From Methylomonas koyamae (lineage in GTDB: Bacteria > Pseudomonadota > Gammaproteobacteria > Methylococcales > Methylomonadaceae): a stretch of DNA of 64,000 bases. Position numbers and translations under genes: made by a program. Under the pieces are notes generated by a model. It saw only the letters and a program-made list of their open reading frames with translations, did not search any database and had not been told where the DNA came from. Shown here piece after piece: positions 1-64,000 of this stretch. How positions within the stretch are numbered: the stretch's first letter is position 1; each line of letters starts with the position of its first letter. The DNA is taken from NCBI RefSeq assembly GCF_001644025.1, contig NZ_LUUK01000225.1, positions 1 through 64,000 of the forward strand, given 5' to 3'.

Positions 1-41
1 GCGTCAAGCGTTATTTCGACTTCTGATTTAGATCAGCTCAA

Positions 42-1016
42 TCATTGGGCCTTAAACTGCCCTTGATTTTCCACAAACCACTGATAAGTCGCTTTTAATC
101 CGACTTCCAAGTTGAATTTTGGCTGCCAACCCAAAGCTCTGATCTTGGAATTGTCCATCAACTTGCGAGGTGTTCCATCAGGTTTGGTTGTATCCCAAAC
201 GATCTCTCCTTCGAAACCGACAATCTTACCGACTGTTTCCGCAAGTTCACGTATCGTCACATCGACCCCGGTTCCCACATTGATATGGGACAACATGGGT
301 TCGGTAACCGATTGGTAATGCTGCTTGTCCAGCCCCATGACATATATGCAAGCCGCCGCCATATCCTCGACATGCAAAAATTCACGCATTGCTTTGCCTG
401 TTCCCCAAACGGTAACGCTAGCGTCACCGTTGACCTTCGCGTCATGGAATTTACGGATCATCGCTGGAATTACATGGCTATTGTCCAGATGAAAATTGTC
501 GTTTTCTCCATATAGATTGGTCGGCATAACTGATCGAAAATCCGTGCCGTATTGTCGATTGTAAGACTCGCAAAGCTTTATCCCTGCAATTTTTGCGATA
601 GCGTAAGGCTCATTAGTCGACTCCAATATGCCAGTCAGCAATGCGCTTTCAGCCATTGGTTGTGCAGCAAACTTCGGATAGATACACGAACTTCCTAAAA
701 ATAGGAGCTCTCGGCAGCCGGCACGCCACGCTTCGTGGATTACATTGGCTTCCATCATCAAATTTTGATAGATGAACTCCGCTGGATATTCATTGTTCGC
801 GTGGATCCCACCCACCTTAGCCGCCGCTAAAATCACCAGCTGCGGACGCTCTTGCCCCATAAATCTGCGAACCTGCTCCTGGTCGGTTAAATCCAACTCA
901 GAGTGGGATTTGACAATAACGTTTCGATAGCCACCATTCAGCAGTTGCCGATGTATTGCCGACCCAACCATGCCGCGGTGTCCGGCCAAAAAGACTTTTT
1001 TATCCACATCGGCCAC
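42..1016 (-). CDS. fcl: GDP-L-fucose synthase
   Basis: Predicted 3,5-epimerase/4-reductase that turns GDP-4-keto-6-deoxymannose into GDP-L-fucose, a sugar donor for surface polysaccharides. The 324-residue product has the SDR dinucleotide-binding start ([11 protein letters not shown], residues 11-21) and the catalytic YxxxK (YAIAK, about residue 138), at the normal family length. It starts at GTG four bases after the gmd stop, with GGGAG just upstream; no better ATG is in frame. It is the second gene of a gmd-fcl operon next to an exosortase gene, which suggests an exopolysaccharide locus continuing beyond position 1. Function is very secure. Confidence 0.96.
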
Positions 1017-1020
1017 CGCA

Positions 1021-2142
1021 TTACTCCCGACTTACCGAAACGTTGTAACCTTGATCTTTCAACAAAGCGTGTTTGCGAGCTTGCTCCAGATCGTACGCCA
1101 CCATTTCCGCCACCATTTCCGAGAGCGTAATTTGAGGCACCCAACCTAGCTTTTCTTTGGCCTTGGTCGGATCGCCCAGCAAAGTTTCAACCTCTGCCGG
1201 CCTGAAATATCTCGGATCGATCGCAACTATATTCTGCCCAACTTGCAATGCGGGTGCCTTGTCGCCAGCGATAGACTCAACATAACCTTTTTCTTCGACG
1301 CCACTACCCTCCCAGCGAATCGTCACGCCCAATTCGCCGGCCGACATTTCAATGAATTGTCTTACAGAATATTGAACCCCAGTAGCAATAACAAAGTCGT
1401 CTGGCTGTTCTTGCTGCAACATCATCCACTGCATGCGGACATAATCCTTCGCATGCCCCCAATCCCTAAGTGAATCCATATTTCCCATGAATAAGCAACT
1501 ATCCAAGCCAATAGCGATATTACTGAGACCGCGCGTGATTTTACGCGTCACGAAGGTCTCACCCCGGCGCGGGGATTCATGGTTGAACAAAATACCGTTA
1601 CACGCATACATGCCATACGCTTCACGATAATTTACGGTGATCCAATAGGCATAAAGCTTGGCAACCGCGTAAGGAGAGCGCGGGTAAAATGGCGTAGTCT
1701 CTTTTTGTGGAATTTCCTGTACCAAGCCGTAAAGCTCGGACGTCGAAGCCTGATAAAACCGAGTCTGTTTCTCCATGCCTAAAAAGCGAATGGCTTCGAG
1801 CAATCTAAGCGTGCCGATCGCGTCGACGTCCGCAGTATATTCGGGCGATTCAAAAGATACCGCGACGTGACTCATCGCCCCCAAGTTATACACCTCATCT
1901 GGCCTAATTTCGCTCAAGATTCGAGTTAGGTTGGAACTATCGGTCAAATCGCCGTAATGCAGAAAAAACTTCGGATCGCGAATATGCGGATCCTGATAGA
2001 TATGGTCGACCCGCTCGGTGTTAAACAACGACGACCGCCGCTTGATCCCATGCACTTCATAGCCTTTTTCCAACAAAAACTCTGCCAGATAAGAACCGTC
2101 CTGCCCGGTAATCCCAGTGACCAATGCTTTCTTTCTATTCAC
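1021..2142 (-). CDS. gmd: GDP-mannose 4,6-dehydratase
   Basis: First step of GDP-fucose or GDP-rhamnose synthesis: GDP-mannose to GDP-4-keto-6-deoxy-D-mannose. The 373-residue protein has the Rossmann motif [20 protein letters not shown] (residues 9-28), the RRSS segment used for NADP binding, and the YxxxK catalytic pair (YAVAK). Length matches bacterial GMD. The start is GTG, preceded by a good Shine-Dalgarno (GAGGAG) about 5 bases upstream. It lies directly upstream of fcl with a 4-base gap, so the two are co-transcribed. The upstream neighbour on the same strand is the exosortase gene, 55 bases away. Confidence 0.97.
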
Positions 2143-2197
2143 TATTGCTCCTCTACCATTTGGGGTACTGTTACAAAAACTTTAACGAAACCGGAGA

Positions 2198-3796
2198 TTA
2201 CCCTGCCGACGGAGCGGTCGGGACGACATTTTTACCCGGCAGGTACTCGGGCAACACCGGCAGTAGTGACTTCATAAAATCCTGCAAGCGCTTGTCCGCC
2301 AACGAAATATCCTCAACTTTATCGACCGGAGTGACCAGACGAATCAGCGCCCCATCGGTGCGATTTAACGTAATCGCATCGTAAAACAAATACCATTTGA
2401 CCAGAAACTCGTTAGTGACCTGCCGACCTCGTTGATGAAACCAAAAATAGACCAATTGGCGACTATCGCCTTTTTGAATGATCGCGCGGCTAAGCTTGAT
2501 CGAATCATCCCCTACCCGCATTTCCGGAAATTCGCGCTGTTCAAAACTAACAATCTGCCAACCGTCGCCCGGAATACAACTGCGCGGCGAGTGCACAACC
2601 GCGCCTTTGCGTTGCGATTGATAGTAGGCACTATAAAAGTTGATCGAATTACGGGTACCTTGTTGCACAAAATTAACGATGACGTAATCCGTTAACTTCA
2701 ATTCGTTCAGGTAATATTGAGTCAAATAGTCATTATGTCCGCGCCAGTCGCCTAATTGCGTCGGGAAATGCAGAAAAGCTTTACGCTGAGGGATAATATC
2801 CTCCCTACCCTTGAACTTCTCCGAAGCGAGCCCTCCTAAAACTACTAAGCATAGCACTGCGTAGACTGAGATATTTAGCACTGCGGGCGGCATTCGAGAT
2901 TCGGCCCGCCCCCATTCTTCAGGGATTTGCACCAACTCGTTCATCGACAGGCGACGACCACTAATTCGGCTAAAGATCCGCATTTCGACGAACAGCAGCA
3001 CCATACACAACAGAAACACTGCCCAACCTTCGAAATCATGCAAAAAACCCTCGGCCATATCAGTCCCCCAGTTATCGACTAGCACGCCAATAACACCGAT
3101 GCGAAAACTGTTCATAAAAATGGTCAGCGGCATGGATGACAAAAAGATCAGCAATTTTTGCCAAAACGGCCCCTTAAAGAGATAGGCGCATAAAAACGCC
3201 AAACTAGCCAGCGGAAACAGATAGCGCAAGCCGCTACAAGCATCAACCACTTGTAGCTTATAGACCCCTAGATCGATAACGTTTCCTTCTAAATACACCA
3301 TGATGTCGCAGGCACGGATAAATTCCACGCCGAGCCAGGACGAGATCAATTGCAATTTAGAAGACAAATTGTTCAGGATGAAGTCCGGAAACGGCACCAT
3401 GAAGATTAAGAACAACAGCGGCACCGCGCCGGTGCGTAAGCCCTGTGTTCCGAATGCCGCCGTAAAAATTGCGAACAAGGCCAGAATCAACCCGTACTGT
3501 TCCAGGGTTTTCACGGTAGCCAGGCCGCCGAGTACCAACAGCAATAAAGCGATGACCAACAAACCCAATCCCGCTAGGGACTGCCGAACTTCGCCAACCC
3601 AGGTCAGCTCATGCCGGCGAATCCATAACAGATAAGCGGAAATACAGGGGATAAAAAATCCATGACTGTATTCCTCCCTTTTCGTCCAAGTTGTCATCAT
3701 TTCGTCGATACTGCCGCGAAACGCCAAACCCAGCAATAGAAGAGCTCCGCCCCATAACGCCCAGACCAATATTGGTTTATTTGTTTCCGTATTCAT
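2198..3796 (-). CDS. xrtD: Exosortase XrtD-type with fused EpsI domain
   Basis: Multi-pass membrane transpeptidase-like enzyme expected to cleave C-terminal sorting tails of exported proteins. With the ATG at 3796 it has 532 residues: an exosortase domain (about 10-280) and a C-terminal EpsI domain (about 310-520; signature HSPRSCIPGDGW). The three conserved active residues are visible: Cys in DACSGLRYLF (about 187), Arg in NSFRIG (about 232) and His in FLHDFEGW (about 253). Fusion to EpsI and the two VPIPG-type tails encoded at 26.7-28.3 kb fit the XrtD/VPLPA-CTERM class; that subtype is inference. A GTG at 3829 would add 11 residues. Its position beside gmd-fcl fits the usual link between exosortases and exopolysaccharide synthesis. 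Confidence 0.88.
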   Translation of the reverse strand: MNTETNKPILVWALWGGALLLLGLAFRGSIDEMMTTWTKREEYSHGFFIPCISAYLLWIRRHELTWVGEVRQSLAGLGLLVIALLLLVLGGLATVKTLEQYGLILALFAIFTAAFGTQGLRTGAVPLLFLIFMVPFPDFILNNLSSKLQLISSWLGVEFIRACDIMVYLEGNVIDLGVYKLQVVDACSGLRYLFPLASLAFLCAYLFKGPFWQKLLIFLSSMPLTIFMNSFRIGVIGVLVDNWGTDMAEGFLHDFEGWAVFLLCMVLLFVEMRIFSRISGRRLSMNELVQIPEEWGRAESRMPPAVLNISVYAVLCLVVLGGLASEKFKGREDIIPQRKAFLHFPTQLGDWRGHNDYLTQYYLNELKLTDYVIVNFVQQGTRNSINFYSAYYQSQRKGAVVHSPRSCIPGDGWQIVSFEQREFPEMRVGDDSIKLSRAIIQKGDSRQLVYFWFHQRGRQVTNEFLVKWYLFYDAITLNRTDGALIRLVTPVDKVEDISLADKRLQDFMKSLLPVLPEYLPGKNVVPTAPSAG

Positions 3797-3900
3797 TCCG
3801 TTTGAAATTCCAAAAATTAAAAAAGCCACCGTCCGTCAGGGCGTCCAGCTGAACATCGGACATTTTCCCAGCTCAACGTGAATCGCGGATGACATCCGGA

Positions 3901-4428
3901 TTAATCTTCCGCAGTCTCTGAAAAAATGGGATTGTTTTTATCGTCTTCGTGCAATTTCGCCTTTTCTTCCGGATAAATATGCCAAAACGATTGATCGATC
4001 GCACCGTTCGTGTATCCGTTTTTACGATCGTGGGTGAACGGGCACCACCAATTTTCGACGACTTTGACCATGTAGGCGTGCCATTCGAACAGCGCAACGC
4101 TGTAAGGGCAATACCAAGTGCAATTCAAGATCCAAAACAATTTGGACTGGGCCAGGCTGAGCTTAAACGACCCATCCATTGTAATTTGGTTTTTTAAGTT
4201 ATAACGGTGGCTGGCCCGCTCCGGCAAAAAGTCACTCCAAGACTTCACGTTTTCAGCCCCTACCAGCTTTAAACTCCAGTAGGTCAGGTACGCACTGAGA
4301 ATCACAAATGGGAGCGTCAAGATCGGCAGATAAATGAATAGCAAACCAATCGCTCTGGAAATAACGGGCATTTGCTGGTGACGGCATCCGATGTTGACGC
4401 GCTCCGCGCAGGATTGGCAGGCTTTCAT
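3901..4428 (-). CDS. Unknown membrane protein with Cys, Trp and His clusters
   Basis: I do not recognise this 175-residue protein. It begins with a short Cys-bearing segment (CQSC at 4-7, CRH at 15-17). One long or two short membrane segments follow (about residues 23-55), then a C-terminal region rich in Trp, Cys and His (NCTWYCPYS, ENWWCPFTHD, QSFWHIYPEE). The paired cysteines and histidines could bind a metal, but no family signature is evident. The ATG lies inside the stop of the upstream 59-residue CxxC gene (ATGA overlap), so the two are translationally coupled and probably act together. It is last in the prmA-rlmI gene series; 104 bases separate it from xrtD. Confidence 0.8.
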   Translation of the reverse strand: MKACQSCAERVNIGCRHQQMPVISRAIGLLFIYLPILTLPFVILSAYLTYWSLKLVGAENVKSWSDFLPERASHRYNLKNQITMDGSFKLSLAQSKLFWILNCTWYCPYSVALFEWHAYMVKVVENWWCPFTHDRKNGYTNGAIDQSFWHIYPEEKAKLHEDDKNNPIFSETAED

Positions 4429-4604
4429 CTAAGTTTCTCCTCGGGTATTGTTGTTATGGTTTGCTCGGCATTGAGCAATTGGAAAATACTGCGACAACCC
4501 TCGCAGCAAAACCGTTTCAGCCCATCTCCGGTCAGCAGTTTAAAACCGCCAACCTTTACCGGTTGGCCGCACAAGGCGCACGGGTTAGGCTTCGCTGATG
4601 GCAT
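4425..4604 (-). CDS. Small Cys-rich metal-binding protein (59 aa)
   Basis: A 59-residue reading frame, ATG at 4604 and stop TGA at 4425-4427, sitting seven bases after the rlmI stop and overlapping the next gene by four bases (ATGA). The product has two cysteine clusters, CALCGQPV (residues 9-16) and RFCCEGCRSIF (31-41). This CxxC plus CCxGC layout is known from the N-terminal metal-binding domain of heavy-metal P-type ATPases of the FixI/CcoI group and from TRASH-like zinc ribbons. No ATPase is nearby, so it stands alone. Tight coupling on both sides makes it a convincing gene; metal delivery to the neighbouring membrane protein is only inference. Confidence 0.85.
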   Translation of the reverse strand: MPSAKPNPCALCGQPVKVGGFKLLTGDGLKRFCCEGCRSIFQLLNAEQTITTIPEEKLR

Positions 4605-4611
4605 CGCTAAC

Positions 4612-5808
4612 TCAAAGACTCGGCGAAACAGCGCAAAAAAACGTTTTTAGATATTCTGTTTCCGGAACGGCCGGATGTATTGGGTGGTCGCTTCCCTGGC
4701 CATCCTCACCGAAAAACACCAAATGTCGATCGATATGCCTGGCCGAAGACCTCAGAATCTCGTGTAGATTATCCCGGCTCAAATGGTGAGAGCAAGAAGC
4801 GGATACCAGAATGCCGTCGGCTTCCAACACTTGCAACGCCAGATGGTTCAGCCGGCGGTAGGCCTCGTAACCGGACTTGAAATCTTTTTTGCGCTTGATC
4901 AACGCCGGCGGATCCAGGACGATGGCGTCGTAGTGCCGCCGTCCTTCCCGAGCTTGCTTGAGAAATTCGAAAACATCGCTTCGGACAAAGCCCATCTTAT
5001 CGGCAACTCCGTTCAAGCCCGCACTAGCGGCCGCCAAAGTCAGGGCAGAGTCCGAGCTATCGACGCAACACACCTCGGCGGCGCCGGCCACAGCGGCCTG
5101 GATTCCCCAACCGCCGGCGTAACTGAACAAATCCAGCACTCTGGCGCCTTTGACTAGCGAGGCGAAGCGCGCCCTGGCATTGCGATGATCGTAAAACCAA
5201 CCGGTCTTTTGCCCGGCCGCCACATTGATCAAGAAGCGGGTACCGTTCTCGACAATTTCCGACCGGTCGGGCAGCACCCCAAAAGCTAGCCGCGCTTCCG
5301 TGTTCAATCCTTCCAACTCCCGTTGACCCGTGTCGTTCTTCAGCAGGACTGCTTCCGGGGCCAAAAATTCAACCAACAGCTTGACCAAAAGCTCGATGTG
5401 ACATTCCATACCCACCGTGGTGATTTGAACCGATAAAACCGAACCGTAGCGATCGATCACCAAACCGGGCAATCCGTCGCTTTCGCCGAACACTAACCGG
5501 TAATAAGGTTGATCGAACAGACGTTCGCGCAATGTCAATGCCTGCCGCAAGCGTTGCCTAAAAAATTTCTCGCCGATTTTAACATTGGCTTTCCGAGTGA
5601 GTAGCCGAGCGCAAATCAAGGCATTCGGATTCAAGTAGGCTGTACCCAAAGCATTGCCCGCATGATCGACCACGCAAACCAAATCGCCGGCCGCGAAGCC
5701 GTCCATTGGTGATTTTTGGCTGTCGATTTCATTACTAAACACCCAAAGGTGGCCTTGCCGCAGGCGCTTGTCTTCGTGCTTTTTTAGAAAAAGTTGCGGG
5801 TAAGTCAT
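4612..5808 (-). CDS. rlmI: 23S rRNA m5C1962 methyltransferase (RlmI-type)
   Basis: Class I SAM-dependent methyltransferase of the RlmI/YccW family, which modifies C1962 of 23S rRNA in E. coli. The 398-residue protein starts with a PUA-like domain (about 1-75, LFLKKHEDKRLRQGHLWVFS). The methyltransferase core follows, with the SAM loop VLDLFSYAGGWGIQAA (about residue 220), the DPPA motif (LDPPALIKRK) and a C-terminal SCSHH segment. Length and motif order match the family. It is packed between the DUF3426 gene (6-base gap) and the 59-residue CxxC gene (7-base gap), so it is part of an operon with prmA, another ribosome methyltransferase. Confidence 0.92.
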   Translation of the reverse strand: MTYPQLFLKKHEDKRLRQGHLWVFSNEIDSQKSPMDGFAAGDLVCVVDHAGNALGTAYLNPNALICARLLTRKANVKIGEKFFRQRLRQALTLRERLFDQPYYRLVFGESDGLPGLVIDRYGSVLSVQITTVGMECHIELLVKLLVEFLAPEAVLLKNDTGQRELEGLNTEARLAFGVLPDRSEIVENGTRFLINVAAGQKTGWFYDHRNARARFASLVKGARVLDLFSYAGGWGIQAAVAGAAEVCCVDSSDSALTLAAASAGLNGVADKMGFVRSDVFEFLKQAREGRRHYDAIVLDPPALIKRKKDFKSGYEAYRRLNHLALQVLEADGILVSASCSHHLSRDNLHEILRSSARHIDRHLVFFGEDGQGSDHPIHPAVPETEYLKTFFCAVSPSL

Positions 5809-5814
5809 GCAGAG

Positions 5815-6456
5815 TCAAAGTAAATTTAATGCATAACCAGCGACGGATGTCGTTGGCGCGGCAAACTGTAAACGAAACGGCTTGGTCTGATCCGGATACA
5901 ACATCCCCGACTCGAAATATTGTTCGGCCCAGAACACCCGCTCCGCGATCACGTTTCCGGATAAATCGGTCAACGTCAACCGTAAATTTGGCACCGCTTG
6001 CGGAAAGAGCCCCTGATTGGAAAGAGCCCCGCTGAGCAAATAACTGCGGTCCGCCCCGGCTTGCAAATTCAATTGACGAAAAGTCATTGCCTTAAGGTTT
6101 CGATATGCGGGCAGCTGACAATGCACTGCCGAACATACGGCCGCCAAAATACTACGAATCGAGGGCCGATTGCTCAAGGCGGCGCCTTCGAAATAGAACA
6201 TTTGCCCAATCAACAAGACCAACATTACCAACGCAGCGTAGCCCCAAAAGCTAGGAGACCCGCTCCGCCCCGCAGTCACTTCTGAAAACCGCGCCGACCC
6301 AACGCCCGCGCCGCCATTCGAAGCGATTGCACTCAGCCTCGGTAACGCGTCGAAACAGCGGCCGCACCCGCTACAAACCAGCAGGTCCCGGCAATTTCTT
6401 AATTCATCGATACTGATCGCTTGACTAAACTGGCAATGCGGGCAGCGGACGAACAT
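5815..6456 (-). CDS. DUF3426 zinc-ribbon membrane protein
   Basis: A 213-residue protein with an N-terminal MJ0042-type zinc finger (CPHC at 5-8, CSGCGRCF at about 28-35), a single membrane segment at about residues 73-92, and a periplasm-facing DUF3426 domain to the end. Family function is unknown. Members are commonly found next to prmA in gammaproteobacteria, as here (3-base gap to prmA). The upstream prmA and downstream rlmI are so close that co-transcription is nearly certain. Confidence 0.85.
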   Translation of the reverse strand: MFVRCPHCQFSQAISIDELRNCRDLLVCSGCGRCFDALPRLSAIASNGGAGVGSARFSEVTAGRSGSPSFWGYAALVMLVLLIGQMFYFEGAALSNRPSIRSILAAVCSAVHCQLPAYRNLKAMTFRQLNLQAGADRSYLLSGALSNQGLFPQAVPNLRLTLTDLSGNVIAERVFWAEQYFESGMLYPDQTKPFRLQFAAPTTSVAGYALNLL

Positions 6457-6459
6457 GCA

Positions 6460-7344
6460 TCACCCGACTTTGCGGGCATCCAGCCTACACCAATCGTCTT
6501 TGCTAATCGGCATCCCAACCTCCAATCCTTGCTGCCGATAGGCTTCGGCTACCGCCTCCGCCTGTTCATTCAAAATCCCAGACAAGATCAGCACTCCGCC
6601 CGGCCGAACTAGGCTTGTCAGTAACGGCGCCAGTTCGATCAGCGGTTTCGCCAATATATTGGCGACGACCACATCGCCGATAACGCCGGAAAACTGCTCG
6701 GGCAAATAATAATTGATTCTAGCTTGGACATTATTTTTCTCGGCATTGTAGCGACTCGCTTCCAGTGCTTGCGGATCGATATCGACGGCGTGAGCGTACT
6801 TACCGCCCAACAACAATCCGGCAACCGCCAAAATCCCCGATCCACAACCGTAATCGATCAAATCCATGGCTTCGACCGAATGCGTGGCCAACCATTCGAG
6901 ACATAATGCCGTGGTCGGATGCGTACCGGTACCGAAGGCCAAGCCGGGATCCAGCGTCATACACACCGAGCCGGATTCGCTCCGTTCCTGGCCGCTAGGA
7001 CAAACCCACAAGCGCTCACCGAACTTCATCGGTTGAAAATGCTCCATCCAGGCCCGCTCCCAAACCTGATCTTGCAACACTTCCGCTACCCATTCCTGTA
7101 GCGGCCGCCCGACAAACTGGTTAAACGTCAAGGTATGGACGATGTCCGGATCGGTGTCCAACTCAAACAGACCGGTCACTCGGGTACGAGTCCATATTTT
7201 AGTTTGATCGATGGCTGGTTCGTAAACTGGTTCGTCTTCGGCATCGCTGTAAGTCACTGAAACAGCGCCCAACTCGCTGAAGAAGTCGGATACCTCGGGT
7301 ACGGTGACTTCGTCGGTCACGACGGAAATTTGATGCCAGGCCAT
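6460..7344 (-). CDS. prmA: Ribosomal protein L11 methyltransferase
   Basis: SAM-dependent enzyme that methylates ribosomal protein L11. The 294-residue product has the N-terminal L11-recognition domain (about 1-110) and a Rossmann methyltransferase domain with DPGLAFGTGTHPTT, the SAM loop DLIDYGCGSGILA and the NILAKPL segment typical of PrmA. Length is standard. It starts at ATG 7344. The stop is three bases before the DUF3426 gene, and accC lies 63 bases upstream on the same strand, so it may be transcribed from the aroQ-accB-accC promoter. Confidence 0.95.
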   Translation of the reverse strand: MAWHQISVVTDEVTVPEVSDFFSELGAVSVTYSDAEDEPVYEPAIDQTKIWTRTRVTGLFELDTDPDIVHTLTFNQFVGRPLQEWVAEVLQDQVWERAWMEHFQPMKFGERLWVCPSGQERSESGSVCMTLDPGLAFGTGTHPTTALCLEWLATHSVEAMDLIDYGCGSGILAVAGLLLGGKYAHAVDIDPQALEASRYNAEKNNVQARINYYLPEQFSGVIGDVVVANILAKPLIELAPLLTSLVRPGGVLILSGILNEQAEAVAEAYRQQGLEVGMPISKDDWCRLDARKVG

Positions 7345-7407
7345 AAAGACGTCGAAGCAGGAGCTTCCGGCCTGTCATCGTCAAGCGATAACAGACCGGA
7401 GAGCGGT

Positions 7408-8751
7408 TTAATGGATACCCAGTTTCTTTTCCAGATAATGGATGTTCTGGCACCCTTGCGCAAATGCCGCGTCAGCCATGATACTCTGCTGCAACGGAAT
7501 ATTGGTTTTAATACCGTCAATCACCATCTCGCTGAGCGCGGTCTTCATTCGGGCAATGGCACTAGCTCTATCGTCGCCGTGAGCGATCAACTTCCCTATC
7601 ATGGAATCGTAATACGGCGGCACTTTATAACCGTTGTAAATATGCGTTTCGCAACGTATCCCCGGGCCACCCGGCATATGGAATTGTTCTATCACGCCAG
7701 GACAAGGCATAAAAGTCTTGGGATCCTCGGCATTCAAGCGGCATTCGATCGCATGGCCGGTAAACACGACCTGTTCCTGAGTAATCGAAAGTTTCTCACC
7801 GGCCGCGATCCGCAGTTGTTCCTTAACGATATCGAAGCCGGTGATCATTTCGGTCACAGGGTGCTCGACTTGAACCCGCGTATTCATCTCGATAAAGTAA
7901 AACTCGCCTTTTTCGTATAGGAATTCGAAAGTGCCGGCACCCAAATAACCGATCTCACGACACGCCAATGCGCAACGTTCACCCATCTGTTTGCGCTGCT
8001 CCGGCGTAATACCCGGCGCGGGCGCTTCCTCCACCACTTTCTGGTGACGGCGCTGCATCGAACAGTCGCGCTCGCCCAGATGTATGGCGTTGCCATGGGA
8101 ATCGGCCAAAACCTGAAATTCGATATGCCGAGGATCTTCCAGGAATTTTTCCATATACACCGTGCTGTTGCCAAATGCGGTCCCGGCTTCGGCTTTGGTC
8201 AGGTTGATGGCGTTCAACAACGCGCTCTCGGTATGCACGGTACGCATGCCGCGTCCGCCGCCACCGCCCGCCGCTTTGATGATCACCGGATAGCCGATCT
8301 CCCTGGCCATTTTCAGATTGGTGTCGTCATCGTCTCCCAACGGGTCCCCGTTGCCCGGCACGCAGGGAATCCCGGCTGCCTGCATCGCTTTTTTCGCGGA
8401 GATCTTGTCGCCCATCATCCGAATGGTATCCGGTTTTGGGCCTATGAACACAAAACCGCTCTGACTGACTTTCTCGGAAAAATCGGCATTTTCCGATAAA
8501 AAACCGTAACCCGGATGTATCGCCTCGGCATCGGTCACCTCCGCCGCGCTAATGATGGCCGGGATATTCAGATAGCTTGCCGACGACGCGGCGGGACCGA
8601 TACAGACCGCTTCGTCGGCCAAGCGAACGTGTTTCAGATCGCGGTCGGCTTCGGAATACACCGCCACGGTTTTGACACCCAGCTCTCGACAAGCTCTCAA
8701 GATGCGCAATGCGATCTCGCCGCGATTGGCGATAACTATTTTTTCGAACAT
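7408..8751 (-). CDS. accC: Acetyl-CoA carboxylase, biotin carboxylase subunit
   Basis: Catalyses ATP-dependent carboxylation of biotin on AccB, the first half-reaction of malonyl-CoA synthesis. The 447-residue protein has the biotin-carboxylase N-terminus ([20 protein letters not shown]), the glycine-rich ATP-grasp loop ([12 protein letters not shown]), the catalytic [14 protein letters not shown] segment and a C-terminal domain. Length matches E. coli AccC (449). It follows accB by 18 bases and precedes prmA. The order aroQ-accB-accC is common in proteobacteria. Confidence 0.98.
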
Positions 8752-8769
8752 AGCCCCCCCTATAGTCCG

Positions 8770-9216
8770 TTATTCAATAATGAACAAAGGTTGGCCGTAT
8801 TCGACCGGATGGGCGTTTTCAACCAGAATTTGCTTAATCTTGCCGCTCTTGTCCGCTTCAATCTGATTGAGGATTTTCATCGCCTCGATGATGCAAAGCG
8901 TTTGGCCAACGCTGACAGTTTGTCCGAGCTCGACAAAGGCCGCGGAGCCCGGCGACGCGGAGCGATAAAAGGTACCGACCATCGGCGATTTGACGACATG
9001 GCCGCTCACTTTTTCCTCGGCCGGAGCAGAAACGGGCGCCGATGCGGCTGCAGGCGCGGCGGCTACCGGAGCCGGAGCTTGGGTAAACACCGGTGCCGGT
9101 GCCGATGAAGAATAACGGCTGATACGTACCGACTCCTCGCCCTCGCTAATTTCTATCTCAGCAATATCGGATTCTTCGATAAGATCGATTAATTTTTTTA
9201 TTTTTCTAATATCCAT
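8770..9216 (-). CDS. accB: Biotin carboxyl carrier protein of acetyl-CoA carboxylase
   Basis: Carries biotin between AccC and the carboxyltransferase. The 148-residue protein has an N-terminal helical segment, an Ala/Pro-rich linker (about residues 36-70) and a C-terminal biotinyl domain. The biotin-accepting lysine lies in EAMKILNQ (about residue 113; the family more often has AMKM). The ATG overlaps the last 11 bases of aroQ, and accC follows 18 bases after the stop, so the three are one transcription unit. Confidence 0.97.
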
Positions 9217-9667
9217 TGTTCTGAGTTCTCGTTAATAAAATCTGATGGGCGGCTTGCAAAGCCAATTCGTAACCGTGCGCTCCCAATCCGCAAATGACGC
9301 CAACGGCGATATCGGAAAAGTAAGAGTGACTCCGGAACGGCTCGCGGGCATGCACATTGGACAAATGCACTTCGATGAAGGCAATCTTGGTGGCTAACAA
9401 GGCATCGCGGATGGCCACGCTAGTATGGGTAAAAGCGGCCGGATTGATCAATATAAAGTCAACGCGGCGCTGGTATGCCTGATGAATATGGTCGATCAGT
9501 TCGTGTTCGGCATTGCTCTGCATGAAATCCAACTCATGGCCCAACTCGGAGGCTAACCGATCGAGTTTTTCATGTATGTCGCTCAAGGTTTGCTTGCCGT
9601 AAATTCCCGGTTCCCGGACACCTAACAGGTTCAAATTGGGTCCGTTTAGAACGGTGATGATCGCCAT
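9206..9667 (-). CDS. aroQ: 3-dehydroquinate dehydratase, type II
   Basis: Third step of the shikimate pathway: 3-dehydroquinate to 3-dehydroshikimate. The start at ATG 9667 gives 153 residues and the canonical N-terminus [16 protein letters not shown]; the reading frame stays open 36 codons further upstream, but that part has no family match. The catalytic Tyr (GIYG) and the NPAAFTHTS and [13 protein letters not shown] segments are present. The 3' end overlaps accB by 11 bases. A leader of roughly 110 bases lies between it and the tlpA-like gene and probably holds the promoter for aroQ-accB-accC. Confidence 0.96.
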
Positions 9668-9780
9668 GCAAAGTGAAAACGAAGGTTGATCGAATAGGCG
9701 GGAATTCTGCCTAATTTGTGTGTTTTTGTCCAGATAAACTGATTTATATCCATTAACACGACATTTTCCGGACAAATCGC

Positions 9781-10311
9781 TTATTTTTTCGACAGCATTC
9801 CTTCCAGCACTTCCAGCGCTTGGGTTCGAGTCAATTCGCCGAGCTGACGATGCACGATCCGGCCTTGTCTGTCGATGATAACCGTGAACGGCACGGTATT
9901 AATCACGTTACCGAGTTGATGAGCCAGCGCGATACCGTTATCGCCGCCGATTAAAATTGGATAGTTGACCGGCCGGCGCTGCAAGTACTCGAGTACCGGC
10001 GCCTTGTCTTCGATCGCGACACCGACAAAACGCACGCCGCGACCGCCAAATTCCTGCTGAATTTTGACGAATTCCGGCATCTCCTTTAAGCAGGGCGGAC
10101 ACCAAGTCGCCCAAAAGTTGACGATGACAATATCGCCGCGCCATTGACGGAGGGCTTGCGGCTTGTCATCCAAATCCGGCAACGTGAAATCGGCCGCCAG
10201 GGGAACCTCGGCTTCGGCCCCAGGCTGAACCGAGCGGAAATACCAACCGCCGCCCAAGGCCAGAAGCCCGATTAGAATTCCAACCGACACCATCGCGAAT
10301 TTTCGGGTCAT
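9781..10311 (-). CDS. TlpA/ResA-like thiol:disulfide oxidoreductase
   Basis: A 176-residue membrane-anchored thioredoxin-like protein: N-terminal anchor (about residues 6-25), then a TlpA/AlkyhydroperoxideR-type fold with the active-site motif [17 protein letters not shown] (CPPC about residues 73-76) and the cis-Pro segment [10 protein letters not shown]. Such proteins reduce periplasmic disulfides, for example in cytochrome c maturation. Its ATG overlaps the dsbD stop (ATGA), and DsbD is the natural electron donor, so the two form a reducing relay. The specific target is not evident. Confidence 0.9.
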
Positions 10312-12533
10312 AAGCTGTTCAATGTTTGTAAAAAAGTCTCGGCATCTTGATATCCGATCACTCGGCGATCAGCTTTCTCGCGACCGTCGGCTCCGAAAAA
10401 TATAATGCCGGGCGGCCCGATCAAGTCGAAGCGTTTCAGCAAAGCCTGATCGGCATCGCTATTGTCGGTCACATCCGCTTGCAGTAACACGAAACCGGCC
10501 AACGTTTGTTTCACAGCCGAATCCGCAAAGGTATAGGCTTCCATTTCCTTGCAGGAAATGCACCACTCGGCATAGAAATCCAGCATGACAGACTTGCCGG
10601 CCGACGCCGCTTGCTGGATACGCTGCTCAAGTTCGGCCAGCGTCTTGACCCGTTCGAACAGCGGCTTGGACGCGGCTTCTGCCCTACCGCCCGCAAATAC
10701 GCCCCGCATCGGCTGGAGGGGATTAGTGTTACCGGCGCTCAACCCGATTAACTCCAAGATTCCCAACACCAACAAAATGATGCCGACGCCCTTCCACAAC
10801 TTGCGCCAACCCGACGCCGAATCGGGCAACGGGTCGATGGCGTTCAAGAAGATCGCGGGAATGACCAACAGCATTGCATACAAAAACATCGACGCTTGGG
10901 CTGGAATCACCCGCGCCAACATCCAAACCGCCACCGCCAGCATTAACACGCCAAACACGCTTTTGGTCGTATTCAGCCAGGCCCCGGCCTTGGGCAACAA
11001 GCGGCCCGCGGATGCCCCCAGCAGCAACAGCGGCATTCCCATGCCCAAACCCATCGCGAACAACGCCGACCCGCCCAGCCAGACATCGCCGGTCTGACCG
11101 ATATAGATCAACGCAGCCGCCAACGGTGCGGCAACGCACGGGCCGACCACCAGCGACGACAAAGCCCCCATGATCGCCGCGCCCCAATACGAACCGTCTC
11201 GATGGCGGTCGCTGGAGCGATGCAAGCGTTCCTGCAACGCTTTCGGCACTTCCAGGTTGTAAAAACCGAACATCGACAACGACAGCAACACAAACAAACC
11301 GGCGAATACCGCAATCACCCAGGGCTGCTGAAAAATTACCTGCAAATTACTGCCGAACAGGGCCGCCAACACACCGAATACGGTGTACATCGTCGCCGAC
11401 GCCAAAACATAGCTCAACGACAGCAAGAACGCCTTGCGTGTACCGATGTCGCCATGACCGACAATAATGCCGGACAAAATCGGAATCATCGGAAATACGC
11501 AAGGGGTAAAGGCCAGCAATAGACCAAAACCGAAGAAACTCAGCCAAGTCAGCGGCAGACTGTCGCGGCGCAGGGCATCGACGATACGATCCTGCTCCGA
11601 CACCGCCGGCGGCGTTGACGCGACAACGGCAGAAAGATCGGCCGATTCGGCGGCTTCCGGCAACGCCACCTCGACGACTTGTTGCATAGGCGGATAGCAG
11701 ACGCCGCGATCGGCGCAACCTTGAAACTTGGCCAGTACTTGCAAGGTCTCGGCGGCACGATTGTCTCGCGTCAGCGGGATATCCACACTGACATTCCGTC
11801 GGTAAATTTGCACCTGCCCGAATTCCTCGTCGTGGTACGCCTCGCCTTCCGGCAATTGCAACGGCGTCAAGGCGGAGTGGGCCGGCGTTTTAAGTTGCAC
11901 GGCCAGCTTATCCTTGTACAAATAATAACCGTCGGCAATCCGCCAATTCACCCGTAGCACGTTGGCGCCCACCGCCTCGGCAAAAAACTGAAAGGCTTGC
12001 TCCGGCGGCAATAATTCGCTGGAAAACAATCCCGGCGTCAGACCTTTCAGACCTTGCACGAATTGATTTAAGCCACCGGTCGCCGAGGCCCCGACAGTCG
12101 CAACCGGCAAGTCGATATCCAGCACCACTTTCTGCGGCGGATAACACACCCCGACATCCGCGCAACCTTGATATTTGACCAACAACTTCAACTGCCGCTC
12201 GTGCGTGCCGTTGATCAACGGCAGTTTGACGTCCAGATTGTCCCGATAGACCACGACATCGCCGAGTGTCGCGTCATGCTCTTCCGCGCCGGTCGGTAAT
12301 GGCACCGTAGCGAGGGAGATTGACTCGGTCCGCGACTGAATCTTAATTTTGTCGCGGTACAAATGATAGCCGTCGGCAATCCGCCAGTTCAGTGCGACAT
12401 GCTCCGTATCGCTGGCGGCGACAGTCAAACGAAAGGCTTGGTCGGGAGGCAAAAAATCCTGACTGTCCAAGGCCGCCGCGTGAGTAAAAAACCCGAACAG
12501 CAAAAACAGCGAGATCAATCGATAGCAAGGCAT
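10308..12533 (-). CDS. dsbD: Thiol:disulfide interchange protein DsbD with duplicated alpha domain
   Basis: Carries electrons from cytoplasmic thioredoxin across the inner membrane to periplasmic thiols. From ATG 12533 the product is 741 residues (E. coli DsbD is about 565). After a signal peptide, two copies of the N-terminal DsbD-alpha domain follow each other: each has a P-x-QAF segment, NWRIADGY[HY]LY[RK]DK, and GCAD-GVCYPP. Next come eight predicted membrane segments with the central cysteine pair (FTPCVFPM, VGPCVAAPL) and a C-terminal thioredoxin domain (YAEWCISCKEME). The extra alpha domain explains the length. A TTG at 12545 would add four residues. It overlaps cutA by 19 bases and tlpA by 4. 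Confidence 0.95.
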   Translation of the reverse strand: MPCYRLISLFLLFGFFTHAAALDSQDFLPPDQAFRLTVAASDTEHVALNWRIADGYHLYRDKIKIQSRTESISLATVPLPTGAEEHDATLGDVVVYRDNLDVKLPLINGTHERQLKLLVKYQGCADVGVCYPPQKVVLDIDLPVATVGASATGGLNQFVQGLKGLTPGLFSSELLPPEQAFQFFAEAVGANVLRVNWRIADGYYLYKDKLAVQLKTPAHSALTPLQLPEGEAYHDEEFGQVQIYRRNVSVDIPLTRDNRAAETLQVLAKFQGCADRGVCYPPMQQVVEVALPEAAESADLSAVVASTPPAVSEQDRIVDALRRDSLPLTWLSFFGFGLLLAFTPCVFPMIPILSGIIVGHGDIGTRKAFLLSLSYVLASATMYTVFGVLAALFGSNLQVIFQQPWVIAVFAGLFVLLSLSMFGFYNLEVPKALQERLHRSSDRHRDGSYWGAAIMGALSSLVVGPCVAAPLAAALIYIGQTGDVWLGGSALFAMGLGMGMPLLLLGASAGRLLPKAGAWLNTTKSVFGVLMLAVAVWMLARVIPAQASMFLYAMLLVIPAIFLNAIDPLPDSASGWRKLWKGVGIILLVLGILELIGLSAGNTNPLQPMRGVFAGGRAEAASKPLFERVKTLAELEQRIQQAASAGKSVMLDFYAEWCISCKEMEAYTFADSAVKQTLAGFVLLQADVTDNSDADQALLKRFDLIGPPGIIFFGADGREKADRRVIGYQDAETFLQTLNSL

Positions 12534-12832
12534 GAATTCATCCAATGTAAATAATCCGCCGAACCGCGTTCGATCGGCAGCGCGATAATTTCGGGCACGT
12601 CATAGGGATGCAGTTGCTTCAGCAAAGCCTCCAATTCGGCGTAGCGTTCGCGATGACTTTTAATCAGCAGTAAATGTTCCCCGGCCGATTCGATTGCACC
12701 CTGCCATGCGTATACCGAGCGAACGCCCGGCAAGATGTTGACGCAAGCCGCCAATTTAGCGGCAACCAGTTCGCGCGCCAGATGCTCGGCGATGTCGGCA
12801 TCCGGGCAAGTACAAAAGATTAACAATGGCAT
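12515..12832 (-). CDS. cutA: Divalent-cation tolerance protein CutA
   Basis: A 105-residue CutA1 family protein, a small trimer first linked to copper tolerance in E. coli, with unclear molecular role. Recognisable features are the N-terminal TCPD-like segment (FCTCPDADIAEHLAREL), AACVNILPGVRSVYAWQG and the C-terminal EIIALPIERGSADYLHWM. Length is typical. It is the first gene of the cutA-dsbD-tlpA group, and cutA-dsbD adjacency is common in gammaproteobacteria. The 3' end overlaps dsbD. Confidence 0.95.
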   Translation of the reverse strand: MPLLIFCTCPDADIAEHLARELVAAKLAACVNILPGVRSVYAWQGAIESAGEHLLLIKSHRERYAELEALLKQLHPYDVPEIIALPIERGSADYLHWMNSCLAID

Positions 12833-12903
12833 GTCGATATTATCCTGGAAATCCGCCGGATATGCTTTTAGTATTGCTGGTTTTTTCGCCGATCGAGACC
12901 GCC

Positions 12904-13335
12904 ATGAAACCCTTGCCCTTTCTGTTAGCCGCCATTTTGATCGTCCCGTTCGTGGAAATTTATCTGCTATTGATGGTCGGCGGCATCATCGGCGTCTTGC
13001 CGACGATATTTCTAGTGATTTTTACCGCCGCGCTCGGGACTTGGCTGCTGCGCACGCAAGGGTTCGCCACCTGGCAACGCTTTCAAGCCGCATTGCGGCA
13101 AGGCGAGATTCCGGCTTACGAAATGATTGAAGGTCCGATTTTATTGGTTGGCGGCGCGCTATTACTGACGCCGGGCTTTTTTACCGACGCGATCGGCTTC
13201 GCCTGCTTGGTGCCTGGATTGCGCCGAAAAATTGCTCAATACGTGTTGGAACGCTACTTGGTACCGATGTCGGGTAGTTCCGCCACCGGTGCTCAGCGGG
13301 TGGTCATTGACGGCGAATACAAAAAACAGGACTAA
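12904..13335 (+). CDS. fxsA: FxsA family membrane protein
   Basis: A 143-residue inner-membrane protein of the FxsA family, named for suppression of phage T7 exclusion by F plasmid PifA. Start at ATG 12904 gives an N-terminus running straight into a membrane helix (FLLAAILIVPFVEIYLLLMV), as in the family; the open frame reaches upstream into the divergent cutA. The second hydrophobic block (residues about 28-48) and the GPILLVGGALLLTPGFFTDA signature at about 79-98 are clear. It is divergent from cutA with a 71-base spacer. Confidence 0.9.
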   Translation: MKPLPFLLAAILIVPFVEIYLLLMVGGIIGVLPTIFLVIFTAALGTWLLRTQGFATWQRFQAALRQGEIPAYEMIEGPILLVGGALLLTPGFFTDAIGFACLVPGLRRKIAQYVLERYLVPMSGSSATGAQRVVIDGEYKKQD

Positions 13336-13377
13336 GCCGACGACCCAGGGCTCTCGCCATCGGCCGCCGGAACAATA

Positions 13378-13608
13378 TTATTGGCTGTCGGCGTTTTGGT
13401 TCAAGGTATTTTTATCGAAGCCGGAATAGGCGGGACACCAGCCGAAATAACTGGTCGCGATCAGGACGCCGCCAACCAATAACATCAGGATGCTGGCGGT
13501 AAACAGGGAAACAAACACCAGTACGATGCCGGAAACCATGCGGACTTTCTTATCTTTGTCGCCGATATTGTGTTCAAACTTGATCAAACGTTTATAATCG
13601 AAGCTCAT
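13378..13608 (-). CDS. DUF2892 (YgaP-like) small membrane protein
   Basis: A 76-residue protein starting at ATG 13608, preceded by AGAGAGG. It has two membrane segments (about residues 22-40 and 42-58) and the DUF2892 ending GWCPAYSGFDKNT; the cysteine is in the typical position. Many members are soluble-domain-free versions of YgaP, with poorly known function. A likely promoter sits 67-94 bases upstream. It converges with fxsA and is divergent from uvrD. Confidence 0.85.
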   Translation of the reverse strand: MSFDYKRLIKFEHNIGDKDKKVRMVSGIVLVFVSLFTASILMLLVGGVLIATSYFGWCPAYSGFDKNTLNQNADSQ

Positions 13609-13674
13609 CTCCAATCCTCTCTGTGTAGTATTTATTGTTAGTCCTGACGCAAGGCTTTCCCTCAAGAGCTCGCA

Positions 13675-13702
13675 AATATACACAGCTCCCCAAATTCTGC
13701 AA
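13675..13702 (-). promoter_or_regulatory. Predicted sigma70 promoter for the DUF2892 gene
   Basis: On the minus strand, TTGCAG (13697-13702) and TATATT (13675-13680) are separated by 16 bases. Transcription would begin near 13668, giving a leader of about 60 bases before the ATG at 13608. It lies just upstream of the divergent uvrD start. Confidence 0.45.
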
Positions 13703-13711
13703 GTTATTAAA

Positions 13712-15880
13712 ATGGACGTCTCAACGATAATCGCGCCGCTGAACGACGATCAGCGCCTGGCCGTTTCCGCGCCGATGCAGGCCATGCTGGTCCTGGCGGG
13801 AGCCGGCAGCGGCAAAACCCGAGTGTTGGTACACCGCATCGCTTGGCACGTACAAATCAACCACATATCGCCCTATCACATCCTGGCCGTCACGTTTACC
13901 AACAAAGCCGCCAATGAAATGCGCCACCGCATCGAGGAATTGTTGAATACCTCGGCGCGCTCGATGTGGATAGGCACCTTTCACGGCCTGGCTCACCGCC
14001 TGCTACGCCAACACGCCAAGCAAGCCAAATTGCCAGACACCTTTCAGGTCATGGACAGCGACGACCAATTGCGCATCGTCAAACGTTTGCTAAAAAGCCT
14101 GGAGCTGGACGACAGCAAGTGGCCGGCCAAGCAAGTGCAATGGTTCATCAACGCCCAAAAGGACGAGGGCATCCGCGCCCGCCACATGTCGCAAGCCGAC
14201 GACTTTTACCACCGGCAAATGCAACGCATCTATCTGGCCTACGAAGAACTCTGCGACCGCTCCGGCTTGGTCGACTTCGCCGAGCTGCTGCTGCGCGCCC
14301 ACGAACTGTTGCGCGACAACGAAGACTTGCTGGCCTTTTACCGCGAGCGCTTCCGGCAAGTCCACGTCGACGAGTTCCAAGATACCAACACGATCCAGTA
14401 TGCTTGGCTACGCCTGCTGACCGAAGGCAACAACAATCTGTTCGTCGTTGGCGACGACGACCAATCCATCTACGGCTGGCGCGGCGCCAAGATCGAAAAC
14501 ATTTTCGCCTTCCAAAAACATTATCCGGAACACGGCATCGTCAGACTGGAGCAGAACTATCGCTCCACCGGCCACATTCTCAAGGCCGCCAACGTGTTGA
14601 TCGCCAACAACGAAAACCGGATGGGCAAGGAACTGTGGACGGCAGCCGGCGAAGGTCACGCGATCGGTGTTTACGCGGCCTTCAACGAACAGGACGAAGC
14701 CTATTTTGTCGTCGAAAAAATCAGACAATGGGTACGCGACGGCGGCCTGCGTAGCGAAGTCGCTATTCTTTACCGCTCCAACGCCCAATCCCGACAATTC
14801 GAGGAGCGCTTAATGACCACGGCCGTGCCCTACCGGGTCTACGGCGGCTTGCGCTTCTTCGAACGGATGGAAATCAAGAACGCTCTGGCCTATTTACGCC
14901 TGTCCAGCAATAGGGACGACGAAGCCTCGTTCGAGCGAGTGGTCAACACGCCGACGCGCGGCATCGGCGCGAAAACGCTGGACGACATGCGTATTCTGGC
15001 GCGGGAACGCGGCGTTTCGCTGTGGCGAGCCGCCGAATGCATGCTGGGCGAAAAGCAACTGAGCGCCCGTGCCGCCAATGCCCTGCAAGGCTTCATGAAT
15101 CTGATCGAGGCCATAGCCCTGGCGACCGACGGCATGAACCTCTACGAGACCGTCAAATACGTCGTCGAGGCCAGCGGCCTGATCGAACTGTATAAAAAAG
15201 AAAAACAGGACAAGGGCGAAGCCAGGGTCGAAAACCTGGAAGAGCTGGTCAACGCCGCCAAGCTGTTCGATTACGACAGCGAAAACGCCGAAAACCTGTC
15301 GGAACTGGATATGTTCCTGGCGCATGCCGCGCTGGAAGCCGGCGAAATGCAGGGCGAAGCCGACCAGGATTGCGTGCAATTAATGACTTTGCATTCCGCC
15401 AAGGGCTTGGAATTCAAACTAGTCTTTCTGGTCGGCATGGAGGAAGGTCTGTTTCCGTCGCAACAAGCGGTGGACGAACCCGGCCGCTTGCAGGAAGAAC
15501 GCCGTCTCTGCTACGTCGGCATCACCCGCGCGATGCAGCAACTTTACCTGACCTATGCCGAGTCGCGCCGCTTATATGGCAAGGACAGCTATCCGAGACC
15601 GTCGCGCTTTCTTCGGGAAATCCCCCCGGAAGCCCTGACCGAAATTCGCCTGCGCGCCAACGTCACCCGCCCAGCCTCATCCAGTCCGGCCACGCTAGGC
15701 TCGATGGTCGATCAGAACGCCAGTTTTCGGCTGGGTCAGGCGGTCAGACACGAGAAATTCGGCGAAGGCGTGGTGTTGCAAACCGAGGGCAGCGGCGACC
15801 AAGAAAAGGTACAGATCAATTTCCGCAACGCCGGCATCAAATGGCTGATGTTGGCTTATGCCAAATTGGACAAGGCATAA
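13712..15880 (+). CDS. uvrD: DNA helicase II
   Basis: 3'-5' superfamily 1 helicase for nucleotide-excision and mismatch repair. The 722-residue protein has all SF1A motifs: Walker A GAGSGKTRVLVHRI (about 31-44), TFTNKAANEM, VDEFQDTN (motif II), GDDDQSIYGWRGA (motif III), LMTLHSAKGLEF, and YVGITRA (motif VI). The C-terminal Tudor-like tail (GQAVRHEKFGEGVV to the end) is a UvrD/PcrA trait that separates it from Rep. Length is typical. The gene stands alone between a divergent small gene and a strong bidirectional terminator. Confidence 0.97.
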   Translation: MDVSTIIAPLNDDQRLAVSAPMQAMLVLAGAGSGKTRVLVHRIAWHVQINHISPYHILAVTFTNKAANEMRHRIEELLNTSARSMWIGTFHGLAHRLLRQHAKQAKLPDTFQVMDSDDQLRIVKRLLKSLELDDSKWPAKQVQWFINAQKDEGIRARHMSQADDFYHRQMQRIYLAYEELCDRSGLVDFAELLLRAHELLRDNEDLLAFYRERFRQVHVDEFQDTNTIQYAWLRLLTEGNNNLFVVGDDDQSIYGWRGAKIENIFAFQKHYPEHGIVRLEQNYRSTGHILKAANVLIANNENRMGKELWTAAGEGHAIGVYAAFNEQDEAYFVVEKIRQWVRDGGLRSEVAILYRSNAQSRQFEERLMTTAVPYRVYGGLRFFERMEIKNALAYLRLSSNRDDEASFERVVNTPTRGIGAKTLDDMRILARERGVSLWRAAECMLGEKQLSARAANALQGFMNLIEAIALATDGMNLYETVKYVVEASGLIELYKKEKQDKGEARVENLEELVNAAKLFDYDSENAENLSELDMFLAHAALEAGEMQGEADQDCVQLMTLHSAKGLEFKLVFLVGMEEGLFPSQQAVDEPGRLQEERRLCYVGITRAMQQLYLTYAESRRLYGKDSYPRPSRFLREIPPEALTEIRLRANVTRPASSSPATLGSMVDQNASFRLGQAVRHEKFGEGVVLQTEGSGDQEKVQINFRNAGIKWLMLAYAKLDKA

Positions 15881-15884
15881 AAAA

Positions 15885-15914
15885 GCCGCCGTCCGAAAAC
15901 TCTCGGACGGCGGC
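15885..15914. terminator. Bidirectional intrinsic terminator between uvrD and pyk
   Basis: A perfect 12-bp stem, GCCGCCGTCCGA at 15885-15896 and its complement at 15903-15914, with a six-base loop. It is preceded by AAAA on the + strand, which gives a U-run for transcripts of pyk on the minus strand. It begins 5 bases after the uvrD stop and serves two convergent genes. Confidence 0.85.
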
Positions 15915-15931
15915 TTAAGCAGTAACGTCGA

Positions 15932-17377
15932 TTAACCGGCGAAATCTTCGTGCACGGTAATGACTTTCAACGAGTTGGTACCGCCGCTATGACCGGTGGC
16001 ATCGCCCTTGGTGATGATGAAAGAATCGCCGTCGGCAACTAAACCGCGATTTCTTAATTTTTCGATGATGTAACGGTTGACCTCCGCGTTCGCCATTTTT
16101 TCGTGCGTGAACGGAATCGGGAACACACCGCGATACAGAGTAACCCGGCCCAAGGTTTTCTCGTGACTACTGAACGCGTAGATCGGAATGCCCGAGCTGA
16201 TCCGCGACATCCACAACGGCGTCGAGCCGGTTTCGGTCAACGAGGCAATCCCGCTGATCTTGGTATGGTTGGCCATGTACATCGCCGACATCGCGATCGC
16301 CTCGTCCACATGATCAAAGCTATCGGTCATCCGATGCTTGGACTTGATCACCGCGGGCTGCTTCTCGGTTTCCATGCAGATGCGCACCATCGCTTCGACC
16401 GTTTTGACCGGATGTTTGCCGGATGCGGTTTCCGCCGACAACATGATCGCATCGGTTCCGTCGACGATCGCATTCGCAACGTCGAAAACCTCGGCGCGTG
16501 TCGGAATCGGGTTTTCGATCATCGACTCCATCATCTGAGTCGCCGTGATCACCGCCCGGTTCAATTCGCGAGAACGTTTGATCAAATGCTTTTGTGCAGC
16601 CGGCAGATTGGCGTCGCCGATCTCCACACCCAAGTCGCCTCGGGCCACCATGATCACATCCGAGGCCATGATGATTTCGTCGATGACTTCCATCGCTTCA
16701 GCGCGCTCGACCTTGGCCACCAAGCCCGCGGTAGAGCCGGCGGCCAGCAGCAAGGCACGCGCTTCGTGCATGTCGTCGGCGGTACGCGGAAAGGAAATCG
16801 CCACGTAATCGGCCTGGATGATCGCGATGGTCTTGATGTCTTCCTTGTCTTTGTCGGTCAATGCCGCAGCCGACAAACCGCCGCCCAACAAGTTGATGCC
16901 CTTGTTGTTGGATAGATCGCCGCCGACGACGACCTTGGTATTCACCCGGGCGTTGTCCACGACATTCACGACGTCCAGCACCACCCGACCGTCATCCAGC
17001 AGCAAGCGCGTGCCCGGCTTGACTTCCCGAGCCAGCGGCTCGTAGCTGATGCCGACCTGGGTGTTGTCGCCGTCCAGTTTGCCGAGGTTGATGTCCAGCG
17101 CAAAGTCCTGGCCTTCTTCCAGCCAAACTTTGTTTTCCTTGAAGCGCTCGATACGGATTTTAGGGCCTTGCAAGTCGGCCAAAATGCCGACCCGGCGACC
17201 GCTTTTTTTGCTCAACTCGCGAACCCGGTTGGCGCGATCGATGTGATCTTGCGCCGAACCGTGCGAGAAATTTAAACGGACAACATCGATGCCTGCCTTG
17301 AACAAATCTTCAAGCACGCCGGGTTTGTCCGTGGCGGGTCCCAGCGTCGCCAGGATTTTTGTTCTACGTAACTGCAT
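15932..17377 (-). CDS. pyk: Pyruvate kinase
   Basis: Converts phosphoenolpyruvate and ADP to pyruvate and ATP, the last step of glycolysis. The 481-residue protein begins RRTKILATLGPATDKP, has the substrate segment VRLNFSHG (about 34-41), the signature IMVARGDLGVEIG (about 241-253) and MLSAETASGKHPV. Length matches type II bacterial enzymes. It lies nine bases after the gap stop on the same strand, forming a gap-pyk glycolytic operon, and ends at the shared terminator with uvrD. Confidence 0.97.
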   Translation of the reverse strand: MQLRRTKILATLGPATDKPGVLEDLFKAGIDVVRLNFSHGSAQDHIDRANRVRELSKKSGRRVGILADLQGPKIRIERFKENKVWLEEGQDFALDINLGKLDGDNTQVGISYEPLAREVKPGTRLLLDDGRVVLDVVNVVDNARVNTKVVVGGDLSNNKGINLLGGGLSAAALTDKDKEDIKTIAIIQADYVAISFPRTADDMHEARALLLAAGSTAGLVAKVERAEAMEVIDEIIMASDVIMVARGDLGVEIGDANLPAAQKHLIKRSRELNRAVITATQMMESMIENPIPTRAEVFDVANAIVDGTDAIMLSAETASGKHPVKTVEAMVRICMETEKQPAVIKSKHRMTDSFDHVDEAIAMSAMYMANHTKISGIASLTETGSTPLWMSRISSGIPIYAFSSHEKTLGRVTLYRGVFPIPFTHEKMANAEVNRYIIEKLRNRGLVADGDSFIITKGDATGHSGGTNSLKVITVHEDFAG

Positions 17378-17386
17378 GTATTCCCT

Positions 17387-18400
17387 TTATTTGGCGTTGT
17401 ACAAAGCGACGGTAGTGTCCAGCATCCGGTTAGAGAAGCCCCATTCGTTGTCGTACCAGGACAGTACCTTGACGAAGTTGCCGCCGGTCACTTTGGTCAG
17501 ACCCGCTTCGTAAATCGAGGAATGCGGATTGTGGTTGAAGTCGGAAGACACCAAAGGCTCGTCGTTGATCGCCAAAATACCTTTCAAGGAACCGTTGGCC
17601 GCTTCGCGCAGAATGCCGTCGATTTCTTCCTTGGTGGTATTGCGAGACGCCTGGAAGCACAAGTCAACCACCGAGACGTTGATGGTCGGAACCCGCATCG
17701 CGAAACCGTCCAACTTGCCTTTCATTTCAGGCAACACCAAGCCAACCGCGGCGGCAGCACCGGTTTTGGTCGGAATCATCGATTGGGTGGCGGAACGCGC
17801 GCGATGCAAGTCGCTGTGATACACGTCGGTCAGCACTTGGTCGTTGGTATAGGAGTGAATCGTGGTCATCAAGCCATGATCGACGCCGATGGTATCCATC
17901 AGCGGTTTCACCAGCGGCGCCAAGCAGTTGGTGGTGCAAGAAGCGTTGGAAATGACGGTATCGCTCGCTTTCAAGCTGGTGTGGTTAACGCCGTAAACAA
18001 CGGTCGCATCGACATCGTTACCGCCCGGCGCGGAAATAATGACTTTTTTGGCGCCGGCGGAGAGGTGGGCGGACGCTTTGGCTTTGCTGGTGAAAAAACC
18101 GGTACACTCGTGCACGACGTCGATACCCAACTCGGCCCAAGGCAATTTAGCCGGATCGCGTTCCGCCAGAACCCGGATGCGATCGCCGTTGACCACAATG
18201 TAATCACCATCGACGGAAACATCGAACGGGAATTTACCGTGCACGGTATCGTACTTGGTCAAGTGTGCATTGGTTTTGGAATCGCCCAAATCGTTGATCG
18301 CGACGATTTGAATCTCGTTGGTGCGACCAGATTCGTACAACGCGCGCAAGACATTGCGACCGATACGACCGTAACCGTTAATTGCAACTTTAATTGCCAT
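17387..18400 (-). CDS. gap: Glyceraldehyde-3-phosphate dehydrogenase, type I
   Basis: NAD(P)-dependent oxidation of glyceraldehyde 3-phosphate in glycolysis or the reverse in gluconeogenesis. The start at ATG 18400 (preceded by GGAG) gives 337 residues and the standard N-terminus [16 protein letters not shown]; an upstream in-frame ATG at 18439 adds 13 non-conserved residues. The catalytic Cys is in SNASCTTNC (about 155), and the C-terminal [13 protein letters not shown] is canonical. First gene of gap-pyk, divergent from the rbgA-type GTPase gene. Confidence 0.97.
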
Positions 18401-18579
18401 AGAGTTTTCTCCGGGATGAGTGTGAAGGACTAACTTCAAGATGTGCGGAAAGCACTAAAAATAGCGCTGATTGTAGCAAACCCCGACAAACAACGTCTAC
18501 CGCGCAACCGCGCGGCAAAGCCGGAACCGGCGTTGGCTTGCGTTACAATGGGCACCGATTCCGCAAATACGACCCAACC

Positions 18580-19497
18580 ATGAATATCCAGTGGTACCCC
18601 GGCCATATGCACAAGGCCAGCAAAGAGATCAAGGAAGCCCTGCCCGACATCGACTTGCTGATCGAAATTCTCGACGCCCGCATTCCCTACAGTAGCCAGA
18701 ATCCGATGCTGGCCCGGCTGCGCGACGACAAACCGACGATACGCATCCTCAATAAGACCGATCTGGCCGATCCCGAGGTCACCAAACTTTGGCAGGACTA
18801 CCTGGAACGCGAACAAGGCGTCAAGACCCTGGCCCTTACCAGCCAGCAAACCGACAAGGTCAGGCAAATCGTCGATCTGTGCCACAAAATGCTGGCCGAC
18901 AAACTGGCCGCCGGCAAAGTCCTGCGGACCATGATCATGGGCATCCCCAACGTCGGCAAATCGACGATCATCAACATTCTGGCCGGCCGCGTCATCGCCA
19001 AGACCGGCAACGAACCGGCCGTCACCAAACGCCAACAACGCATCAACCTGAGCAACAATTTGGTGCTGTCCGACACGCCGGGCGTGTTATGGCCCAATGT
19101 CGAAAACCGCCACGGCGGTTACCGCTTGGCCGTGACCGGCGCGATCAAGGACACCGCCTTCCAGCACGACGACATCGCCCTCTATGCCTTGGAGTACCTG
19201 ACCCAGGTCTATCCCGAGCAACTGAAAACCCGCTATCGGCTGGAACCGCTGCCGGGCGAGGTACTGGCCTTGCTGCAAGCGATCGGCGCCAAACGCGGCT
19301 GCCTACGTAGCGGTGGCATCGTGGAACTGGACAAGGCCGCCAAACTGCTGCTGACCGAGCTCCGAGCCGGTACGCTGGGCCGCATCAGCCTGGAAACCCC
19401 GGACATGATCGAGCGAGAACTACTGGACGTCGCGGCGTTGCGGGAAGAAAAAGCCGCCAAGCAAGCGGCGAAACGGCGCGGCAACAACCCAGCTTAG
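18580..19497 (+). CDS. rbgA: Ribosome-biogenesis GTPase, YlqF/RbgA type
   Basis: A circularly permuted GTPase of the YlqF/YawG group, which assists late assembly of the 50S subunit in Bacillus. From ATG 18580 the product is 305 residues and begins MNIQWYPGHMHKASKEI, the family signature. The G motifs come in permuted order: NKTDL (G4, about 58) precedes GIPNVGKSTIIN (G1, about 123-134) and DTPG (G3, about 165). The C-terminal half carries the RbgA RNA-binding tail. It stands alone; the flank downstream is AT-rich accessory DNA. Confidence 0.9.
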   Translation: MNIQWYPGHMHKASKEIKEALPDIDLLIEILDARIPYSSQNPMLARLRDDKPTIRILNKTDLADPEVTKLWQDYLEREQGVKTLALTSQQTDKVRQIVDLCHKMLADKLAAGKVLRTMIMGIPNVGKSTIINILAGRVIAKTGNEPAVTKRQQRINLSNNLVLSDTPGVLWPNVENRHGGYRLAVTGAIKDTAFQHDDIALYALEYLTQVYPEQLKTRYRLEPLPGEVLALLQAIGAKRGCLRSGGIVELDKAAKLLLTELRAGTLGRISLETPDMIERELLDVAALREEKAAKQAAKRRGNNPA

Positions 19498-19623
19498 TAC
19501 ATGGCCCGCGACTTTTACACTTAAATAGTGTTACATAAAGCCTTTTAAACAAAAAAACGCCGACGCGCAAAGACATCCAAAATACAAACAACAATTTGGC
19601 TAGGCATATCAATTTTTAAAAAA

Positions 19624-20514
19624 ATGAATACACCAGACAACAATCATAGCAAGCCCTCCAAGTGCACCATATTAGAATACAGCATCATTGCCATAATAGT
19701 AATAGTTGGTATAGTAGCCTGGAAAAAAGGAACTTTAATCATAGATAACATTAAAACAGCCTTTGGATCTGCCGAAAAAGTAACGATAGACTTCAATGAT
19801 CAAGGCACGACCATAATAAAAAGAAATGACGTCAACGAAAAAGCTAGCCTCCTATTATCTGCAAGCGACTTGTGGGCAAACTCCGGCTTAATGGTTCCCG
19901 CAAAAAAATGCATCACAATAACCGCATCAGGCAAGGCGCAAATAGCGATAAATGACCTGATAAAAAATGCGGAAAAGGATAACAAGCCTAACTATCTGTG
20001 GACTGGACCAAATGGGTATGAGGGAACGCAATTCAGAGCCATTCCCGGCTACTATTCCACCTTTCGTATTTTACCTGAAGCGCCCGATGGCGCTTTGTTA
20101 GCTTACTTACAAGCACCTTCCGACGGCGAGCCAGACCCCGGTCTAAACAATCCAAGACCACACAATCTTAATCGCTGCCAATGTAATGATTCTCATATTT
20201 TCGTGATAAAAAATCAGGCCAAAATTTGCAATACCTGGGATGATGATCGAAGGCTCTGGTTTGTTATTAATGACTCTGTCATTGAAAACAATTTGGAATC
20301 AAAAACAGCATATATCGCTGCACAAAAGTTTTTATGCCGAAAATCAAGCGAATATGAGGAGAGCAAAAAGAACAAAAGCTCCTATATCAAAAAGAACTGC
20401 ACCGAAGACAAATACAACCGATCTTGGAATAATATTGTTGAGCAGCAATACTGGAACATATGGTACGACGACAATATCGGTTTTTTTAGCATCCAAATTA
20501 ACTTCGACACCTAG
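19624..20514 (+). CDS. AT-rich ORF: anchored protein with a LecA-like pattern
   Basis: A 296-residue protein with one N-terminal membrane segment (about residues 19-37), the rest predicted outside the membrane. Residues about 75-220 contain a set of motifs in the order seen in PA-IL/LecA-type galactose-binding folds: LWANSGLMVPA, CITITASGKA, a WTGPNGYEG segment, PDGALLAYL and RLWFVINDSVI. This is a remembered pattern, not a search hit. At least seven cysteines suggest a periplasmic or extracellular location. Base composition is visibly AT-richer than the flanks and codon use favours A/T third positions, pointing to recent transfer. No partner gene is evident. Confidence 0.7.
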   Translation: MNTPDNNHSKPSKCTILEYSIIAIIVIVGIVAWKKGTLIIDNIKTAFGSAEKVTIDFNDQGTTIIKRNDVNEKASLLLSASDLWANSGLMVPAKKCITITASGKAQIAINDLIKNAEKDNKPNYLWTGPNGYEGTQFRAIPGYYSTFRILPEAPDGALLAYLQAPSDGEPDPGLNNPRPHNLNRCQCNDSHIFVIKNQAKICNTWDDDRRLWFVINDSVIENNLESKTAYIAAQKFLCRKSSEYEESKKNKSSYIKKNCTEDKYNRSWNNIVEQQYWNIWYDDNIGFFSIQINFDT

Positions 20515-20677
20515 AACCACCACCCAAAATATGAAACAATTCATTTTGAAAAAACAATATTTTCCAGTAACGCTTAAGCCTAGCAACAAATCAATACTAA
20601 TAATCCGTACAGCACATTTTCATACTTTTTAACCCCTCTACCCCCATACTAAAAACCAAAGATATTAAGAAAGAATA

Positions 20678-21334
20678 TTACGCTAACATCACCTTATAAA
20701 TGTAATGTTCGCCGGCGTGATTGACGGTACTTTCCTCCAGCGTCACCGAAAAACCGAATTCCGGGGCGATGTGTTTCGGATCGTGCTCTTCGCCGACAAA
20801 TTCGGAATAGGGAATATAGATGCGGGTGTGTTCGCTAATGTAGTCCTTTACTTGATGAAAAAACCGCTTCAATATCTCGCGGCCACCATCCTCGTTCAGA
20901 CCAAAAGTGCCATCGCACGGGTAATAATTAAAGTTGAACACAATCAGGTCGAACAGCCGCTCCGGCACGTCGGCGAATAAATCACTGTGAAGAAAATCGA
21001 TATGCGCCAGATCGGGATTCAAGCGGGTATTTTCCAAGGTACACAGCACCGCGTCCCGATTAAAATCCACGCCCATCACGTTCTCGCAGCCCATCTTTTT
21101 CAATAAGAACGCGAAATAGCCGCTACCGCAGCCCATATCCAACGCCGTTTCGGCGGGCGACTGCCGCAACATGAAATTGCCGAAAAACGAGCTAGTCAGT
21201 CCGAAATCGGACGGAAACACGTTTTTGGCGATTTTCAAGGTAATGCCGTCCAACTCGGTGATGTACGGCTGTTTGTCCAAGTAGTGGGAAAGCTCTTGTT
21301 TGCGAGCTTCGATGCTCATATCCAACGGTTTCAT
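20678..21334 (-). CDS. SAM-dependent methyltransferase, substrate unknown
   Basis: About 218 residues from ATG 21334 (TTG 21343 and ATG 21319 are alternatives; none has a clear ribosome site). The core has the SAM-binding motif I ALDMGCGSGYFAFLL, an acidic motif II (VMGVDFNRDAV) and VFNFNYYP where HemK/RsmC-type N-methyltransferases carry NPPY. The loss of a strict NPPY argues against simple assignment as a nucleic-acid amino-methyltransferase. N-terminal residues 1-55 are a separate small region. Its neighbour upstream is a divergent cupin gene. Confidence 0.78.
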   Translation of the reverse strand: MKPLDMSIEARKQELSHYLDKQPYITELDGITLKIAKNVFPSDFGLTSSFFGNFMLRQSPAETALDMGCGSGYFAFLLKKMGCENVMGVDFNRDAVLCTLENTRLNPDLAHIDFLHSDLFADVPERLFDLIVFNFNYYPCDGTFGLNEDGGREILKRFFHQVKDYISEHTRIYIPYSEFVGEEHDPKHIAPEFGFSVTLEESTVNHAGEHYIYKVMLA

Positions 21335-21618
21335 AGGCGGCAAAATTGGGTAGTTGAAGGGAACGGTCGATTCGGCTGCATGCTACCGCAAATCTCGGCG
21401 CCAGCTCAAACCCAAACCTACCCGCCGTTCCTCCTCGAGCCCTGAATCGAAACACCTCCGGCGCCGCTCGCGTCGGGCGCCAATCGATGGCGGGCAATTT
21501 GCCCGGCAATTTCGGGCAAATCTCGGCTTACCGCGCACCGCGAGGTACTTAAACTCCGCTGGTCCCGACCGAATACCGACCGGACAAACTCTCTCCACCC
21601 ACTTTCGAGAACATCCCG

Positions 21619-22062
21619 ATGAACACTCATTTATTCAACGACAGCCGCATCCACTGGCAAACCCTGGCCGGTTTCGACCACTTGCACTATTTCATTCTGC
21701 ACATCGATAGCGAAGCCCACATTATCGACGTACTCTTCAAATTCGCCGCCGGCCGACAAATCGTGTTGCATCGCCACAAGGCGCCGAACCACATTTTCGT
21801 CATCCAAGGCGAGCACCGCCTATATCACCCCGACGGCAGTTTGAAGGAAATCCGGCCGACCGGCCGCTACACCGTTAGCCCCGCCAGCGACGAGCCGCAT
21901 CGGGAAGGCGGCGGCGACATCGACGTGGTACTGTTGTTCAGCATACGCGGCTGCGGCGTGCTCTACGAAATCCTCGACGACGACGCCAACGTGATCGGCA
22001 CGCTGGCAATGGCGGACTTCATCGCTTTGCACAATGCGCAACCAGCGTTAACCGATGGATAA
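21619..22062 (+). CDS. Cupin-domain protein
   Basis: A 147-residue single-cupin protein. Cupin motif 1 appears as GRQIVLHRHKAPNHIFVIQG (about residues 47-66), with two His and a later Glu spaced as metal ligands; motif 2 is weaker. Similar stand-alone cupins act as small-molecule sensors or dioxygenase-like enzymes; nothing fixes the role here. It lies 120 bases before the phosphatase gene on the same strand and may share its transcript. Confidence 0.75.
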   Translation: MNTHLFNDSRIHWQTLAGFDHLHYFILHIDSEAHIIDVLFKFAAGRQIVLHRHKAPNHIFVIQGEHRLYHPDGSLKEIRPTGRYTVSPASDEPHREGGGDIDVVLLFSIRGCGVLYEILDDDANVIGTLAMADFIALHNAQPALTDG

Positions 22063-22182
22063 GCACCCTGCCACCAACTCCCGAGGCCGGGCGATCTTCG
22101 CGCGGCCATTACGATTCGGCACTGCTCAAGCGGCCTTCGTGCTAGACTCGCGCGCATTGATAACACCGCCGAGATTAACGCC

Positions 22183-22737
22183 ATGGCCGGAACGCGGACC
22201 AGCCACACCCACCCGCTGCAAATTGCCGAAGTGCGCGCCAGCCCGTCGCACGGACGTATCGGCATCACCTTTTGCCCCGGCAAGCACGACCGCTTTGCCC
22301 ACACCGGCGTCTGGGAGCGCGATCTCGGCGTCGATTTGGACGCCATCGCCGCCTGGGGCGCCAAACTGATATTAACCCTGGTGGAACCGGCGGAACTGAC
22401 CGCGCTCAAGGTTCCGCAACTCGGCCACGAAATTCGTAGACGCGGCATCGAGTGGCTGCATTTGCCGATCGCCGACTATTCCGTTCCCACCCACGCTTTC
22501 GAGCAACAATGGCTAACCCAAGGCGCCGACATCCGTCGGCGCTTACGCAAGGGCGAAGACTTGCTGGTACATTGCAAGGGTGGTCTGGGCCGGGCCGGCA
22601 TGATCGCCGCGCGGCTACTGGTTGAACTAGGCATGAACCCGGAAGCGGCGATCCATGCGGTGCGCCACGCGCGCAAGGGCGCCATCGAAACCCCGGCGCA
22701 ACTGGCGCTGGTCCGCCGCACCCAGCCGATCCCATAA
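22183..22737 (+). CDS. CDKN3-like dual-specificity protein phosphatase
   Basis: A 184-residue protein with the cysteine-phosphatase P-loop VHCKGGLGRAG (HCx5R, about residues 127-137) and the N-terminal features of the bacterial cyclin-dependent-kinase-inhibitor-3 group: THPLQIAEVRASP, GRIGITFCPGKHD, and WERDLGVDLDAIAAWGA. The general acid Asp is in LPIADYS. It should remove phosphate from Ser/Thr/Tyr or a related phosphoester. A kinase-like gene begins only nine bases after its stop, so the pair probably forms a reversible phosphorylation unit. Substrate unknown. Confidence 0.85.
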   Translation: MAGTRTSHTHPLQIAEVRASPSHGRIGITFCPGKHDRFAHTGVWERDLGVDLDAIAAWGAKLILTLVEPAELTALKVPQLGHEIRRRGIEWLHLPIADYSVPTHAFEQQWLTQGADIRRRLRKGEDLLVHCKGGLGRAGMIAARLLVELGMNPEAAIHAVRHARKGAIETPAQLALVRRTQPIP

Positions 22738-22746
22738 CCCGCCGAC

Positions 22747-23427
22747 ATGACTACCCTCGATACCGCCAAACTTTCACGGGTAGGCGGACAACTGGGCAGC
22801 AATCCGGCCGGCGTTTATCAAGACGGTAACGGCGGCCGACGCTATTACGTGAAGACGCTAGAATCGGCCGCCCACGCCCGCAACGAATGGCTCGCCGCCC
22901 AACTCTATCAACTGGCCGGCGCGCCGACCCTACGCTACGTGACTACTTCAGCACCGGACCAAATAGCGACCGAATGGATCGTACTGGAAAAGAAATGCCT
23001 GGCCCATTTCACCGACAGCGAGCGCGAACAAGCGCGGCAATGGTTCGGCGTGCACGCCTGGACCGCCAACTGGGACGCCGCCGGCTTCAACGGCGATAAC
23101 CAAGGCGTTGCCGGCGGCCAAGTCCTGACGCTGGACGTCGGCGGCGCCCTGGCCTTCCGCGCCCAGGGCGACCCCAAGGGCAAGGCATTCGGTATCCGCG
23201 TTGACGAGCTGGACGTCTTGCGCCGCGACGACGCCAACCCTCACGCCGTCAAGCTGTTCGCCGCGATGACGCCGGTACAAATCGAACAAGCCATCCTGGT
23301 AGTCGTTCGCATTCCGGACGATGAGATTCGCCAGGTCGTCTTAGCCAACGGCGGTTCGCCAGAGCTAGCCGACAAGATGCTCGCCCGCAAAGCCGATATG
23401 GCTCGGCGTATCGCCTGGAATGAATAA
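22747..23427 (+). CDS. HipA/PI3K-like predicted kinase
   Basis: A 226-residue protein with an eroded protein-kinase-like layout: RRYYVKTLES supplies a candidate ATP-binding Lys (about residue 38). AWTANWDAAGFNGDNQG (about 108-124) resembles a catalytic loop with Asp and Asn, and LTLDVGGALAFRAQG (about 131-145) resembles the metal-binding DFG-type Asp. This DN...DxGG arrangement is familiar from HipA-like and phosphatidylinositol-kinase-like bacterial proteins. It directly follows the phosphatase gene (9-base gap). Kinase activity is inferred, and the substrate could be protein, lipid or nucleotide. Composition matches the host, unlike the R-M genes that follow. Confidence 0.72.
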   Translation: MTTLDTAKLSRVGGQLGSNPAGVYQDGNGGRRYYVKTLESAAHARNEWLAAQLYQLAGAPTLRYVTTSAPDQIATEWIVLEKKCLAHFTDSEREQARQWFGVHAWTANWDAAGFNGDNQGVAGGQVLTLDVGGALAFRAQGDPKGKAFGIRVDELDVLRRDDANPHAVKLFAAMTPVQIEQAILVVVRIPDDEIRQVVLANGGSPELADKMLARKADMARRIAWNE

Positions 23428-23656
23428 CTCAGGGATACCGGAATATCTAGCGGCGACGGTGCAATCCGCAGCCTTGAGTGGCTTTCGTGCAAGGTCCAGC
23501 GGATTTACGCCCCGACTCTTCTTGATGAATTCAATAGCGCACTCATACGTTCCGACATGCTTGGCGTCAGCCCGTTGCTTCATACTTTCGATAATCGAAT
23601 CGGCCACAAACAACGGGCAAACCTAGTCGGCGAATACGGAGCTAGAGAGCGCATTG

Positions 23657-24571
23657 TTATGCCGTTGTATATTTAGCTGAATTTTCAAAAATAGCGTACT
23701 GAATTGGATGCTCAATTTTTTCAACGGGTTTGGCAATAAAATTTGTCACCAATGCCTCAACAACCGGATTCCTGTTTTCCTCTTTTCCACCAAGGTGATA
23801 GAAATGTTCACGAGTAATAACACTATATTTTGACCATAATGACTTGATATATTCGTTTTCTCGGTAATCGTTATGATGCCACGTTGATAAAATAAACCTA
23901 CCCTTAATGCTCGAGAGTTTGTTAAACAACTCGCGTTCGTGGCTTTCATTCCAACCATTATAGTAATCAACATGCCTGTCAATATAGGGCGGATCGCAAT
24001 AAATAATATCTTGTGACGAAGCTTCGGTAATGGTTTTACCAAAGTCTTGGCATTTGAACGTGAAGTGCTTTGCTTTTATGACTTTGCTTACCCAATCCAC
24101 TTGATTGACAATTTTTGTTACATAGGCTTGGGCAAAGCGTTGCGGCTTGCGGCAAAAGGGGATGTTGAAACCGCCTTTTCTATTGAAGCGGATCATTCCG
24201 TTAAACCCAGCCCGATTAACAAACAAAAAATCAAGAGGTGAATGTTCAGCGTTAAATCTGTCTCTGATAAAATAATAATAATCTTCGCCTTTTTCTAAAA
24301 GTCGAGCACCTTCGCACGTAAGATAAGCTTTAACCACTTCGGCAGTTATGTCCCCAGATGCAATACTTGAGTAAAAATTGATAAGATGAGGGTTTGTGTC
24401 GCTTAATAGCGCATGTTTCGGAGCAACATTAAAAGCAACCGCACCGGTTCCCATGAAAGGCTCAATCCACAAGCCATCAAAATCGCTAGGCACAATACTT
24501 TTTATCCAAGGCACGAGCTTGGTTTTAATCCCTTGAGATTTAATGGGAGGAACAAATACTTTAGCGCTCAT
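23657..24571 (-). CDS. D12-class adenine-N6 DNA methyltransferase of an EcoRV-like system
   Basis: A 304-residue Dam/D12-family enzyme. SAM motif I is [12 protein letters not shown] (about 37-48), the catalytic motif IV is CDPPYID (about 194-200), and an SDTN motif lies in between. Its ATG overlaps the stop of the EcoRV-like endonuclease gene (ATGA), so it is the cognate protective methylase, expected to act on GATATC. The gene is clearly AT-richer than core neighbours. The stop codon sits within GTTATGC (23656-23662, + strand), a motif that recurs on the other side of the pair. Confidence 0.92.
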
Positions 24572-25398
24572 TCTTCGCCATTCCTTTTATCAACCACTAG
24601 CGAAATATCACCATTTTTGTACGCGACAAACTCACGCAACGTAGAAATTTTTTTCGTTCCGCCTTTTCCGTCTTGGATGGTGATTTTTCGGTAATTCATC
24701 CAATATTCGTCAAACCAATTTTCGCCCAATTTTGAAAACATGCCTCGACCGGCTATGATGTCGGCAATATTATTAATACTTCCGATATTCGCCGTATTAC
24801 CGCTACCGCCTTTATCGCTGGCGATTTCCCATTTTTCGGCAACAAAGAACTGGAAATTTTTTACAACGGAGGCAATGGATTGCAACTCATCAATGCGATG
24901 GACTTTGGTTTCATCAATGGTGGCAAAGTCGACTCTATCGTAGATGATGCCCAAGCAAAAATGGCCTGAATAAGAACCGTAAGGGAACTGGATATTTTTG
25001 GTGCTGGCACGATTTTCGAAATACGCGCCGTGTGAGCCGAGCGTAAACCCATTGCATAAATGCGGTTTCTTTGGGTTTCTATAGCTTGTTTTAAAATCCA
25101 CCGCAAATCTGACGGATTCATTATCTGCTTTTACGAACGAAATATCCGGATAGTAGTTTTGGTGCTCAGCAAGCACGACTTTGTATCCGATGGATTGGGC
25201 AAAATGCAAAATTTTTGGGAACAAATGAATTTCAAGAATTTTTGAAACAATCTTGGTGTCGGCTGAAATGGTATATACGTTTTTAAAAATATCAACGAAA
25301 CCTTTAACGGTCCATTGCCCATCTTCGGTGCTGACATAGTCCTTAAGTTCAAGAACAAACGCTTCAAGATTTTTTGCGAAACTTTCTTTTTCAGTCAC
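24568..25398 (-). CDS. EcoRV-like type II restriction endonuclease
   Basis: A 276-residue homologue of EcoRV. The catalytic set is complete and has EcoRV spacing: Glu56 (ILEIHLF), Asp85 (YYPDISF), Asp101 and Lys103 (AVDFKTSY), corresponding to E45, D74, D90 and K92. The major-groove recognition loop is almost unchanged ([12 protein letters not shown], about 207-218), so cleavage at GATATC is predicted. The C-terminal [13 protein letters not shown] also matches. Start is GTG with a poor ribosome site. It precedes and overlaps the methylase gene; no controller (C-protein) gene is visible. Low GC content points to horizontal acquisition. Confidence 0.93.
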
Positions 25399-25716
25399 TT
25401 GGTTGCAATGTTGGATTTGGTGGATTACCGATTGTACAGGCTATGTGGTCGGATAGGAATCAGCGAATTTTGGAAGGCATAACGAACAAGCTCACACAAG
25501 TTGGCGCGTTAACACTAGCGTCGTCTGGAGCGAATTGTTAAAAAATGTGCCAATCACCACGGATTGGCCTCCAAATTATTCTTGCATTTTTTACAAAACC
25601 TAAAATACCCCCTGTTTAACCTCACAGAGTGAAAGTGAGCGAAGCAAATGGCACAAAAATCTGCGGAGTCTAGGCCATCCACTGCAAGGCCTGGTTATGC
25701 ATTGACGCTTTCACCA
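25399..25716. other. Non-coding spacer upstream of the R-M pair
   Basis: No convincing gene in these 318 bases. Read on the minus strand, the stretch 25545 to 25477 begins TTAACAATTCGCTC and ends GAGCTTGTTCGTTATGC, with an inner inverted region around GTTAAC (25508-25513). This resembles an integron attC site (R''/L'' and L'/R' boxes). A further GTTATGC is at 25694-25700 on the + strand. It probably also contains the promoter for the restriction gene. Confidence 0.4.
25477..25545 (-). other. Possible attC-like recombination site
   Basis: On the minus strand, the left end TAACAATTCGCTC and right end GAGCTTGTTCGTTATGC are imperfect inverse complements (TAAC, AA and GCTC match, with one extra base in the right arm), as in integron attC sites. 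The two arms enclose about 35 bases with partial self-complementarity. No integron integrase is in the window, and the left R box (TTTTAAC) is not consensus, so this is a hypothesis only. Confidence 0.25.
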
Positions 25717-25935
25717 TCACCCGCTACTACCAGCCAATAATGCGCGAACTTTATGCAAGTGAGCTTCAGGCGAAAGATTACCGGCTGCCAGCTCTTCTGC
25801 GCATTCAACTAAGGATCGCAGTTTCAACAAACCGCCTGCACGATTTTCAAGCGAAGCTCTGAGTTTTTGATCATGCCCTGGTCGGAACAAACCAGAAGCA
25901 GTTTGCTCCTTACAACCACATTCACATTGGGGCAT
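25717..25935 (-). CDS. Small CxCxC protein of unknown function
   Basis: A 72-residue product from ATG 25935, chosen because AAGGAG lies 6 bases upstream; an open frame seven codons longer lacks such a site. The N-terminus has CECGCKE (residues 4-10) and then GLFRPGHDQKLRASL, a pattern I associate with small conserved proteins common on mobile or accessory DNA, without a known role. The rest is a predicted helix ending LHKVRALLAG. It lies in the accessory region between the R-M system and the repeats; no operon partner. Confidence 0.65.
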   Translation of the reverse strand: MPQCECGCKEQTASGLFRPGHDQKLRASLENRAGGLLKLRSLVECAEELAAGNLSPEAHLHKVRALLAGSSG

Positions 25936-26702
25936 GTTTTTCTCCTTTTGATGCACAACTAGTAATTAGATAACTTCCGTATAGCTACAGAAAAACGATC
26001 TTCGGCACGATAATTTATTGATCGGCATATGATCTTCCCTTCTGTATATCATTCGGCAGTGAAATAATGACCGGTAACAGCCAGACTGCTGCCATTGAAT
26101 CAGAACGAGCGATAGTCCGCAACAGGGCGTAAGCCACCCACCAACCTCTCCACTACGCATCGCGACAACTCTAACGCACGAAAAAAATCTCCGCTCGAAT
26201 AAGTTGGCCAGCATGGCGTTCGGAGAGATTACAAACCCTGCGGATAGCATGCGAAGCGGCGATTGATATTTCTTCCAAGGCCCCGAATTTGGCAATGCCG
26301 CGCGCTGGTTGTGTTTGCGGTAACGGCTAAATCCAGCAACGATTTGCCAGGTTTTTATCGCCAATGCGGATGCGTTCAGTCAAAGGGCGGGAACTAGTGT
26401 TTCGGGCTTTAGACGCTTTAGTTCCCTTCGGCTCCGCTCAGGGAACGACCGGCTCCGCTCAGGGAGTGATCGACTTCATTCGGGGAACAATCGCCTCCTC
26501 TCGGGGAACAACCTGCGCGCTCTCCGAACGGAGTCGAGGCAAACGTCCTGCGTTCTCGGAAGCGAATCGAGGGGGGATCGCACCGGTCGGTTTAATCATT
26601 GCAAGCCCGAGTCAATACGATCGCTCGATACGCGTTAAACAGTCACCCAGGGGATAATTCCCGCCGGCTAACGAAACAAAATCCAATCGCTAAATATGCC
26701 TG
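25936..26702. other. Non-coding region with repeats
   Basis: No supported gene in about 770 bases. It contains a four-copy 21-bp tandem repeat (listed separately) and a short element around 26174-26211 that partly recurs at 28574-28614. Several open frames cross it, but they have no start signals or recognisable protein features. Confidence 0.5.
26429..26512. repeat. Four-copy 21-bp tandem repeat
   Basis: Four head-to-tail units of exactly 21 bases start at 26429, 26450, 26471 and 26492, with approximate consensus CGRCTCCGCTCRGGGAACRAY. The first unit also lies within an inverted repeat, GTTCCCT (26421-26427) and AGGGAAC (26440-26446). Further degenerate relatives may continue to about 26570. 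Not a CRISPR: there are no unique spacers. Confidence 0.75.
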
Positions 26703-27437
26703 CTACCCAACCCGCCCGCGCCGTTTTAGACCCAACAATCCCATCAGGCCACTACCCATCAACCAAACAGCCCCCGGTATCGGCACGGCCGACAATCGTC
26801 CGGGACTCACCGCCCATACGTAGTGTTGATAAGTCTTCCGGCGGTTGGCCTGACTACTGTAATAGGCTTCAAAATACCACGCGCTACCGGGGGAAGCCGC
26901 ATTCTCGGTACCTGACCAGTACGAAGAGGCTTGCTCGTGGTCGAAGCTACTGGTATTGGGAATGGAATTAGACGCCGAACCGTCCAATTCGCGGTAAACC
27001 AATTGGCCCAGTTCGTTGCCGGCGCTGCCGTCGTATCCGTCGATGGCATTACTGGTTGGCAAGCGCCATTGCGAGCTGCCGCCATAGTTGACGCGATTCA
27101 GTAAGCCAACGAAAGCTTGCGCGCCAAACCAGTTGGCTCTACCGTCCGACGAAAAATCGGTGGTTTTCACGGTGTAAGAACCGGTGTAACCGTCGAAGCT
27201 GTTGGGCGTGTCGCTAACGGTAGGGCTAGCGGCGATAATGGCTTGGATGACGTTTCGGAAACCGTAAGTGCTTTCCAGCGTAGCCAACAGATTGGCGTCT
27301 TGCGTCCAAGTCACGTTGCCGACGCTGCTGTAGACCAAACCAACGTCATCGGCACCGGTAAAGCTGGTCAGCGTGGCGTTGGCGTTGAACGCGGCGGCGC
27401 CGAACAAAACGCCGAAGGTAAGTAGCCTGTGTGTCAT
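26703..27437 (-). CDS. VPLPA-CTERM protein with DUF1566 domain (copy 1)
   Basis: A 244-residue exported protein. Signal peptide at about 1-21 (cleavage after ANA). The DUF1566 (Lcl C-terminal) domain is marked by QWRLPTSNAIDGYDG, YWSGTENAASPGSAWYF and VWAVSPGRL. It ends with a sorting tail: VPIPGAVWLMGSGLMGLLGL plus KRRG, i.e. motif, membrane helix and basic end, as in VPLPA-CTERM substrates of XrtD. The gene has AAGGAG seven bases before the ATG. It is a tandem paralogue of the next gene upstream, 155 bases away. Expected to be processed by the exosortase encoded at 2.2-3.8 kb. Confidence 0.87.
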   Translation of the reverse strand: MTHRLLTFGVLFGAAAFNANATLTSFTGADDVGLVYSSVGNVTWTQDANLLATLESTYGFRNVIQAIIAASPTVSDTPNSFDGYTGSYTVKTTDFSSDGRANWFGAQAFVGLLNRVNYGGSSQWRLPTSNAIDGYDGSAGNELGQLVYRELDGSASNSIPNTSSFDHEQASSYWSGTENAASPGSAWYFEAYYSSQANRRKTYQHYVWAVSPGRLSAVPIPGAVWLMGSGLMGLLGLKRRGRVG

Positions 27438-27592
27438 GAGTAAACTCCTTGGGTATGGGGTGCGCGCGACAATTAGAGTTCATCGACCCGGCCCAACGAT
27501 CAAAATACATTGGGCGTCAACGCCGCGCTTTTGGGATTTAAGTGCCTAAAAAGAATTGGATTCACTGCCGTGTTACCCGAGACGACGGAAAG

Positions 27593-28327
27593 TCATTTTC
27601 TCCGCAAACTCAGCAATCCCATCAGCCCGGTTCCAAACAACGCTAACGCGCCCGGTATCGGCACCGCAGCCACTTGCCCTGGGCTAACGAGCCAAACCTG
27701 ATGCCAGCGATTCTTTTCATCGTAGCCCTGAGCACCGTTTCGAGCATCAAAGCCCCACGCCGCGGCCGGGAAGACGGGCAAGGCCTCAAGACCCGACCAG
27801 TACGGTACCGGCGATTCGTTGTCGAAGGTTGGGGTGTTGGGAATAAACTTGCCGGCGGTACCGTTCAATTCGCTATAAAACAATTGGCCTAGTTCGTTAC
27901 CGGCGGTGCCGTTAAAACCGACAATGGCATTACTGGTCGGCAAGCGCCATTGGTGGCTGCCGCCGTAGTCGATGCTGTTTAAATAGTTGGCGAAGGCGAT
28001 AGCCCCCCACCAACTTAGGGAACCTGAAGAGGGAATGTTGACATTAAAACTGCCGAAATCGCTCGCCGTTAAGGTTACCTGCGGCCCGGACGAGGCGTAA
28101 TAAGTCGTTGTAGGCGTCAACGCGATAACCCGGCTGATTAGCGAATGGTCGGCATTGGACAGGGTTTTGAACAAATTGGCGTCTTGCGTCCAAGTCACGT
28201 TGCCGACGCTACTGTAGACCAAGCCAGCGCCGTCGGTACCGGTGTAACTGGTCAAGCTGGCGTGGACGTTTAACGTGGCGCCGCCGAGTAACAATCCCAA
28301 GGCAACTAAAGTTTTACGGGTATTCAT
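27593..28327 (-). CDS. VPLPA-CTERM protein with DUF1566 domain (copy 2)
   Basis: Also 244 residues and clearly homologous to copy 1 over its whole length: signal peptide (about 1-23), a shared GLVYSSVGNVTWTQDANL segment, the DUF1566 core (HQWRLPTSNAIVGFNG, YWSGLEALP, VWLVSPGQV) and the tail VPIPGALALFGTGLMGLLSL followed by RRK. An AAGGAG ribosome site lies six bases upstream. The central part (about residues 60-110) differs most between the two, which could reflect different binding partners. Function of the DUF1566 domain in these surface proteins is unknown. Confidence 0.87.
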   Translation of the reverse strand: MNTRKTLVALGLLLGGATLNVHASLTSYTGTDGAGLVYSSVGNVTWTQDANLFKTLSNADHSLISRVIALTPTTTYYASSGPQVTLTASDFGSFNVNIPSSGSLSWWGAIAFANYLNSIDYGGSHQWRLPTSNAIVGFNGTAGNELGQLFYSELNGTAGKFIPNTPTFDNESPVPYWSGLEALPVFPAAAWGFDARNGAQGYDEKNRWHQVWLVSPGQVAAVPIPGALALFGTGLMGLLSLRRK

Positions 28328-28853
28328 GAACTTCTCCTTTCAATCAATGAACAAAAATGACCATCGAATATCGCTTAGAGGCTACCTTGAGTCAGGACAA
28401 ATAGGTTTCGAGCTCGTCCTCCGCGCCTCAATTTCAGAGCCCAAATCACGCGGTACTTGCGAGTGGATATTCGAGTTATCCCAACAACAGCGCCACTCCT
28501 CGCCATGACGCGAGTCGCGGCAACCGTAGGCGATAAAAACCGGCCTAACGCTCCTCCGGCGCGGCTTAATCATAGCGCGCGAAAAATATCTCCGCTCAAT
28601 TAATTAGCGCCTACCATATGCTGTTTTAGCAATACAGACCAACTCTACAGGCAGTCAATGAAACTGCGACACTGTTAGGGTGCTAGGTTAATTGCTTAAT
28701 ATTACAGTTGATCGCGCGGATCGGCGCGCAGCTTTAGGGTAATGACGGCACGACGACTTCGACGCCCGTCCCGGAACCGTTTTTACGCGTGTTTCCAACG
28801 TTGGGGGAAAACCTCTGCAAGCCACGGCTGGCGAGGCGTACAGCGATTCGGCA

Positions 28854-29021
28854 GTCACGGAATCGTGGAAACACGTCACGGAACGTCGGAAGCACGTCAC
28901 TGAGGGATGGAAACACGACGCGGAACCTTGGAAACACATCACTGAAGGCGAATAGGACGTCACGGAATGCTGGAAGCGCATCACGGAAGGCTGAAAACAC
29001 GTCACTGGAACGTGGAAGGAC
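28854..29021. repeat. Eight-copy 21-bp tandem repeat
   Basis: Eight contiguous units of exactly 21 bases, consensus close to GTCACGGAAnGnTGGAAACAC, starting at 28854, 28875, 28896, 28917, 28938, 28959, 28980 and 29001, with no insertions or deletions but many substitutions. Both sides carry a partial inverted unit (GTGTTTCCAACG at 28789-28800 and GCGTTTCCAACAT at 29022-29034). Units are divergent, so the array is old or under constraint. Not a CRISPR: no spacers. Confidence 0.85.
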
Positions 29022-29234
29022 GCGTTTCCAACATAAAAACACGGCACGGAACGGTCTATACCCTTGCTGTCGGCATTGCCGGTGGCGAAACTGGACTGGG
29101 AGGGCCGATTGATCGCTGATCGACCCCGTCTAAGCCTTTGGTGTTACGCCCTTCTACTTACTCGGGGCCAAAGGGACCGGGTTAAAATTCAGTAACTATT
29201 CAACATAGGCTTCAAGCGGCCCCAATCCAAGTAA

Positions 29235-29308
29235 CCTCTTTGAAAAAGGGAGCTGAGGGGGATTTATTCAAATAGTCTTCCCTGCTCCTCTTTTTTCAAA
29301 AAGGGGCT
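29235..29308. repeat. Imperfect inverted repeat (MITE-like or hairpin)
   Basis: The left arm CCTCTTTGAAAAAGGGAGCT (from 29235) and the right arm, whose complement reads AGCCCCTTTTTGAAAAAAGA (29289-29308), form an imperfect inverted repeat around a 30-base AT-rich centre. The sequence resembles short interspersed elements with a CCCTTTTTGAAAAAGGG core. No coding content. Confidence 0.5.
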
Positions 29309-29444
29309 ACAGATCGCTGAAGACTTACTAAATCAGAAGATTGGACGCTAAGAAGTACGGCGGCTGGACGGATAACCATTCGCGAGGACCGAGCGCTTAC
29401 CGCCGAACCGGCGGCAAACGCCTAGCCCGCGCGCTATCAACGCA

Positions 29445-30539
29445 TTAAGACGCCAGCAGCATATTATCCAGCGCCAACTTAGCCAGCGCGGCCTCTTCGG
29501 CCGGGACCGACACTCGGTTGACGACATGGCCGGCGGCCAGGTTTTCCAACACCCAGCATAAATGCTGCGGATCGGTGCGGAACATCGTCGAGCACATGCT
29601 CAAGGTCGGCGCCATGAAATGGACCTGCTTGCCCTGCGCCTTGGTTTCCTGGGCCAGCCGGCTGACCAGATTCAATTCGGTGGCGACCAGCCAGCGGGTA
29701 TTGGGCTCGGCCTCGCGGACAATTTTTAAAATCATCTCGGTGGAACCAATGTAATCCGATTTCTCGCACACTTCGAAACAGGCTTCCGGATGCGAAATCA
29801 CGATGGTCTCCGGATATTTCGCCTTGAAATTGTCGATTTGCTCGGGCTGAAAAGCCTGATGCACCGAACAGTAACCCTTCCACAAAATCATTTTGGCGTC
29901 GCGGATTTGTTGCTCGGTCAGGCCGCCTTGCGGTTTGTTGAAATCCCAGGTGACCATGTGTTCCAGCGGAATACCCATCCGGTAACCGGTGTTGCGGCCC
30001 AAGTGCTGGTCGGGGAAGAACAGGACTTTTTCGCGGCGCTCGAAGCTCCAATTCAGGATTTTTTGCGCATTGGACGAGGTACAAACGATGCCGCCGTGCT
30101 GACCGCAAAAAGCTTTCAAGTCGGCGGCGGAATTGATATAGGTCACCGGCGTCACCGAATTTTCGACGTCGATGATCTTAGCCAACTCGTCCCAACATTG
30201 CTGGACCTTGATTTTATTGGCCATGTCCGCCATCGAACAACCGGCGGCCATGTCCGGCAAAATTGCGATCTGCTCGGGCCGGGACAGGATGTCTGCCACC
30301 TCGGCCATGAAATGCACGCCGCAAAACACGATGAATTCGGCCGCCGATTGCGCCGCCTCGCGCGACAACTTCAGCGAATCCCCATAAATATCGGCATGCT
30401 GGAATACTTCGTCACGTTGATAATGATGGCCCAGCACGATGCAGCGGCCGTTTAACTGGGCTTTGGCGGCGGCGATACGTTCTGCGCATTCGGCGTCGTC
30501 CAACAAGGCGTAATCATGGATAGGTAATGCGGCAGTCAT
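29445..30539 (-). CDS. nadA: Quinolinate synthase
   Basis: Condenses iminoaspartate with dihydroxyacetone phosphate to quinolinate in NAD synthesis, using a [4Fe-4S] cluster. The 364-residue protein has the NadA marker segments GHHYQRDEV (about 37-45), FCGVHFMAE (about 92-100), VCTSSNA, HPEACFEVCEKSDYIGST and LSMCSTMFRTDP, which supply the cluster cysteines. Length is typical. It stands alone, with the repeat-rich region downstream. Confidence 0.96.
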   Translation of the reverse strand: MTAALPIHDYALLDDAECAERIAAAKAQLNGRCIVLGHHYQRDEVFQHADIYGDSLKLSREAAQSAAEFIVFCGVHFMAEVADILSRPEQIAILPDMAAGCSMADMANKIKVQQCWDELAKIIDVENSVTPVTYINSAADLKAFCGQHGGIVCTSSNAQKILNWSFERREKVLFFPDQHLGRNTGYRMGIPLEHMVTWDFNKPQGGLTEQQIRDAKMILWKGYCSVHQAFQPEQIDNFKAKYPETIVISHPEACFEVCEKSDYIGSTEMILKIVREAEPNTRWLVATELNLVSRLAQETKAQGKQVHFMAPTLSMCSTMFRTDPQHLCWVLENLAAGHVVNRVSVPAEEAALAKLALDNMLLAS

Positions 30540-30751
30540 GTTTCAACCCGGCAATCAAAAGAACACATTGTAACGGCTTGGGCCGCGAAATCGGTAGCCG
30601 GTTCCCGGCGTTGGCTAACCCGATCGTCAAACCGTTCGAAGACGGTGGCGGAGCGAGCCAGGATGCGGGCGTCGTCTCCGCTCAACCGGCGCCAAACGCC
30701 GACGAAAAACGCAAACCGTAGCAACGCCGAGCGGCGACCAACCCGCCGAAA

Positions 30752-31270
30752 CTACCGGAACAAAGCTTGCTCCAGCAAGGCCATCGCCGAAGCCCCGCCT
30801 TGATTTTGCACGTATTGCAACACCACCGGCACGAATTGGCCGATCATGCTGCTGTTCATCCCCAAGCTCTGAAACGACCCGGCCAAACCCAGCAAACCGC
30901 CGGCCGTGCCGAGTAGCGACGACCCGCCGTCATCGCCAAACTTGGGCTGATTCGAAACCGCACCGAGATAGCGGTCCATATTGGGCACATTGGAGCTGAG
31001 TAGCGAAAAGTCGCCCGGATTCAGGCGCTGTTGCGCCAACGAGAATATCGAACCCACTCCGCCCAGCGCTTGCTGTGGGGAGATACCCAGTTGACCGACC
31101 AACAGGCCCACCAAGTCCATCTCGGCGCCCAGGTTTCCCGCGGCAGGCACCGACGGCAGCGCCGGGGTTTGCGCGAACGTTTGCCCGGTGTAGGGCTGCG
31201 GCGCATTACAACCGGCCACAGCGACCGCCGCGGCTAGAAAAAATCGTTTGCTGAAATTGAGTTTGCTCAT
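30752..31270 (-). CDS. DUF2780 lipoprotein
   Basis: A 172-residue protein from ATG 31270, chosen because it places a lipoprotein signal at the N-terminus (hydrophobic stretch, then AVAGC with the lipidated Cys at about residue 20). The upstream in-frame extension has no such sense. The body (about 50-172) matches the DUF2780 pattern: LVGLLVGQLGISPQQALGGV, FSLLSSNVPNMDRYL, and IGQFVPVVLQYVQNQGG. Function unknown; members are also called VcgC/VcgE-like. It lies alone between nadA and the divergent ZIP transporter. Confidence 0.8.
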   Translation of the reverse strand: MSKLNFSKRFFLAAAVAVAGCNAPQPYTGQTFAQTPALPSVPAAGNLGAEMDLVGLLVGQLGISPQQALGGVGSIFSLAQQRLNPGDFSLLSSNVPNMDRYLGAVSNQPKFGDDGGSSLLGTAGGLLGLAGSFQSLGMNSSMIGQFVPVVLQYVQNQGGASAMALLEQALFR

Positions 31271-31505
31271 TGTGACTCCCGTGAAAAAGGCGATTCCGGT
31301 TGGCGTTCGCGGCCTTTTGCGTTGACAGCGCCAACCCGGTGCCGCGCGCATGATACCGAAATCGCAACGGTTTTCCCGGCATATTTGCCAGGGGCTAGGC
31401 AAATCCGCGAATTACCCGCCGATAACCGGAGCGACGAACCTCGGCGGCGGCGGTTAATTCAGTATAATCGCGACTTTACACACCCTCACCTTCGGATAAT
31501 AAAAA

Positions 31506-32435
31506 ATGCAAAACATACAAGCCAAGCTCGAGGAATACTACCTCCGTCTCCAAGCCCATCCACGGTATCTGAAAATCATGACGCTGCCCACGCTACAACG
31601 CTGGGGCGTTCTGGCTGGTTTGTTTTTGCTGTCGCAAGTCGTGGTGTTCGGCGGCTTGTACCTGATATTCGACGGCGTGGTCGTGATCGGCTTTATGGCC
31701 AGCATTCTGGCGGGCCTGGCGACCGGCGTCGGCGCGTTACCGGCGCTGTTTTTCAAGGACATCTCAGAGCGCCTGTTCAACAGTATGCTCGGCGCCGCAG
31801 CCGGGGTGATGCTGGCCGCCACCGCCTTCTCGCTGCTGGTGCCCGGCATCGATTTCGGCGACCAGATCTGGCCGGGCAAGGGTTTGTGGATCGTCGCGGC
31901 CGGCATGCTGCTGGGCGCGGTGTTTTTGCATTTTGCCGACGAGCGCCTGCCTCACCTGCATTTCGACGCGGTCAGCGACGAAAGTTTGAATTCGCTGCAA
32001 AAAATTTCGCTGTTCATCATCGCCATCACGATCCACAACTTTCCGGAAGGCATGTCGGTGGGCGTCAGTTTCGGCTCGGGAAATATGAATAACGGCCTGG
32101 TGTTGGCCATTGCCATCGCGCTGCAAAATTTGCCGGAAGGTCTGGCCGTCGCGCTGCCGTTGGTCGGCTTGGGCTACAACAAATGGAAAGCGGTCGGCAT
32201 CGCCACCGCGACCGGCTTGGTCGAACCGGTCGGCGGCCTGCTGGGCATTACGATGGTGACGGTGTTTTCGTCGATACTGCCGATTGCGATGGGCTTCGCG
32301 GCGGGAGCGATGTTATTCGTGATCAGCGAGGAAATCATTCCGGAAACCCATGCCAAGGGCCGCTCGCGCATCGCCACGTTTTCGTTGATGGTCGGCTTCA
32401 TCATCATGATGATGCTGGACAAAATCCTCAGCTAA
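31506..32435 (+). CDS. ZIP-family divalent metal transporter
   Basis: A 309-residue inner-membrane protein with about eight predicted helices. The two metal-binding helices are diagnostic: HNFPEGMSVGVSFGSG (about 180-195) and LQNLPEGLAVALPL (about 207-220), and an acidic EEIIPE follows in a later helix. Family members import zinc, iron or manganese. It is longer than E. coli ZupT because of an extra N-terminal region (about residues 1-50). A TATAAT at 31463-31468 may be its -10 box. The GDT1-type gene follows 13 bases later on the same strand. Confidence 0.9.
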   Translation: MQNIQAKLEEYYLRLQAHPRYLKIMTLPTLQRWGVLAGLFLLSQVVVFGGLYLIFDGVVVIGFMASILAGLATGVGALPALFFKDISERLFNSMLGAAAGVMLAATAFSLLVPGIDFGDQIWPGKGLWIVAAGMLLGAVFLHFADERLPHLHFDAVSDESLNSLQKISLFIIAITIHNFPEGMSVGVSFGSGNMNNGLVLAIAIALQNLPEGLAVALPLVGLGYNKWKAVGIATATGLVEPVGGLLGITMVTVFSSILPIAMGFAAGAMLFVISEEIIPETHAKGRSRIATFSLMVGFIIMMMLDKILS

Positions 32436-32448
32436 GCGCACCAACGCC

Positions 32449-33102
32449 ATGGATCATCTAATCGAGCTTATCAACCGGTTGACGCCCGCCGACCCTGCCG
32501 GCTTTTCGGCCGCCGCCGGGACCAGTCTGGCCTTGATCGCCGCCGCCGAAATCGGCGACAAAAGCCAATTGGTGTGCATGACGCTGGCTTCGCGCCACCG
32601 GGCCGCACCGGTCTGGTGGGGGGCGCTGGCCGCGTTCGCGCTACTGAATACGCTGGCGGTGGTGTTTGGCGTCGCCATCGCCAACTGGCTGCCGGAATAC
32701 GCGGTGTCGGCCGGCGTCGCCTTGTTGTTCGCCGGTTTCGGTTTACACGCGGTATTCAATCATGAAGACGAGGACGACGACGAAGCCGTCGTCGAAAAAA
32801 GCGGTCACGGCATTTTTCTGACCACGTTTTTATTGATTACGGTGGCGGAATTCGGCGACAAGACCCAGCTGGCGGTGGTCGGTTTCAGCAGCAGCGCGCC
32901 GGCGGCGGCGGTCTGGCTAGGCTCGACGGCGGCACTGGGCTTGACCTCGTTGCTGGGGGTAGTCGCCGGCCGCACCGTGCTGCAAAAAATGCCGTTGGGC
33001 TTGCTCCATAAGCTCAGCGGCGGCTTTTTCCTGATACTGGCGGCGGTCGCCGGATATAAAACTTATCTCGGCCTGAACGCGGCCGGACTGATCGCTCTAT
33101 GA
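32449..33102 (+). CDS. GDT1/TMEM165-family cation transporter
   Basis: A 217-residue UPF0016 protein with the duplicated family motif: EIGDKSQL (about 35-42) and EFGDKTQL (about 133-140), each in a three-helix half. Bacterial relatives (for example MneA of Vibrio) export manganese; plant and yeast members carry Mn/Ca. An acidic run (EDEDDDEAVVE, about 105-115) links the halves. It lies 13 bases after the ZIP gene, so uptake and efflux genes are co-transcribed; manganese as the shared substrate is inference. Confidence 0.9.
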   Translation: MDHLIELINRLTPADPAGFSAAAGTSLALIAAAEIGDKSQLVCMTLASRHRAAPVWWGALAAFALLNTLAVVFGVAIANWLPEYAVSAGVALLFAGFGLHAVFNHEDEDDDEAVVEKSGHGIFLTTFLLITVAEFGDKTQLAVVGFSSSAPAAAVWLGSTAALGLTSLLGVVAGRTVLQKMPLGLLHKLSGGFFLILAAVAGYKTYLGLNAAGLIAL

Positions 33103-33248
33103 ATCGCCGCCGCATCGCGCTTTGACGCGACGGGAAACGGCGGCTTTACGATTTAACCGGTTTGGGCAACCCCACGCCAACGTTAAAACCGGCAACGAAC
33201 TTGTGAGTTTCATTTTCGACAGTTTCCGCTTCTTTGTATTCTGATTCG

Positions 33249-36200
33249 ATGGCGACACCTCTTAACCGCCGGCGCGATTTGCCGGGCATCCTTAGCTTGG
33301 CCCTGCTATACGGAGCAATCGCCAAAATCACTTTGAGCTACTTTTCGACCAGCGGCAACGTCACGCTAGTCTGGTTTTCCGGCGGATTGGGACTCGCGGT
33401 GTTGCTGTTGAAAGGTCTAAGGTACTGGCCGGGCATTTTCTTGGGCGCGCTGGCCGCCGGTTTAATGGTCAACGATTCTCTCTGGCTTTCGGGATTGATC
33501 GCGGCCGGCAATACCTTGGAAACTTTAACCGCGGCGCGATTGCTCGGCAACAATCGCAATTTTTCAGTCACCTTATCCGAACCCAAACATTTTTTAACAC
33601 TGGTGCTGGTTGGCGTGGTTTGCTCCGCTATTAGCGCCGCGATCGGCCCGGCGGCACTGTTGGCAAGCGGTTACGTACTACCCGCCAGGGAACTCGGCGA
33701 ATCCATGCTGCACTGGTGGATGGCCGATGTGTTTGGCATCGTCTTCGCCACGCCGGCCACGTTGATCTGGCGACGCTGGCCAAGCAATTGGTTTCACGGC
33801 AAACGCTGGCCGGAAACCGTGATTTTCGTCGGACTCTCCTTTCTGGTCGGCCAGATTCTGTTTTTCGACTGGTTTACCGACCATCTGAAATTCGCCCCAC
33901 ACACTTATTGGTCATTTTTCTGCGTCCTATGGGGGGCCCTGCGGTTTGGGCGGCACGGCGTGGTACTGGTGATGGTCCTCACCGCCGCGCAGGCCTTGCT
34001 GGGAGCCGCCCAACACGTGGGCAAGTTCGCCCACGATTTCGAGCAAAGCGATCTGTTCAATTTCTGGCTGTTCATGGCCGCGTTGTCGACCTGCGGCATG
34101 GCTTTGGCGTTGACATTACACAGCAGCCGACGCATCGCCGAAGAACTACTCGACAGCGAGCTACGCCTACGGCATATCGTGGACGCTTCACCAGTACCGC
34201 ACATCCTTTACGACCGCCACGACAATGTGGTCTTCTTCAACTCGGCCTTTTCGGCGACTTTCGGCTACACCCAAGACGATATTCGCTGTCGCGACGATTG
34301 GTGGCGCTTGGCCTACCCCGATCCGGCTTACCGGCATTCGATCATGGCCGTTTCGCGACGCCATCTGAGCGCCAGTCTAAACCGGCAAGACATCGCACCG
34401 GAGAAAGTCGATATTCGTTGCCGCGACGGCGCTACCCTTACGGCCCTTGCCAATACCACCGCGCTTAGCGACTCTCTTCAGGGCGGCTATCTGGTCACCT
34501 ACTTCGATATCACCGAAAGGATGCGCTACGAAAAAGCCTTGACCGAATCCAATTTATTGCTGCAAACCATCCTGGAAACCTTACCGGTCAGGGTGTTTTG
34601 GAAAGACCTCAACTCGCGGTATCTGGGCTGTAACACGCTGTTCGCCAACGACGCCGGCCGGCGGCGCGCCTCGGAAATGCTCGGCAAGGACGACACCCAA
34701 ATGACGTGGCGAGACCAAGCCGATTTATACCGGAGCGACGACGTGGCGGTCATGTCTTCCGGCACGCCTAAGTTGAATTTCGAAGAACCGCAAACCACGC
34801 CGAGCGGCGATACCATCTGGCTGCGTACCTCGAAAATGCCGCTGATCAACGGCGACGGCGCCACCATCGGTATCCTCGGCTTATACGAAGACATTACCCA
34901 AAACAAGCAGAGTCAGCAACAACTGGCCGAATCGCTATCGATGCTGCAAGCCACGTTGGAAGCCACCACCGCCGGCATTTTGGTGGTTAGCCTGGACGGC
35001 TACATCCGCGGCTTCAACCAGCGCTTTCAAGCGCTGTGGCAAATTCCGAGAGACATGTTACGCGAGGGCGACCACTGCCATGCCTTGCTGGAATTCATCC
35101 TGAAGCAGATGAAGGACCCGGAACTGACGCGCGCCCAAGTCAACGAATTGCGCGAGCATCCCGAACGGGAAATCAAAAACCTGCTGGAACTCATCGACGG
35201 CCGGCTGTTGGAACGTTATTCTCGCCCCCAACGCATCGGCGATCGAATTATCGGCCGGGTCTGGAGTTACACCGACGTCACCGAACTGCGCGGACTGGAA
35301 AAGCAGTTGCAATGGCGCACCGCTTTTCTGGAGGCGGTATTGGAATCGACGCCGGACGGTATCGTCGCCGTCGACGCCGAAGGTCGCAAGGTGCAGCAAA
35401 ACCTGAGGATCGGCGAATTGTGGCGGATGCCGCCGGACCTGGCGAACCAGGACTGTATTGCCGCGCAGTTGGAGATGGCACGGCAACAAATGAAACACCC
35501 GGAACAGATGACCCGGAGCATCGCTTTGGTTCAGGCTCAACCGGATGCTATCGCCCGCGACGAAGTGGAACTGCTCGACGACACGATACTGGAATTCCAC
35601 ACCGCGCCGATTTGCAGTAAAACGGGCGCTTATCTTGGTCGTATTTGGCAATTCCGGGACGTTACCGCAACCCGCCACGCGGAAAGAACATTGCGGCAAA
35701 AGGAATACTATCAACGCGCCTTGCTCGACAACATTCCTCACGCAATCTGGCTGAAAGACCGCGACAGCCGGTTTCTGGCGGTCAATCAAGAATTCTCCGC
35801 CATCTTCGACGCCGGCACGCCGGACGAATTGGTCGGCAAATCCGATCTGGATATCGCACCGCCGGAACTGGCCGAACGCTATCGAGCCGACGACCGCACC
35901 GTCATGGCAACCCGCGCCAATCTGGTCGTCGAGGAAGAAATCATCGATCGCGGACTTCGCAAGTGGTACGAAACCTATAAGGCCCCGGTCATCGATCAGA
36001 GCGGCGAATTGCTGGGTAGCGTGGGCTTCGCTCGCGATGTCAGCGAACGCCGCAAGGCCGAGGAAAATTTGCGGCTGGCCGCGCTGGTCTATCAGAACAG
36101 TAGCGAGGCGATGGTCGTCACCGACGCGGACAACAATATCCTCAGCGTCAACCCGGCCTTTACCTCGATGACCGGCTATGCGGCCGACGAAGTCGTCGGC

Positions 36201-37745
36201 CGAAATCCACGGGTGTTAAAATCGGATCAACACGATTCCGGGTTTTATCGGGAGTTGTGGCGGGCATTGGAAGAGACCGGCACGTGGCACGGCGAAATCA
36301 AGAATCGCCGCAAGGATGGCCGCATTTACGTGGAAGAATTAACGATCAACACGATTTACGACGCCTCCGGCCATCCGCAACGGCGGGTGGCGTTGTTCTC
36401 GGACATTACGCAACGCAAGCAATCGGAGGAACAAATCTGGCGGCAAGCCAATTTCGATCCGCTCACCGGTCTGCCGAATCGCCGGATGTTTCGCGACCGG
36501 CTGGAACAGGAAATCAAAAAAGCCCACCGTATGGGCCAGATGTTCGCGCTGATGTTTATCGATCTGGACCGCTTCAAGGAAGTCAACGATACTTTGGGCC
36601 ACGACATCGGCGACCAATTGCTCAAGGAAACCGCGCAACGGCTGCAGCTTTGCGTCCGCGAATCGGACACCGTCGCCAGGCTGGGCGGGGACGAGTTTAC
36701 GATCATCCTGGGCGAACTCGACGAACCGCGCAGCGCCGAACCGATAGCCCGGCATTTGCTGGAGCAATTGAGCGCGCCGTTCCAACTGGCCGAGGACACC
36801 ACCTACGTCTCGGCCAGCATCGGTATCACCTTCTACCCGACCGATAGCACCGACCTCAGCGAGCTGTTGAAGAACGCGGACCAGGCGATGTACGCCGCCA
36901 AAAACCGGGGCCGGAATGCCTATAGCTTTTTTACCAAGGCGTTACAGGATGCGTTGCAGGCACGCGCGGCGCTACTGGCCGATTTGCGCAACGCCTTGAG
37001 CGAGCGGCAACTATCGCTCCACTACCAACCCATCGTGGACTTGGTCAGCGGCGAAGTCCATAAATCGGAAGCTTTGCTGCGTTGGCGACATCCGACGCGC
37101 GGCGTCGTTAGCCCGACGGAATTCATTCCGCTGGCCGAGGAAACCGGCTTGATCAACAAGATTGGCGATTGGGTGTTCGAAACCGCCGCCCAGCAGGTAT
37201 TGGAATGGCAAAGCCGCTTGCACCGCGAGTTTCAAATCAGCATCAACAAATCGCCGGTGCAATTCCAAAGCGCCGGTCAAGCACCCCGTCATTGGTTCGA
37301 TTATTTGCACTCCCTCGGCCTGTCGGGACAAAGCATCGTCGTTGAAATTACCGAAGGCTTGCTGCTGGACGCCAATACCAACGTTCAGGACCACTTGATG
37401 GCGTTCCGGGACGCCGGTATGCAAGTCGCGATCGACGACTTCGGCACCGGCTACTCGTCGCTGTCGTATTTGAAAAAATTCGACATCGACTATTTAAAAA
37501 TCGACCAGTCCTTTGTCCGCAACCTGACCGAGGATTCCAGCGACTTCGCACTCTGCGAAGCGATTATCGTGATGGCCCACAAGCTGGGCCTGAAAGTGAT
37601 AGCCGAAGGCGTCGAAACCGAACGCCAGGGCGATTTGCTGAAATCGATCGGTTGCGATTACGGTCAGGGCTATTGGTTTTCGCCGCCGGTACCGGCGGAA
37701 CTATTCACCCAGCGTTTCAGTTTGGGTCGAGACCGCGAGATCTAA
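33249..37745 (+). CDS. MASE1-PAS(6)-GGDEF-EAL c-di-GMP enzyme
   Basis: A 1498-residue membrane sensor that may both make and degrade cyclic di-GMP. A MASE1-like N-terminus (about 10-290) carries eight or so helices. About six PAS repeats follow (starting near 310, 430, 555, 690, 820 and 940), then a GGDEF domain (motif at about 1146-1150) with an RxxD inhibitory site (RESD) five residues before it. The EAL domain runs from about 1260 (E1274-A-L-L; DDFGTGYSSL later). Both catalytic motifs look intact. ATG 33249 is preferred over an in-frame TTG at 33234. It overlaps the convergent rnd gene by four bases, with no terminator between them. Confidence 0.92.
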   Translation: MATPLNRRRDLPGILSLALLYGAIAKITLSYFSTSGNVTLVWFSGGLGLAVLLLKGLRYWPGIFLGALAAGLMVNDSLWLSGLIAAGNTLETLTAARLLGNNRNFSVTLSEPKHFLTLVLVGVVCSAISAAIGPAALLASGYVLPARELGESMLHWWMADVFGIVFATPATLIWRRWPSNWFHGKRWPETVIFVGLSFLVGQILFFDWFTDHLKFAPHTYWSFFCVLWGALRFGRHGVVLVMVLTAAQALLGAAQHVGKFAHDFEQSDLFNFWLFMAALSTCGMALALTLHSSRRIAEELLDSELRLRHIVDASPVPHILYDRHDNVVFFNSAFSATFGYTQDDIRCRDDWWRLAYPDPAYRHSIMAVSRRHLSASLNRQDIAPEKVDIRCRDGATLTALANTTALSDSLQGGYLVTYFDITERMRYEKALTESNLLLQTILETLPVRVFWKDLNSRYLGCNTLFANDAGRRRASEMLGKDDTQMTWRDQADLYRSDDVAVMSSGTPKLNFEEPQTTPSGDTIWLRTSKMPLINGDGATIGILGLYEDITQNKQSQQQLAESLSMLQATLEATTAGILVVSLDGYIRGFNQRFQALWQIPRDMLREGDHCHALLEFILKQMKDPELTRAQVNELREHPEREIKNLLELIDGRLLERYSRPQRIGDRIIGRVWSYTDVTELRGLEKQLQWRTAFLEAVLESTPDGIVAVDAEGRKVQQNLRIGELWRMPPDLANQDCIAAQLEMARQQMKHPEQMTRSIALVQAQPDAIARDEVELLDDTILEFHTAPICSKTGAYLGRIWQFRDVTATRHAERTLRQKEYYQRALLDNIPHAIWLKDRDSRFLAVNQEFSAIFDAGTPDELVGKSDLDIAPPELAERYRADDRTVMATRANLVVEEEIIDRGLRKWYETYKAPVIDQSGELLGSVGFARDVSERRKAEENLRLAALVYQNSSEAMVVTDADNNILSVNPAFTSMTGYAADEVVGRNPRVLKSDQHDSGFYRELWRALEETGTWHGEIKNRRKDGRIYVEELTINTIYDASGHPQRRVALFSDITQRKQSEEQIWRQANFDPLTGLPNRRMFRDRLEQEIKKAHRMGQMFALMFIDLDRFKEVNDTLGHDIGDQLLKETAQRLQLCVRESDTVARLGGDEFTIILGELDEPRSAEPIARHLLEQLSAPFQLAEDTTYVSASIGITFYPTDSTDLSELLKNADQAMYAAKNRGRNAYSFFTKALQDALQARAALLADLRNALSERQLSLHYQPIVDLVSGEVHKSEALLRWRHPTRGVVSPTEFIPLAEETGLINKIGDWVFETAAQQVLEWQSRLHREFQISINKSPVQFQSAGQAPRHWFDYLHSLGLSGQSIVVEITEGLLLDANTNVQDHLMAFRDAGMQVAIDDFGTGYSSLSYLKKFDIDYLKIDQSFVRNLTEDSSDFALCEAIIVMAHKLGLKVIAEGVETERQGDLLKSIGCDYGQGYWFSPPVPAELFTQRFSLGRDREI

Positions 37746-38896
37746 GCGGAGACCGGACTAATCTCGACGGCATCGTCGCGCAAACGCAAGCGGTAATCGC
37801 CGCGCAGCAAACCTTGCAATTCCCGTCCGGCCATGTTGTAGCGCCAACCCTGTAGCAGCAGACAATCGTCATCGCCGGCCAGCAATTGTTCCAGATCGTT
37901 GCGGGTCGCCAAAATAATCGGATTCAGCGAATTTTCCTCGGCCCGAATCCTGACGACCGCGCCGAGCACATCCAGAATGGCTTCGGTTTGCTGGGTTTTC
38001 TTTTGAGGTTTACCTTTTTCGACCAGCGGTTTAGGCGGCCGTTGGCGAGCGACATCAATTAGTTCGCACAGGGTTTTACCGTAGCGGTTGACGGTGCGTT
38101 CGCCGATATTGCGGACCTTGGCCAGATCGGCGACCGTCACCGGCTGCAATTTAGCCAACTCCAGCAACATGTCGTCGGCCAACAACCAGTTGCGCGGTTT
38201 GTTTTCCTGCTGCGCGGTACGTTCGCGCCATTCGGTCAAAGCCTGCATGATGGACAATTGCTTGCCGGTCAATTTGTTCTTGCCGCGTATCCGCAACCAG
38301 GCATTTTCCGGCGACAGTTGATACAACTCCGGATTGTTCAACAGCGCGAAATCGGCATTCAGCCAATCCAAGCGACCGAGTTTATCCAACTGATCGCACA
38401 TCAAGGTGTAGATCTTGCAGAGGTAGATCACGTCGTCGGCGGCGTACTCGATCTGTTCCGGACTCAAGGGACGCACCGACCAGTCGGTGCGGGTATGGGC
38501 CTTACTCAGGTTAACGTTGAGGAAGCTGGATACCAACATCGCATAACCGGGATTTTCCTGAAACCCCAGCAACGGCGCGGCGATTTGGGTGTCGAACACC
38601 GGCATCGGAATTTTGCCGCTCAGTTGATAGAAAATCTCCAAGTCCTGGCGACAGGAGTGCAATACCTTGACGATGGCGGGATTGTAAATAGCCTCGAACA
38701 GCGGACTCAGATCGGCGATCGCCAGCGGATCGATGCAGGCCACCCAGTCTGGCGTGGCAATTTGCAACAAGCAGAACTTGGGGTAATAGGTTTTCTCCCG
38801 CAAAAACTCGGTATCCAGCGCGATCCAGTCGTGACGGCCGATCTGTACGCAGAGAGCCTGAAGTTGTTCCGGAGTATCGATATATTGAATGGTCAT
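37742..38896 (-). CDS. rnd: Ribonuclease D
   Basis: 3'-5' exoribonuclease for tRNA maturation. The 384-residue protein has the DEDD exonuclease motifs: WIALDTEFLREKTYY (ExoI, D-x-E at about 27-29), a middle CRQDLEIF (ExoII) and EYAADDVIYL (ExoIII). Two HRDC domains follow (about 210-290 and 300-380), the first with RWLLADDMLLELAK-like residues. Length agrees with E. coli RNase D. It is convergent with the c-di-GMP enzyme and divergent from the TonB-dependent receptor gene. Confidence 0.94.
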   Translation of the reverse strand: MTIQYIDTPEQLQALCVQIGRHDWIALDTEFLREKTYYPKFCLLQIATPDWVACIDPLAIADLSPLFEAIYNPAIVKVLHSCRQDLEIFYQLSGKIPMPVFDTQIAAPLLGFQENPGYAMLVSSFLNVNLSKAHTRTDWSVRPLSPEQIEYAADDVIYLCKIYTLMCDQLDKLGRLDWLNADFALLNNPELYQLSPENAWLRIRGKNKLTGKQLSIMQALTEWRERTAQQENKPRNWLLADDMLLELAKLQPVTVADLAKVRNIGERTVNRYGKTLCELIDVARQRPPKPLVEKGKPQKKTQQTEAILDVLGAVVRIRAEENSLNPIILATRNDLEQLLAGDDDCLLLQGWRYNMAGRELQGLLRGDYRLRLRDDAVEISPVSA

Positions 38897-39247
38897 AGTG
38901 TGTTATTGCGTAGGGGAAAAGAAAACCTGGGCGGTATTAAGGGAGCTGGCGCACGGTCCGGCATTGCCTGAACCGCCAACAAAAGCGACCCGCGATCTTC
39001 CGGGTGAATCCGTCGGGCCGCCAGGGTAGACACTCGAAGCCAGCGTCCGAGCTTCCAATCCCAGCTGAATTCGCACAATCGTCCTTAAAGCCGGTCATTT
39101 TACCGTGCCGCGCGCCGAATGGCTCACCGAATCGGCGGCGCCTGGCCATTAGCCGCTTGTCGGGAAATTTTCCTTTTTCCGTTTTCACCTCCCCCACCTG
39201 TAAGCTGTTAGGTATCATCCGTCAGCTGAAGCTAACTTGAGTCGATC
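38897..39247. other. Divergent intergenic region, rnd / TonB receptor
   Basis: No gene is supported in these 351 bases. It must contain the promoters of rnd and of the receptor gene, but I see no strong sigma70 boxes and no Fur-box-like palindrome. The last 60 bases before the receptor start hold partial inverted repeats (AGCTG ... CAGCT), of uncertain meaning. Confidence 0.4.
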
Positions 39248-41557
39248 ATGAAAAAACTTGCGCTTGGCATCCTGCCTTGCTTCGGTCTGTTGCCAATGGC
39301 AAAGGCCATAGCCGAGGAAGTGGCCCCCGCCAATCTGGAGAGCGTCGAAGTCGTCGCGGTGACCCCGCTACAATTCGGCGGCGTCGATATCAACAAAATT
39401 CCCGCCCACGTTCAAACCGCGACTGCCGAGAAACTTCAAGAATCGCAGGCCCTATCGTTGGCGGACTACATGAATCGCTATTTGGGTAGCGTCAACGTCA
39501 ACGACGCCCAAAACAATCCGTTGCAACCGGACATTCAATACCGCGGCTTCAGCGCCTCGCCGCTGATGGGCCTGCCGCAAGGCCTGGCGACTTACGTGAA
39601 CGGCATTCGCTTTAACGAACCGTTCGGCGACATGGTCAACTGGGATTTAATCCCCAACGGCGCGATCGACAATATGAGCCTGCAGCCAGCATCCAACCCG
39701 GCCTTCGGCTTGAACGCACTGGGCGGTTCGATCAGTATCAATACCAAGACCGGTTTTTCAGCGCCCGGACACAGCTTCGAAGCGCAAGGCGGCTCCTGGG
39801 ACCGGCATTCCGAGGAAGTCACCAGCGGCTGGAACGACGGTACCTGGGGTTATTTCCTGGACTTTAAATATTTCAATGAGAAAGGCTGGCGCGCCCATTC
39901 GCCCAGCGAAGCCAAACAAGGCTTCGGCACGTTGAGTTGGCGCGGCGTCAAATCCAGTCTGGATTTAAGCATCGCCGGTACCGACAACAGCTTGCGCGGC
40001 AACGGTGCCCTACCCCAGCAAATGCTGGCTTACGGCCGCGATCAAATCTTCACGCACCCGGATATCACCCGCAACCGGATGCTGCTGGTTTCTCTGGACG
40101 GCGATACTTGGCTGAACGACCATAACCAGCTGTCCGGCACGCTGTACTACCGGCGCAATAAAATCAGCACCTACAACGGCGACGGCAGCGAGTTCGCGCC
40201 TTGCAGCGGCGACCCGACCGCCTTGTGCAACGGGGACGACGAAGTGTTGCAGGCTTTGGGCGGCGGAGGTATACAAGCGGACGACGCCTTCGAGGGCGGC
40301 ACCATCAACACCTCCAGCACCTTGCAACAATCGTTCGGCTTCGCGTTGCAGGATGCGATCGATCACAAAATTTTCGGACGGAACAATCATCTAGTCGGCG
40401 GGGCCAGTTTCGACCACGGCAACGCGCGCTACCATGCCGACACCGAATTGGGTGCGCTGACCGGCGATCGCGGCGTCGCGGCCGGCGGCGTGCTGCTGCA
40501 GGATTCGCATGTCAGACTCACCGCCGAAACCGATCATTACGGCCTGTTCCTGACCGACACGTTGAATCTGGCCGACAAACTGGATGTCACGGTGTCCGGC
40601 CGTTACAACCAATCTCACGTCAAATTGCGCGACCACTTCGGCGAAGATTTGAACGGCAGCCATTCCTACGACCGATTCAATCCGGCCGCCGGCCTGACTT
40701 ATGCGTTCATGCCCGAACTGACCTTCTACGGCAACTACAGCGAATCGTCGCGAATTCCGACGCCGATGGAATTAAGCTGCGCCGATCCAAGCGCACCGTG
40801 CAAATTGCCCAACGCCTTCGTCTCCGATCCGCCGTTGAAACAAGTTGTCGCCAATACCTGGGAAACCGGGTTTCGCGGCCGTTTGAGCCGTCTATTGGAA
40901 GGATACGTCGATTGGAACGCCGGTTTTTTCCATACCATCAACAACAACGACATCATTTTTCAAAGTTCGGGCAGCGTGATCGGCAATACTGGCTATTTCG
41001 CCAATGTCGGCCAGACTCAACGCCAAGGCGCGGAATTGGGATTATCCGGTAAGTTTTACGAACGCTGGCGCTGGTCGGCGAACTACAGCTATATCGACGC
41101 GACTTTTCAGACGCCGTTTCTATCCAGCAGCCCCAACAATCCAGCCGCCGACGCAGACGGCAACATCCGGGTGGATGTCGGCGACCGGATTCCCGGCATT
41201 CCGGCGCATCAATTCAAATTCAGCAGCGATGTGGACATTCTGCCGCAATGGACCCTGGGTTTTGACATGAACTACAACAGCTCCCAGGCGCTGCGTGGCG
41301 ACGAAGCCAATTTGACCGGCAAATTGCCGGGCTTCGTCATGTTCAATTTGCGTAGCGAATACCGCTTCAACCAACATGTGACGCTGTTCGGCCGGGTTAA
41401 CAATCTGTTCGACCGCGAATACGCCAATTTCGGCACTTGGGGCAATACCGGCGAAGTGTTGGATGGCGTCAACGCCGGTCTTAACGACATGAATGCTCGC
41501 TTCGTCGGCGTTGGCGCGCCGCGTGCGGCCTGGATAGGCGTTCGTCTGACGATGTAG
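39248..41557 (+). CDS. TonB-dependent outer-membrane receptor
   Basis: A 769-residue receptor for uptake of a chelated metal or other ligand. A signal peptide (about 1-22) is followed by a plug domain (about 45-155; ending NALGGSISINTKTG) and a beta-barrel to the end. The NLFDREYANFGTWG segment is typical of the last strands. The final residue is Met rather than the usual aromatic (ending GVRLTM), a small oddity for barrel assembly. Near-N-terminal VESVEVV-like residues may be the TonB box. No regulator or anti-sigma partner lies beside it, so the ligand cannot be guessed. Three hairpins follow the stop. Confidence 0.92.
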   Translation: MKKLALGILPCFGLLPMAKAIAEEVAPANLESVEVVAVTPLQFGGVDINKIPAHVQTATAEKLQESQALSLADYMNRYLGSVNVNDAQNNPLQPDIQYRGFSASPLMGLPQGLATYVNGIRFNEPFGDMVNWDLIPNGAIDNMSLQPASNPAFGLNALGGSISINTKTGFSAPGHSFEAQGGSWDRHSEEVTSGWNDGTWGYFLDFKYFNEKGWRAHSPSEAKQGFGTLSWRGVKSSLDLSIAGTDNSLRGNGALPQQMLAYGRDQIFTHPDITRNRMLLVSLDGDTWLNDHNQLSGTLYYRRNKISTYNGDGSEFAPCSGDPTALCNGDDEVLQALGGGGIQADDAFEGGTINTSSTLQQSFGFALQDAIDHKIFGRNNHLVGGASFDHGNARYHADTELGALTGDRGVAAGGVLLQDSHVRLTAETDHYGLFLTDTLNLADKLDVTVSGRYNQSHVKLRDHFGEDLNGSHSYDRFNPAAGLTYAFMPELTFYGNYSESSRIPTPMELSCADPSAPCKLPNAFVSDPPLKQVVANTWETGFRGRLSRLLEGYVDWNAGFFHTINNNDIIFQSSGSVIGNTGYFANVGQTQRQGAELGLSGKFYERWRWSANYSYIDATFQTPFLSSSPNNPAADADGNIRVDVGDRIPGIPAHQFKFSSDVDILPQWTLGFDMNYNSSQALRGDEANLTGKLPGFVMFNLRSEYRFNQHVTLFGRVNNLFDREYANFGTWGNTGEVLDGVNAGLNDMNARFVGVGAPRAAWIGVRLTM

Positions 41558-41569
41558 AAATTTGCTTGG

Positions 41570-41637
41570 TGGCGCCAGGGAGGCGCCGCTGCGACACAAG
41601 GTGGTGTCGCCAAAATCGGCGGTTAAACCGCCGATTT
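41570..41637. terminator. Cluster of three hairpins in a convergent spacer
   Basis: Three perfect stems lie in 68 bases. GGCGCC at 41570-41575 pairs with 41582-41587, and GCGACAC at 41591-41597 pairs with 41604-41610. AAATCGGCGG at 41613-41622 pairs with 41628-41637. The last, with its A/T ends, looks like a bidirectional intrinsic terminator for the receptor gene and the convergent lptD-surA operon. The first two may reinforce it or have another function. Confidence 0.75.
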
Positions 41638-41649
41638 GCAAGCCAGGGA

Positions 41650-42195
41650 TTAGCCAGCCGATTCCGCCGAGGACTTACCCCGCGCTTGGCGAAATTTATT
41701 GGGCCTGACCCGGCGAATATTCAATTTGTGAGGCCCGATCGCGGCCTCGGTCAACAACTGAAAAATATCGGTCGGCATGCCGTCCGGCAACTCCACTAAG
41801 GTATAGTGCTGGCGAATATCGATGCGGCCGATGCGGCGCTTATCGACGCCGGACTCCTGCACCAGTATGTCTTGAATCTGCTCGCGCGCGACCTGATGCT
41901 GCAAACCCACGTCCAAACGGTAACGCACCATCTTGTAATCCAGCCAGGGCAGCTTAGCCGTGGACGTCTCGACCGCCGTCGATTTAGCAGGCACTGGCGC
42001 CCCGGCGGCAACAGACCCGCCGAATAGTTGGGGATGACTCAGATAAATCAACGCAGCCGCGCAAGTCAAAGCGTCCATGCCCTGTTCGGCCATCGCTCCT
42101 GCCACGAACTCGCGTTGCTTGGTCAAATCCTGCTCTTTTACGATGCGCTGCAAACGCCGCTTCAGTTTTTCTTCTCTGCGTTTTTCGGCCGACAT
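41650..42195 (-). CDS. Stand-alone DbpA/DeaD-type RNA-binding protein
   Basis: A 181-residue protein whose C-terminal part (about 89-163) matches the DbpA RNA-binding domain found at the end of DEAD-box helicases: VRYRLDVGLQHQV, RRIGRIDIRQHYTLVELPDG and PHKLNIRRVR. Its N-terminal helical part (about 10-60; LTCAAALIYLSHPQL) resembles the DeaD segment just before that domain. There is no helicase core. It follows surA by 11 bases, last gene of lptD-surA. It could help RNA binding or ribosome assembly; the role is unknown. Confidence 0.82.
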   Translation of the reverse strand: MSAEKRREEKLKRRLQRIVKEQDLTKQREFVAGAMAEQGMDALTCAAALIYLSHPQLFGGSVAAGAPVPAKSTAVETSTAKLPWLDYKMVRYRLDVGLQHQVAREQIQDILVQESGVDKRRIGRIDIRQHYTLVELPDGMPTDIFQLLTEAAIGPHKLNIRRVRPNKFRQARGKSSAESAG

Positions 42196-42206
42196 CGTTG
42201 CCCTCG

Positions 42207-43487
42207 TTACAGGCGGTCGGAATCGATTTCAACGTAGGCTTCGTCGCGTAAGCGCCGTAACCACAACTCAGTCTCTTCCTCGATTTTACGTTTGCGAATT
42301 TCCTCGCGGATCTTGTCCTTCTTGAATTGTTCGCTGTTGTCCTGATTTTCGCGTCCCAAAACCTGGATCATGTGCCAACCGAACTGTGTTTGCACCGGCG
42401 CGCTGATTTCGTTGATGCCCAACTTATTCATCGCCTCCTCGAACGGCGGCACCAGCGCGCCGGGACTGACCCAATCCAACGAACCGCCATTGATCGCGGA
42501 GCCCTTATCGTCGGAATGCGCGCGCGCCAATGCGGCAAAGTCGTCGCCGTCGTTGATGCGTTCCTTCAACGCCAGCAAACGTTTTTGCGCCTCGGCGTCG
42601 TCCACCAGTTCGTTGGTCTTGATCAGAATATGTCTGACCTTAGTCTTGGTCACGATGTGCTGCGCGCCACCCTCGGTTTCCAGCATTTTGATGATGTGAA
42701 ATCCACTGGGGCTACGAATCGGATCGGAAACGTCGCCTTGCCCCATTGTCGGCACCACATCGGCGAATAAGGACGGAATCTGCCCGAGGCTACGCCATCC
42801 TAAATCACCGCCTTTCAGCGCGTTATTGTCGTCGGATACGCTAACCGCGGTTTGCTTGAAATCCTTGCCGCCGCGCAAATCCGCCACGATTTGGTCGGCC
42901 TTGTCCTTGGCTTTTTGTATGGCGCCGGCCGAAGCACCTTCGGACACCGCCACCAGAATATGGCCTAAATGGTATTGCGACGAGACTTGGCCGGCCTTGC
43001 CCTGGGTTTCCAGATAGTGCGCCACTTCGGCGTCGGTGACCTTGACCCGGCTGCCGATTTCCCGGCCGCGTAACTGGTTAATGACAATTTCATTCCGCAG
43101 ATTGTCTTCAAAACTTTTGTAATCCATACCCTGCCGCGTCAGCTCGTCGCGAAAGGCCTCGACCGACAAACCGTTCCGCGAGGCAATGTCGGCGACCGAC
43201 GACCTGAGCATTTCCTCGCTGATCTGCACCCCGGAGCGGGATGCCAGTTGACGTTGCAACTTGTCGACGATCATTCGTTCCAACACCTGCTTGCGCAGCA
43301 CGAATTCCGGCGGCATCGTCACGTTATTGCTGGACAGCTTGGCGGTAATTGCCTCGACTTCCCGGTTCAGTTCCCGTTCCAAAATCACGTCGTCCTCGAC
43401 CACCGCGACGATCCGGTCCAACACCTGCGTCCAACCGACCGTCAGATAGGCCAACAGTCCGAGAATCCATAATCCCTTCTTCATCAT
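42207..43487 (-). CDS. surA: Periplasmic chaperone / peptidyl-prolyl isomerase SurA
   Basis: Chaperones outer-membrane proteins, including LptD, through the periplasm. From ATG 43487 (TTG 43502 is a less likely alternative) it has about 426 residues. A signal peptide is followed by a SurA_N domain (LDRIVAVVEDDVILEREL, about 23-40) and two parvulin domains with the expected His, Phe and Ile positions (about 170-270 and 285-385; GWRSLGQIPSLF, LDWVSPGALVPPFEEA). Length matches E. coli SurA (428). It starts seven bases after the lptD stop. Confidence 0.95.
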   Translation of the reverse strand: MMKKGLWILGLLAYLTVGWTQVLDRIVAVVEDDVILERELNREVEAITAKLSSNNVTMPPEFVLRKQVLERMIVDKLQRQLASRSGVQISEEMLRSSVADIASRNGLSVEAFRDELTRQGMDYKSFEDNLRNEIVINQLRGREIGSRVKVTDAEVAHYLETQGKAGQVSSQYHLGHILVAVSEGASAGAIQKAKDKADQIVADLRGGKDFKQTAVSVSDDNNALKGGDLGWRSLGQIPSLFADVVPTMGQGDVSDPIRSPSGFHIIKMLETEGGAQHIVTKTKVRHILIKTNELVDDAEAQKRLLALKERINDGDDFAALARAHSDDKGSAINGGSLDWVSPGALVPPFEEAMNKLGINEISAPVQTQFGWHMIQVLGRENQDNSEQFKKDKIREEIRKRKIEEETELWLRRLRDEAYVEIDSDRL

Positions 43488-43494
43488 ATGCAAC

Positions 43495-46383
43495 TTACTC
43501 AAAGAAACTGGCCTTGCGATAACCGTACAGGTTGGTATTCAGGAAGGTATCCACACTGTCGCCGAAACTGCTCAGACCTTTCAACTCCAATTGCACGAAG
43601 AATGCGGTCTCCGGCTTAGTACTCGGATCGTTCAACACCGTGATGTTATTGGCGGCGTTGATATAACGCCGGCCGATAACCCTGAAACGCCAGCAGCAAT
43701 TTTCCTTCTCGATGCCGATGAAGCTTTCGGTCGTCTTATCGAAAGTCAACGAGTATTGCCAACGACCTAGGCCGTACCACTCGCCGAATAACGGCAAACG
43801 AAACGAAACGTCGGTCTGATTGATGGTCAAGGTCGGGTCGGAAACCTGCGCATTGCTCACAAAATCGTTCGGGTTACGTCGATAGCGATAACCCAGGCTC
43901 AGAAGCTCGTTTGTTGGCTTGCGATATTTCAACATAGCCTGACCCCGCGCGAAACGGTTGTATTCCGGGTCCCATTGCAAGCCGGTTGAATAAGACCAAT
44001 TTCGGGAAAGTTGCCCACTCAATTCGCCGATGAAATTTGACGTGTTGCTGGCCGAAGCCTTTGTATTATTGGTCAGATAATCCAAATCGACGGATCTGTT
44101 TTGGAAATAGAGGATTTGACCCAAATTTACTTTCAAAGGCTCCAAACCGGTCGTTGAATCGACATACCTGGAAGTAATTGCCAAGGTAACCTGATTGGCG
44201 TCTTGTATCCGATCGAAACCGCTAAACCGGTTTTCTCTAAACAAACTATAAAAGTTGGTGTCGAGAAAACTGGTATCGAAAATAGGAATGTTACTTTGAT
44301 CCTTGCGTGGAATGTACAGATAAAACAAGCGCGGCTCCAAAGTATGGATATAAGGCGACCCGGCGAAATTCAACTCTTTTTCGAACGTCAACCCGGTATC
44401 GAGCGAGAAAATGGGCAAAAATCGACTCACGCTGCTTGCCTGACCCAAATTGGTTTGATTACTCAACTGATATTGCGTGTATTGCCCGGTCAACCTTGGT
44501 ATCAAAAAGCCTGCGTCGCTTTCAATGGGCAGTGCAACTGCCGGCGCCAAATTATAACGCTGAGCATTAACCAAAACATCATGACTAAAATAACTATACT
44601 GATTATCCATGGCCACGCTGATGGGGAGGTCCTCAAAAACATGACTGTAATTCAAGTTAATTCTGGGCAATACGTTGTAAGGCATCGCCGCATCGGTAAT
44701 AGTTTTATCAACAGCCTGATAATGCTGAATCCCCGCGGCAAAAACAAAATCGGAAATACCGTAATTCAAGTACGCTGTACTGGGTAAAAATCGGGTATCC
44801 TGAAAACCCAACGCATTATTTAAGTCATTAAAATATGTTTTATCCGACACATAGTTCAAATTTAAGGTCGAACTTAAATTAGGCGTAAAAATAGTCTTAT
44901 TTTGCCAACTTCCAGAATAGCGAGTTTTATCCGCTATTTCATCGTAAGGTAAAAATTCGGCGGAAAATGTACCTTGCGAGGTTTCAGTCAAATAACGGAA
45001 CTTGTTGCGGATCTGCTCTCCACGCTTACTCATGTAACGCAAGGTAATAATGTCGTCAAAATTCGGTGCGATATTCCAATAAAACGGCGCCGAAGCGTCG
45101 AAGCCGTTCCGCTGGGTTGTGCCCCAGGTCGGTGCCAGCAGGCCCGACAATCGCCGGCTGTCGGTCGGAAACGAGATGTACGGGGTGTACAACACCGGTA
45201 CTCCCTTGAATTCCAGCCAGGCATTCTTGGCCGAGCCTTGCCCGGACTCGCGGTTAATCTTTACCCGCGACGCATGCATGATCCAATCCTGGTTACCCGG
45301 CGAACAACTGGTAAACGCCGCTTCGTTGTAACGCGATAAACTTTTACTATCCCGGTATACCACATCGGCGCTACCCCGGAACGGCGCCTCGGGAACGACG
45401 AATAGGGCCTTGCGCAAGCGGGCCTCGTCCTTGCCCAGACTCAGGGAAGCCGTTTCGCTGAACAGCGCCAATTGATCCTCGCTATACAAGACGTTGCCTT
45501 GCGCGTCCAGGGTTTCCGCGACGGTATCGTAGCTGGCCTTATCCGCGATTAAGTGCTGATCTGCCCTGGTCAAATCGACGTTACCGGCAAAATTGAGCAC
45601 CTCGCCGTCGTACACTTCGGAAAAATCGGCGGTCACATCGGTGGTTGCCGCGTCGCGCGCCTCTTGCGACGTAGCTTTGATTTTGCGTTTCTTGCTGCCC
45701 CAAGTCGAACAGTTCTGCCAGGGATCGCGGTCGAACTCGCCCCGCAAGGTCTGGAAGGATCGCTCTTGCTGATATGAAAAAGTCGGCGTCAGCCAATAGG
45801 TCGCGGCAAGCTCCGTCTCGACTTCGCTGACGGGCCTGGCCTCGCCTTTCGGGTCGGCACCAACCAGATTGCAATTCCAACCGCTTTTATCGTCGCCGGT
45901 CTTACAGGTCCAACCGGGAACCGTTCCGGAAGATGCCGTCTGGCTTTTCGCTTGCACTGGCTCGGCGGCAGGCTTTTGCGGCTCGTTGACCTTAACTCGG
46001 AGTTTTTGGGCCTCGCTGACCGCTTTTTCGACCACTTTGACTTTTTCCCGTTCAGGCGGCACGGCCGGAACAGGCTGAGCGACTTGCGGGATCGGCGCCG
46101 GTTCCGTCTCCACCGGCTTGGGCTCGGCTTGCCGAACCGGCACGACCTCTGGCTTGACCTCCGTCGGAGCCGGCTTGGCTTGCTGGGCCGTTGCCGGCGG
46201 CGCGGGCTGGGTTTTGATGACCTGAGGTTGAGGCGGCGCGCCGCTAGCCGGAGTTTGATTCAAACAAGTCCATTCGCCGCTTTGCGACTGCTCGCAATTC
46301 CAGGCGCCGTTGCTCGCTGCGGAAACCGCACTGGTGGTGTACAAGGACAATGCCAACGAAATGGAGTGAACCCGAAAATTCAT
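43495..46383 (-). CDS. lptD: LPS-assembly protein LptD with extended N-terminus
   Basis: Outer-membrane beta-barrel that inserts LPS with LptE. The 962-residue protein is longer than E. coli LptD (784). After the signal peptide it has a WNC...WTC motif (about 28-40). A Pro/Lys/Glu/Val-rich linker (about 45-150) and a second WTC...WNC motif (about 158-172) follow. The OstA/LptA-like domain (about 245-340) and the LptD barrel (about 385 to the end) come next. Cysteines in NCSTW, FTSCSPGNQ and the adjacent ENCCWRF pair could form the family's disulfides. First gene of lptD-surA, divergent from amgK. Confidence 0.95.
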   Translation of the reverse strand: MNFRVHSISLALSLYTTSAVSAASNGAWNCEQSQSGEWTCLNQTPASGAPPQPQVIKTQPAPPATAQQAKPAPTEVKPEVVPVRQAEPKPVETEPAPIPQVAQPVPAVPPEREKVKVVEKAVSEAQKLRVKVNEPQKPAAEPVQAKSQTASSGTVPGWTCKTGDDKSGWNCNLVGADPKGEARPVSEVETELAATYWLTPTFSYQQERSFQTLRGEFDRDPWQNCSTWGSKKRKIKATSQEARDAATTDVTADFSEVYDGEVLNFAGNVDLTRADQHLIADKASYDTVAETLDAQGNVLYSEDQLALFSETASLSLGKDEARLRKALFVVPEAPFRGSADVVYRDSKSLSRYNEAAFTSCSPGNQDWIMHASRVKINRESGQGSAKNAWLEFKGVPVLYTPYISFPTDSRRLSGLLAPTWGTTQRNGFDASAPFYWNIAPNFDDIITLRYMSKRGEQIRNKFRYLTETSQGTFSAEFLPYDEIADKTRYSGSWQNKTIFTPNLSSTLNLNYVSDKTYFNDLNNALGFQDTRFLPSTAYLNYGISDFVFAAGIQHYQAVDKTITDAAMPYNVLPRINLNYSHVFEDLPISVAMDNQYSYFSHDVLVNAQRYNLAPAVALPIESDAGFLIPRLTGQYTQYQLSNQTNLGQASSVSRFLPIFSLDTGLTFEKELNFAGSPYIHTLEPRLFYLYIPRKDQSNIPIFDTSFLDTNFYSLFRENRFSGFDRIQDANQVTLAITSRYVDSTTGLEPLKVNLGQILYFQNRSVDLDYLTNNTKASASNTSNFIGELSGQLSRNWSYSTGLQWDPEYNRFARGQAMLKYRKPTNELLSLGYRYRRNPNDFVSNAQVSDPTLTINQTDVSFRLPLFGEWYGLGRWQYSLTFDKTTESFIGIEKENCCWRFRVIGRRYINAANNITVLNDPSTKPETAFFVQLELKGLSSFGDSVDTFLNTNLYGYRKASFFE

Positions 46384-46479
46384 GAAGTGGCTTGAGCGGC
46401 TAATTGGCTTAGCGGAACGGAAATCGAATAAAATGCATGCCCATCATTTTACCTTAGGTTGCTCGGCAATAAGTAACTA

Positions 46480-47481
46480 ATGTATTTTTCCAGTTCAGAC
46501 TCAAGACTCGCGGAGCTCAATGCCTGGCTAGTCAACGACTTGGCATTGGACGTGCGCGGCATCGCCCCCGCTTCCAGCGACGCCAGTTTCCGGCGCTATT
46601 TCAGGATCAGCCACGGCCTTGGCAGCCAAATCGTCATGGACGCTCCGCCGGACAAAGAAAACACCGAACCCTTCGTCAAGGTTGCCGAGTTGTTCGCCGG
46701 CGCGGACCTCCACGTGCCGAAAATCTATCGCCAAAACCGCCAGCGCGGTTTTTTACTGTTGGAAGACTTCGGCAGTACCAGCTATCTCGACGCGCTGACT
46801 CCGAACAACGCCGACACGCTATACGGCGATGCGATCGACGGCCTGCTGACGCTGCAAACTCGCCTTCACGGCATCAACCTTGATCTACCGGCCTACGACG
46901 CAACACTGCTACGCCGGGAACTGGGCATTTTCCACGAATGGTTCCTAGCCGGCTTGTTGAACCTGACGATGGCAAGCGATCTGGCCGACGCGACGCACAG
47001 CCTGTTGATCGATTCAGCACTCGAACAGCCGCGGGTATGCGTGCACCGCGACTACCACTCTCGCAACTTGATGTTACTGGCGCAAGCGTCACCCGGTGTC
47101 ATTGACTTCCAGGACGCGGTGATTGGCCCGTTGACCTACGATCTGGTTTCCCTGCTGCGCGATTGCTATATCGCCTGGCCGGAACAGCGGGTTGATACCT
47201 GGGTCGATCGCTATTACCAACAGGCGCTGACGCTGAACTTGACCGACGCCGACTTCGGGCAATTCCGGCGCTGGTTCGACCTGATGGGGATGCAACGCCA
47301 CCTGAAAGCCATCGGCATCTTCGCCCGCCTGCACTTGCGCGACGGCAAATCCGGCTACTTGCAAGACATTCCCCGCACCTTGAACTACGTGGAAGAGGTT
47401 TGTCGCCGATATCCCGAGCTGGAAAAAATGGGGCGCTTCCTGCAACAACACGTCCTGCCACGTTGCGCCAAAACCCTATGA
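46480..47481 (+). CDS. amgK: N-acetylmuramate/N-acetylglucosamine kinase
   Basis: Phosphorylates the anomeric position of MurNAc in the peptidoglycan-recycling route known from Pseudomonas putida. The 333-residue aminoglycoside-phosphotransferase-fold protein has VCVHRDYHSRNLML (catalytic His-x-Asp and Asn, about residues 187-200) and IDFQDAVIGPLTYDL (metal-binding Asp). It overlaps murU by four bases (ATGA), the classic AmgK-MurU arrangement. Divergent from lptD, 96 bases apart. Confidence 0.92.
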   Translation: MYFSSSDSRLAELNAWLVNDLALDVRGIAPASSDASFRRYFRISHGLGSQIVMDAPPDKENTEPFVKVAELFAGADLHVPKIYRQNRQRGFLLLEDFGSTSYLDALTPNNADTLYGDAIDGLLTLQTRLHGINLDLPAYDATLLRRELGIFHEWFLAGLLNLTMASDLADATHSLLIDSALEQPRVCVHRDYHSRNLMLLAQASPGVIDFQDAVIGPLTYDLVSLLRDCYIAWPEQRVDTWVDRYYQQALTLNLTDADFGQFRRWFDLMGMQRHLKAIGIFARLHLRDGKSGYLQDIPRTLNYVEEVCRRYPELEKMGRFLQQHVLPRCAKTL

Positions 47482-48161
47482 AAGCGATGATTCTGGCCGC
47501 CGGCCGCGGCGAACGCATGCGGCCGTTAACCGACCACACGCCGAAACCCCTGCTCAGAGCCAACGGCAAACCGTTGATTGAATATACCATTGAGCACCTA
47601 GCCTCGGCGGGCTTTAACCAAATCGTGATCAATTTGGCCCATCTTGGCGAGCAAATCGCCGCCTACTGCGGCGACGGCGAGCGCTGGGGGGTGCGAATAC
47701 GCTATTCCGACGAAGGCGACACCGCTCTCGAAACCGCCGGCGGCATTGCCAAGGCGCTGCCCTTGCTGGGCGAGGCTCCGTTCTTGACCTTGAATGCCGA
47801 CGTCGCCTGCGACTTTCCGCTGGAAAAATTGCGGACGGTCGATGTCGATCTCGCCCATTTGGTAATGATACCCAACCCGCCGCACCACCCCGCCGGCGAC
47901 TTCGCAGTCACGCCGACCGGCCAGCTAAGCGAGGTCGGCAGCGGCAAACTGACCTACAGCGGTATTGGTGTATATCGCCCCGCTCTGTTCGCGAATCTTG
48001 CGATCGAACCGTTGAAATTACGCCCGGTTTTGAACGGTGCCATTCAGGCAGGCCGAATCAGCGGAGAACGTTATAACGGCTACTGGTTGGACATCGGTAC
48101 GCCCGAGCGTCTGCACGACTTATCGGAGCGGCTGACCAAAGCCGCGGAATCGGCCGCGTGA
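47478..48161 (+). CDS. murU: MurNAc-1-phosphate uridylyltransferase
   Basis: Converts MurNAc-1-phosphate and UTP to UDP-MurNAc, bypassing de novo synthesis and thus fosfomycin. Start ATG 47478 inside the amgK stop gives 227 residues beginning MKAMILAAGRGERMRPLTDH, the nucleotidyltransferase signature. LNADVACDFPL and YNGYWLDIGTPERL are also typical. Tight coupling to amgK fixes the identity over other sugar-phosphate nucleotidyltransferases. It converges on hemJ with two bases between the stops. Confidence 0.93.
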   Translation: MKAMILAAGRGERMRPLTDHTPKPLLRANGKPLIEYTIEHLASAGFNQIVINLAHLGEQIAAYCGDGERWGVRIRYSDEGDTALETAGGIAKALPLLGEAPFLTLNADVACDFPLEKLRTVDVDLAHLVMIPNPPHHPAGDFAVTPTGQLSEVGSGKLTYSGIGVYRPALFANLAIEPLKLRPVLNGAIQAGRISGERYNGYWLDIGTPERLHDLSERLTKAAESAA

Positions 48162-48174
48162 GCCTAAAAAGGCT
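48161..48174. terminator. Weak bidirectional hairpin between murU and hemJ
   Basis: AGCCT-AAAA-AGGCT, a 5-bp stem starting at the last base of the murU stop codon and spanning the hemJ stop. Short, so termination efficiency is doubtful. Confidence 0.35.
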
Positions 48175-48589
48175 TAAGTACCGCCAGCCAAACGATCGCG
48201 AACAAAAACAACACCGGAATTTCGTTGACCCACCGAAAGTACACATGGGAATGGCGGTTGCGGTCGTGTTTGAAGTCCAACAACCACTTACCGCACAAAA
48301 CGTGATAGATAGCCAATAGGCCCAACAGCGCCAGCTTGGCGTGCAACCAGCCGCTACCGGAATATAGTGTCCAGGCGTAATCGCCCAACATCCAGATCCC
48401 GAAACCGAAGGTCGCGACCATGCCGGGGGTCATGATGCCGAAGTACAGCTTACGTTCCATGACCTTGAAGCGCTCATGGCTTACCGCATCGTCGCTCATC
48501 GCGTGATACACAAATAAGCGCGGCAAATAGAACAAACCGGCGAACCAGGTCACCATAAAGATCAAATGTAGCGCTTTCAACCAAAGCAT
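48164..48589 (-). CDS. hemJ: Protoporphyrinogen IX oxidase HemJ-type
   Basis: Membrane enzyme for the penultimate step of haem synthesis in bacteria that lack HemG or HemY. The 141-residue protein has four predicted helices and the family landmarks LKALHLIFMVTWFAGLFYLP (about 4-23), RKLYFGIMTPGM (about 46-57) with conserved Lys, GWLHAKL and the C-terminal NEIPVLFLFAIVWL. Length fits. CopD-like annotation is an alternative for the same superfamily. Convergent with murU. Confidence 0.88.
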   Translation of the reverse strand: MLWLKALHLIFMVTWFAGLFYLPRLFVYHAMSDDAVSHERFKVMERKLYFGIMTPGMVATFGFGIWMLGDYAWTLYSGSGWLHAKLALLGLLAIYHVLCGKWLLDFKHDRNRHSHVYFRWVNEIPVLFLFAIVWLAVLKPF

Positions 48590-48663
48590 AGTCGTGTTCC
48601 TGTGTCGCGAGATGATGAATGGTCCAGCAGCAAAGCCTAACCCACAAACGAAACGACCGGCAC

Positions 48664-49233
48664 TTAACGGCCGCCAACTTTCCCCCGCCGCTCGGCCGAG
48701 GACTTAGCGTCGACATCGTCGACCGGCTGATTGGGAGCCTCGCCGGGCCGCCGTTCATGCTCATGGTGATGCTGGTCGCCCGAATATCCCGGAGAGCCGC
48801 CTAACCCAGGCAATCCGGGAATACCGGGCATCGGCGCCACCGGCGCATAAATTACCGGCGCGCCGATATAAGAATTGCGCCGCTCCAAGGCCTCGGCCTG
48901 GCGCCGCTGCGCATCGGCTTGTTGTTGCTGGGCCAGTGCGCTACGCTTCATGGCCTCGACTTCCTCGATCTGGCGTTGCCGCTCGGCTTGCTGCTTTTCG
49001 GCCTCGAGCCGAGCCGCTTTTCTGACCTGATTTTCCTCACGCAAGGCTTCTAATTTCGCTTTGGCTTCCGCCTCCCGCGCCGGATCGGCATGTATGTCGA
49101 GTTGCCGGCCACCTTCTTGCGAGCAAGGCTTTTGTTGGTAAACCGTTTTGCCGGATTTACCCGAGCATTTAAACACCTCAGCTTGCGCCGAAGCCAAACC
49201 GCACAGACCTAACAACAGCCACGCTAACCGCAT
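48664..49233 (-). CDS. DUF4124 exported protein with coiled coil
   Basis: A 189-residue protein from ATG 49233 (GAGGTG just upstream; a GTG six bases earlier is less likely). Signal peptide at about 1-18 (ending ASAQA) followed by a DUF4124 domain (EVFKCSGKSGKTVYQQKPCS, about 19-38). Next is a long Glu/Arg/Gln/Ala-rich coiled coil (about 50-115) and a Gly/Pro/Tyr-rich tail with His clusters. Function unknown; such proteins are periplasmic. A separate transcription unit between hemJ and the LAB_N gene. Confidence 0.82.
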   Translation of the reverse strand: MRLAWLLLGLCGLASAQAEVFKCSGKSGKTVYQQKPCSQEGGRQLDIHADPAREAEAKAKLEALREENQVRKAARLEAEKQQAERQRQIEEVEAMKRSALAQQQQADAQRRQAEALERRNSYIGAPVIYAPVAPMPGIPGLPGLGGSPGYSGDQHHHEHERRPGEAPNQPVDDVDAKSSAERRGKVGGR

Positions 49234-49320
49234 ATCCACCTCGCAAATCGAATTTTTGGCGGCGACGATAATTCCTCCGACTTAAACCGGGATTAATGGC
49301 CGCTCGCCAAGCGATCCAAT

Positions 49321-49608
49321 CTAGGCCTGACCGGAGTCGTCGCCGGCGCGCGGATGGCGCAAAACAAAGTACAAGTTACGAAAATAGATCAACAAGCCCA
49401 TACCCTGCCCGAGAATGAAGACCGGATCCTGCTTATGGATCGAATACACCAATAAAGTCACGCCGCCAAAAATACTGAAATACCAAAACATGGTCGGTAT
49501 TACGCTACGCTTTTGCCGTTCGCTGGCCAGCCACTGCACCAGAAACCGCGCGGAAAACAGACCCTGCCCCAGAAATCCGACGATTAGCCATAAAGTATCG
49601 TTATCCAC
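49321..49608 (-). CDS. LAB_N-domain small membrane protein
   Basis: A 95-residue protein resembling the N-terminal domain found on some lipid-A-disaccharide synthases (LAB_N): WLIVGFLGQGLFSARFLVQW (about 6-25), three membrane segments, SVIPTMFWYFSIFGG and ILGQGMGLLIYFRNLYF. As a small PQ-loop-like membrane protein it usually sits in operons for lipid A or polyprenyl-glycan modification. GTG start; its 5' end overlaps the GT2 gene by 8 bases. Confidence 0.85.
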   Translation of the reverse strand: MDNDTLWLIVGFLGQGLFSARFLVQWLASERQKRSVIPTMFWYFSIFGGVTLLVYSIHKQDPVFILGQGMGLLIYFRNLYFVLRHPRAGDDSGQA

Positions 49609-50326
49609 GCGCCACCTCGCTGACCACTGGCCGACTATAACGGCGCTTTAACCACACCACGCCCAACAAATCGACAATACCCGCCAACAGGCGATCCAAG
49701 GTACCGTATTTCGATGTGCCGTGGCTACGCGAGCGATGATTGACCTTGACCGAAATCACCCGTCCGCCGGCCATCCGCACCAACGCCGGCAAAAACCGGT
49801 GCATGTGATCGAAATAAGGCAAGGCCAAAAAGCGGTCGCGCCGGAACAATTTCAGACCGCAACCGGTGTCCGGCGTTTCGTCGTGCAGAATCGCCTGACG
49901 AACCGCGTTGGCAAACTTCGATGAAAATCGCCGCCAACCGGTATCGTTGCGTCGATGCCGAAAACCGGCCAGCATCCACAACTGCTCGTCGTCAGCCTCC
50001 TGTTGCGCCGCCGCCAAACGGGGGATGTCGGCGGGATCGTTTTGGCCATCGCCGTCCAACGTGGCTATCCAGGCGTGGCGAGCCGCAACCACGCCGCTGT
50101 GCACGGCCCGGCTTTGACCGCAACCGCGTTGATGATTCAACACCCTCAGGCTGGGATAACGCTCCATCAGCGCCCGCAAACTAGACGCGGTGTCGTCGGT
50201 ACTGCCGTCATCGACAAAAATCATTTCGAAGGCGAATCGCCCTTCCAGCGCCTGCTGTATCTCTTCGATCAACGGCCCGACATTGTCGGCTTCGTTGTGA
50301 ACAGGGACCACCACGGAAATCTCCAT
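49601..50326 (-). CDS. Family 2 glycosyltransferase (polyprenol-phosphate sugar type)
   Basis: A 241-residue GT2 of the dolichyl-phosphate-mannose-synthase/ArnC group: VVVPVHNEADNVGPLIEEI (about 5-23), FVDDGSTDDT (catalytic DxD region) and ATLDGDGQNDPADIPRL. It has no C-terminal membrane helices, so it would work at the membrane surface, charging a lipid phosphate with sugar. The GT39 enzyme encoded 63 bases upstream would use this product; the LAB_N gene overlaps downstream. Sugar identity unknown. Confidence 0.9.
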   Translation of the reverse strand: MEISVVVPVHNEADNVGPLIEEIQQALEGRFAFEMIFVDDGSTDDTASSLRALMERYPSLRVLNHQRGCGQSRAVHSGVVAARHAWIATLDGDGQNDPADIPRLAAAQQEADDEQLWMLAGFRHRRNDTGWRRFSSKFANAVRQAILHDETPDTGCGLKLFRRDRFLALPYFDHMHRFLPALVRMAGGRVISVKVNHRSRSHGTSKYGTLDRLLAGIVDLLGVVWLKRRYSRPVVSEVARG

Positions 50327-50389
50327 AACACCACTTTCTCTACTAAAACAATCGATTATATCAAACCGTGCCCTCGATTGGCCGGTCCT

Positions 50390-51973
50390 TTAAAGCGCCT
50401 TGATTTCACCGACCCTATCGGCGCGGCGTACCACCAGCCAATATTCCCGATGGCGTTGCACCAAAAACTCGCTGCCGGGCGGCTGATTTTCCAGCGACAC
50501 CAAATATCCATCCGGATGTTCGGCGGCCCAAGCCTTGGCCCGCTCGGCGGGAATGACCGGCAGAGGCCGAGACAGCTTGCCCAAAAAATTCAACTGACCT
50601 TGATAGTTACCGACATAGACGCACGGGCCCCCGGTATCGGCGAAGTTCTTGACTTGTCGAGCCGTCGGCGACAAGTCGTACGCGGCGCCGTTATCTCGAA
50701 AAAAGCAAACAAAGCCGATGGCGACCGACAACACCAGAGCCGCCGACGCCGCGAACGGCGACAACCGTTGGCGATGCCAAGTCCACAATCCCAAACCGGC
50801 CGCGATCAGTAACACGCTTGCGCCCCAGTCCGCTTGCAAGGCCCGAACCCAACTCCACTTCGCCAGACCCGGTATCGTCGGCATCGCCAATAGAAAGGCG
50901 CCGACCGCTAACAGCAGCCCAGGAATCACCATCTCCGTATACCGTGACCGCGCCTGGCCGGATTCGTCCCATACCCTGGCGGCAAACAATGCAAACGCCG
51001 GCATGGCGGGTAATAAATAATGGATCTGCTTGCTGGGCACGGCGGAAAATACAATAAATGTCGCGCCGAACCAAATCAGGCAAAATCGCGCCCCGGCATC
51101 TTCACCGAGCCGCATCGCGCGCAAATTGCGCCAAAACCGCGGCGCGTAGCCCCACGGAAACAAAAACAGCGGCAGAAACAGCAAATACCAGAACGGTGAG
51201 CGAGTATGAATTTTAGTACCGACGGTCCGGTCCGCAGTCTGATGCCAAAGTATCGCCCGGCTGTATTCTTCGCCGCCAGCCTGAGCGGCTGGAATCGCCC
51301 AACTTAAAGCCAGCGCCGCGCCGACCAATACCGCGCCGATCACTCCAAGCGACCAGTTCGAATAGGTCGGCCGGCGCCGGTCGGCCCAAAAACCCACGGC
51401 CAACGCGGTCGGCAAAACATGTAACAACACCACCGGTCCCTTGGCGAGAATGCCCAAACCCAAACCCAAGCCGGCCAAGCCCCAGGCTTGCCAACCGCCA
51501 CCGCGCGCCGCCGCCAACACCCCCAGTAGAACCAGTAGCACGCAGTCGGTCAACAATACGTCGAACATCGTCGAACTGGCGAACAAGGTCCACAACAAGG
51601 TCGAGATCAAAATCCAAGGGGCTAAACCAGCGACCCCACGCCGCTCCGGCCACAACGCTTGCGCCAGCCTCCGCAGCAGCACCAAGTTCGCCAACGCCGC
51701 CAACGGTCCGACCAAACGCGGCCACCAATCGTTAACGCCAAACACCGCCCAGCCGGCTTGCATCAGCCAAAACAACAGCGGCGGCTTATGGCTGTAGCTT
51801 GCACCGTTCAGATGCGGCACCAGAAAATCGCCGCGCAACCACATTTCCCAAGCCACGCTCAAATAGCGGGTTTCGTCTATCGGAATCGGCGCGCGAAAAA
51901 AAACCGTAACGGTCAGCAGTAGCCAGAGCGGATACACGCCCCAGCGAGCGAAAAACAAATGTCGATCAGTCAT
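50390..51973 (-). CDS. ArnT-like GT39 membrane glycosyltransferase
   Basis: A 527-residue membrane protein from ATG 51973. It has the GT39/PMT family features: an acidic first loop after helix 1 (IPIDETRYLSVAWEMW, catalytic Asp), LNGASYSHKPPLLFW (about 57-71), and about 11-12 helices followed by a C-terminal periplasmic region. ArnT transfers aminoarabinose to lipid A; whether this enzyme uses that sugar is not shown, since no arn synthesis genes are here. First gene of a GT39-GT2-LAB_N operon. Confidence 0.87.
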   Translation of the reverse strand: MTDRHLFFARWGVYPLWLLLTVTVFFRAPIPIDETRYLSVAWEMWLRGDFLVPHLNGASYSHKPPLLFWLMQAGWAVFGVNDWWPRLVGPLAALANLVLLRRLAQALWPERRGVAGLAPWILISTLLWTLFASSTMFDVLLTDCVLLVLLGVLAAARGGGWQAWGLAGLGLGLGILAKGPVVLLHVLPTALAVGFWADRRRPTYSNWSLGVIGAVLVGAALALSWAIPAAQAGGEEYSRAILWHQTADRTVGTKIHTRSPFWYLLFLPLFLFPWGYAPRFWRNLRAMRLGEDAGARFCLIWFGATFIVFSAVPSKQIHYLLPAMPAFALFAARVWDESGQARSRYTEMVIPGLLLAVGAFLLAMPTIPGLAKWSWVRALQADWGASVLLIAAGLGLWTWHRQRLSPFAASAALVLSVAIGFVCFFRDNGAAYDLSPTARQVKNFADTGGPCVYVGNYQGQLNFLGKLSRPLPVIPAERAKAWAAEHPDGYLVSLENQPPGSEFLVQRHREYWLVVRRADRVGEIKAL

Positions 51974-52114
51974 GTGATTGGAATGAGTTTGAAAATGCCG
52001 GCGCTTGGAGAACACGAACCGGCGAGTGGAAATCGGCAGGGAAGCGAATATTGTGCCGCCGAGTCCGACACCGGAAACCGCCGGTCAAACCGAGCCGATA
52101 CCTTGAAACGCTCC

Positions 52115-52150
52115 GGTTCAAATCCCCCACCAACCCGGTGGATTTGAACC
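52115..52150. terminator. Hairpin after pyrC
   Basis: GGTTCAAATCC (52115-52125) and its exact complement (52140-52150) form an 11-bp stem, with three further pairs inside (ACC at 52129-52131 with GGT at 52137-52139, beyond a three-base bulge). It lies 9 bases beyond the pyrC stop on the minus strand. It lacks a U-run, so it may be an RNA stabiliser rather than an intrinsic terminator. Confidence 0.45.
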
Positions 52151-52159
52151 ACGCATCAG

Positions 52160-53194
52160 TCAATCCGCGACGCGCCAATTCAAGGTTTCACCGGCCCGCA
52201 ACGGCGTCAATGTGTGCTCGGCTTCGCCGTAGCGTTCAGGCAGCGCCCAAGTCCGCTTCTCCAGCGTGATAGTACCGACGTTACGCGGCAAACCGTAGAA
52301 ATCGGCGCCGAATTGGCTGGCAAAACCTTCCAGTTTATCCAGTGCCCCGATTTGCTCGAACGCCTCGGCATAAAGCTCCAAAGCCGCATGAGCGCTGTAA
52401 CAACCCGCGCAACCGCATGAAGTTTCCTTGGCGGCGGTCGGATGCGGCGCGCTATCGGTGCCCAGAAAAAATTTGGGATTTCCCGAGCCGACCGCTTCCA
52501 GCAAGGCCTGCCGATGATGTTCCCGCTTCAAGACCGGCAAACAATAAAAATGCGGACGAATGCCGCCGGCCAAAATTGCGTTACGGTTGTACAGCAAATG
52601 CTGTGGGGTGATCGTCGCGCCGACATGAGCCGGCGCCTCGCCGACAAACTGCACGGCTTCGCGAGTCGTCAAGTGTTCAACGACAATCCTCAAGGCCGGA
52701 AAGCGGCGCACAATCCCGGTCAACTGGGTATCCAGGAAAATTTTCTCCCGATCGAAAATATCGTACTCGGCGGCAGTGACTTCGCCGTGAACCAATAACG
52801 GCACCGCGAACTTTTCCATCGCCTCGAATAATGGATAGGCGGCCTCGATATTCGCCACACCGGCGTCGGAATTGGTGGTCGCCCCGGCCGGGTACAATTT
52901 AAAGGCGTGGACATGCTCGCTCTTCGCCACTTTCTCGACTTCGGCAATCGGCGTATTACCGGTCAGATACAAGGTCATCAACGGCTGAAAGTCGGCGCCG
53001 GCCGGCAGAGCCTGCAAAATTTCGTCACGATAGCGCAACGCCTGCTCGACAGTAACCACCGGCGGCTTCAGATTCGGCATCACGATCGCACGGGCGAATT
53101 GCCGCGCGGTATGACCCACCACGGTCCGCAACATGGCACCACTACGCAGATGCAAGTGCCAATCGTCGGGCCGGCTTATCGTCAATTTGTCCAT
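52160..53194 (-). CDS. pyrC: Dihydroorotase
   Basis: Third step of pyrimidine synthesis: carbamoyl-aspartate to dihydroorotate. Start ATG 53194 gives 344 residues and the E. coli-type N-terminus MDKLTISRPDDWHLHLRSG with the zinc-binding HLH. The carbamylated Lys is in FKLYPAGATTNSD, further ligands are in VHGEVT and VVEHLTT, and the catalytic Asp is in FLGTDSAPH. The 37 codons of open frame upstream show no conservation and are excluded. Divergent from fmdB by 109 bases. Confidence 0.96.
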   Translation of the reverse strand: MDKLTISRPDDWHLHLRSGAMLRTVVGHTARQFARAIVMPNLKPPVVTVEQALRYRDEILQALPAGADFQPLMTLYLTGNTPIAEVEKVAKSEHVHAFKLYPAGATTNSDAGVANIEAAYPLFEAMEKFAVPLLVHGEVTAAEYDIFDREKIFLDTQLTGIVRRFPALRIVVEHLTTREAVQFVGEAPAHVGATITPQHLLYNRNAILAGGIRPHFYCLPVLKREHHRQALLEAVGSGNPKFFLGTDSAPHPTAAKETSCGCAGCYSAHAALELYAEAFEQIGALDKLEGFASQFGADFYGLPRNVGTITLEKRTWALPERYGEAEHTLTPLRAGETLNWRVAD

Positions 53195-53303
53195 TTCCAG
53201 CGGGATTTCGATTAAAATGCCGGCAATTCTATCACTGCCGACCTTGAAAACTTCAAGAGTCGGCCCTATAGACAACTTGATTTCGATTTTTTGGGAGTAG
53301 CTC

Positions 53304-53573
53304 ATGCCTATCTACGAATACCAATGCAATGCTTGCGGTCACGAACATGAAGCCCTGCAGAAACTGGGTGCGGAGCCTTTGGTGATCTGCCCGGCCTGTA
53401 ACGAAGCCGAGTTGAAAAAGAAAATCTCCGCGGCCGGCTTTCGCCTGAAAGGTGGCGGCTGGTACGAAACCGACTTCAAAAGCGGCAACAAGAAAAACGT
53501 CGCCGGCGAAAGCGGCAACTCCTCCAGCAGTAGCAGCTCCGGCGGCTGCGGCGGCAGTTGCGCCTGTCATTAA
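53304..53573 (+). CDS. FmdB-family zinc-ribbon protein
   Basis: An 89-residue protein beginning MPIYEYQCNACGHEHEALQK with CxxC pairs at 8-11 and 33-36 (CPAC), the FmdB zinc-ribbon. The GGGWYETDFKSGNKK segment (about 52-66) is also typical. The end is Ser/Gly-rich, with a Cys-His finish (GGSCACH). Its regulatory role is not established beyond the name. GGGAG lies about seven bases before the ATG. It precedes aspS by 107 bases, a common pairing in proteobacteria. Confidence 0.92.
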   Translation: MPIYEYQCNACGHEHEALQKLGAEPLVICPACNEAELKKKISAAGFRLKGGGWYETDFKSGNKKNVAGESGNSSSSSSSGGCGGSCACH

Positions 53574-53680
53574 CCCTGTCCAACGTCGCTAGAAAGAACG
53601 CGCCGGACGCCGGTCCGCGCCTGGCGCTTTCCGTCCTTATTTTTTGAAATATTCCTTTTCCGATCAACTCGAGAACCATT

Positions 53681-55474
53681 ATGCGTAGCCACAAATGTGG
53701 AGAATTGAACACCCAACATCTAGGCCAGACCGTCGCGCTGTGCGGCTGGGTCCATCGCCGCCGCGACCACGGCGGGGTCATTTTCATTGATCTGCGCGAC
53801 CGCGCCGGTCTGGTGCAAGTGGTGTTCGATCCCGACGCGGCGGAAAGTTTCGCGACCGCCGAACAGGTGCGTAGCGAATATGTGCTGCGCATCGAAGGCG
53901 TTGTTCGCGACCGGCCGGCCGGCACGCACAACCCGAACATGGCGACCGGCGAGATCGAAGTCTTGGGCAAGCATATCGAAGTGTTGAACGAGTCGGAAAC
54001 CCCGCCGTTCCCGCTGGAAAGCGACATCGAGGTCAACGAGGAAACCCGCTTGCGTTTCCGTTACATCGACCTGCGCCGCACCGCGATGTTGGAGAAGATG
54101 AAAGTGCGCCGCGACGTCACCCGCAACCTGCGCCAGTATCTGGACGAACACGAGTTCTTCGAAATCGAAACGCCTTATTTGACCAAGGCCACCCCGGAAG
54201 GCGCGCGCGACTACATCGTACCTAGCCGGACCCATCAAAACTCGTTCTTTGCGCTGCCGCAATCGCCGCAGCTGTACAAGCAATTGTTGATGATTGCGGG
54301 CATGGATCGCTACTACCAAGTAGTCCGCTGCTTCCGCGACGAAGACCTGCGCGCCGATCGCCAACCCGAATTCACCCAATTGGATATCGAAACCTCGTTC
54401 ATGAACGAGGAAGACATCATGGCGGTAATGGAAGAAATGATCCGCCGCCTGTTCAAGGACATCATCAATGTCGATCTCGGCGACCCGTTCCCGGTAATGA
54501 CTTACGAGGAAGCGATGCGCCGTTACGGTTCCGACCGTCCAGACCTGCGCATCCCGCTTGAACTGGTCGACATCGCCGACGAAATGAAGAACGTCGAATT
54601 CAAGGTGTTTTCCGGTCCGGCCAACGATCCGAACGGCCGTGTCGTGGCGATGAAACTGCCCGAAGGCGGCGAGCTGAGCCGTAGCGTCATTGACGAACTG
54701 ACCAAGTTCGTCGGCATCTACGGCGCCAAAGGCCTGGCTTACATTAAGGTTAACGACCTGGCGGCGGGTATCGACGGCTTGCAATCGCCTATCGTCAAAT
54801 TCGCCCCGGCCGACGTTTGGGCTAAAGTGATGGACAAAGTCGGCGCCCAAAACGGCGATTTGGTCTTTTTCGGCGCGGACAAGACCGGCATCGTCAACGA
54901 AGCCATGGGCGCGTTGCGCGTCAAACTCGGCTTGGATCGCGGTTTGTTGACCGGCCCGTGGAAACCGCTGTGGGTTATCGATTTCCCAATGTTCGCCTGG
55001 GACGACAAAGCCCAGCGCTACACCGCCATCCACCATCCGTTTACCGCGCCGAAATGCGGCATCGACGAACTGAAAACCGATCCAGGTAAGGCATTGTCCC
55101 GCGCTTACGACTTGGTCCTGAACGGCACCGAAGTCGGCGGGGGGTCGATCCGGATCAACCGCACGGCGATGCAACAAACCGTGTTCGATATTCTGAGCAT
55201 AGGCCACGAAGAGGCCCGCGAGAAGTTCGGCTTCCTGCTGGATGCGTTGAAATACGGCGCGCCCCCGCACGGCGGCATTGCTTTCGGCTTGGACCGTCTG
55301 GTGATGCTGATGACCGGCGCCAGTTCAATCCGCGACGTCATCGCCTTCCCGAAAACTCAAACCGCAGCCTGCCCGCTGTTCAACGCGCCGGCTCAAGTCA
55401 GCGAGGAACAACTCAAGGAGTTGGGCATCCGTTTGCGCAAACCAGCCGGCAAAGACGAAAAAACACAGGAATGA
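53681..55474 (+). CDS. aspS: Aspartyl-tRNA synthetase
   Basis: Charges tRNA-Asp. The 597-residue class II synthetase has the N-terminal OB-fold anticodon-binding domain (about 1-105; [21 protein letters not shown]). The catalytic core carries motif 2 ([20 protein letters not shown], about 213-232) and motif 3 ([12 protein letters not shown], about 530-541), with the bacterial GAD insertion domain in between. Length matches bacterial-type AspRS. It ends 52 bases before a strong intrinsic terminator. A methanotroph AspRS could be discriminating or non-discriminating; this is not judged here. Confidence 0.97.
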
Positions 55475-55526
55475 CCCACACCAAGGCGGACAGGTTATCG
55501 CGCATGCCGGCCCGCCAAAACGACCA

Positions 55527-55559
55527 CAAAATTTGCCGGATTTTATTCGGCAAATTTTG
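55527..55559. terminator. Intrinsic terminator after aspS
   Basis: A 12-bp perfect stem (CAAAATTTGCCG at 55527-55538 with 55548-55559) around a 9-base T-rich loop. The AT-rich base of the stem supports termination. It isolates aspS from the downstream RNA element and 90-residue gene. Confidence 0.75.
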
Positions 55560-55617
55560 CCCAACTTTTCCGCCGCAATCTTCTAAAAAAGCCCATTGAC
55601 ATCGGTTCGGCGATGCT

Positions 55618-55685
55618 GCAACCTGAAGGCGTTATCTTCTCGATAACAGGACTCGGGAGCGAGTCCTCCGCCGTTCAAGGATTGC
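55618..55685 (+). ncRNA. Predicted three-way-junction RNA / structured leader
   Basis: A closing stem pairs 55618-55630 with 55670-55685 (13 pairs: GCAA-CC, TGAA and GGC, with single-base bulges at 55673, 55678 and 55681). Two internal hairpins follow: GTTATC (55631-55636) with GATAAC (55642-55647), and GGACTCG (55649-55655) with CGAGTCC (55660-55666) closing a GGAG tetraloop. It ends 30 bases before the ATG of the 90-residue gene, so it is probably its 5' leader or an independent small RNA. A GGA in a hairpin loop is the kind of site CsrA/RsmA binds. Structure was drawn by eye. Confidence 0.45.
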
Positions 55686-55715
55686 TGTCAAACACTCATC
55701 TCCGAGAGGCTTGCC

Positions 55716-55988
55716 ATGAATAAAATCACACCTCGTCTGATCCGCGATTTAAACGAAACCTTGCCGGAAGGCACGGAATGCTATTTGTGCGAAGCGGTTA
55801 GAAACGCGCTGTTCAATTACCGCAAGGGCCGAGAACCGTCAAATTACATTGATAAAGAACAAGCCTTGCCGATGCTTGCACAAAGGCTGGGACGTGGCTT
55901 GAAAAATTTCTTTGTCGACGATGTCAGGCAAGCGCTGGACGCCTATGAAGACGCCCGCGTGGGTAGAAAATTCAGCTGGCCGACATAA
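55716..55988 (+). CDS. Unknown 90-residue protein behind a structured leader
   Basis: Not recognised. The 90-residue protein is soluble, with no signal peptide or membrane segment, and mostly helical by eye. It has two Cys (residues 22 and 25, in ECYLCEAV) and basic patches (NYRKGREP). The C-terminal half (DDVRQALDAYEDARVGRKF) resembles an amphipathic helix. A Shine-Dalgarno (GAGAGG) is seven bases before the ATG. It stands alone between the aspS terminator and the convergent epmA, behind the predicted RNA structure, which could regulate it. Confidence 0.7.
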   Translation: MNKITPRLIRDLNETLPEGTECYLCEAVRNALFNYRKGREPSNYIDKEQALPMLAQRLGRGLKNFFVDDVRQALDAYEDARVGRKFSWPT

Positions 55989-56089
55989 GTTCCCTGAACG
56001 GTGATTTCGAACCGACCGAGAACACCGAGTTACGACGTGCTCCCCCTTCCGGAGAGGGGGACATTTTAATGATCGAGACAACACGGTTT

Positions 56090-57070
56090 TCAAGCATGCG
56101 CCACTGGAAACGCAAGAACTTGGTCGATGGCTTTGCAGTCCGTCAATAACATCAACAACCGATCCAAACCCAAAGCGACCCCGCTACAATCCGGCACCCC
56201 CTCTCGAAGCGCTGCCAAAAACCGCTGGTCCTTGTTAACGACCGGCAACTCCTGGCTTGAACGATATGCGATCTCCCGATCGAAACGCCGCTCCTGCTCG
56301 TCGGCATCGGTCAGCTCGTAAAATCCGTTACCGAGTTCGACGCCATCGACAAACACTTCGAAGCGCTGGCTAAGCCTCGCGTCGTCCGCATCGATCCTAG
56401 CCAACGAAGACTGAATCGCCGGATAGCCGTGGATTAGATGCACTCGGTCGCCAATCAACGCCGGCTGAACATAGAGACTGAATATAAAATCCAACCACAA
56501 CGAATGATCGTCGCCGCACAACTCGCCGGCCTCGCAAGCTCCGTGAGCCGCCGCGAAAGCACGGTAGCCGGACAGGTCGAAAACCAGGGGATCCAAACCG
56601 GTCCGAGCAACAAACACCTCTCGGTAGCTCGAGCACTCGATGGCCAAATCGGGGCGCGCGGCTGAAAACAGCGACAACAAGAGTTCGCCAACCTCGGCCA
56701 TCAGTTGTTTCATATCGAAACCGACCCGATACCACTCCAATATCGTGAATTCAGGATTGTGATAACGCCCGGCCTCACCATTTCGAAACGCTTTGCAAAT
56801 TTGATAGATGCAGCCGCTTCCGGCCGCCAGCAAGCGCTTCATCGCAAATTCCGGCGACGTTTGCAAAAACAGATCGCGCGATTGTGGAGGGAAATCGAAT
56901 TGGCTACGAAAGAAATGCAGTTGCGGATCGGTGCCGGTTGCCCCGCATAGCAGCGGCGTTTCCACTTCCAGCACTTGCCGATCCGCGAAAAACCGGCGTA
57001 TACCGGCCAACATCGCCGCCCTCGCGCGCAACTGTTCGAGAGAGCATGTCGGCCGCCAGATGTTCGACAC
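56090..57070 (-). CDS. epmA: EF-P-(R)-beta-lysine ligase
   Basis: Attaches beta-lysine to Lys34 of elongation factor P. The 326-residue protein is a class II lysyl-tRNA-synthetase paralogue lacking the anticodon-binding domain, with motif 2 CKAFRNGEAGRYHNPEFTIL (about 87-106) and motif 3 SGVALGLDRLLML. GTG start: efp ends TAG and epmA starts GTG sharing one G (57070), so translation is coupled. Together with efp and the divergent epmB it forms the EF-P modification module. Also called poxA/genX. Confidence 0.95.
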   Translation of the reverse strand: MSNIWRPTCSLEQLRARAAMLAGIRRFFADRQVLEVETPLLCGATGTDPQLHFFRSQFDFPPQSRDLFLQTSPEFAMKRLLAAGSGCIYQICKAFRNGEAGRYHNPEFTILEWYRVGFDMKQLMAEVGELLLSLFSAARPDLAIECSSYREVFVARTGLDPLVFDLSGYRAFAAAHGACEAGELCGDDHSLWLDFIFSLYVQPALIGDRVHLIHGYPAIQSSLARIDADDARLSQRFEVFVDGVELGNGFYELTDADEQERRFDREIAYRSSQELPVVNKDQRFLAALREGVPDCSGVALGLDRLLMLLTDCKAIDQVLAFPVAHA

Positions 57071-57639
57071 TATTCCTTGACGCGGGAAACGTATTCGCCG
57101 GTGCGGGTGTCGACGCGTATCACCTCGCCGATTTGTACGAACAGAGGTACCCTTACCACCGCACCGGTTTCAAGCGTCGCGGGTTTGCCGCCGCCACCCG
57201 AGGTGTCGCCTTTCAAACCCGGGTCGGTTTCGGTAATCGCAAGCTCGACGAAGTTGGGCGGCGTCACCGACAGCGGCGCATCATTCCACAAGGTCAGGAT
57301 GCACATATCCTGCTCTTTCAGCCATTTCAAGGCTTCACTAACGGCGTTCTTGTCGGCTTGGTATTGCTCGAAGGTATCCGGCACCATGAAATGCCAGAAT
57401 TCGCCATCGCTATAAAGATATTGCATGTCTTTATCGACGACGTCGGCACTCTCCACGGTATCGCCGGACTTGAAGGTACGCTCGATGACGCGGCCGGTTT
57501 TCAGGTTTCTGATCTTAACCCTGTTAAACGCCTGCCCCTTGCCCGGTTTAACAAATTCGTTTTCGATAATCGAACAAGGGTCGTTGTCGAGCATGATCTT
57601 CAATCCGCCCCTGAATTCGTTGGTGCTGTAAATCGCCAT
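57070..57639 (-). CDS. efp: Elongation factor P
   Basis: Relieves ribosome stalling at polyproline stretches. Start ATG 57639 (GAGG upstream) gives 189 residues. Residues 29-38 ([10 protein letters not shown]) contain Lys34, the site modified by EpmA with beta-lysine from EpmB; flanking Pro32 and Gly35 fit the beta-lysylated type. The C-terminal [18 protein letters not shown] region is canonical. The stop shares a base with the epmA start. Divergent from epmB; the shared spacer has a symmetric -10 box. Confidence 0.97.
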
Positions 57640-57672
57640 TTTTTCCTCGTGAAACAAACAATAGTCCGCCGA

Positions 57673-57679
57673 TTATAAT
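57673..57679. promoter_or_regulatory. Symmetric -10 box between efp and epmB
   Basis: The palindrome ATTATAAT (57672-57679) contains TATAAT on both strands, 40 bases or less from each coding start. It could serve as the -10 element for efp (minus) and epmB (plus), giving linked expression of substrate and modifying enzyme. Neither strand has a good -35 at 16-18 bases, so it is only suggestive. Confidence 0.4.
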
Positions 57680-57712
57680 GGATTGGAATTTCAATCGGAA
57701 ACCGGAGCTAAA

Positions 57713-58699
57713 TTGACACCCAAAACCGCCCGTTGGCAACGGTCGCTGGCCGATGCTTTCGACAGCGTCGATGCCTTGTTGACATACCTGGAATTGACTC
57801 CGGACGAACTTCCGATACTTCGCGACTACCCAGCCTTCCCACTCAAAGTACCGCGCGGATTCGCCGCCCGCATGGAACCGGGCAATCCCAACGATCCGCT
57901 GTTGCGTCAAGTTCTTCCGCTTGGCGCCGAATTGCACGCATATCCTGGTTATAGCCGCGATCCGGTCGGCGACTTGCACGCAATCGCCGCTCCCGGCGTC
58001 ATCCACAAATACGCCGGCAGGGTGTTATTGGTCGCCACCGGCGGTTGCGCGGTACATTGCCGCTATTGCTTCAGGAGAAACTTTCCTTACGCCGAACAGC
58101 AGTTGTCGCGGAGCAAATTGGCTCTGGCGCTGGACTATATCGCTGAACGCCCCGATATACACGAAGTTATTTTGAGCGGCGGCGATCCGCTGTTATTGAG
58201 CGACGACAAACTTTTCAATTTGCTGACTGCGTTAGCCGGTATCGGTCATATCCGCCGGATTAGAATCCATAGCCGTATCCCGATCGTACTGCCGGAACGC
58301 ATGACCGATACATTGTTGGACTATTTAAGCGGACTGGCCGTTTCTATCGTTTTGGTGGTGCATGCCAACCACGCCAATGAGCTGAGTTCCGACGTTGGAG
58401 CGATTTTAAACCGCTGGCGACGGCGCGGCATAACACTGCTAAATCAAAGCGTACTGCTCGCCGGTATAAACGATAATGTCGATGCGCTCTGCAATTTAAG
58501 TGAAAAACTATTTGGCTTCGGCATTTTGCCCTATTATTTACATCTGCTGGATAAAGCCGCCGGCGTTGGTCATTTTGAAGTGGCCGAAGACACGGCCAAA
58601 CAGTTGCTACAACGAATGCAGCGAACCCTGCCGGGTTATCTGGTTCCGAAACTGGTTAAGGAATGCGCCGGCGAACCCAACAAGACCTCGATTCTTTGA
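57713..58699 (+). CDS. epmB: Lysine 2,3-aminomutase for EF-P (EpmB)
   Basis: Radical-SAM, PLP-dependent enzyme converting (S)-alpha-lysine to (R)-beta-lysine for EF-P. The TTG at 57713 is preferred because GGAG lies 5 bases upstream and the protein then starts where the family does (328 residues). Another TTG at 57683 adds 10 residues. The cluster-binding CxxxCxxC is in GGCAVHCRYCFRRNFPY (about 105-121). A PLP-binding Lys is expected near the C-terminus. Divergent from efp-epmA, completing the module. Confidence 0.94.
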   Translation: MTPKTARWQRSLADAFDSVDALLTYLELTPDELPILRDYPAFPLKVPRGFAARMEPGNPNDPLLRQVLPLGAELHAYPGYSRDPVGDLHAIAAPGVIHKYAGRVLLVATGGCAVHCRYCFRRNFPYAEQQLSRSKLALALDYIAERPDIHEVILSGGDPLLLSDDKLFNLLTALAGIGHIRRIRIHSRIPIVLPERMTDTLLDYLSGLAVSIVLVVHANHANELSSDVGAILNRWRRRGITLLNQSVLLAGINDNVDALCNLSEKLFGFGILPYYLHLLDKAAGVGHFEVAEDTAKQLLQRMQRTLPGYLVPKLVKECAGEPNKTSIL

Positions 58700-58785
58700 C
58701 AAGCGCGATCCGCTGACAACCATTTCAGCGAATTACGCGAATTCGAGTCTCGTCAGCGATCAATATCCGCCTCATCCGCACCGAT

Positions 58786-61700
58786 ATGCAAGAGCCGTCC
58801 GCCAACAATGCCAATCCGATTTCCAGGCTAGCGCTGATAGTAGTCTGCCTGCTGTTGCTAGGCAATATCGCATTGACGTTTCTTCACCACCTGCGGACAC
58901 CGCACGAACTACCCGTATTCGGCACCGATGTCGCGCTACCCGGCTTGGCGATTCTGCTGCTATTGATCTTGATGCTGAAAGACGACCGACGTCGCGGAAT
59001 CTCCACCGGTTACGACATTCAGGATGCGTCAAGCCAAACTTTGATTGTTGTCGATACCCACTGCATTATCCGTTCGGTCAACAAAACCGCTGCCACTACG
59101 GTCAACTTGCCAGTCGAAGAACTGATTGACCTACCGGTGCACGAACTGTTCCATCCCGCTCAGTTCAGCGAAAACGCCTGTCCCATCTGCCAGCACATCC
59201 GGGCTGGCCAGGAAATGCCCGCTACCGATTTCAGATACGCCAACGGCCATTGGCAAGAAATTTCGCTAACTCGACTGCCACGACCGGCGTATCCTCGATT
59301 GCTGCAAATCCAGACCGACATTAGCTCTCGCAAACAGGTCGAGGAGCAATTAGCCCTTGTGATTGACGGTGCCGAACTCGGTTATTGGGATTGGGACTAC
59401 CTGACCGGCAAGCATTCGGTGAACCAACGCTGGCTAGACATGCTGGGCCTGTGCGCCGCCGACCTCGACCATTACATCTCCGACTGGGCAAATCGGCTCC
59501 ATCCCGACGATCGCGAACGCGTTCATCGCATCATTTCCCAACATATCGAATCTGGCGAACCCTACGTAATCGAATTCCGAATGCAACACCGGCAAGGACA
59601 CTGGGTTTGGATTCAAGGCGCCGGGGCGGTGGTCGCTCGCGATCCGGCAACCGGCAAACCGACCCGATTGTGCGGCACTCACCAAAACATCAGCGCCCGC
59701 AAGCAATCGGAAAGCAGCCTGCAAGCGGCCTACCAAATCATCAGTCACAGCGCGGCAGTGGTGATGAAATGGAATAATGCCGAAGGTATGCCTATCGAAT
59801 TCGCCACCGAAAACGCTCGCCAATTGTTCGGCTATAGCGCCGAACAATTGGCAACCGGTGACATTTTCTACATGAACTTGATTCACCCAGACGATTTGGA
59901 CGGTTACATTCGGGAAATTAGCAGCTGCGGCAACGATGCCAATTGCCGGGAAGTGGTCCATCAACCCTACCGGATCATCGCCAAGAACGGCGGCGTCAAA
60001 TGGGTGCAAGATCGCAAAGTTCTGACCCGCGACGAATTCGGACGCGTCGTCGACTACCAGGGCTTGGTGACCGACGTCACCCAGCAACGCCAGCAAAGTA
60101 GCGCGATTCGGAACATCATCACCAGCTCCGCGCAGCATGCCGGCGGCTCGATGCTGGATAACCTAGCCCTACTGGCGCTGGAAACCCTGGGCGCCGATTA
60201 CGCACTGATCGCGGAGCAGTGGGAACTCGGCCGTGCCCGCAGCCTATCGCTGTGCGCTAAGGGTCAAATCGTCGAAAACCTCGAATTGGACCCGCGGGAT
60301 TTTCCAAGCCCAGACCTTCAAAACGGCACCCCGTGCTGTTACACGCAGGCGGTCGCGGACCGTTTTCCCAAGTCCGAGTGGTTACGCGATCGAGGGATCG
60401 TCGGTTATCTAGCGATCCCGTTGCTCGACAACCAGCAACACGGCTTCGGATTCGTGGCAGTCGCCTATTGTCGTCCCATTCCGGACGTAAATCCGGCAAG
60501 CGACATATTGACGCTATTCGCGGTACAAATCAGCGCGGAATTGGAGCGTAGCCGGGCAATTGCCGCGCTCAAGGATCAAAAACAGCGCCTCATGGACGCG
60601 CAAGCGCTTTCCCACATCGGCGACTGGTGCTGGCATTTGCAGGATCAACACTTTAGCTGGTCGGACGAAATGTATCGGATCACCGGCACCGGCAAGACCG
60701 GGTTTATTCCCAACTATGCCAACCTCTGCGAGCAACTGGTACATCCAGACGACCTGAATCTGTTCAAGACGGCGATGGAGCACCCCGAAGCCGAGAACGG
60801 CATCGATTTTCGCCACCGCATCGTGCTTGGTGACGGTCAAATTCGCCATGTTCACCAACGAGGGAAGCCGATACTCGCGCCAGATGGCCGCTGTATTGCG
60901 ATACAGGGTACGATGCAGGACATCACCGATCGACTTCAAACCGAGCAGCGCCTGCTGGAAGCCAAACATCAGGCGGAACAAGCGACCAAGGTCAAATCAG
61001 AGTTTCTGGCCAACATGAGCCACGAAATCCGCACCCCGATGAACGCTATCATCGGCTTGGTCGAACTTTGCCTGAACAGCGCCGTGACCGCCAAGCAACG
61101 CGATTACCTGGAACGCGTGGAAACCGCGGCGCGCTCTCTTATGACGATCATCGATGACATTTTGGATTTTTCCAAAATGGAAGCCGGGAAGATGCATTTG
61201 GAATCGCTGCCGTTTTTATTGGAAGAGATGTTGGACCAAGTGTTTTCGACGATGTCCGAGCTGAGCGCGCGCAAAGGGGTCGACTTGATCCGCCCCAACC
61301 TTCAGGGCGCCAGTTACGCGGTCATCGGCGATCCGCAACGGCTCAGGCAAATTTTCATCAATTTGATCGGTAATGCCATCAAATTTACCGATTTCGGCGA
61401 AGTGCGAGTCACGCTGACCGAAATCAGCCGTAGCACCCAACACGTCTGCCTGCAATTCAGCATCGTCGACACCGGGATAGGAATGAGCCAGGAGCTACAG
61501 TCCAAATTGTTTCAAGCCTTCAGCCAAGGAGATAGCAGCGTCACGCGCCACTACGGCGGCACCGGACTGGGCCTGATCATTTCCAAACAACTGGTCGAAC
61601 AGATGGGCGGATCGATCAGCGTCAGCAGCCAGGAAAACCTAGGCTCGACTTTTACGTTCACCGTGAACCTGGGTGTCACTAATCTTGCATCGATACGTTT

Positions 61701-62772
61701 GGCCCAGCACCAACAGCAAAACCCGGTCGATACCAGCAAGCTTCAATACATTCGCGGCGCGCGCATCTTGTTAGTCGAGGACAACGAGGTCAACCGCATC
61801 GTCGCGATCGAATTACTAGAACAAGCGCATTTGTGCGTCGATATTGCCGAACACGGCGAAATTGCTCTCGCCAAACTACGTGGGCAAAGCTATGACTGCG
61901 TATTGATGGATATTCAAATGCCGGTATTGGACGGCTACGAAACCACCCGTCAGCTGCGCAAGCTGTCCGGCTGCCAAACACTGCCGGTCATCGCGATGAC
62001 GGCTAATGCAATGAGCGACGACCGCAATAAATGCCTGCAAGCGGATATGGACGATTTCATTAGCAAACCGATCTTGCCCGAAACGCTGTATGCGATGTTA
62101 GTAAAGTGGATTCCGCCGCGCCACGACGAGTCGGCCGAGAGTCCCACCGCTTCCGCGGAGGCCTTAATTCCCTATCTTTACGGCATAGACAGTGCAACCG
62201 GCCTATTACATACGGCCGGCAACCACGCCGTATACCGAAAAGTTCTGCAAAAATTCGCCGAGAACCATGCCGATACGATGCTGGAAATCGCCCATGCCTT
62301 CTCCTCCAACGATTACGACAAGGCCTACCAACTGGTTCACACCCTGAAAGGCTTGGTCGGATCGCTGGGCGCCCTACAATTACAAAGCCAATTGGTTCGT
62401 TTGGAGGAATCGTTGAAAGATCACAAGCTCGATATTGCGCACGTGCCGAATATCGACAGCAATATCGCGACGATTACGCTGGAAATGGCCAAGCTCGTCA
62501 ACAGCATCAAAATCACGCTCCCCCAGGAAACGTCAATGGAAATAGCGCCTTTGCCGTTGTCGTCGCTGGAAACTCGTCAACAACTGGCAATCCTGATCAA
62601 TAAGCTTCAAGTGTTCGATTCGGACGCCGATCAGCAACTGGACCATATTTTGGCGCACATTGACGATAGAAACCTAATCTCCGCGCTATTGCCCATTAAA
62701 AAACAAATCGCCAATTACCAATTCATCGACGCGGCGCAGGCGATAAACCATCTTCTCGATCACGGGATTTAA
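58786..62772 (+). CDS. Hybrid sensor histidine kinase (PAS, GAF, HisKA, HATPase, REC, Hpt)
   Basis: A 1328-residue membrane kinase. Two N-terminal helices (about 13-34 and 48-66) enclose only a short periplasmic loop, so sensing is probably cytoplasmic. Then come PAS domains (about 75-185, 190-305, 310-430), a GAF domain (about 440-600), another PAS (about 605-730) and HisKA with phospho-His746 ([13 protein letters not shown]). HATPase (about 860-970; DTGIGM, GTGLGL), REC with Asp1042 (LMDIQMP) and Hpt with His1185 ([13 protein letters not shown]) follow. A phosphorelay His-Asp-His is complete; the next receiver is the REC-GGDEF protein encoded four bases downstream. Confidence 0.95.
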
Positions 62773-62776
62773 GTTC

Positions 62777-63724
62777 ATGGAAAACATCAATCAACACAAG
62801 ATTCTGGCAGTGGACGATAGCCCGGAAAATCTCGACTTGATAAAGAACATCCTCGAACCGCACTATCAAGTCAAAGTGGCCGTGCGCGGGGATTTGGCGT
62901 TACAAATCGCCAATACGCAGGATCTCGACTTGATCTTGCTGGACATCATGCTCGACGACATGGACGGCTATGAAATCTGCAAACGTCTCAAATCGCACGA
63001 CAAAACCCGCAACATTCCGATTATTTTTTTAACCGCCAAACGATCCGAAGAAGACGAAGTCCACGGTTTTCGGATAGGCGGCAACGACTACATCACCAAA
63101 CCGTTTTCGCCGTCGATCGTCCTGGCTCGGGTCAAAACTCAAATTCAGTTGAAAACCAAATCCGATTTGCTGGAAAAACTGGCATCCTTGGACGGACTGA
63201 CGGAAATCCCCAATCGGCGCGCCTTCGATGCCGCGTTGGAACGCCAATGGAATCAAAGCAAACGTAACGGCATGCCATTGTCGTTATTGATCGCCGACAT
63301 CGACCACTTCAAGCAATTCAACGACTACTACGGCCACCCGCTCGGAGACGACTGCCTTAAAAAAGTATCCGCGTCGTTGCGGACTACAACCCATCGTCCC
63401 GAGGATTTGGTGGCCAGACTAGGAGGCGAGGAATTTGCGATTCTCTTACCGAACACCGATGCCATCGGAGCGATGATCCGGGCCGATCAGTATCGTCAAG
63501 CGGTCGAAAACTTGAAGACCCCGCATATTCTCAACGAACCCTATCGACTGGTAACGATTTCGATCGGCGTCGCCACCCTGCAACCGCACGCGCGTGACGA
63601 CGTTTCGACATTACTCGGCGCGGCCGACAATGCACTATACCAAGCCAAACACCAAGGCCGTAATCGAGTTTGCGGTCACAATAAACAGACGTTCGACGCG
63701 CCGAGTGGCGACGTCAACACTTAG
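62777..63724 (+). CDS. Response regulator with REC and GGDEF (diguanylate cyclase)
   Basis: A 315-residue response regulator. Receiver domain at about 8-125, with phospho-acceptor Asp56 (LLDIMLDD), acidic pocket (VDDSP), Thr and Lys (FLTAK, TKPF). GGDEF domain at about 145-310, with intact active site GGEEF (216-220) and an RxxD inhibitory site (RPED) five residues before it. It should be a PleD/WspR-like diguanylate cyclase switched on by phosphorylation. The gene starts 4 bases after the hybrid-kinase stop, so both belong to one signalling unit that makes c-di-GMP. Confidence 0.95.
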   Translation: MENINQHKILAVDDSPENLDLIKNILEPHYQVKVAVRGDLALQIANTQDLDLILLDIMLDDMDGYEICKRLKSHDKTRNIPIIFLTAKRSEEDEVHGFRIGGNDYITKPFSPSIVLARVKTQIQLKTKSDLLEKLASLDGLTEIPNRRAFDAALERQWNQSKRNGMPLSLLIADIDHFKQFNDYYGHPLGDDCLKKVSASLRTTTHRPEDLVARLGGEEFAILLPNTDAIGAMIRADQYRQAVENLKTPHILNEPYRLVTISIGVATLQPHARDDVSTLLGAADNALYQAKHQGRNRVCGHNKQTFDAPSGDVNT

Positions 63725-63775
63725 TCCCAAATAAAAACGACTATAATCGCGCGGTCGTCTGTCTCCGGTTTCATC

Positions 63776-64000
63776 ATGCACCTCTATCTCGATTTCAACG
63801 CTTCGTATTTCGCCGCCTTTGTCATGGGATTGCTCAGCAGCCTGCATTGTATCGGCATGTGTGGCTCGATTATCGGATCGTTGACTTACAGCCTGAAGCC
63901 CGAATTACGCAACGACAAACTCAAATTATTTAGCATCGTCCTGAACTACAATCTCGGCCGAGTGTTCAGTTACACCGTGGCGGGCGCTCTGGCCGGCATG
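63776..64000 (+). CDS. TauE/SafE-family membrane protein (5' part)
   Basis: Only the first 75 codons are in the window; the gene continues past 64000. The protein begins with a hydrophobic helix containing LLSSLHCIGMCGSIIGSL (about 19-36). The LHCxGMCG motif marks the TauE/SafE-related group found with cytochrome oxidase (cbb3) or metal-handling genes. Function cannot be fixed from this part. A TATAAT at 63742-63747 may be its promoter -10 box. Separate from the two-component genes by 51 bases. Confidence 0.75.
   Translation, partial: MHLYLDFNASYFAAFVMGLLSSLHCIGMCGSIIGSLTYSLKPELRNDKLKLFSIVLNYNLGRVFSYTVAGALAGM

Follow-up and report, generated by a model that had tools for sequence, protein, structure and literature searches.

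DraT ADP-ribosylates an arginine of the nitrogenase Fe protein (dinitrogenase reductase), which turns nitrogenase off, and DraG, whose family is that of the ADP-ribosylglycohydrolases (ARGs), takes off the ADP-ribose and reactivates nitrogenase. Among phosphatases, KAP (CDKN3) dephosphorylates the phospho-Thr of CDK2. Iyer et al. 2022 (PMC9503650) predict that systems of an ARG with a rhodanese-phosphatase (R-P) counter viral ADP-ribosylation, and PMC10803253 describes an R. capsulatus strain engineered by draTG deletion to keep nitrogenase active. Among the matches listed by our searches of the openly licensed literature, none described a kinase or phosphatase tied to draT/draG, or such a pair.

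Here we describe a gene pair for a phosphatase and a kinase-like protein in a 64,000-nucleotide stretch of Methylomonas koyamae DNA (GCF_001644025.1, NZ_LUUK01000225.1, positions 1 to 64,000, forward strand), which we call the window. The pair shares its genomes, and at times its gene cluster, with DraT/DraG, and has the same logic of an opposed writer and eraser; however, DraT/DraG are a transferase and a hydrolase, whereas the pair is a predicted kinase and phosphatase and is optional. The fused forms of the pair resemble AceK-like bifunctional kinase/phosphatases in that they likewise combine two presumably opposed activities in a single polypeptide, but the substrate and architecture of AceK are unrelated to those of the pair, which unlike AceK is mostly two genes. 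Unlike the ARG and R-P systems of PMC9503650, the pair in the window includes a kinase and lacks an adjacent ARG; no such kinase is named in the relevant passages of that paper, and its text does not contain the word "HipA".

Predicted folds of the two proteins

The upstream gene (22183..22737, + strand) encodes a 184-aa CDKN3/KAP-like dual-specificity (cysteine) phosphatase, identified from its ORF, Pfam, an AF2 model and a structural match to KAP. A gap of nine bases (22738..22746, +) separates its stop codon from the ATG of the second gene (22747..23427, +), which encodes a 226-aa protein with a HipA/CtkA/PI3K-like atypical kinase fold, identified from its ORF, an AF2 model and structural matches to CtkA and HipA. 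A cupin gene (21619-22062; Cupin_7 by Pfam) lies just before the phosphatase gene, and an EcoRV-type restriction-modification (R-M) pair (23657-25398, − strand) adjoins the pair, with Pfam matches to Endonuc-EcoRV at 1.7e-119 and to D12-class methyltransferase at 8.2e-50. The initial annotation, made from the letters, had reported both ORFs, the nine-base spacing, the cupin and R-M neighbours, and the motifs HCKGGLGR in the first protein and YYVK, NWDAAGFNGDN and DVGG in the second, and all of these are present as described.

The same annotation had called the first protein a CDKN3-like cysteine phosphatase, which is borne out by both sequence and structure searches. The protein matches Pfam PTP-SAK at 2.7e-12 and scores 33.8 bits against Pfam CDKN3, above the cut-off of 20.7. 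The closest structure to its AF2 model (pLDDT 91.4) is human KAP/CDKN3 (1fpz), with Z 19.5 over 163 aligned residues at 2.5 Å, followed by archaeal PTPs and PRLs (PRL-1, Z 17.8). The P-loop HCKGGLGRAG (22570..22599, +), containing the catalytic Cys131 and Arg137 and then Ala138, is a conserved motif: HCx5R with its Cys and Arg is found in 101 of 102 phosphatase rows, the one exception (L074) being a match that ends before the P-loop, and C[KR]GG[LM]GRAG is found in 100 of the 101 rows where the loop is seen. Asp98 (22474..22476, +) is invariant in 46 phosphatases (alignment A5), and we take it, by the PTP mechanism, to be the general acid. The residue after the P-loop Arg is Ala in 100 of 101 phosphatases and Thr in one. 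Typical PTPs have Ser or Thr at this position and PRLs have Ala; Ala138 may make this presumably active phosphatase a slow enzyme. Overall the protein shares its fold and HCxxGxGR loop with CDKN3/KAP and the PRLs, and the Ala after the P-loop Arg with the PRLs, but differs from them in being bacterial and tied or fused to a kinase.

The second protein had been read as a HipA/PI3K-like kinase, and structure prediction gives a kinase fold. Its AF2 model (pLDDT 95.5, pTM 0.92) best matches CtkA (Z 15.3, 206 residues, 3.3 Å), with further matches to HipA (Z 11.3), HipT (10.8), RIOK1 and actin-fragmin kinase (10.5 each) and PI4KIIIb (9.6). Sequence identity is 15% for CtkA, 11-13% for HipA and 10% for HipT. 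We found no match for the protein in Pfam (E<=0.1), including the HipA and PI3_PI4 models, in NCBIfam (E<=1) or in PHROG (E<=0.001), and a single-sequence search of the PDB (E<=10) also gave none; a PDB search with a profile built from 107 kinase relatives yielded a single match at E 0.71, which we do not count as real. The protein thus has the same fold as H. pylori CtkA and HipA/HipT over most of its length but no sequence-level match to them, and its partner is a phosphatase instead of HipB. Both predicted folds are supported with high confidence by the models.

The motif residues picked out by the initial annotation hold up well. K36, E47, N108, D110, N118, D130, G132 and G133 are invariant over 107 kinase sequences, of which 56 come from viral contigs at 36-51% identity, and this conservation far exceeds chance. 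Judged from the alignment, K36, E47, D110, N118 and D130 would fit the ATP-binding Lys, the Glu, the catalytic Asp, the Asn and the metal-binding Asp of a kinase, which makes Lys36 (22852..22854, +) the candidate ATP-binding lysine, Asp110 of NWD (23074..23076, +) the candidate catalytic aspartate and Asp130 of DVGG (23134..23136, +) the candidate metal-binding aspartate. The protein would then bind ATP and transfer phosphate.

The pair as a conserved unit

Scanning 84,980 species genomes with a sequence pattern turned up 84 relatives, and we kept 80 of these loci (59 over 20 kb and 21 shorter). In 80 of 80 loci the phosphatase directly precedes the kinase on the same strand, with the two matches 0-183 nt apart. 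Almost all of these loci belong to Alpha-, Beta- and Gammaproteobacteria; they cover 32 genus names as read from their titles, with hosts that include Methylomonas, purple sulfur and non-sulfur bacteria, Methylocapsa, Zoogloea, Derxia, Ideonella and Marinobacterium; R. rubrum and A. brasilense are not among the names of the 80 loci kept of the 84 relatives. In 101 related genomes, the kinase was found in 20 and a close phosphatase in those same 20, while two further genomes have remote phosphatase matches alone (32-39%). One of the 20 (G023, same genus) has kept draT and retains only a remnant of the pair (L020), apparently through a deletion joining parts of both genes, and we counted it as a remnant and not as an intact pair.

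The two genes can also be fused. In 21 of the 80 loci, including that of R. capsulatus, phosphatase and kinase share a single uninterrupted frame (20 without L074, whose phosphatase match is partial). L022 and L055 are likewise in one frame, giving 23 one-frame pairs over the 101 loci tested; about ten of those 101 loci are duplicates, from genomes that two tools both retrieved. The tree, from which L063, L074 and L099 were left out, requires three or more switches between the fused and the separate form, and Rhodoblastus acidophilus DSM 142 carries two one-frame pairs (L106 and L122) together with two draT genes. The fusion suggests that kinase and phosphatase act on one shared substrate.

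The other neighbours in the window appear in none of these relatives. The cupin, the EcoRV-like endonuclease and its methyltransferase were not found in the 101 related loci (1.8 Mb; tblastn, 1e-5) and are local to the window. Clustering of the ORFs around the 80 loci, a crude procedure that kept the longest frames and recovered the kinase in only 53 of 80 loci, gave no recurrent family in at least five loci besides the kinase, the phosphatase and draG, barring antisense artefacts, and neither protein matched any PADLOC model (0 at E <= 1). Of the reading of the two genes as a phosphatase and kinase cassette with a stress or defence role, suggested by the adjacent R-M system, the folds and the two genes as a unit stand; the note had asked how often the two are adjacent elsewhere, and neither a missing kinase fold nor rare co-occurrence, either of which would have spoken against that reading, was what we saw. 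We reject the defence role via the R-M neighbour, given the absence of cupin and R-M genes from the related loci and of any PADLOC match; the consistent genomic partner is DraT/DraG. A defence-like ancestry of the pair is possible, because relatives of the kinase sit in phage proteins. A HipBA-like toxin-antitoxin system was also considered and rejected, as the constant partner of the kinase is the phosphatase directly upstream.

Association with draT and nitrogenase

The first hint of a link to draT came from a Rhodobacter plasmid on which the pair is convergent to draG and draT. Searches with Rhodobacter DraT and DraG placed draT near the pair in 12 of the 80 loci. Three arrangements occur among these: ten alphaproteobacterial loci, including that of R. 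capsulatus (L130), have a convergent kinase-draG-draT order; draT is divergent from the pair in L122; and, in a Thalassolituus (L127), draT ends 12 nt before the phosphatase, with draG divergent. In the remaining 68 loci draT was not found within the locus stretch, which exceeds 20 kb in 59 of the 80 and is shorter in 21. The source genome has draT and draG together on contig 114 and the pair on contig 225; its only ARG match adjoins draT, and none lies beside the window pair.

The association was also followed at the level of whole genomes. Among 44 genomes picked from earlier listings, the intact pair is present in 21 of 32 with draT vs 0 of 12 without, and all 21 also carry nifH. When only the 37 of these genomes with nifH are compared, the pair is found in 21 of 31 with draT vs 0 of 6 without (Fisher p 0.0034). 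Starting from the pair, draT is present in 75 of 77 pair genomes (39/40 and 36/37), which share descent and account for 78 of the 80 loci; L120, outside the 77, has draT in the locus itself. The two exceptions, L063 and L099, are MAG contigs of 5.4 and 4.2 kb that are possibly misbinned, and both genomes have nifH. Of 41 pair genomes checked for nifH, 39 have it over the cut-off; the remaining two, L068 and L071, nevertheless carry draT.

As a baseline, 369 class genomes contain draT in 19, nifH over the cut-off in 31 and both in 17, so that draT is found in 17 of 31 nifH-bearing class genomes vs 75 of 77 pair genomes. The binomial chance of at least 75 of 77 at a rate of 17/31 is 2e-17, which is an overstatement because the genomes share descent. 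Within the class sample itself the pair is present in 3 of 369 genomes, all with draT (G456, in which a 687-aa frame contains a partial kinase match at 30%, was left out of the counts); among those with nifH it occurs in 3 of 17 with draT vs 0 of 14 without, which is not significant (p 0.15), and the pair is too rare in this sample to separate draT from nifH. An intact pair is missing from 11 of the 32 draT genomes in the picked set, one of which has a degenerate remnant, and from 16 of the 19 in the class sample, which makes it an optional element. Altogether, the near confinement of the pair to draT genomes is well supported as an association. A companion kinase and phosphatase in many diazotrophs, R. 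capsulatus among them, would be a missed control layer, and it is possible that the pair points to such an extra layer of control on nitrogen fixation.

Regulation of the pair by nif promoters was also considered. Among 101 upstream stretches, one of which (L057) is cut by its contig and was wrongly included, sigma-54 sites upstream of the phosphatase with one mismatch number 3 vs 0.3 in shuffles, those with two mismatches 4 vs 5.7, and NifA sites 5 vs 5.2. With motifs near the shuffle level there is no general NifA/sigma-54 promoter signal, and we rejected nif regulation as a general feature of the pair.

Possible substrates of the pair

Outside the bacteria that carry the pair, the kinase domain sits inside large phage proteins. 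Single-sequence and A2 queries gave no viral relatives of the kinase, but the broader A1 query gave at least 581 viral kinase matches in 600 candidate stretches, of which 80 were kept. A domain scan covering 40 phage proteins of 67 frames drawn found NUDIX in 19, ADPrib_exo_Tox in 17 and portal in 12, with NAD:arginine ART in 5, MuF in 4 and Acb1 (an anti-CBASS enzyme) in 2; one protein has a LigT-type domain. Two of the same 40 proteins also have a topoisomerase IB match. The 51 pair-type kinases form one branch of the tree apart from the 56 viral ones (SH-aLRT 100). In a 1,875-aa frame on a Streptomyces plasmid (L023:72-5699) the kinase domain is the last, C-terminal domain, and this frame looks like a polymorphic-toxin layout.

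The phosphatase has a different set of relatives. It has no match in the phages collection, and exact peptide patterns also found none in viral contigs. Its closest plasmid relative outside the pair is a lone Thauera gene (L218, 54%) with no ADP-ribose gene annotated beside it, followed by two phosphatase-ADP_ribosyl_GH fusions on Rhodobacterales plasmids (L217 and L219, 47%), and more distant relatives occur in arsenic operons. Given the lone gene and the arsenic-operon relatives, the substrate cannot be read off the phosphatase fold. The L219 fusion stands beside WYL, HEPN and nuclease genes, an arrangement that resembles the systems of section 3.8 of PMC9503650.

We consider it very probable that the pair belongs to the DraT/DraG circuit. 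The full scheme that we prefer is tentative and, in our judgement, somewhat short of an even chance: the pair would be a dedicated accessory layer on the DraT-DraG switch, with kinase and phosphatase opposing each other on one substrate of the circuit, most likely the ADP-ribosyl group itself. Phosphorylation of ADP-ribosyl-NifH by the kinase would give a locked off state that DraG could not hydrolyse, and the CDKN3-like phosphatase would strip the phosphate and return the adduct to DraG, so that the two would act as a latch. Phosphorylation of the ADP-ribosyl group is favoured because the draT neighbours, the phage ART and NUDIX fusions and the phosphatase-glycohydrolase fusions all concern ADP-ribose chemistry. 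If true, a phosphate on ADP-ribose would represent a novel type of modification, and it would account for the kinase domain in many phage ART proteins and for the phosphatase on some glycohydrolases. A wider and more doubtful extension is that reversible phosphorylation of protein-bound ADP-ribose is general: a kinase that also occurs in host-ADP-ribosylating phage effectors might cap the adduct against ADP-ribosylglycohydrolases and a CDKN3-like phosphatase might decap it, nitrogen fixers having turned this arms-race pair into a nitrogenase latch and bacteria with the phosphatase-glycohydrolase fusions using the decapping half against phages.

The main alternative, which we think rather unlikely, also places the pair in the DraT/DraG circuit but has the kinase modify a protein side chain, on DraT, DraG, NifH or PII, and the phosphatase reverse it. 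The nearest structures of the kinase (CtkA, HipA and RIOK1) are titled or known as protein kinases, the KAP structure was solved with phospho-CDK2, and the co-occurrence with draT fits side-chain phosphorylation equally; however, it leaves unexplained both the association of the kinase domain with ART and NUDIX domains that many phage proteins show and the fusion of close phosphatase relatives to an ADP-ribosylglycohydrolase. Phosphorylation of the ADP-ribosyl adduct, which we prefer, must also be weighed against action on an unbound small molecule of the circuit, whether NAD+, ADP-ribose or a breakdown product, by which the pair would tune the substrate of DraT or recycle the product of DraG. 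The NUDIX, Acb1 and LigT-type domains in the phage kinase-domain proteins are in keeping with this, as is the proposal of Iyer et al. 2022 (PMC9503650, section 3.8) that ARG-coupled R-P phosphatases process released ADP-ribose, but a generic role in NAD or ADP-ribose metabolism needs no near confinement to draT genomes, and we regard it as improbable. Least probable of all is a domesticated phage effector kinase with its antidote, or a defence or toxin-antitoxin cassette, that meets draT only because the two often occur in one group of environmental diazotrophs: the spread of kinase relatives through phage proteins and the Streptomyces plasmid frame, the adjoining R-M system and the failure of the class sample to tie the pair to draT over nifH speak for it, but the separate branch of the pair-type kinases, the co-occurrence with draT among the nifH-bearing picked genomes, the three arrangements with draT nearby and the lack of a PADLOC match speak against it.

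Other genes near the pair and its relatives add some minor observations. A 296-aa protein in the window (19624-20514, +) has by eye an N-terminal membrane segment, and a Pfam search with it gave nothing better than E 0.05. Two tandem paralogues (26703-27437 and 27593-28327, −) look secreted, with a C-terminal PEP-CTERM-like anchor by eye. The lone Thauera phosphatase gene (L218:5007-8532) has a PEP-CTERM protein and a restriction endonuclease as neighbours, a mix like that of the window, perhaps by coincidence.
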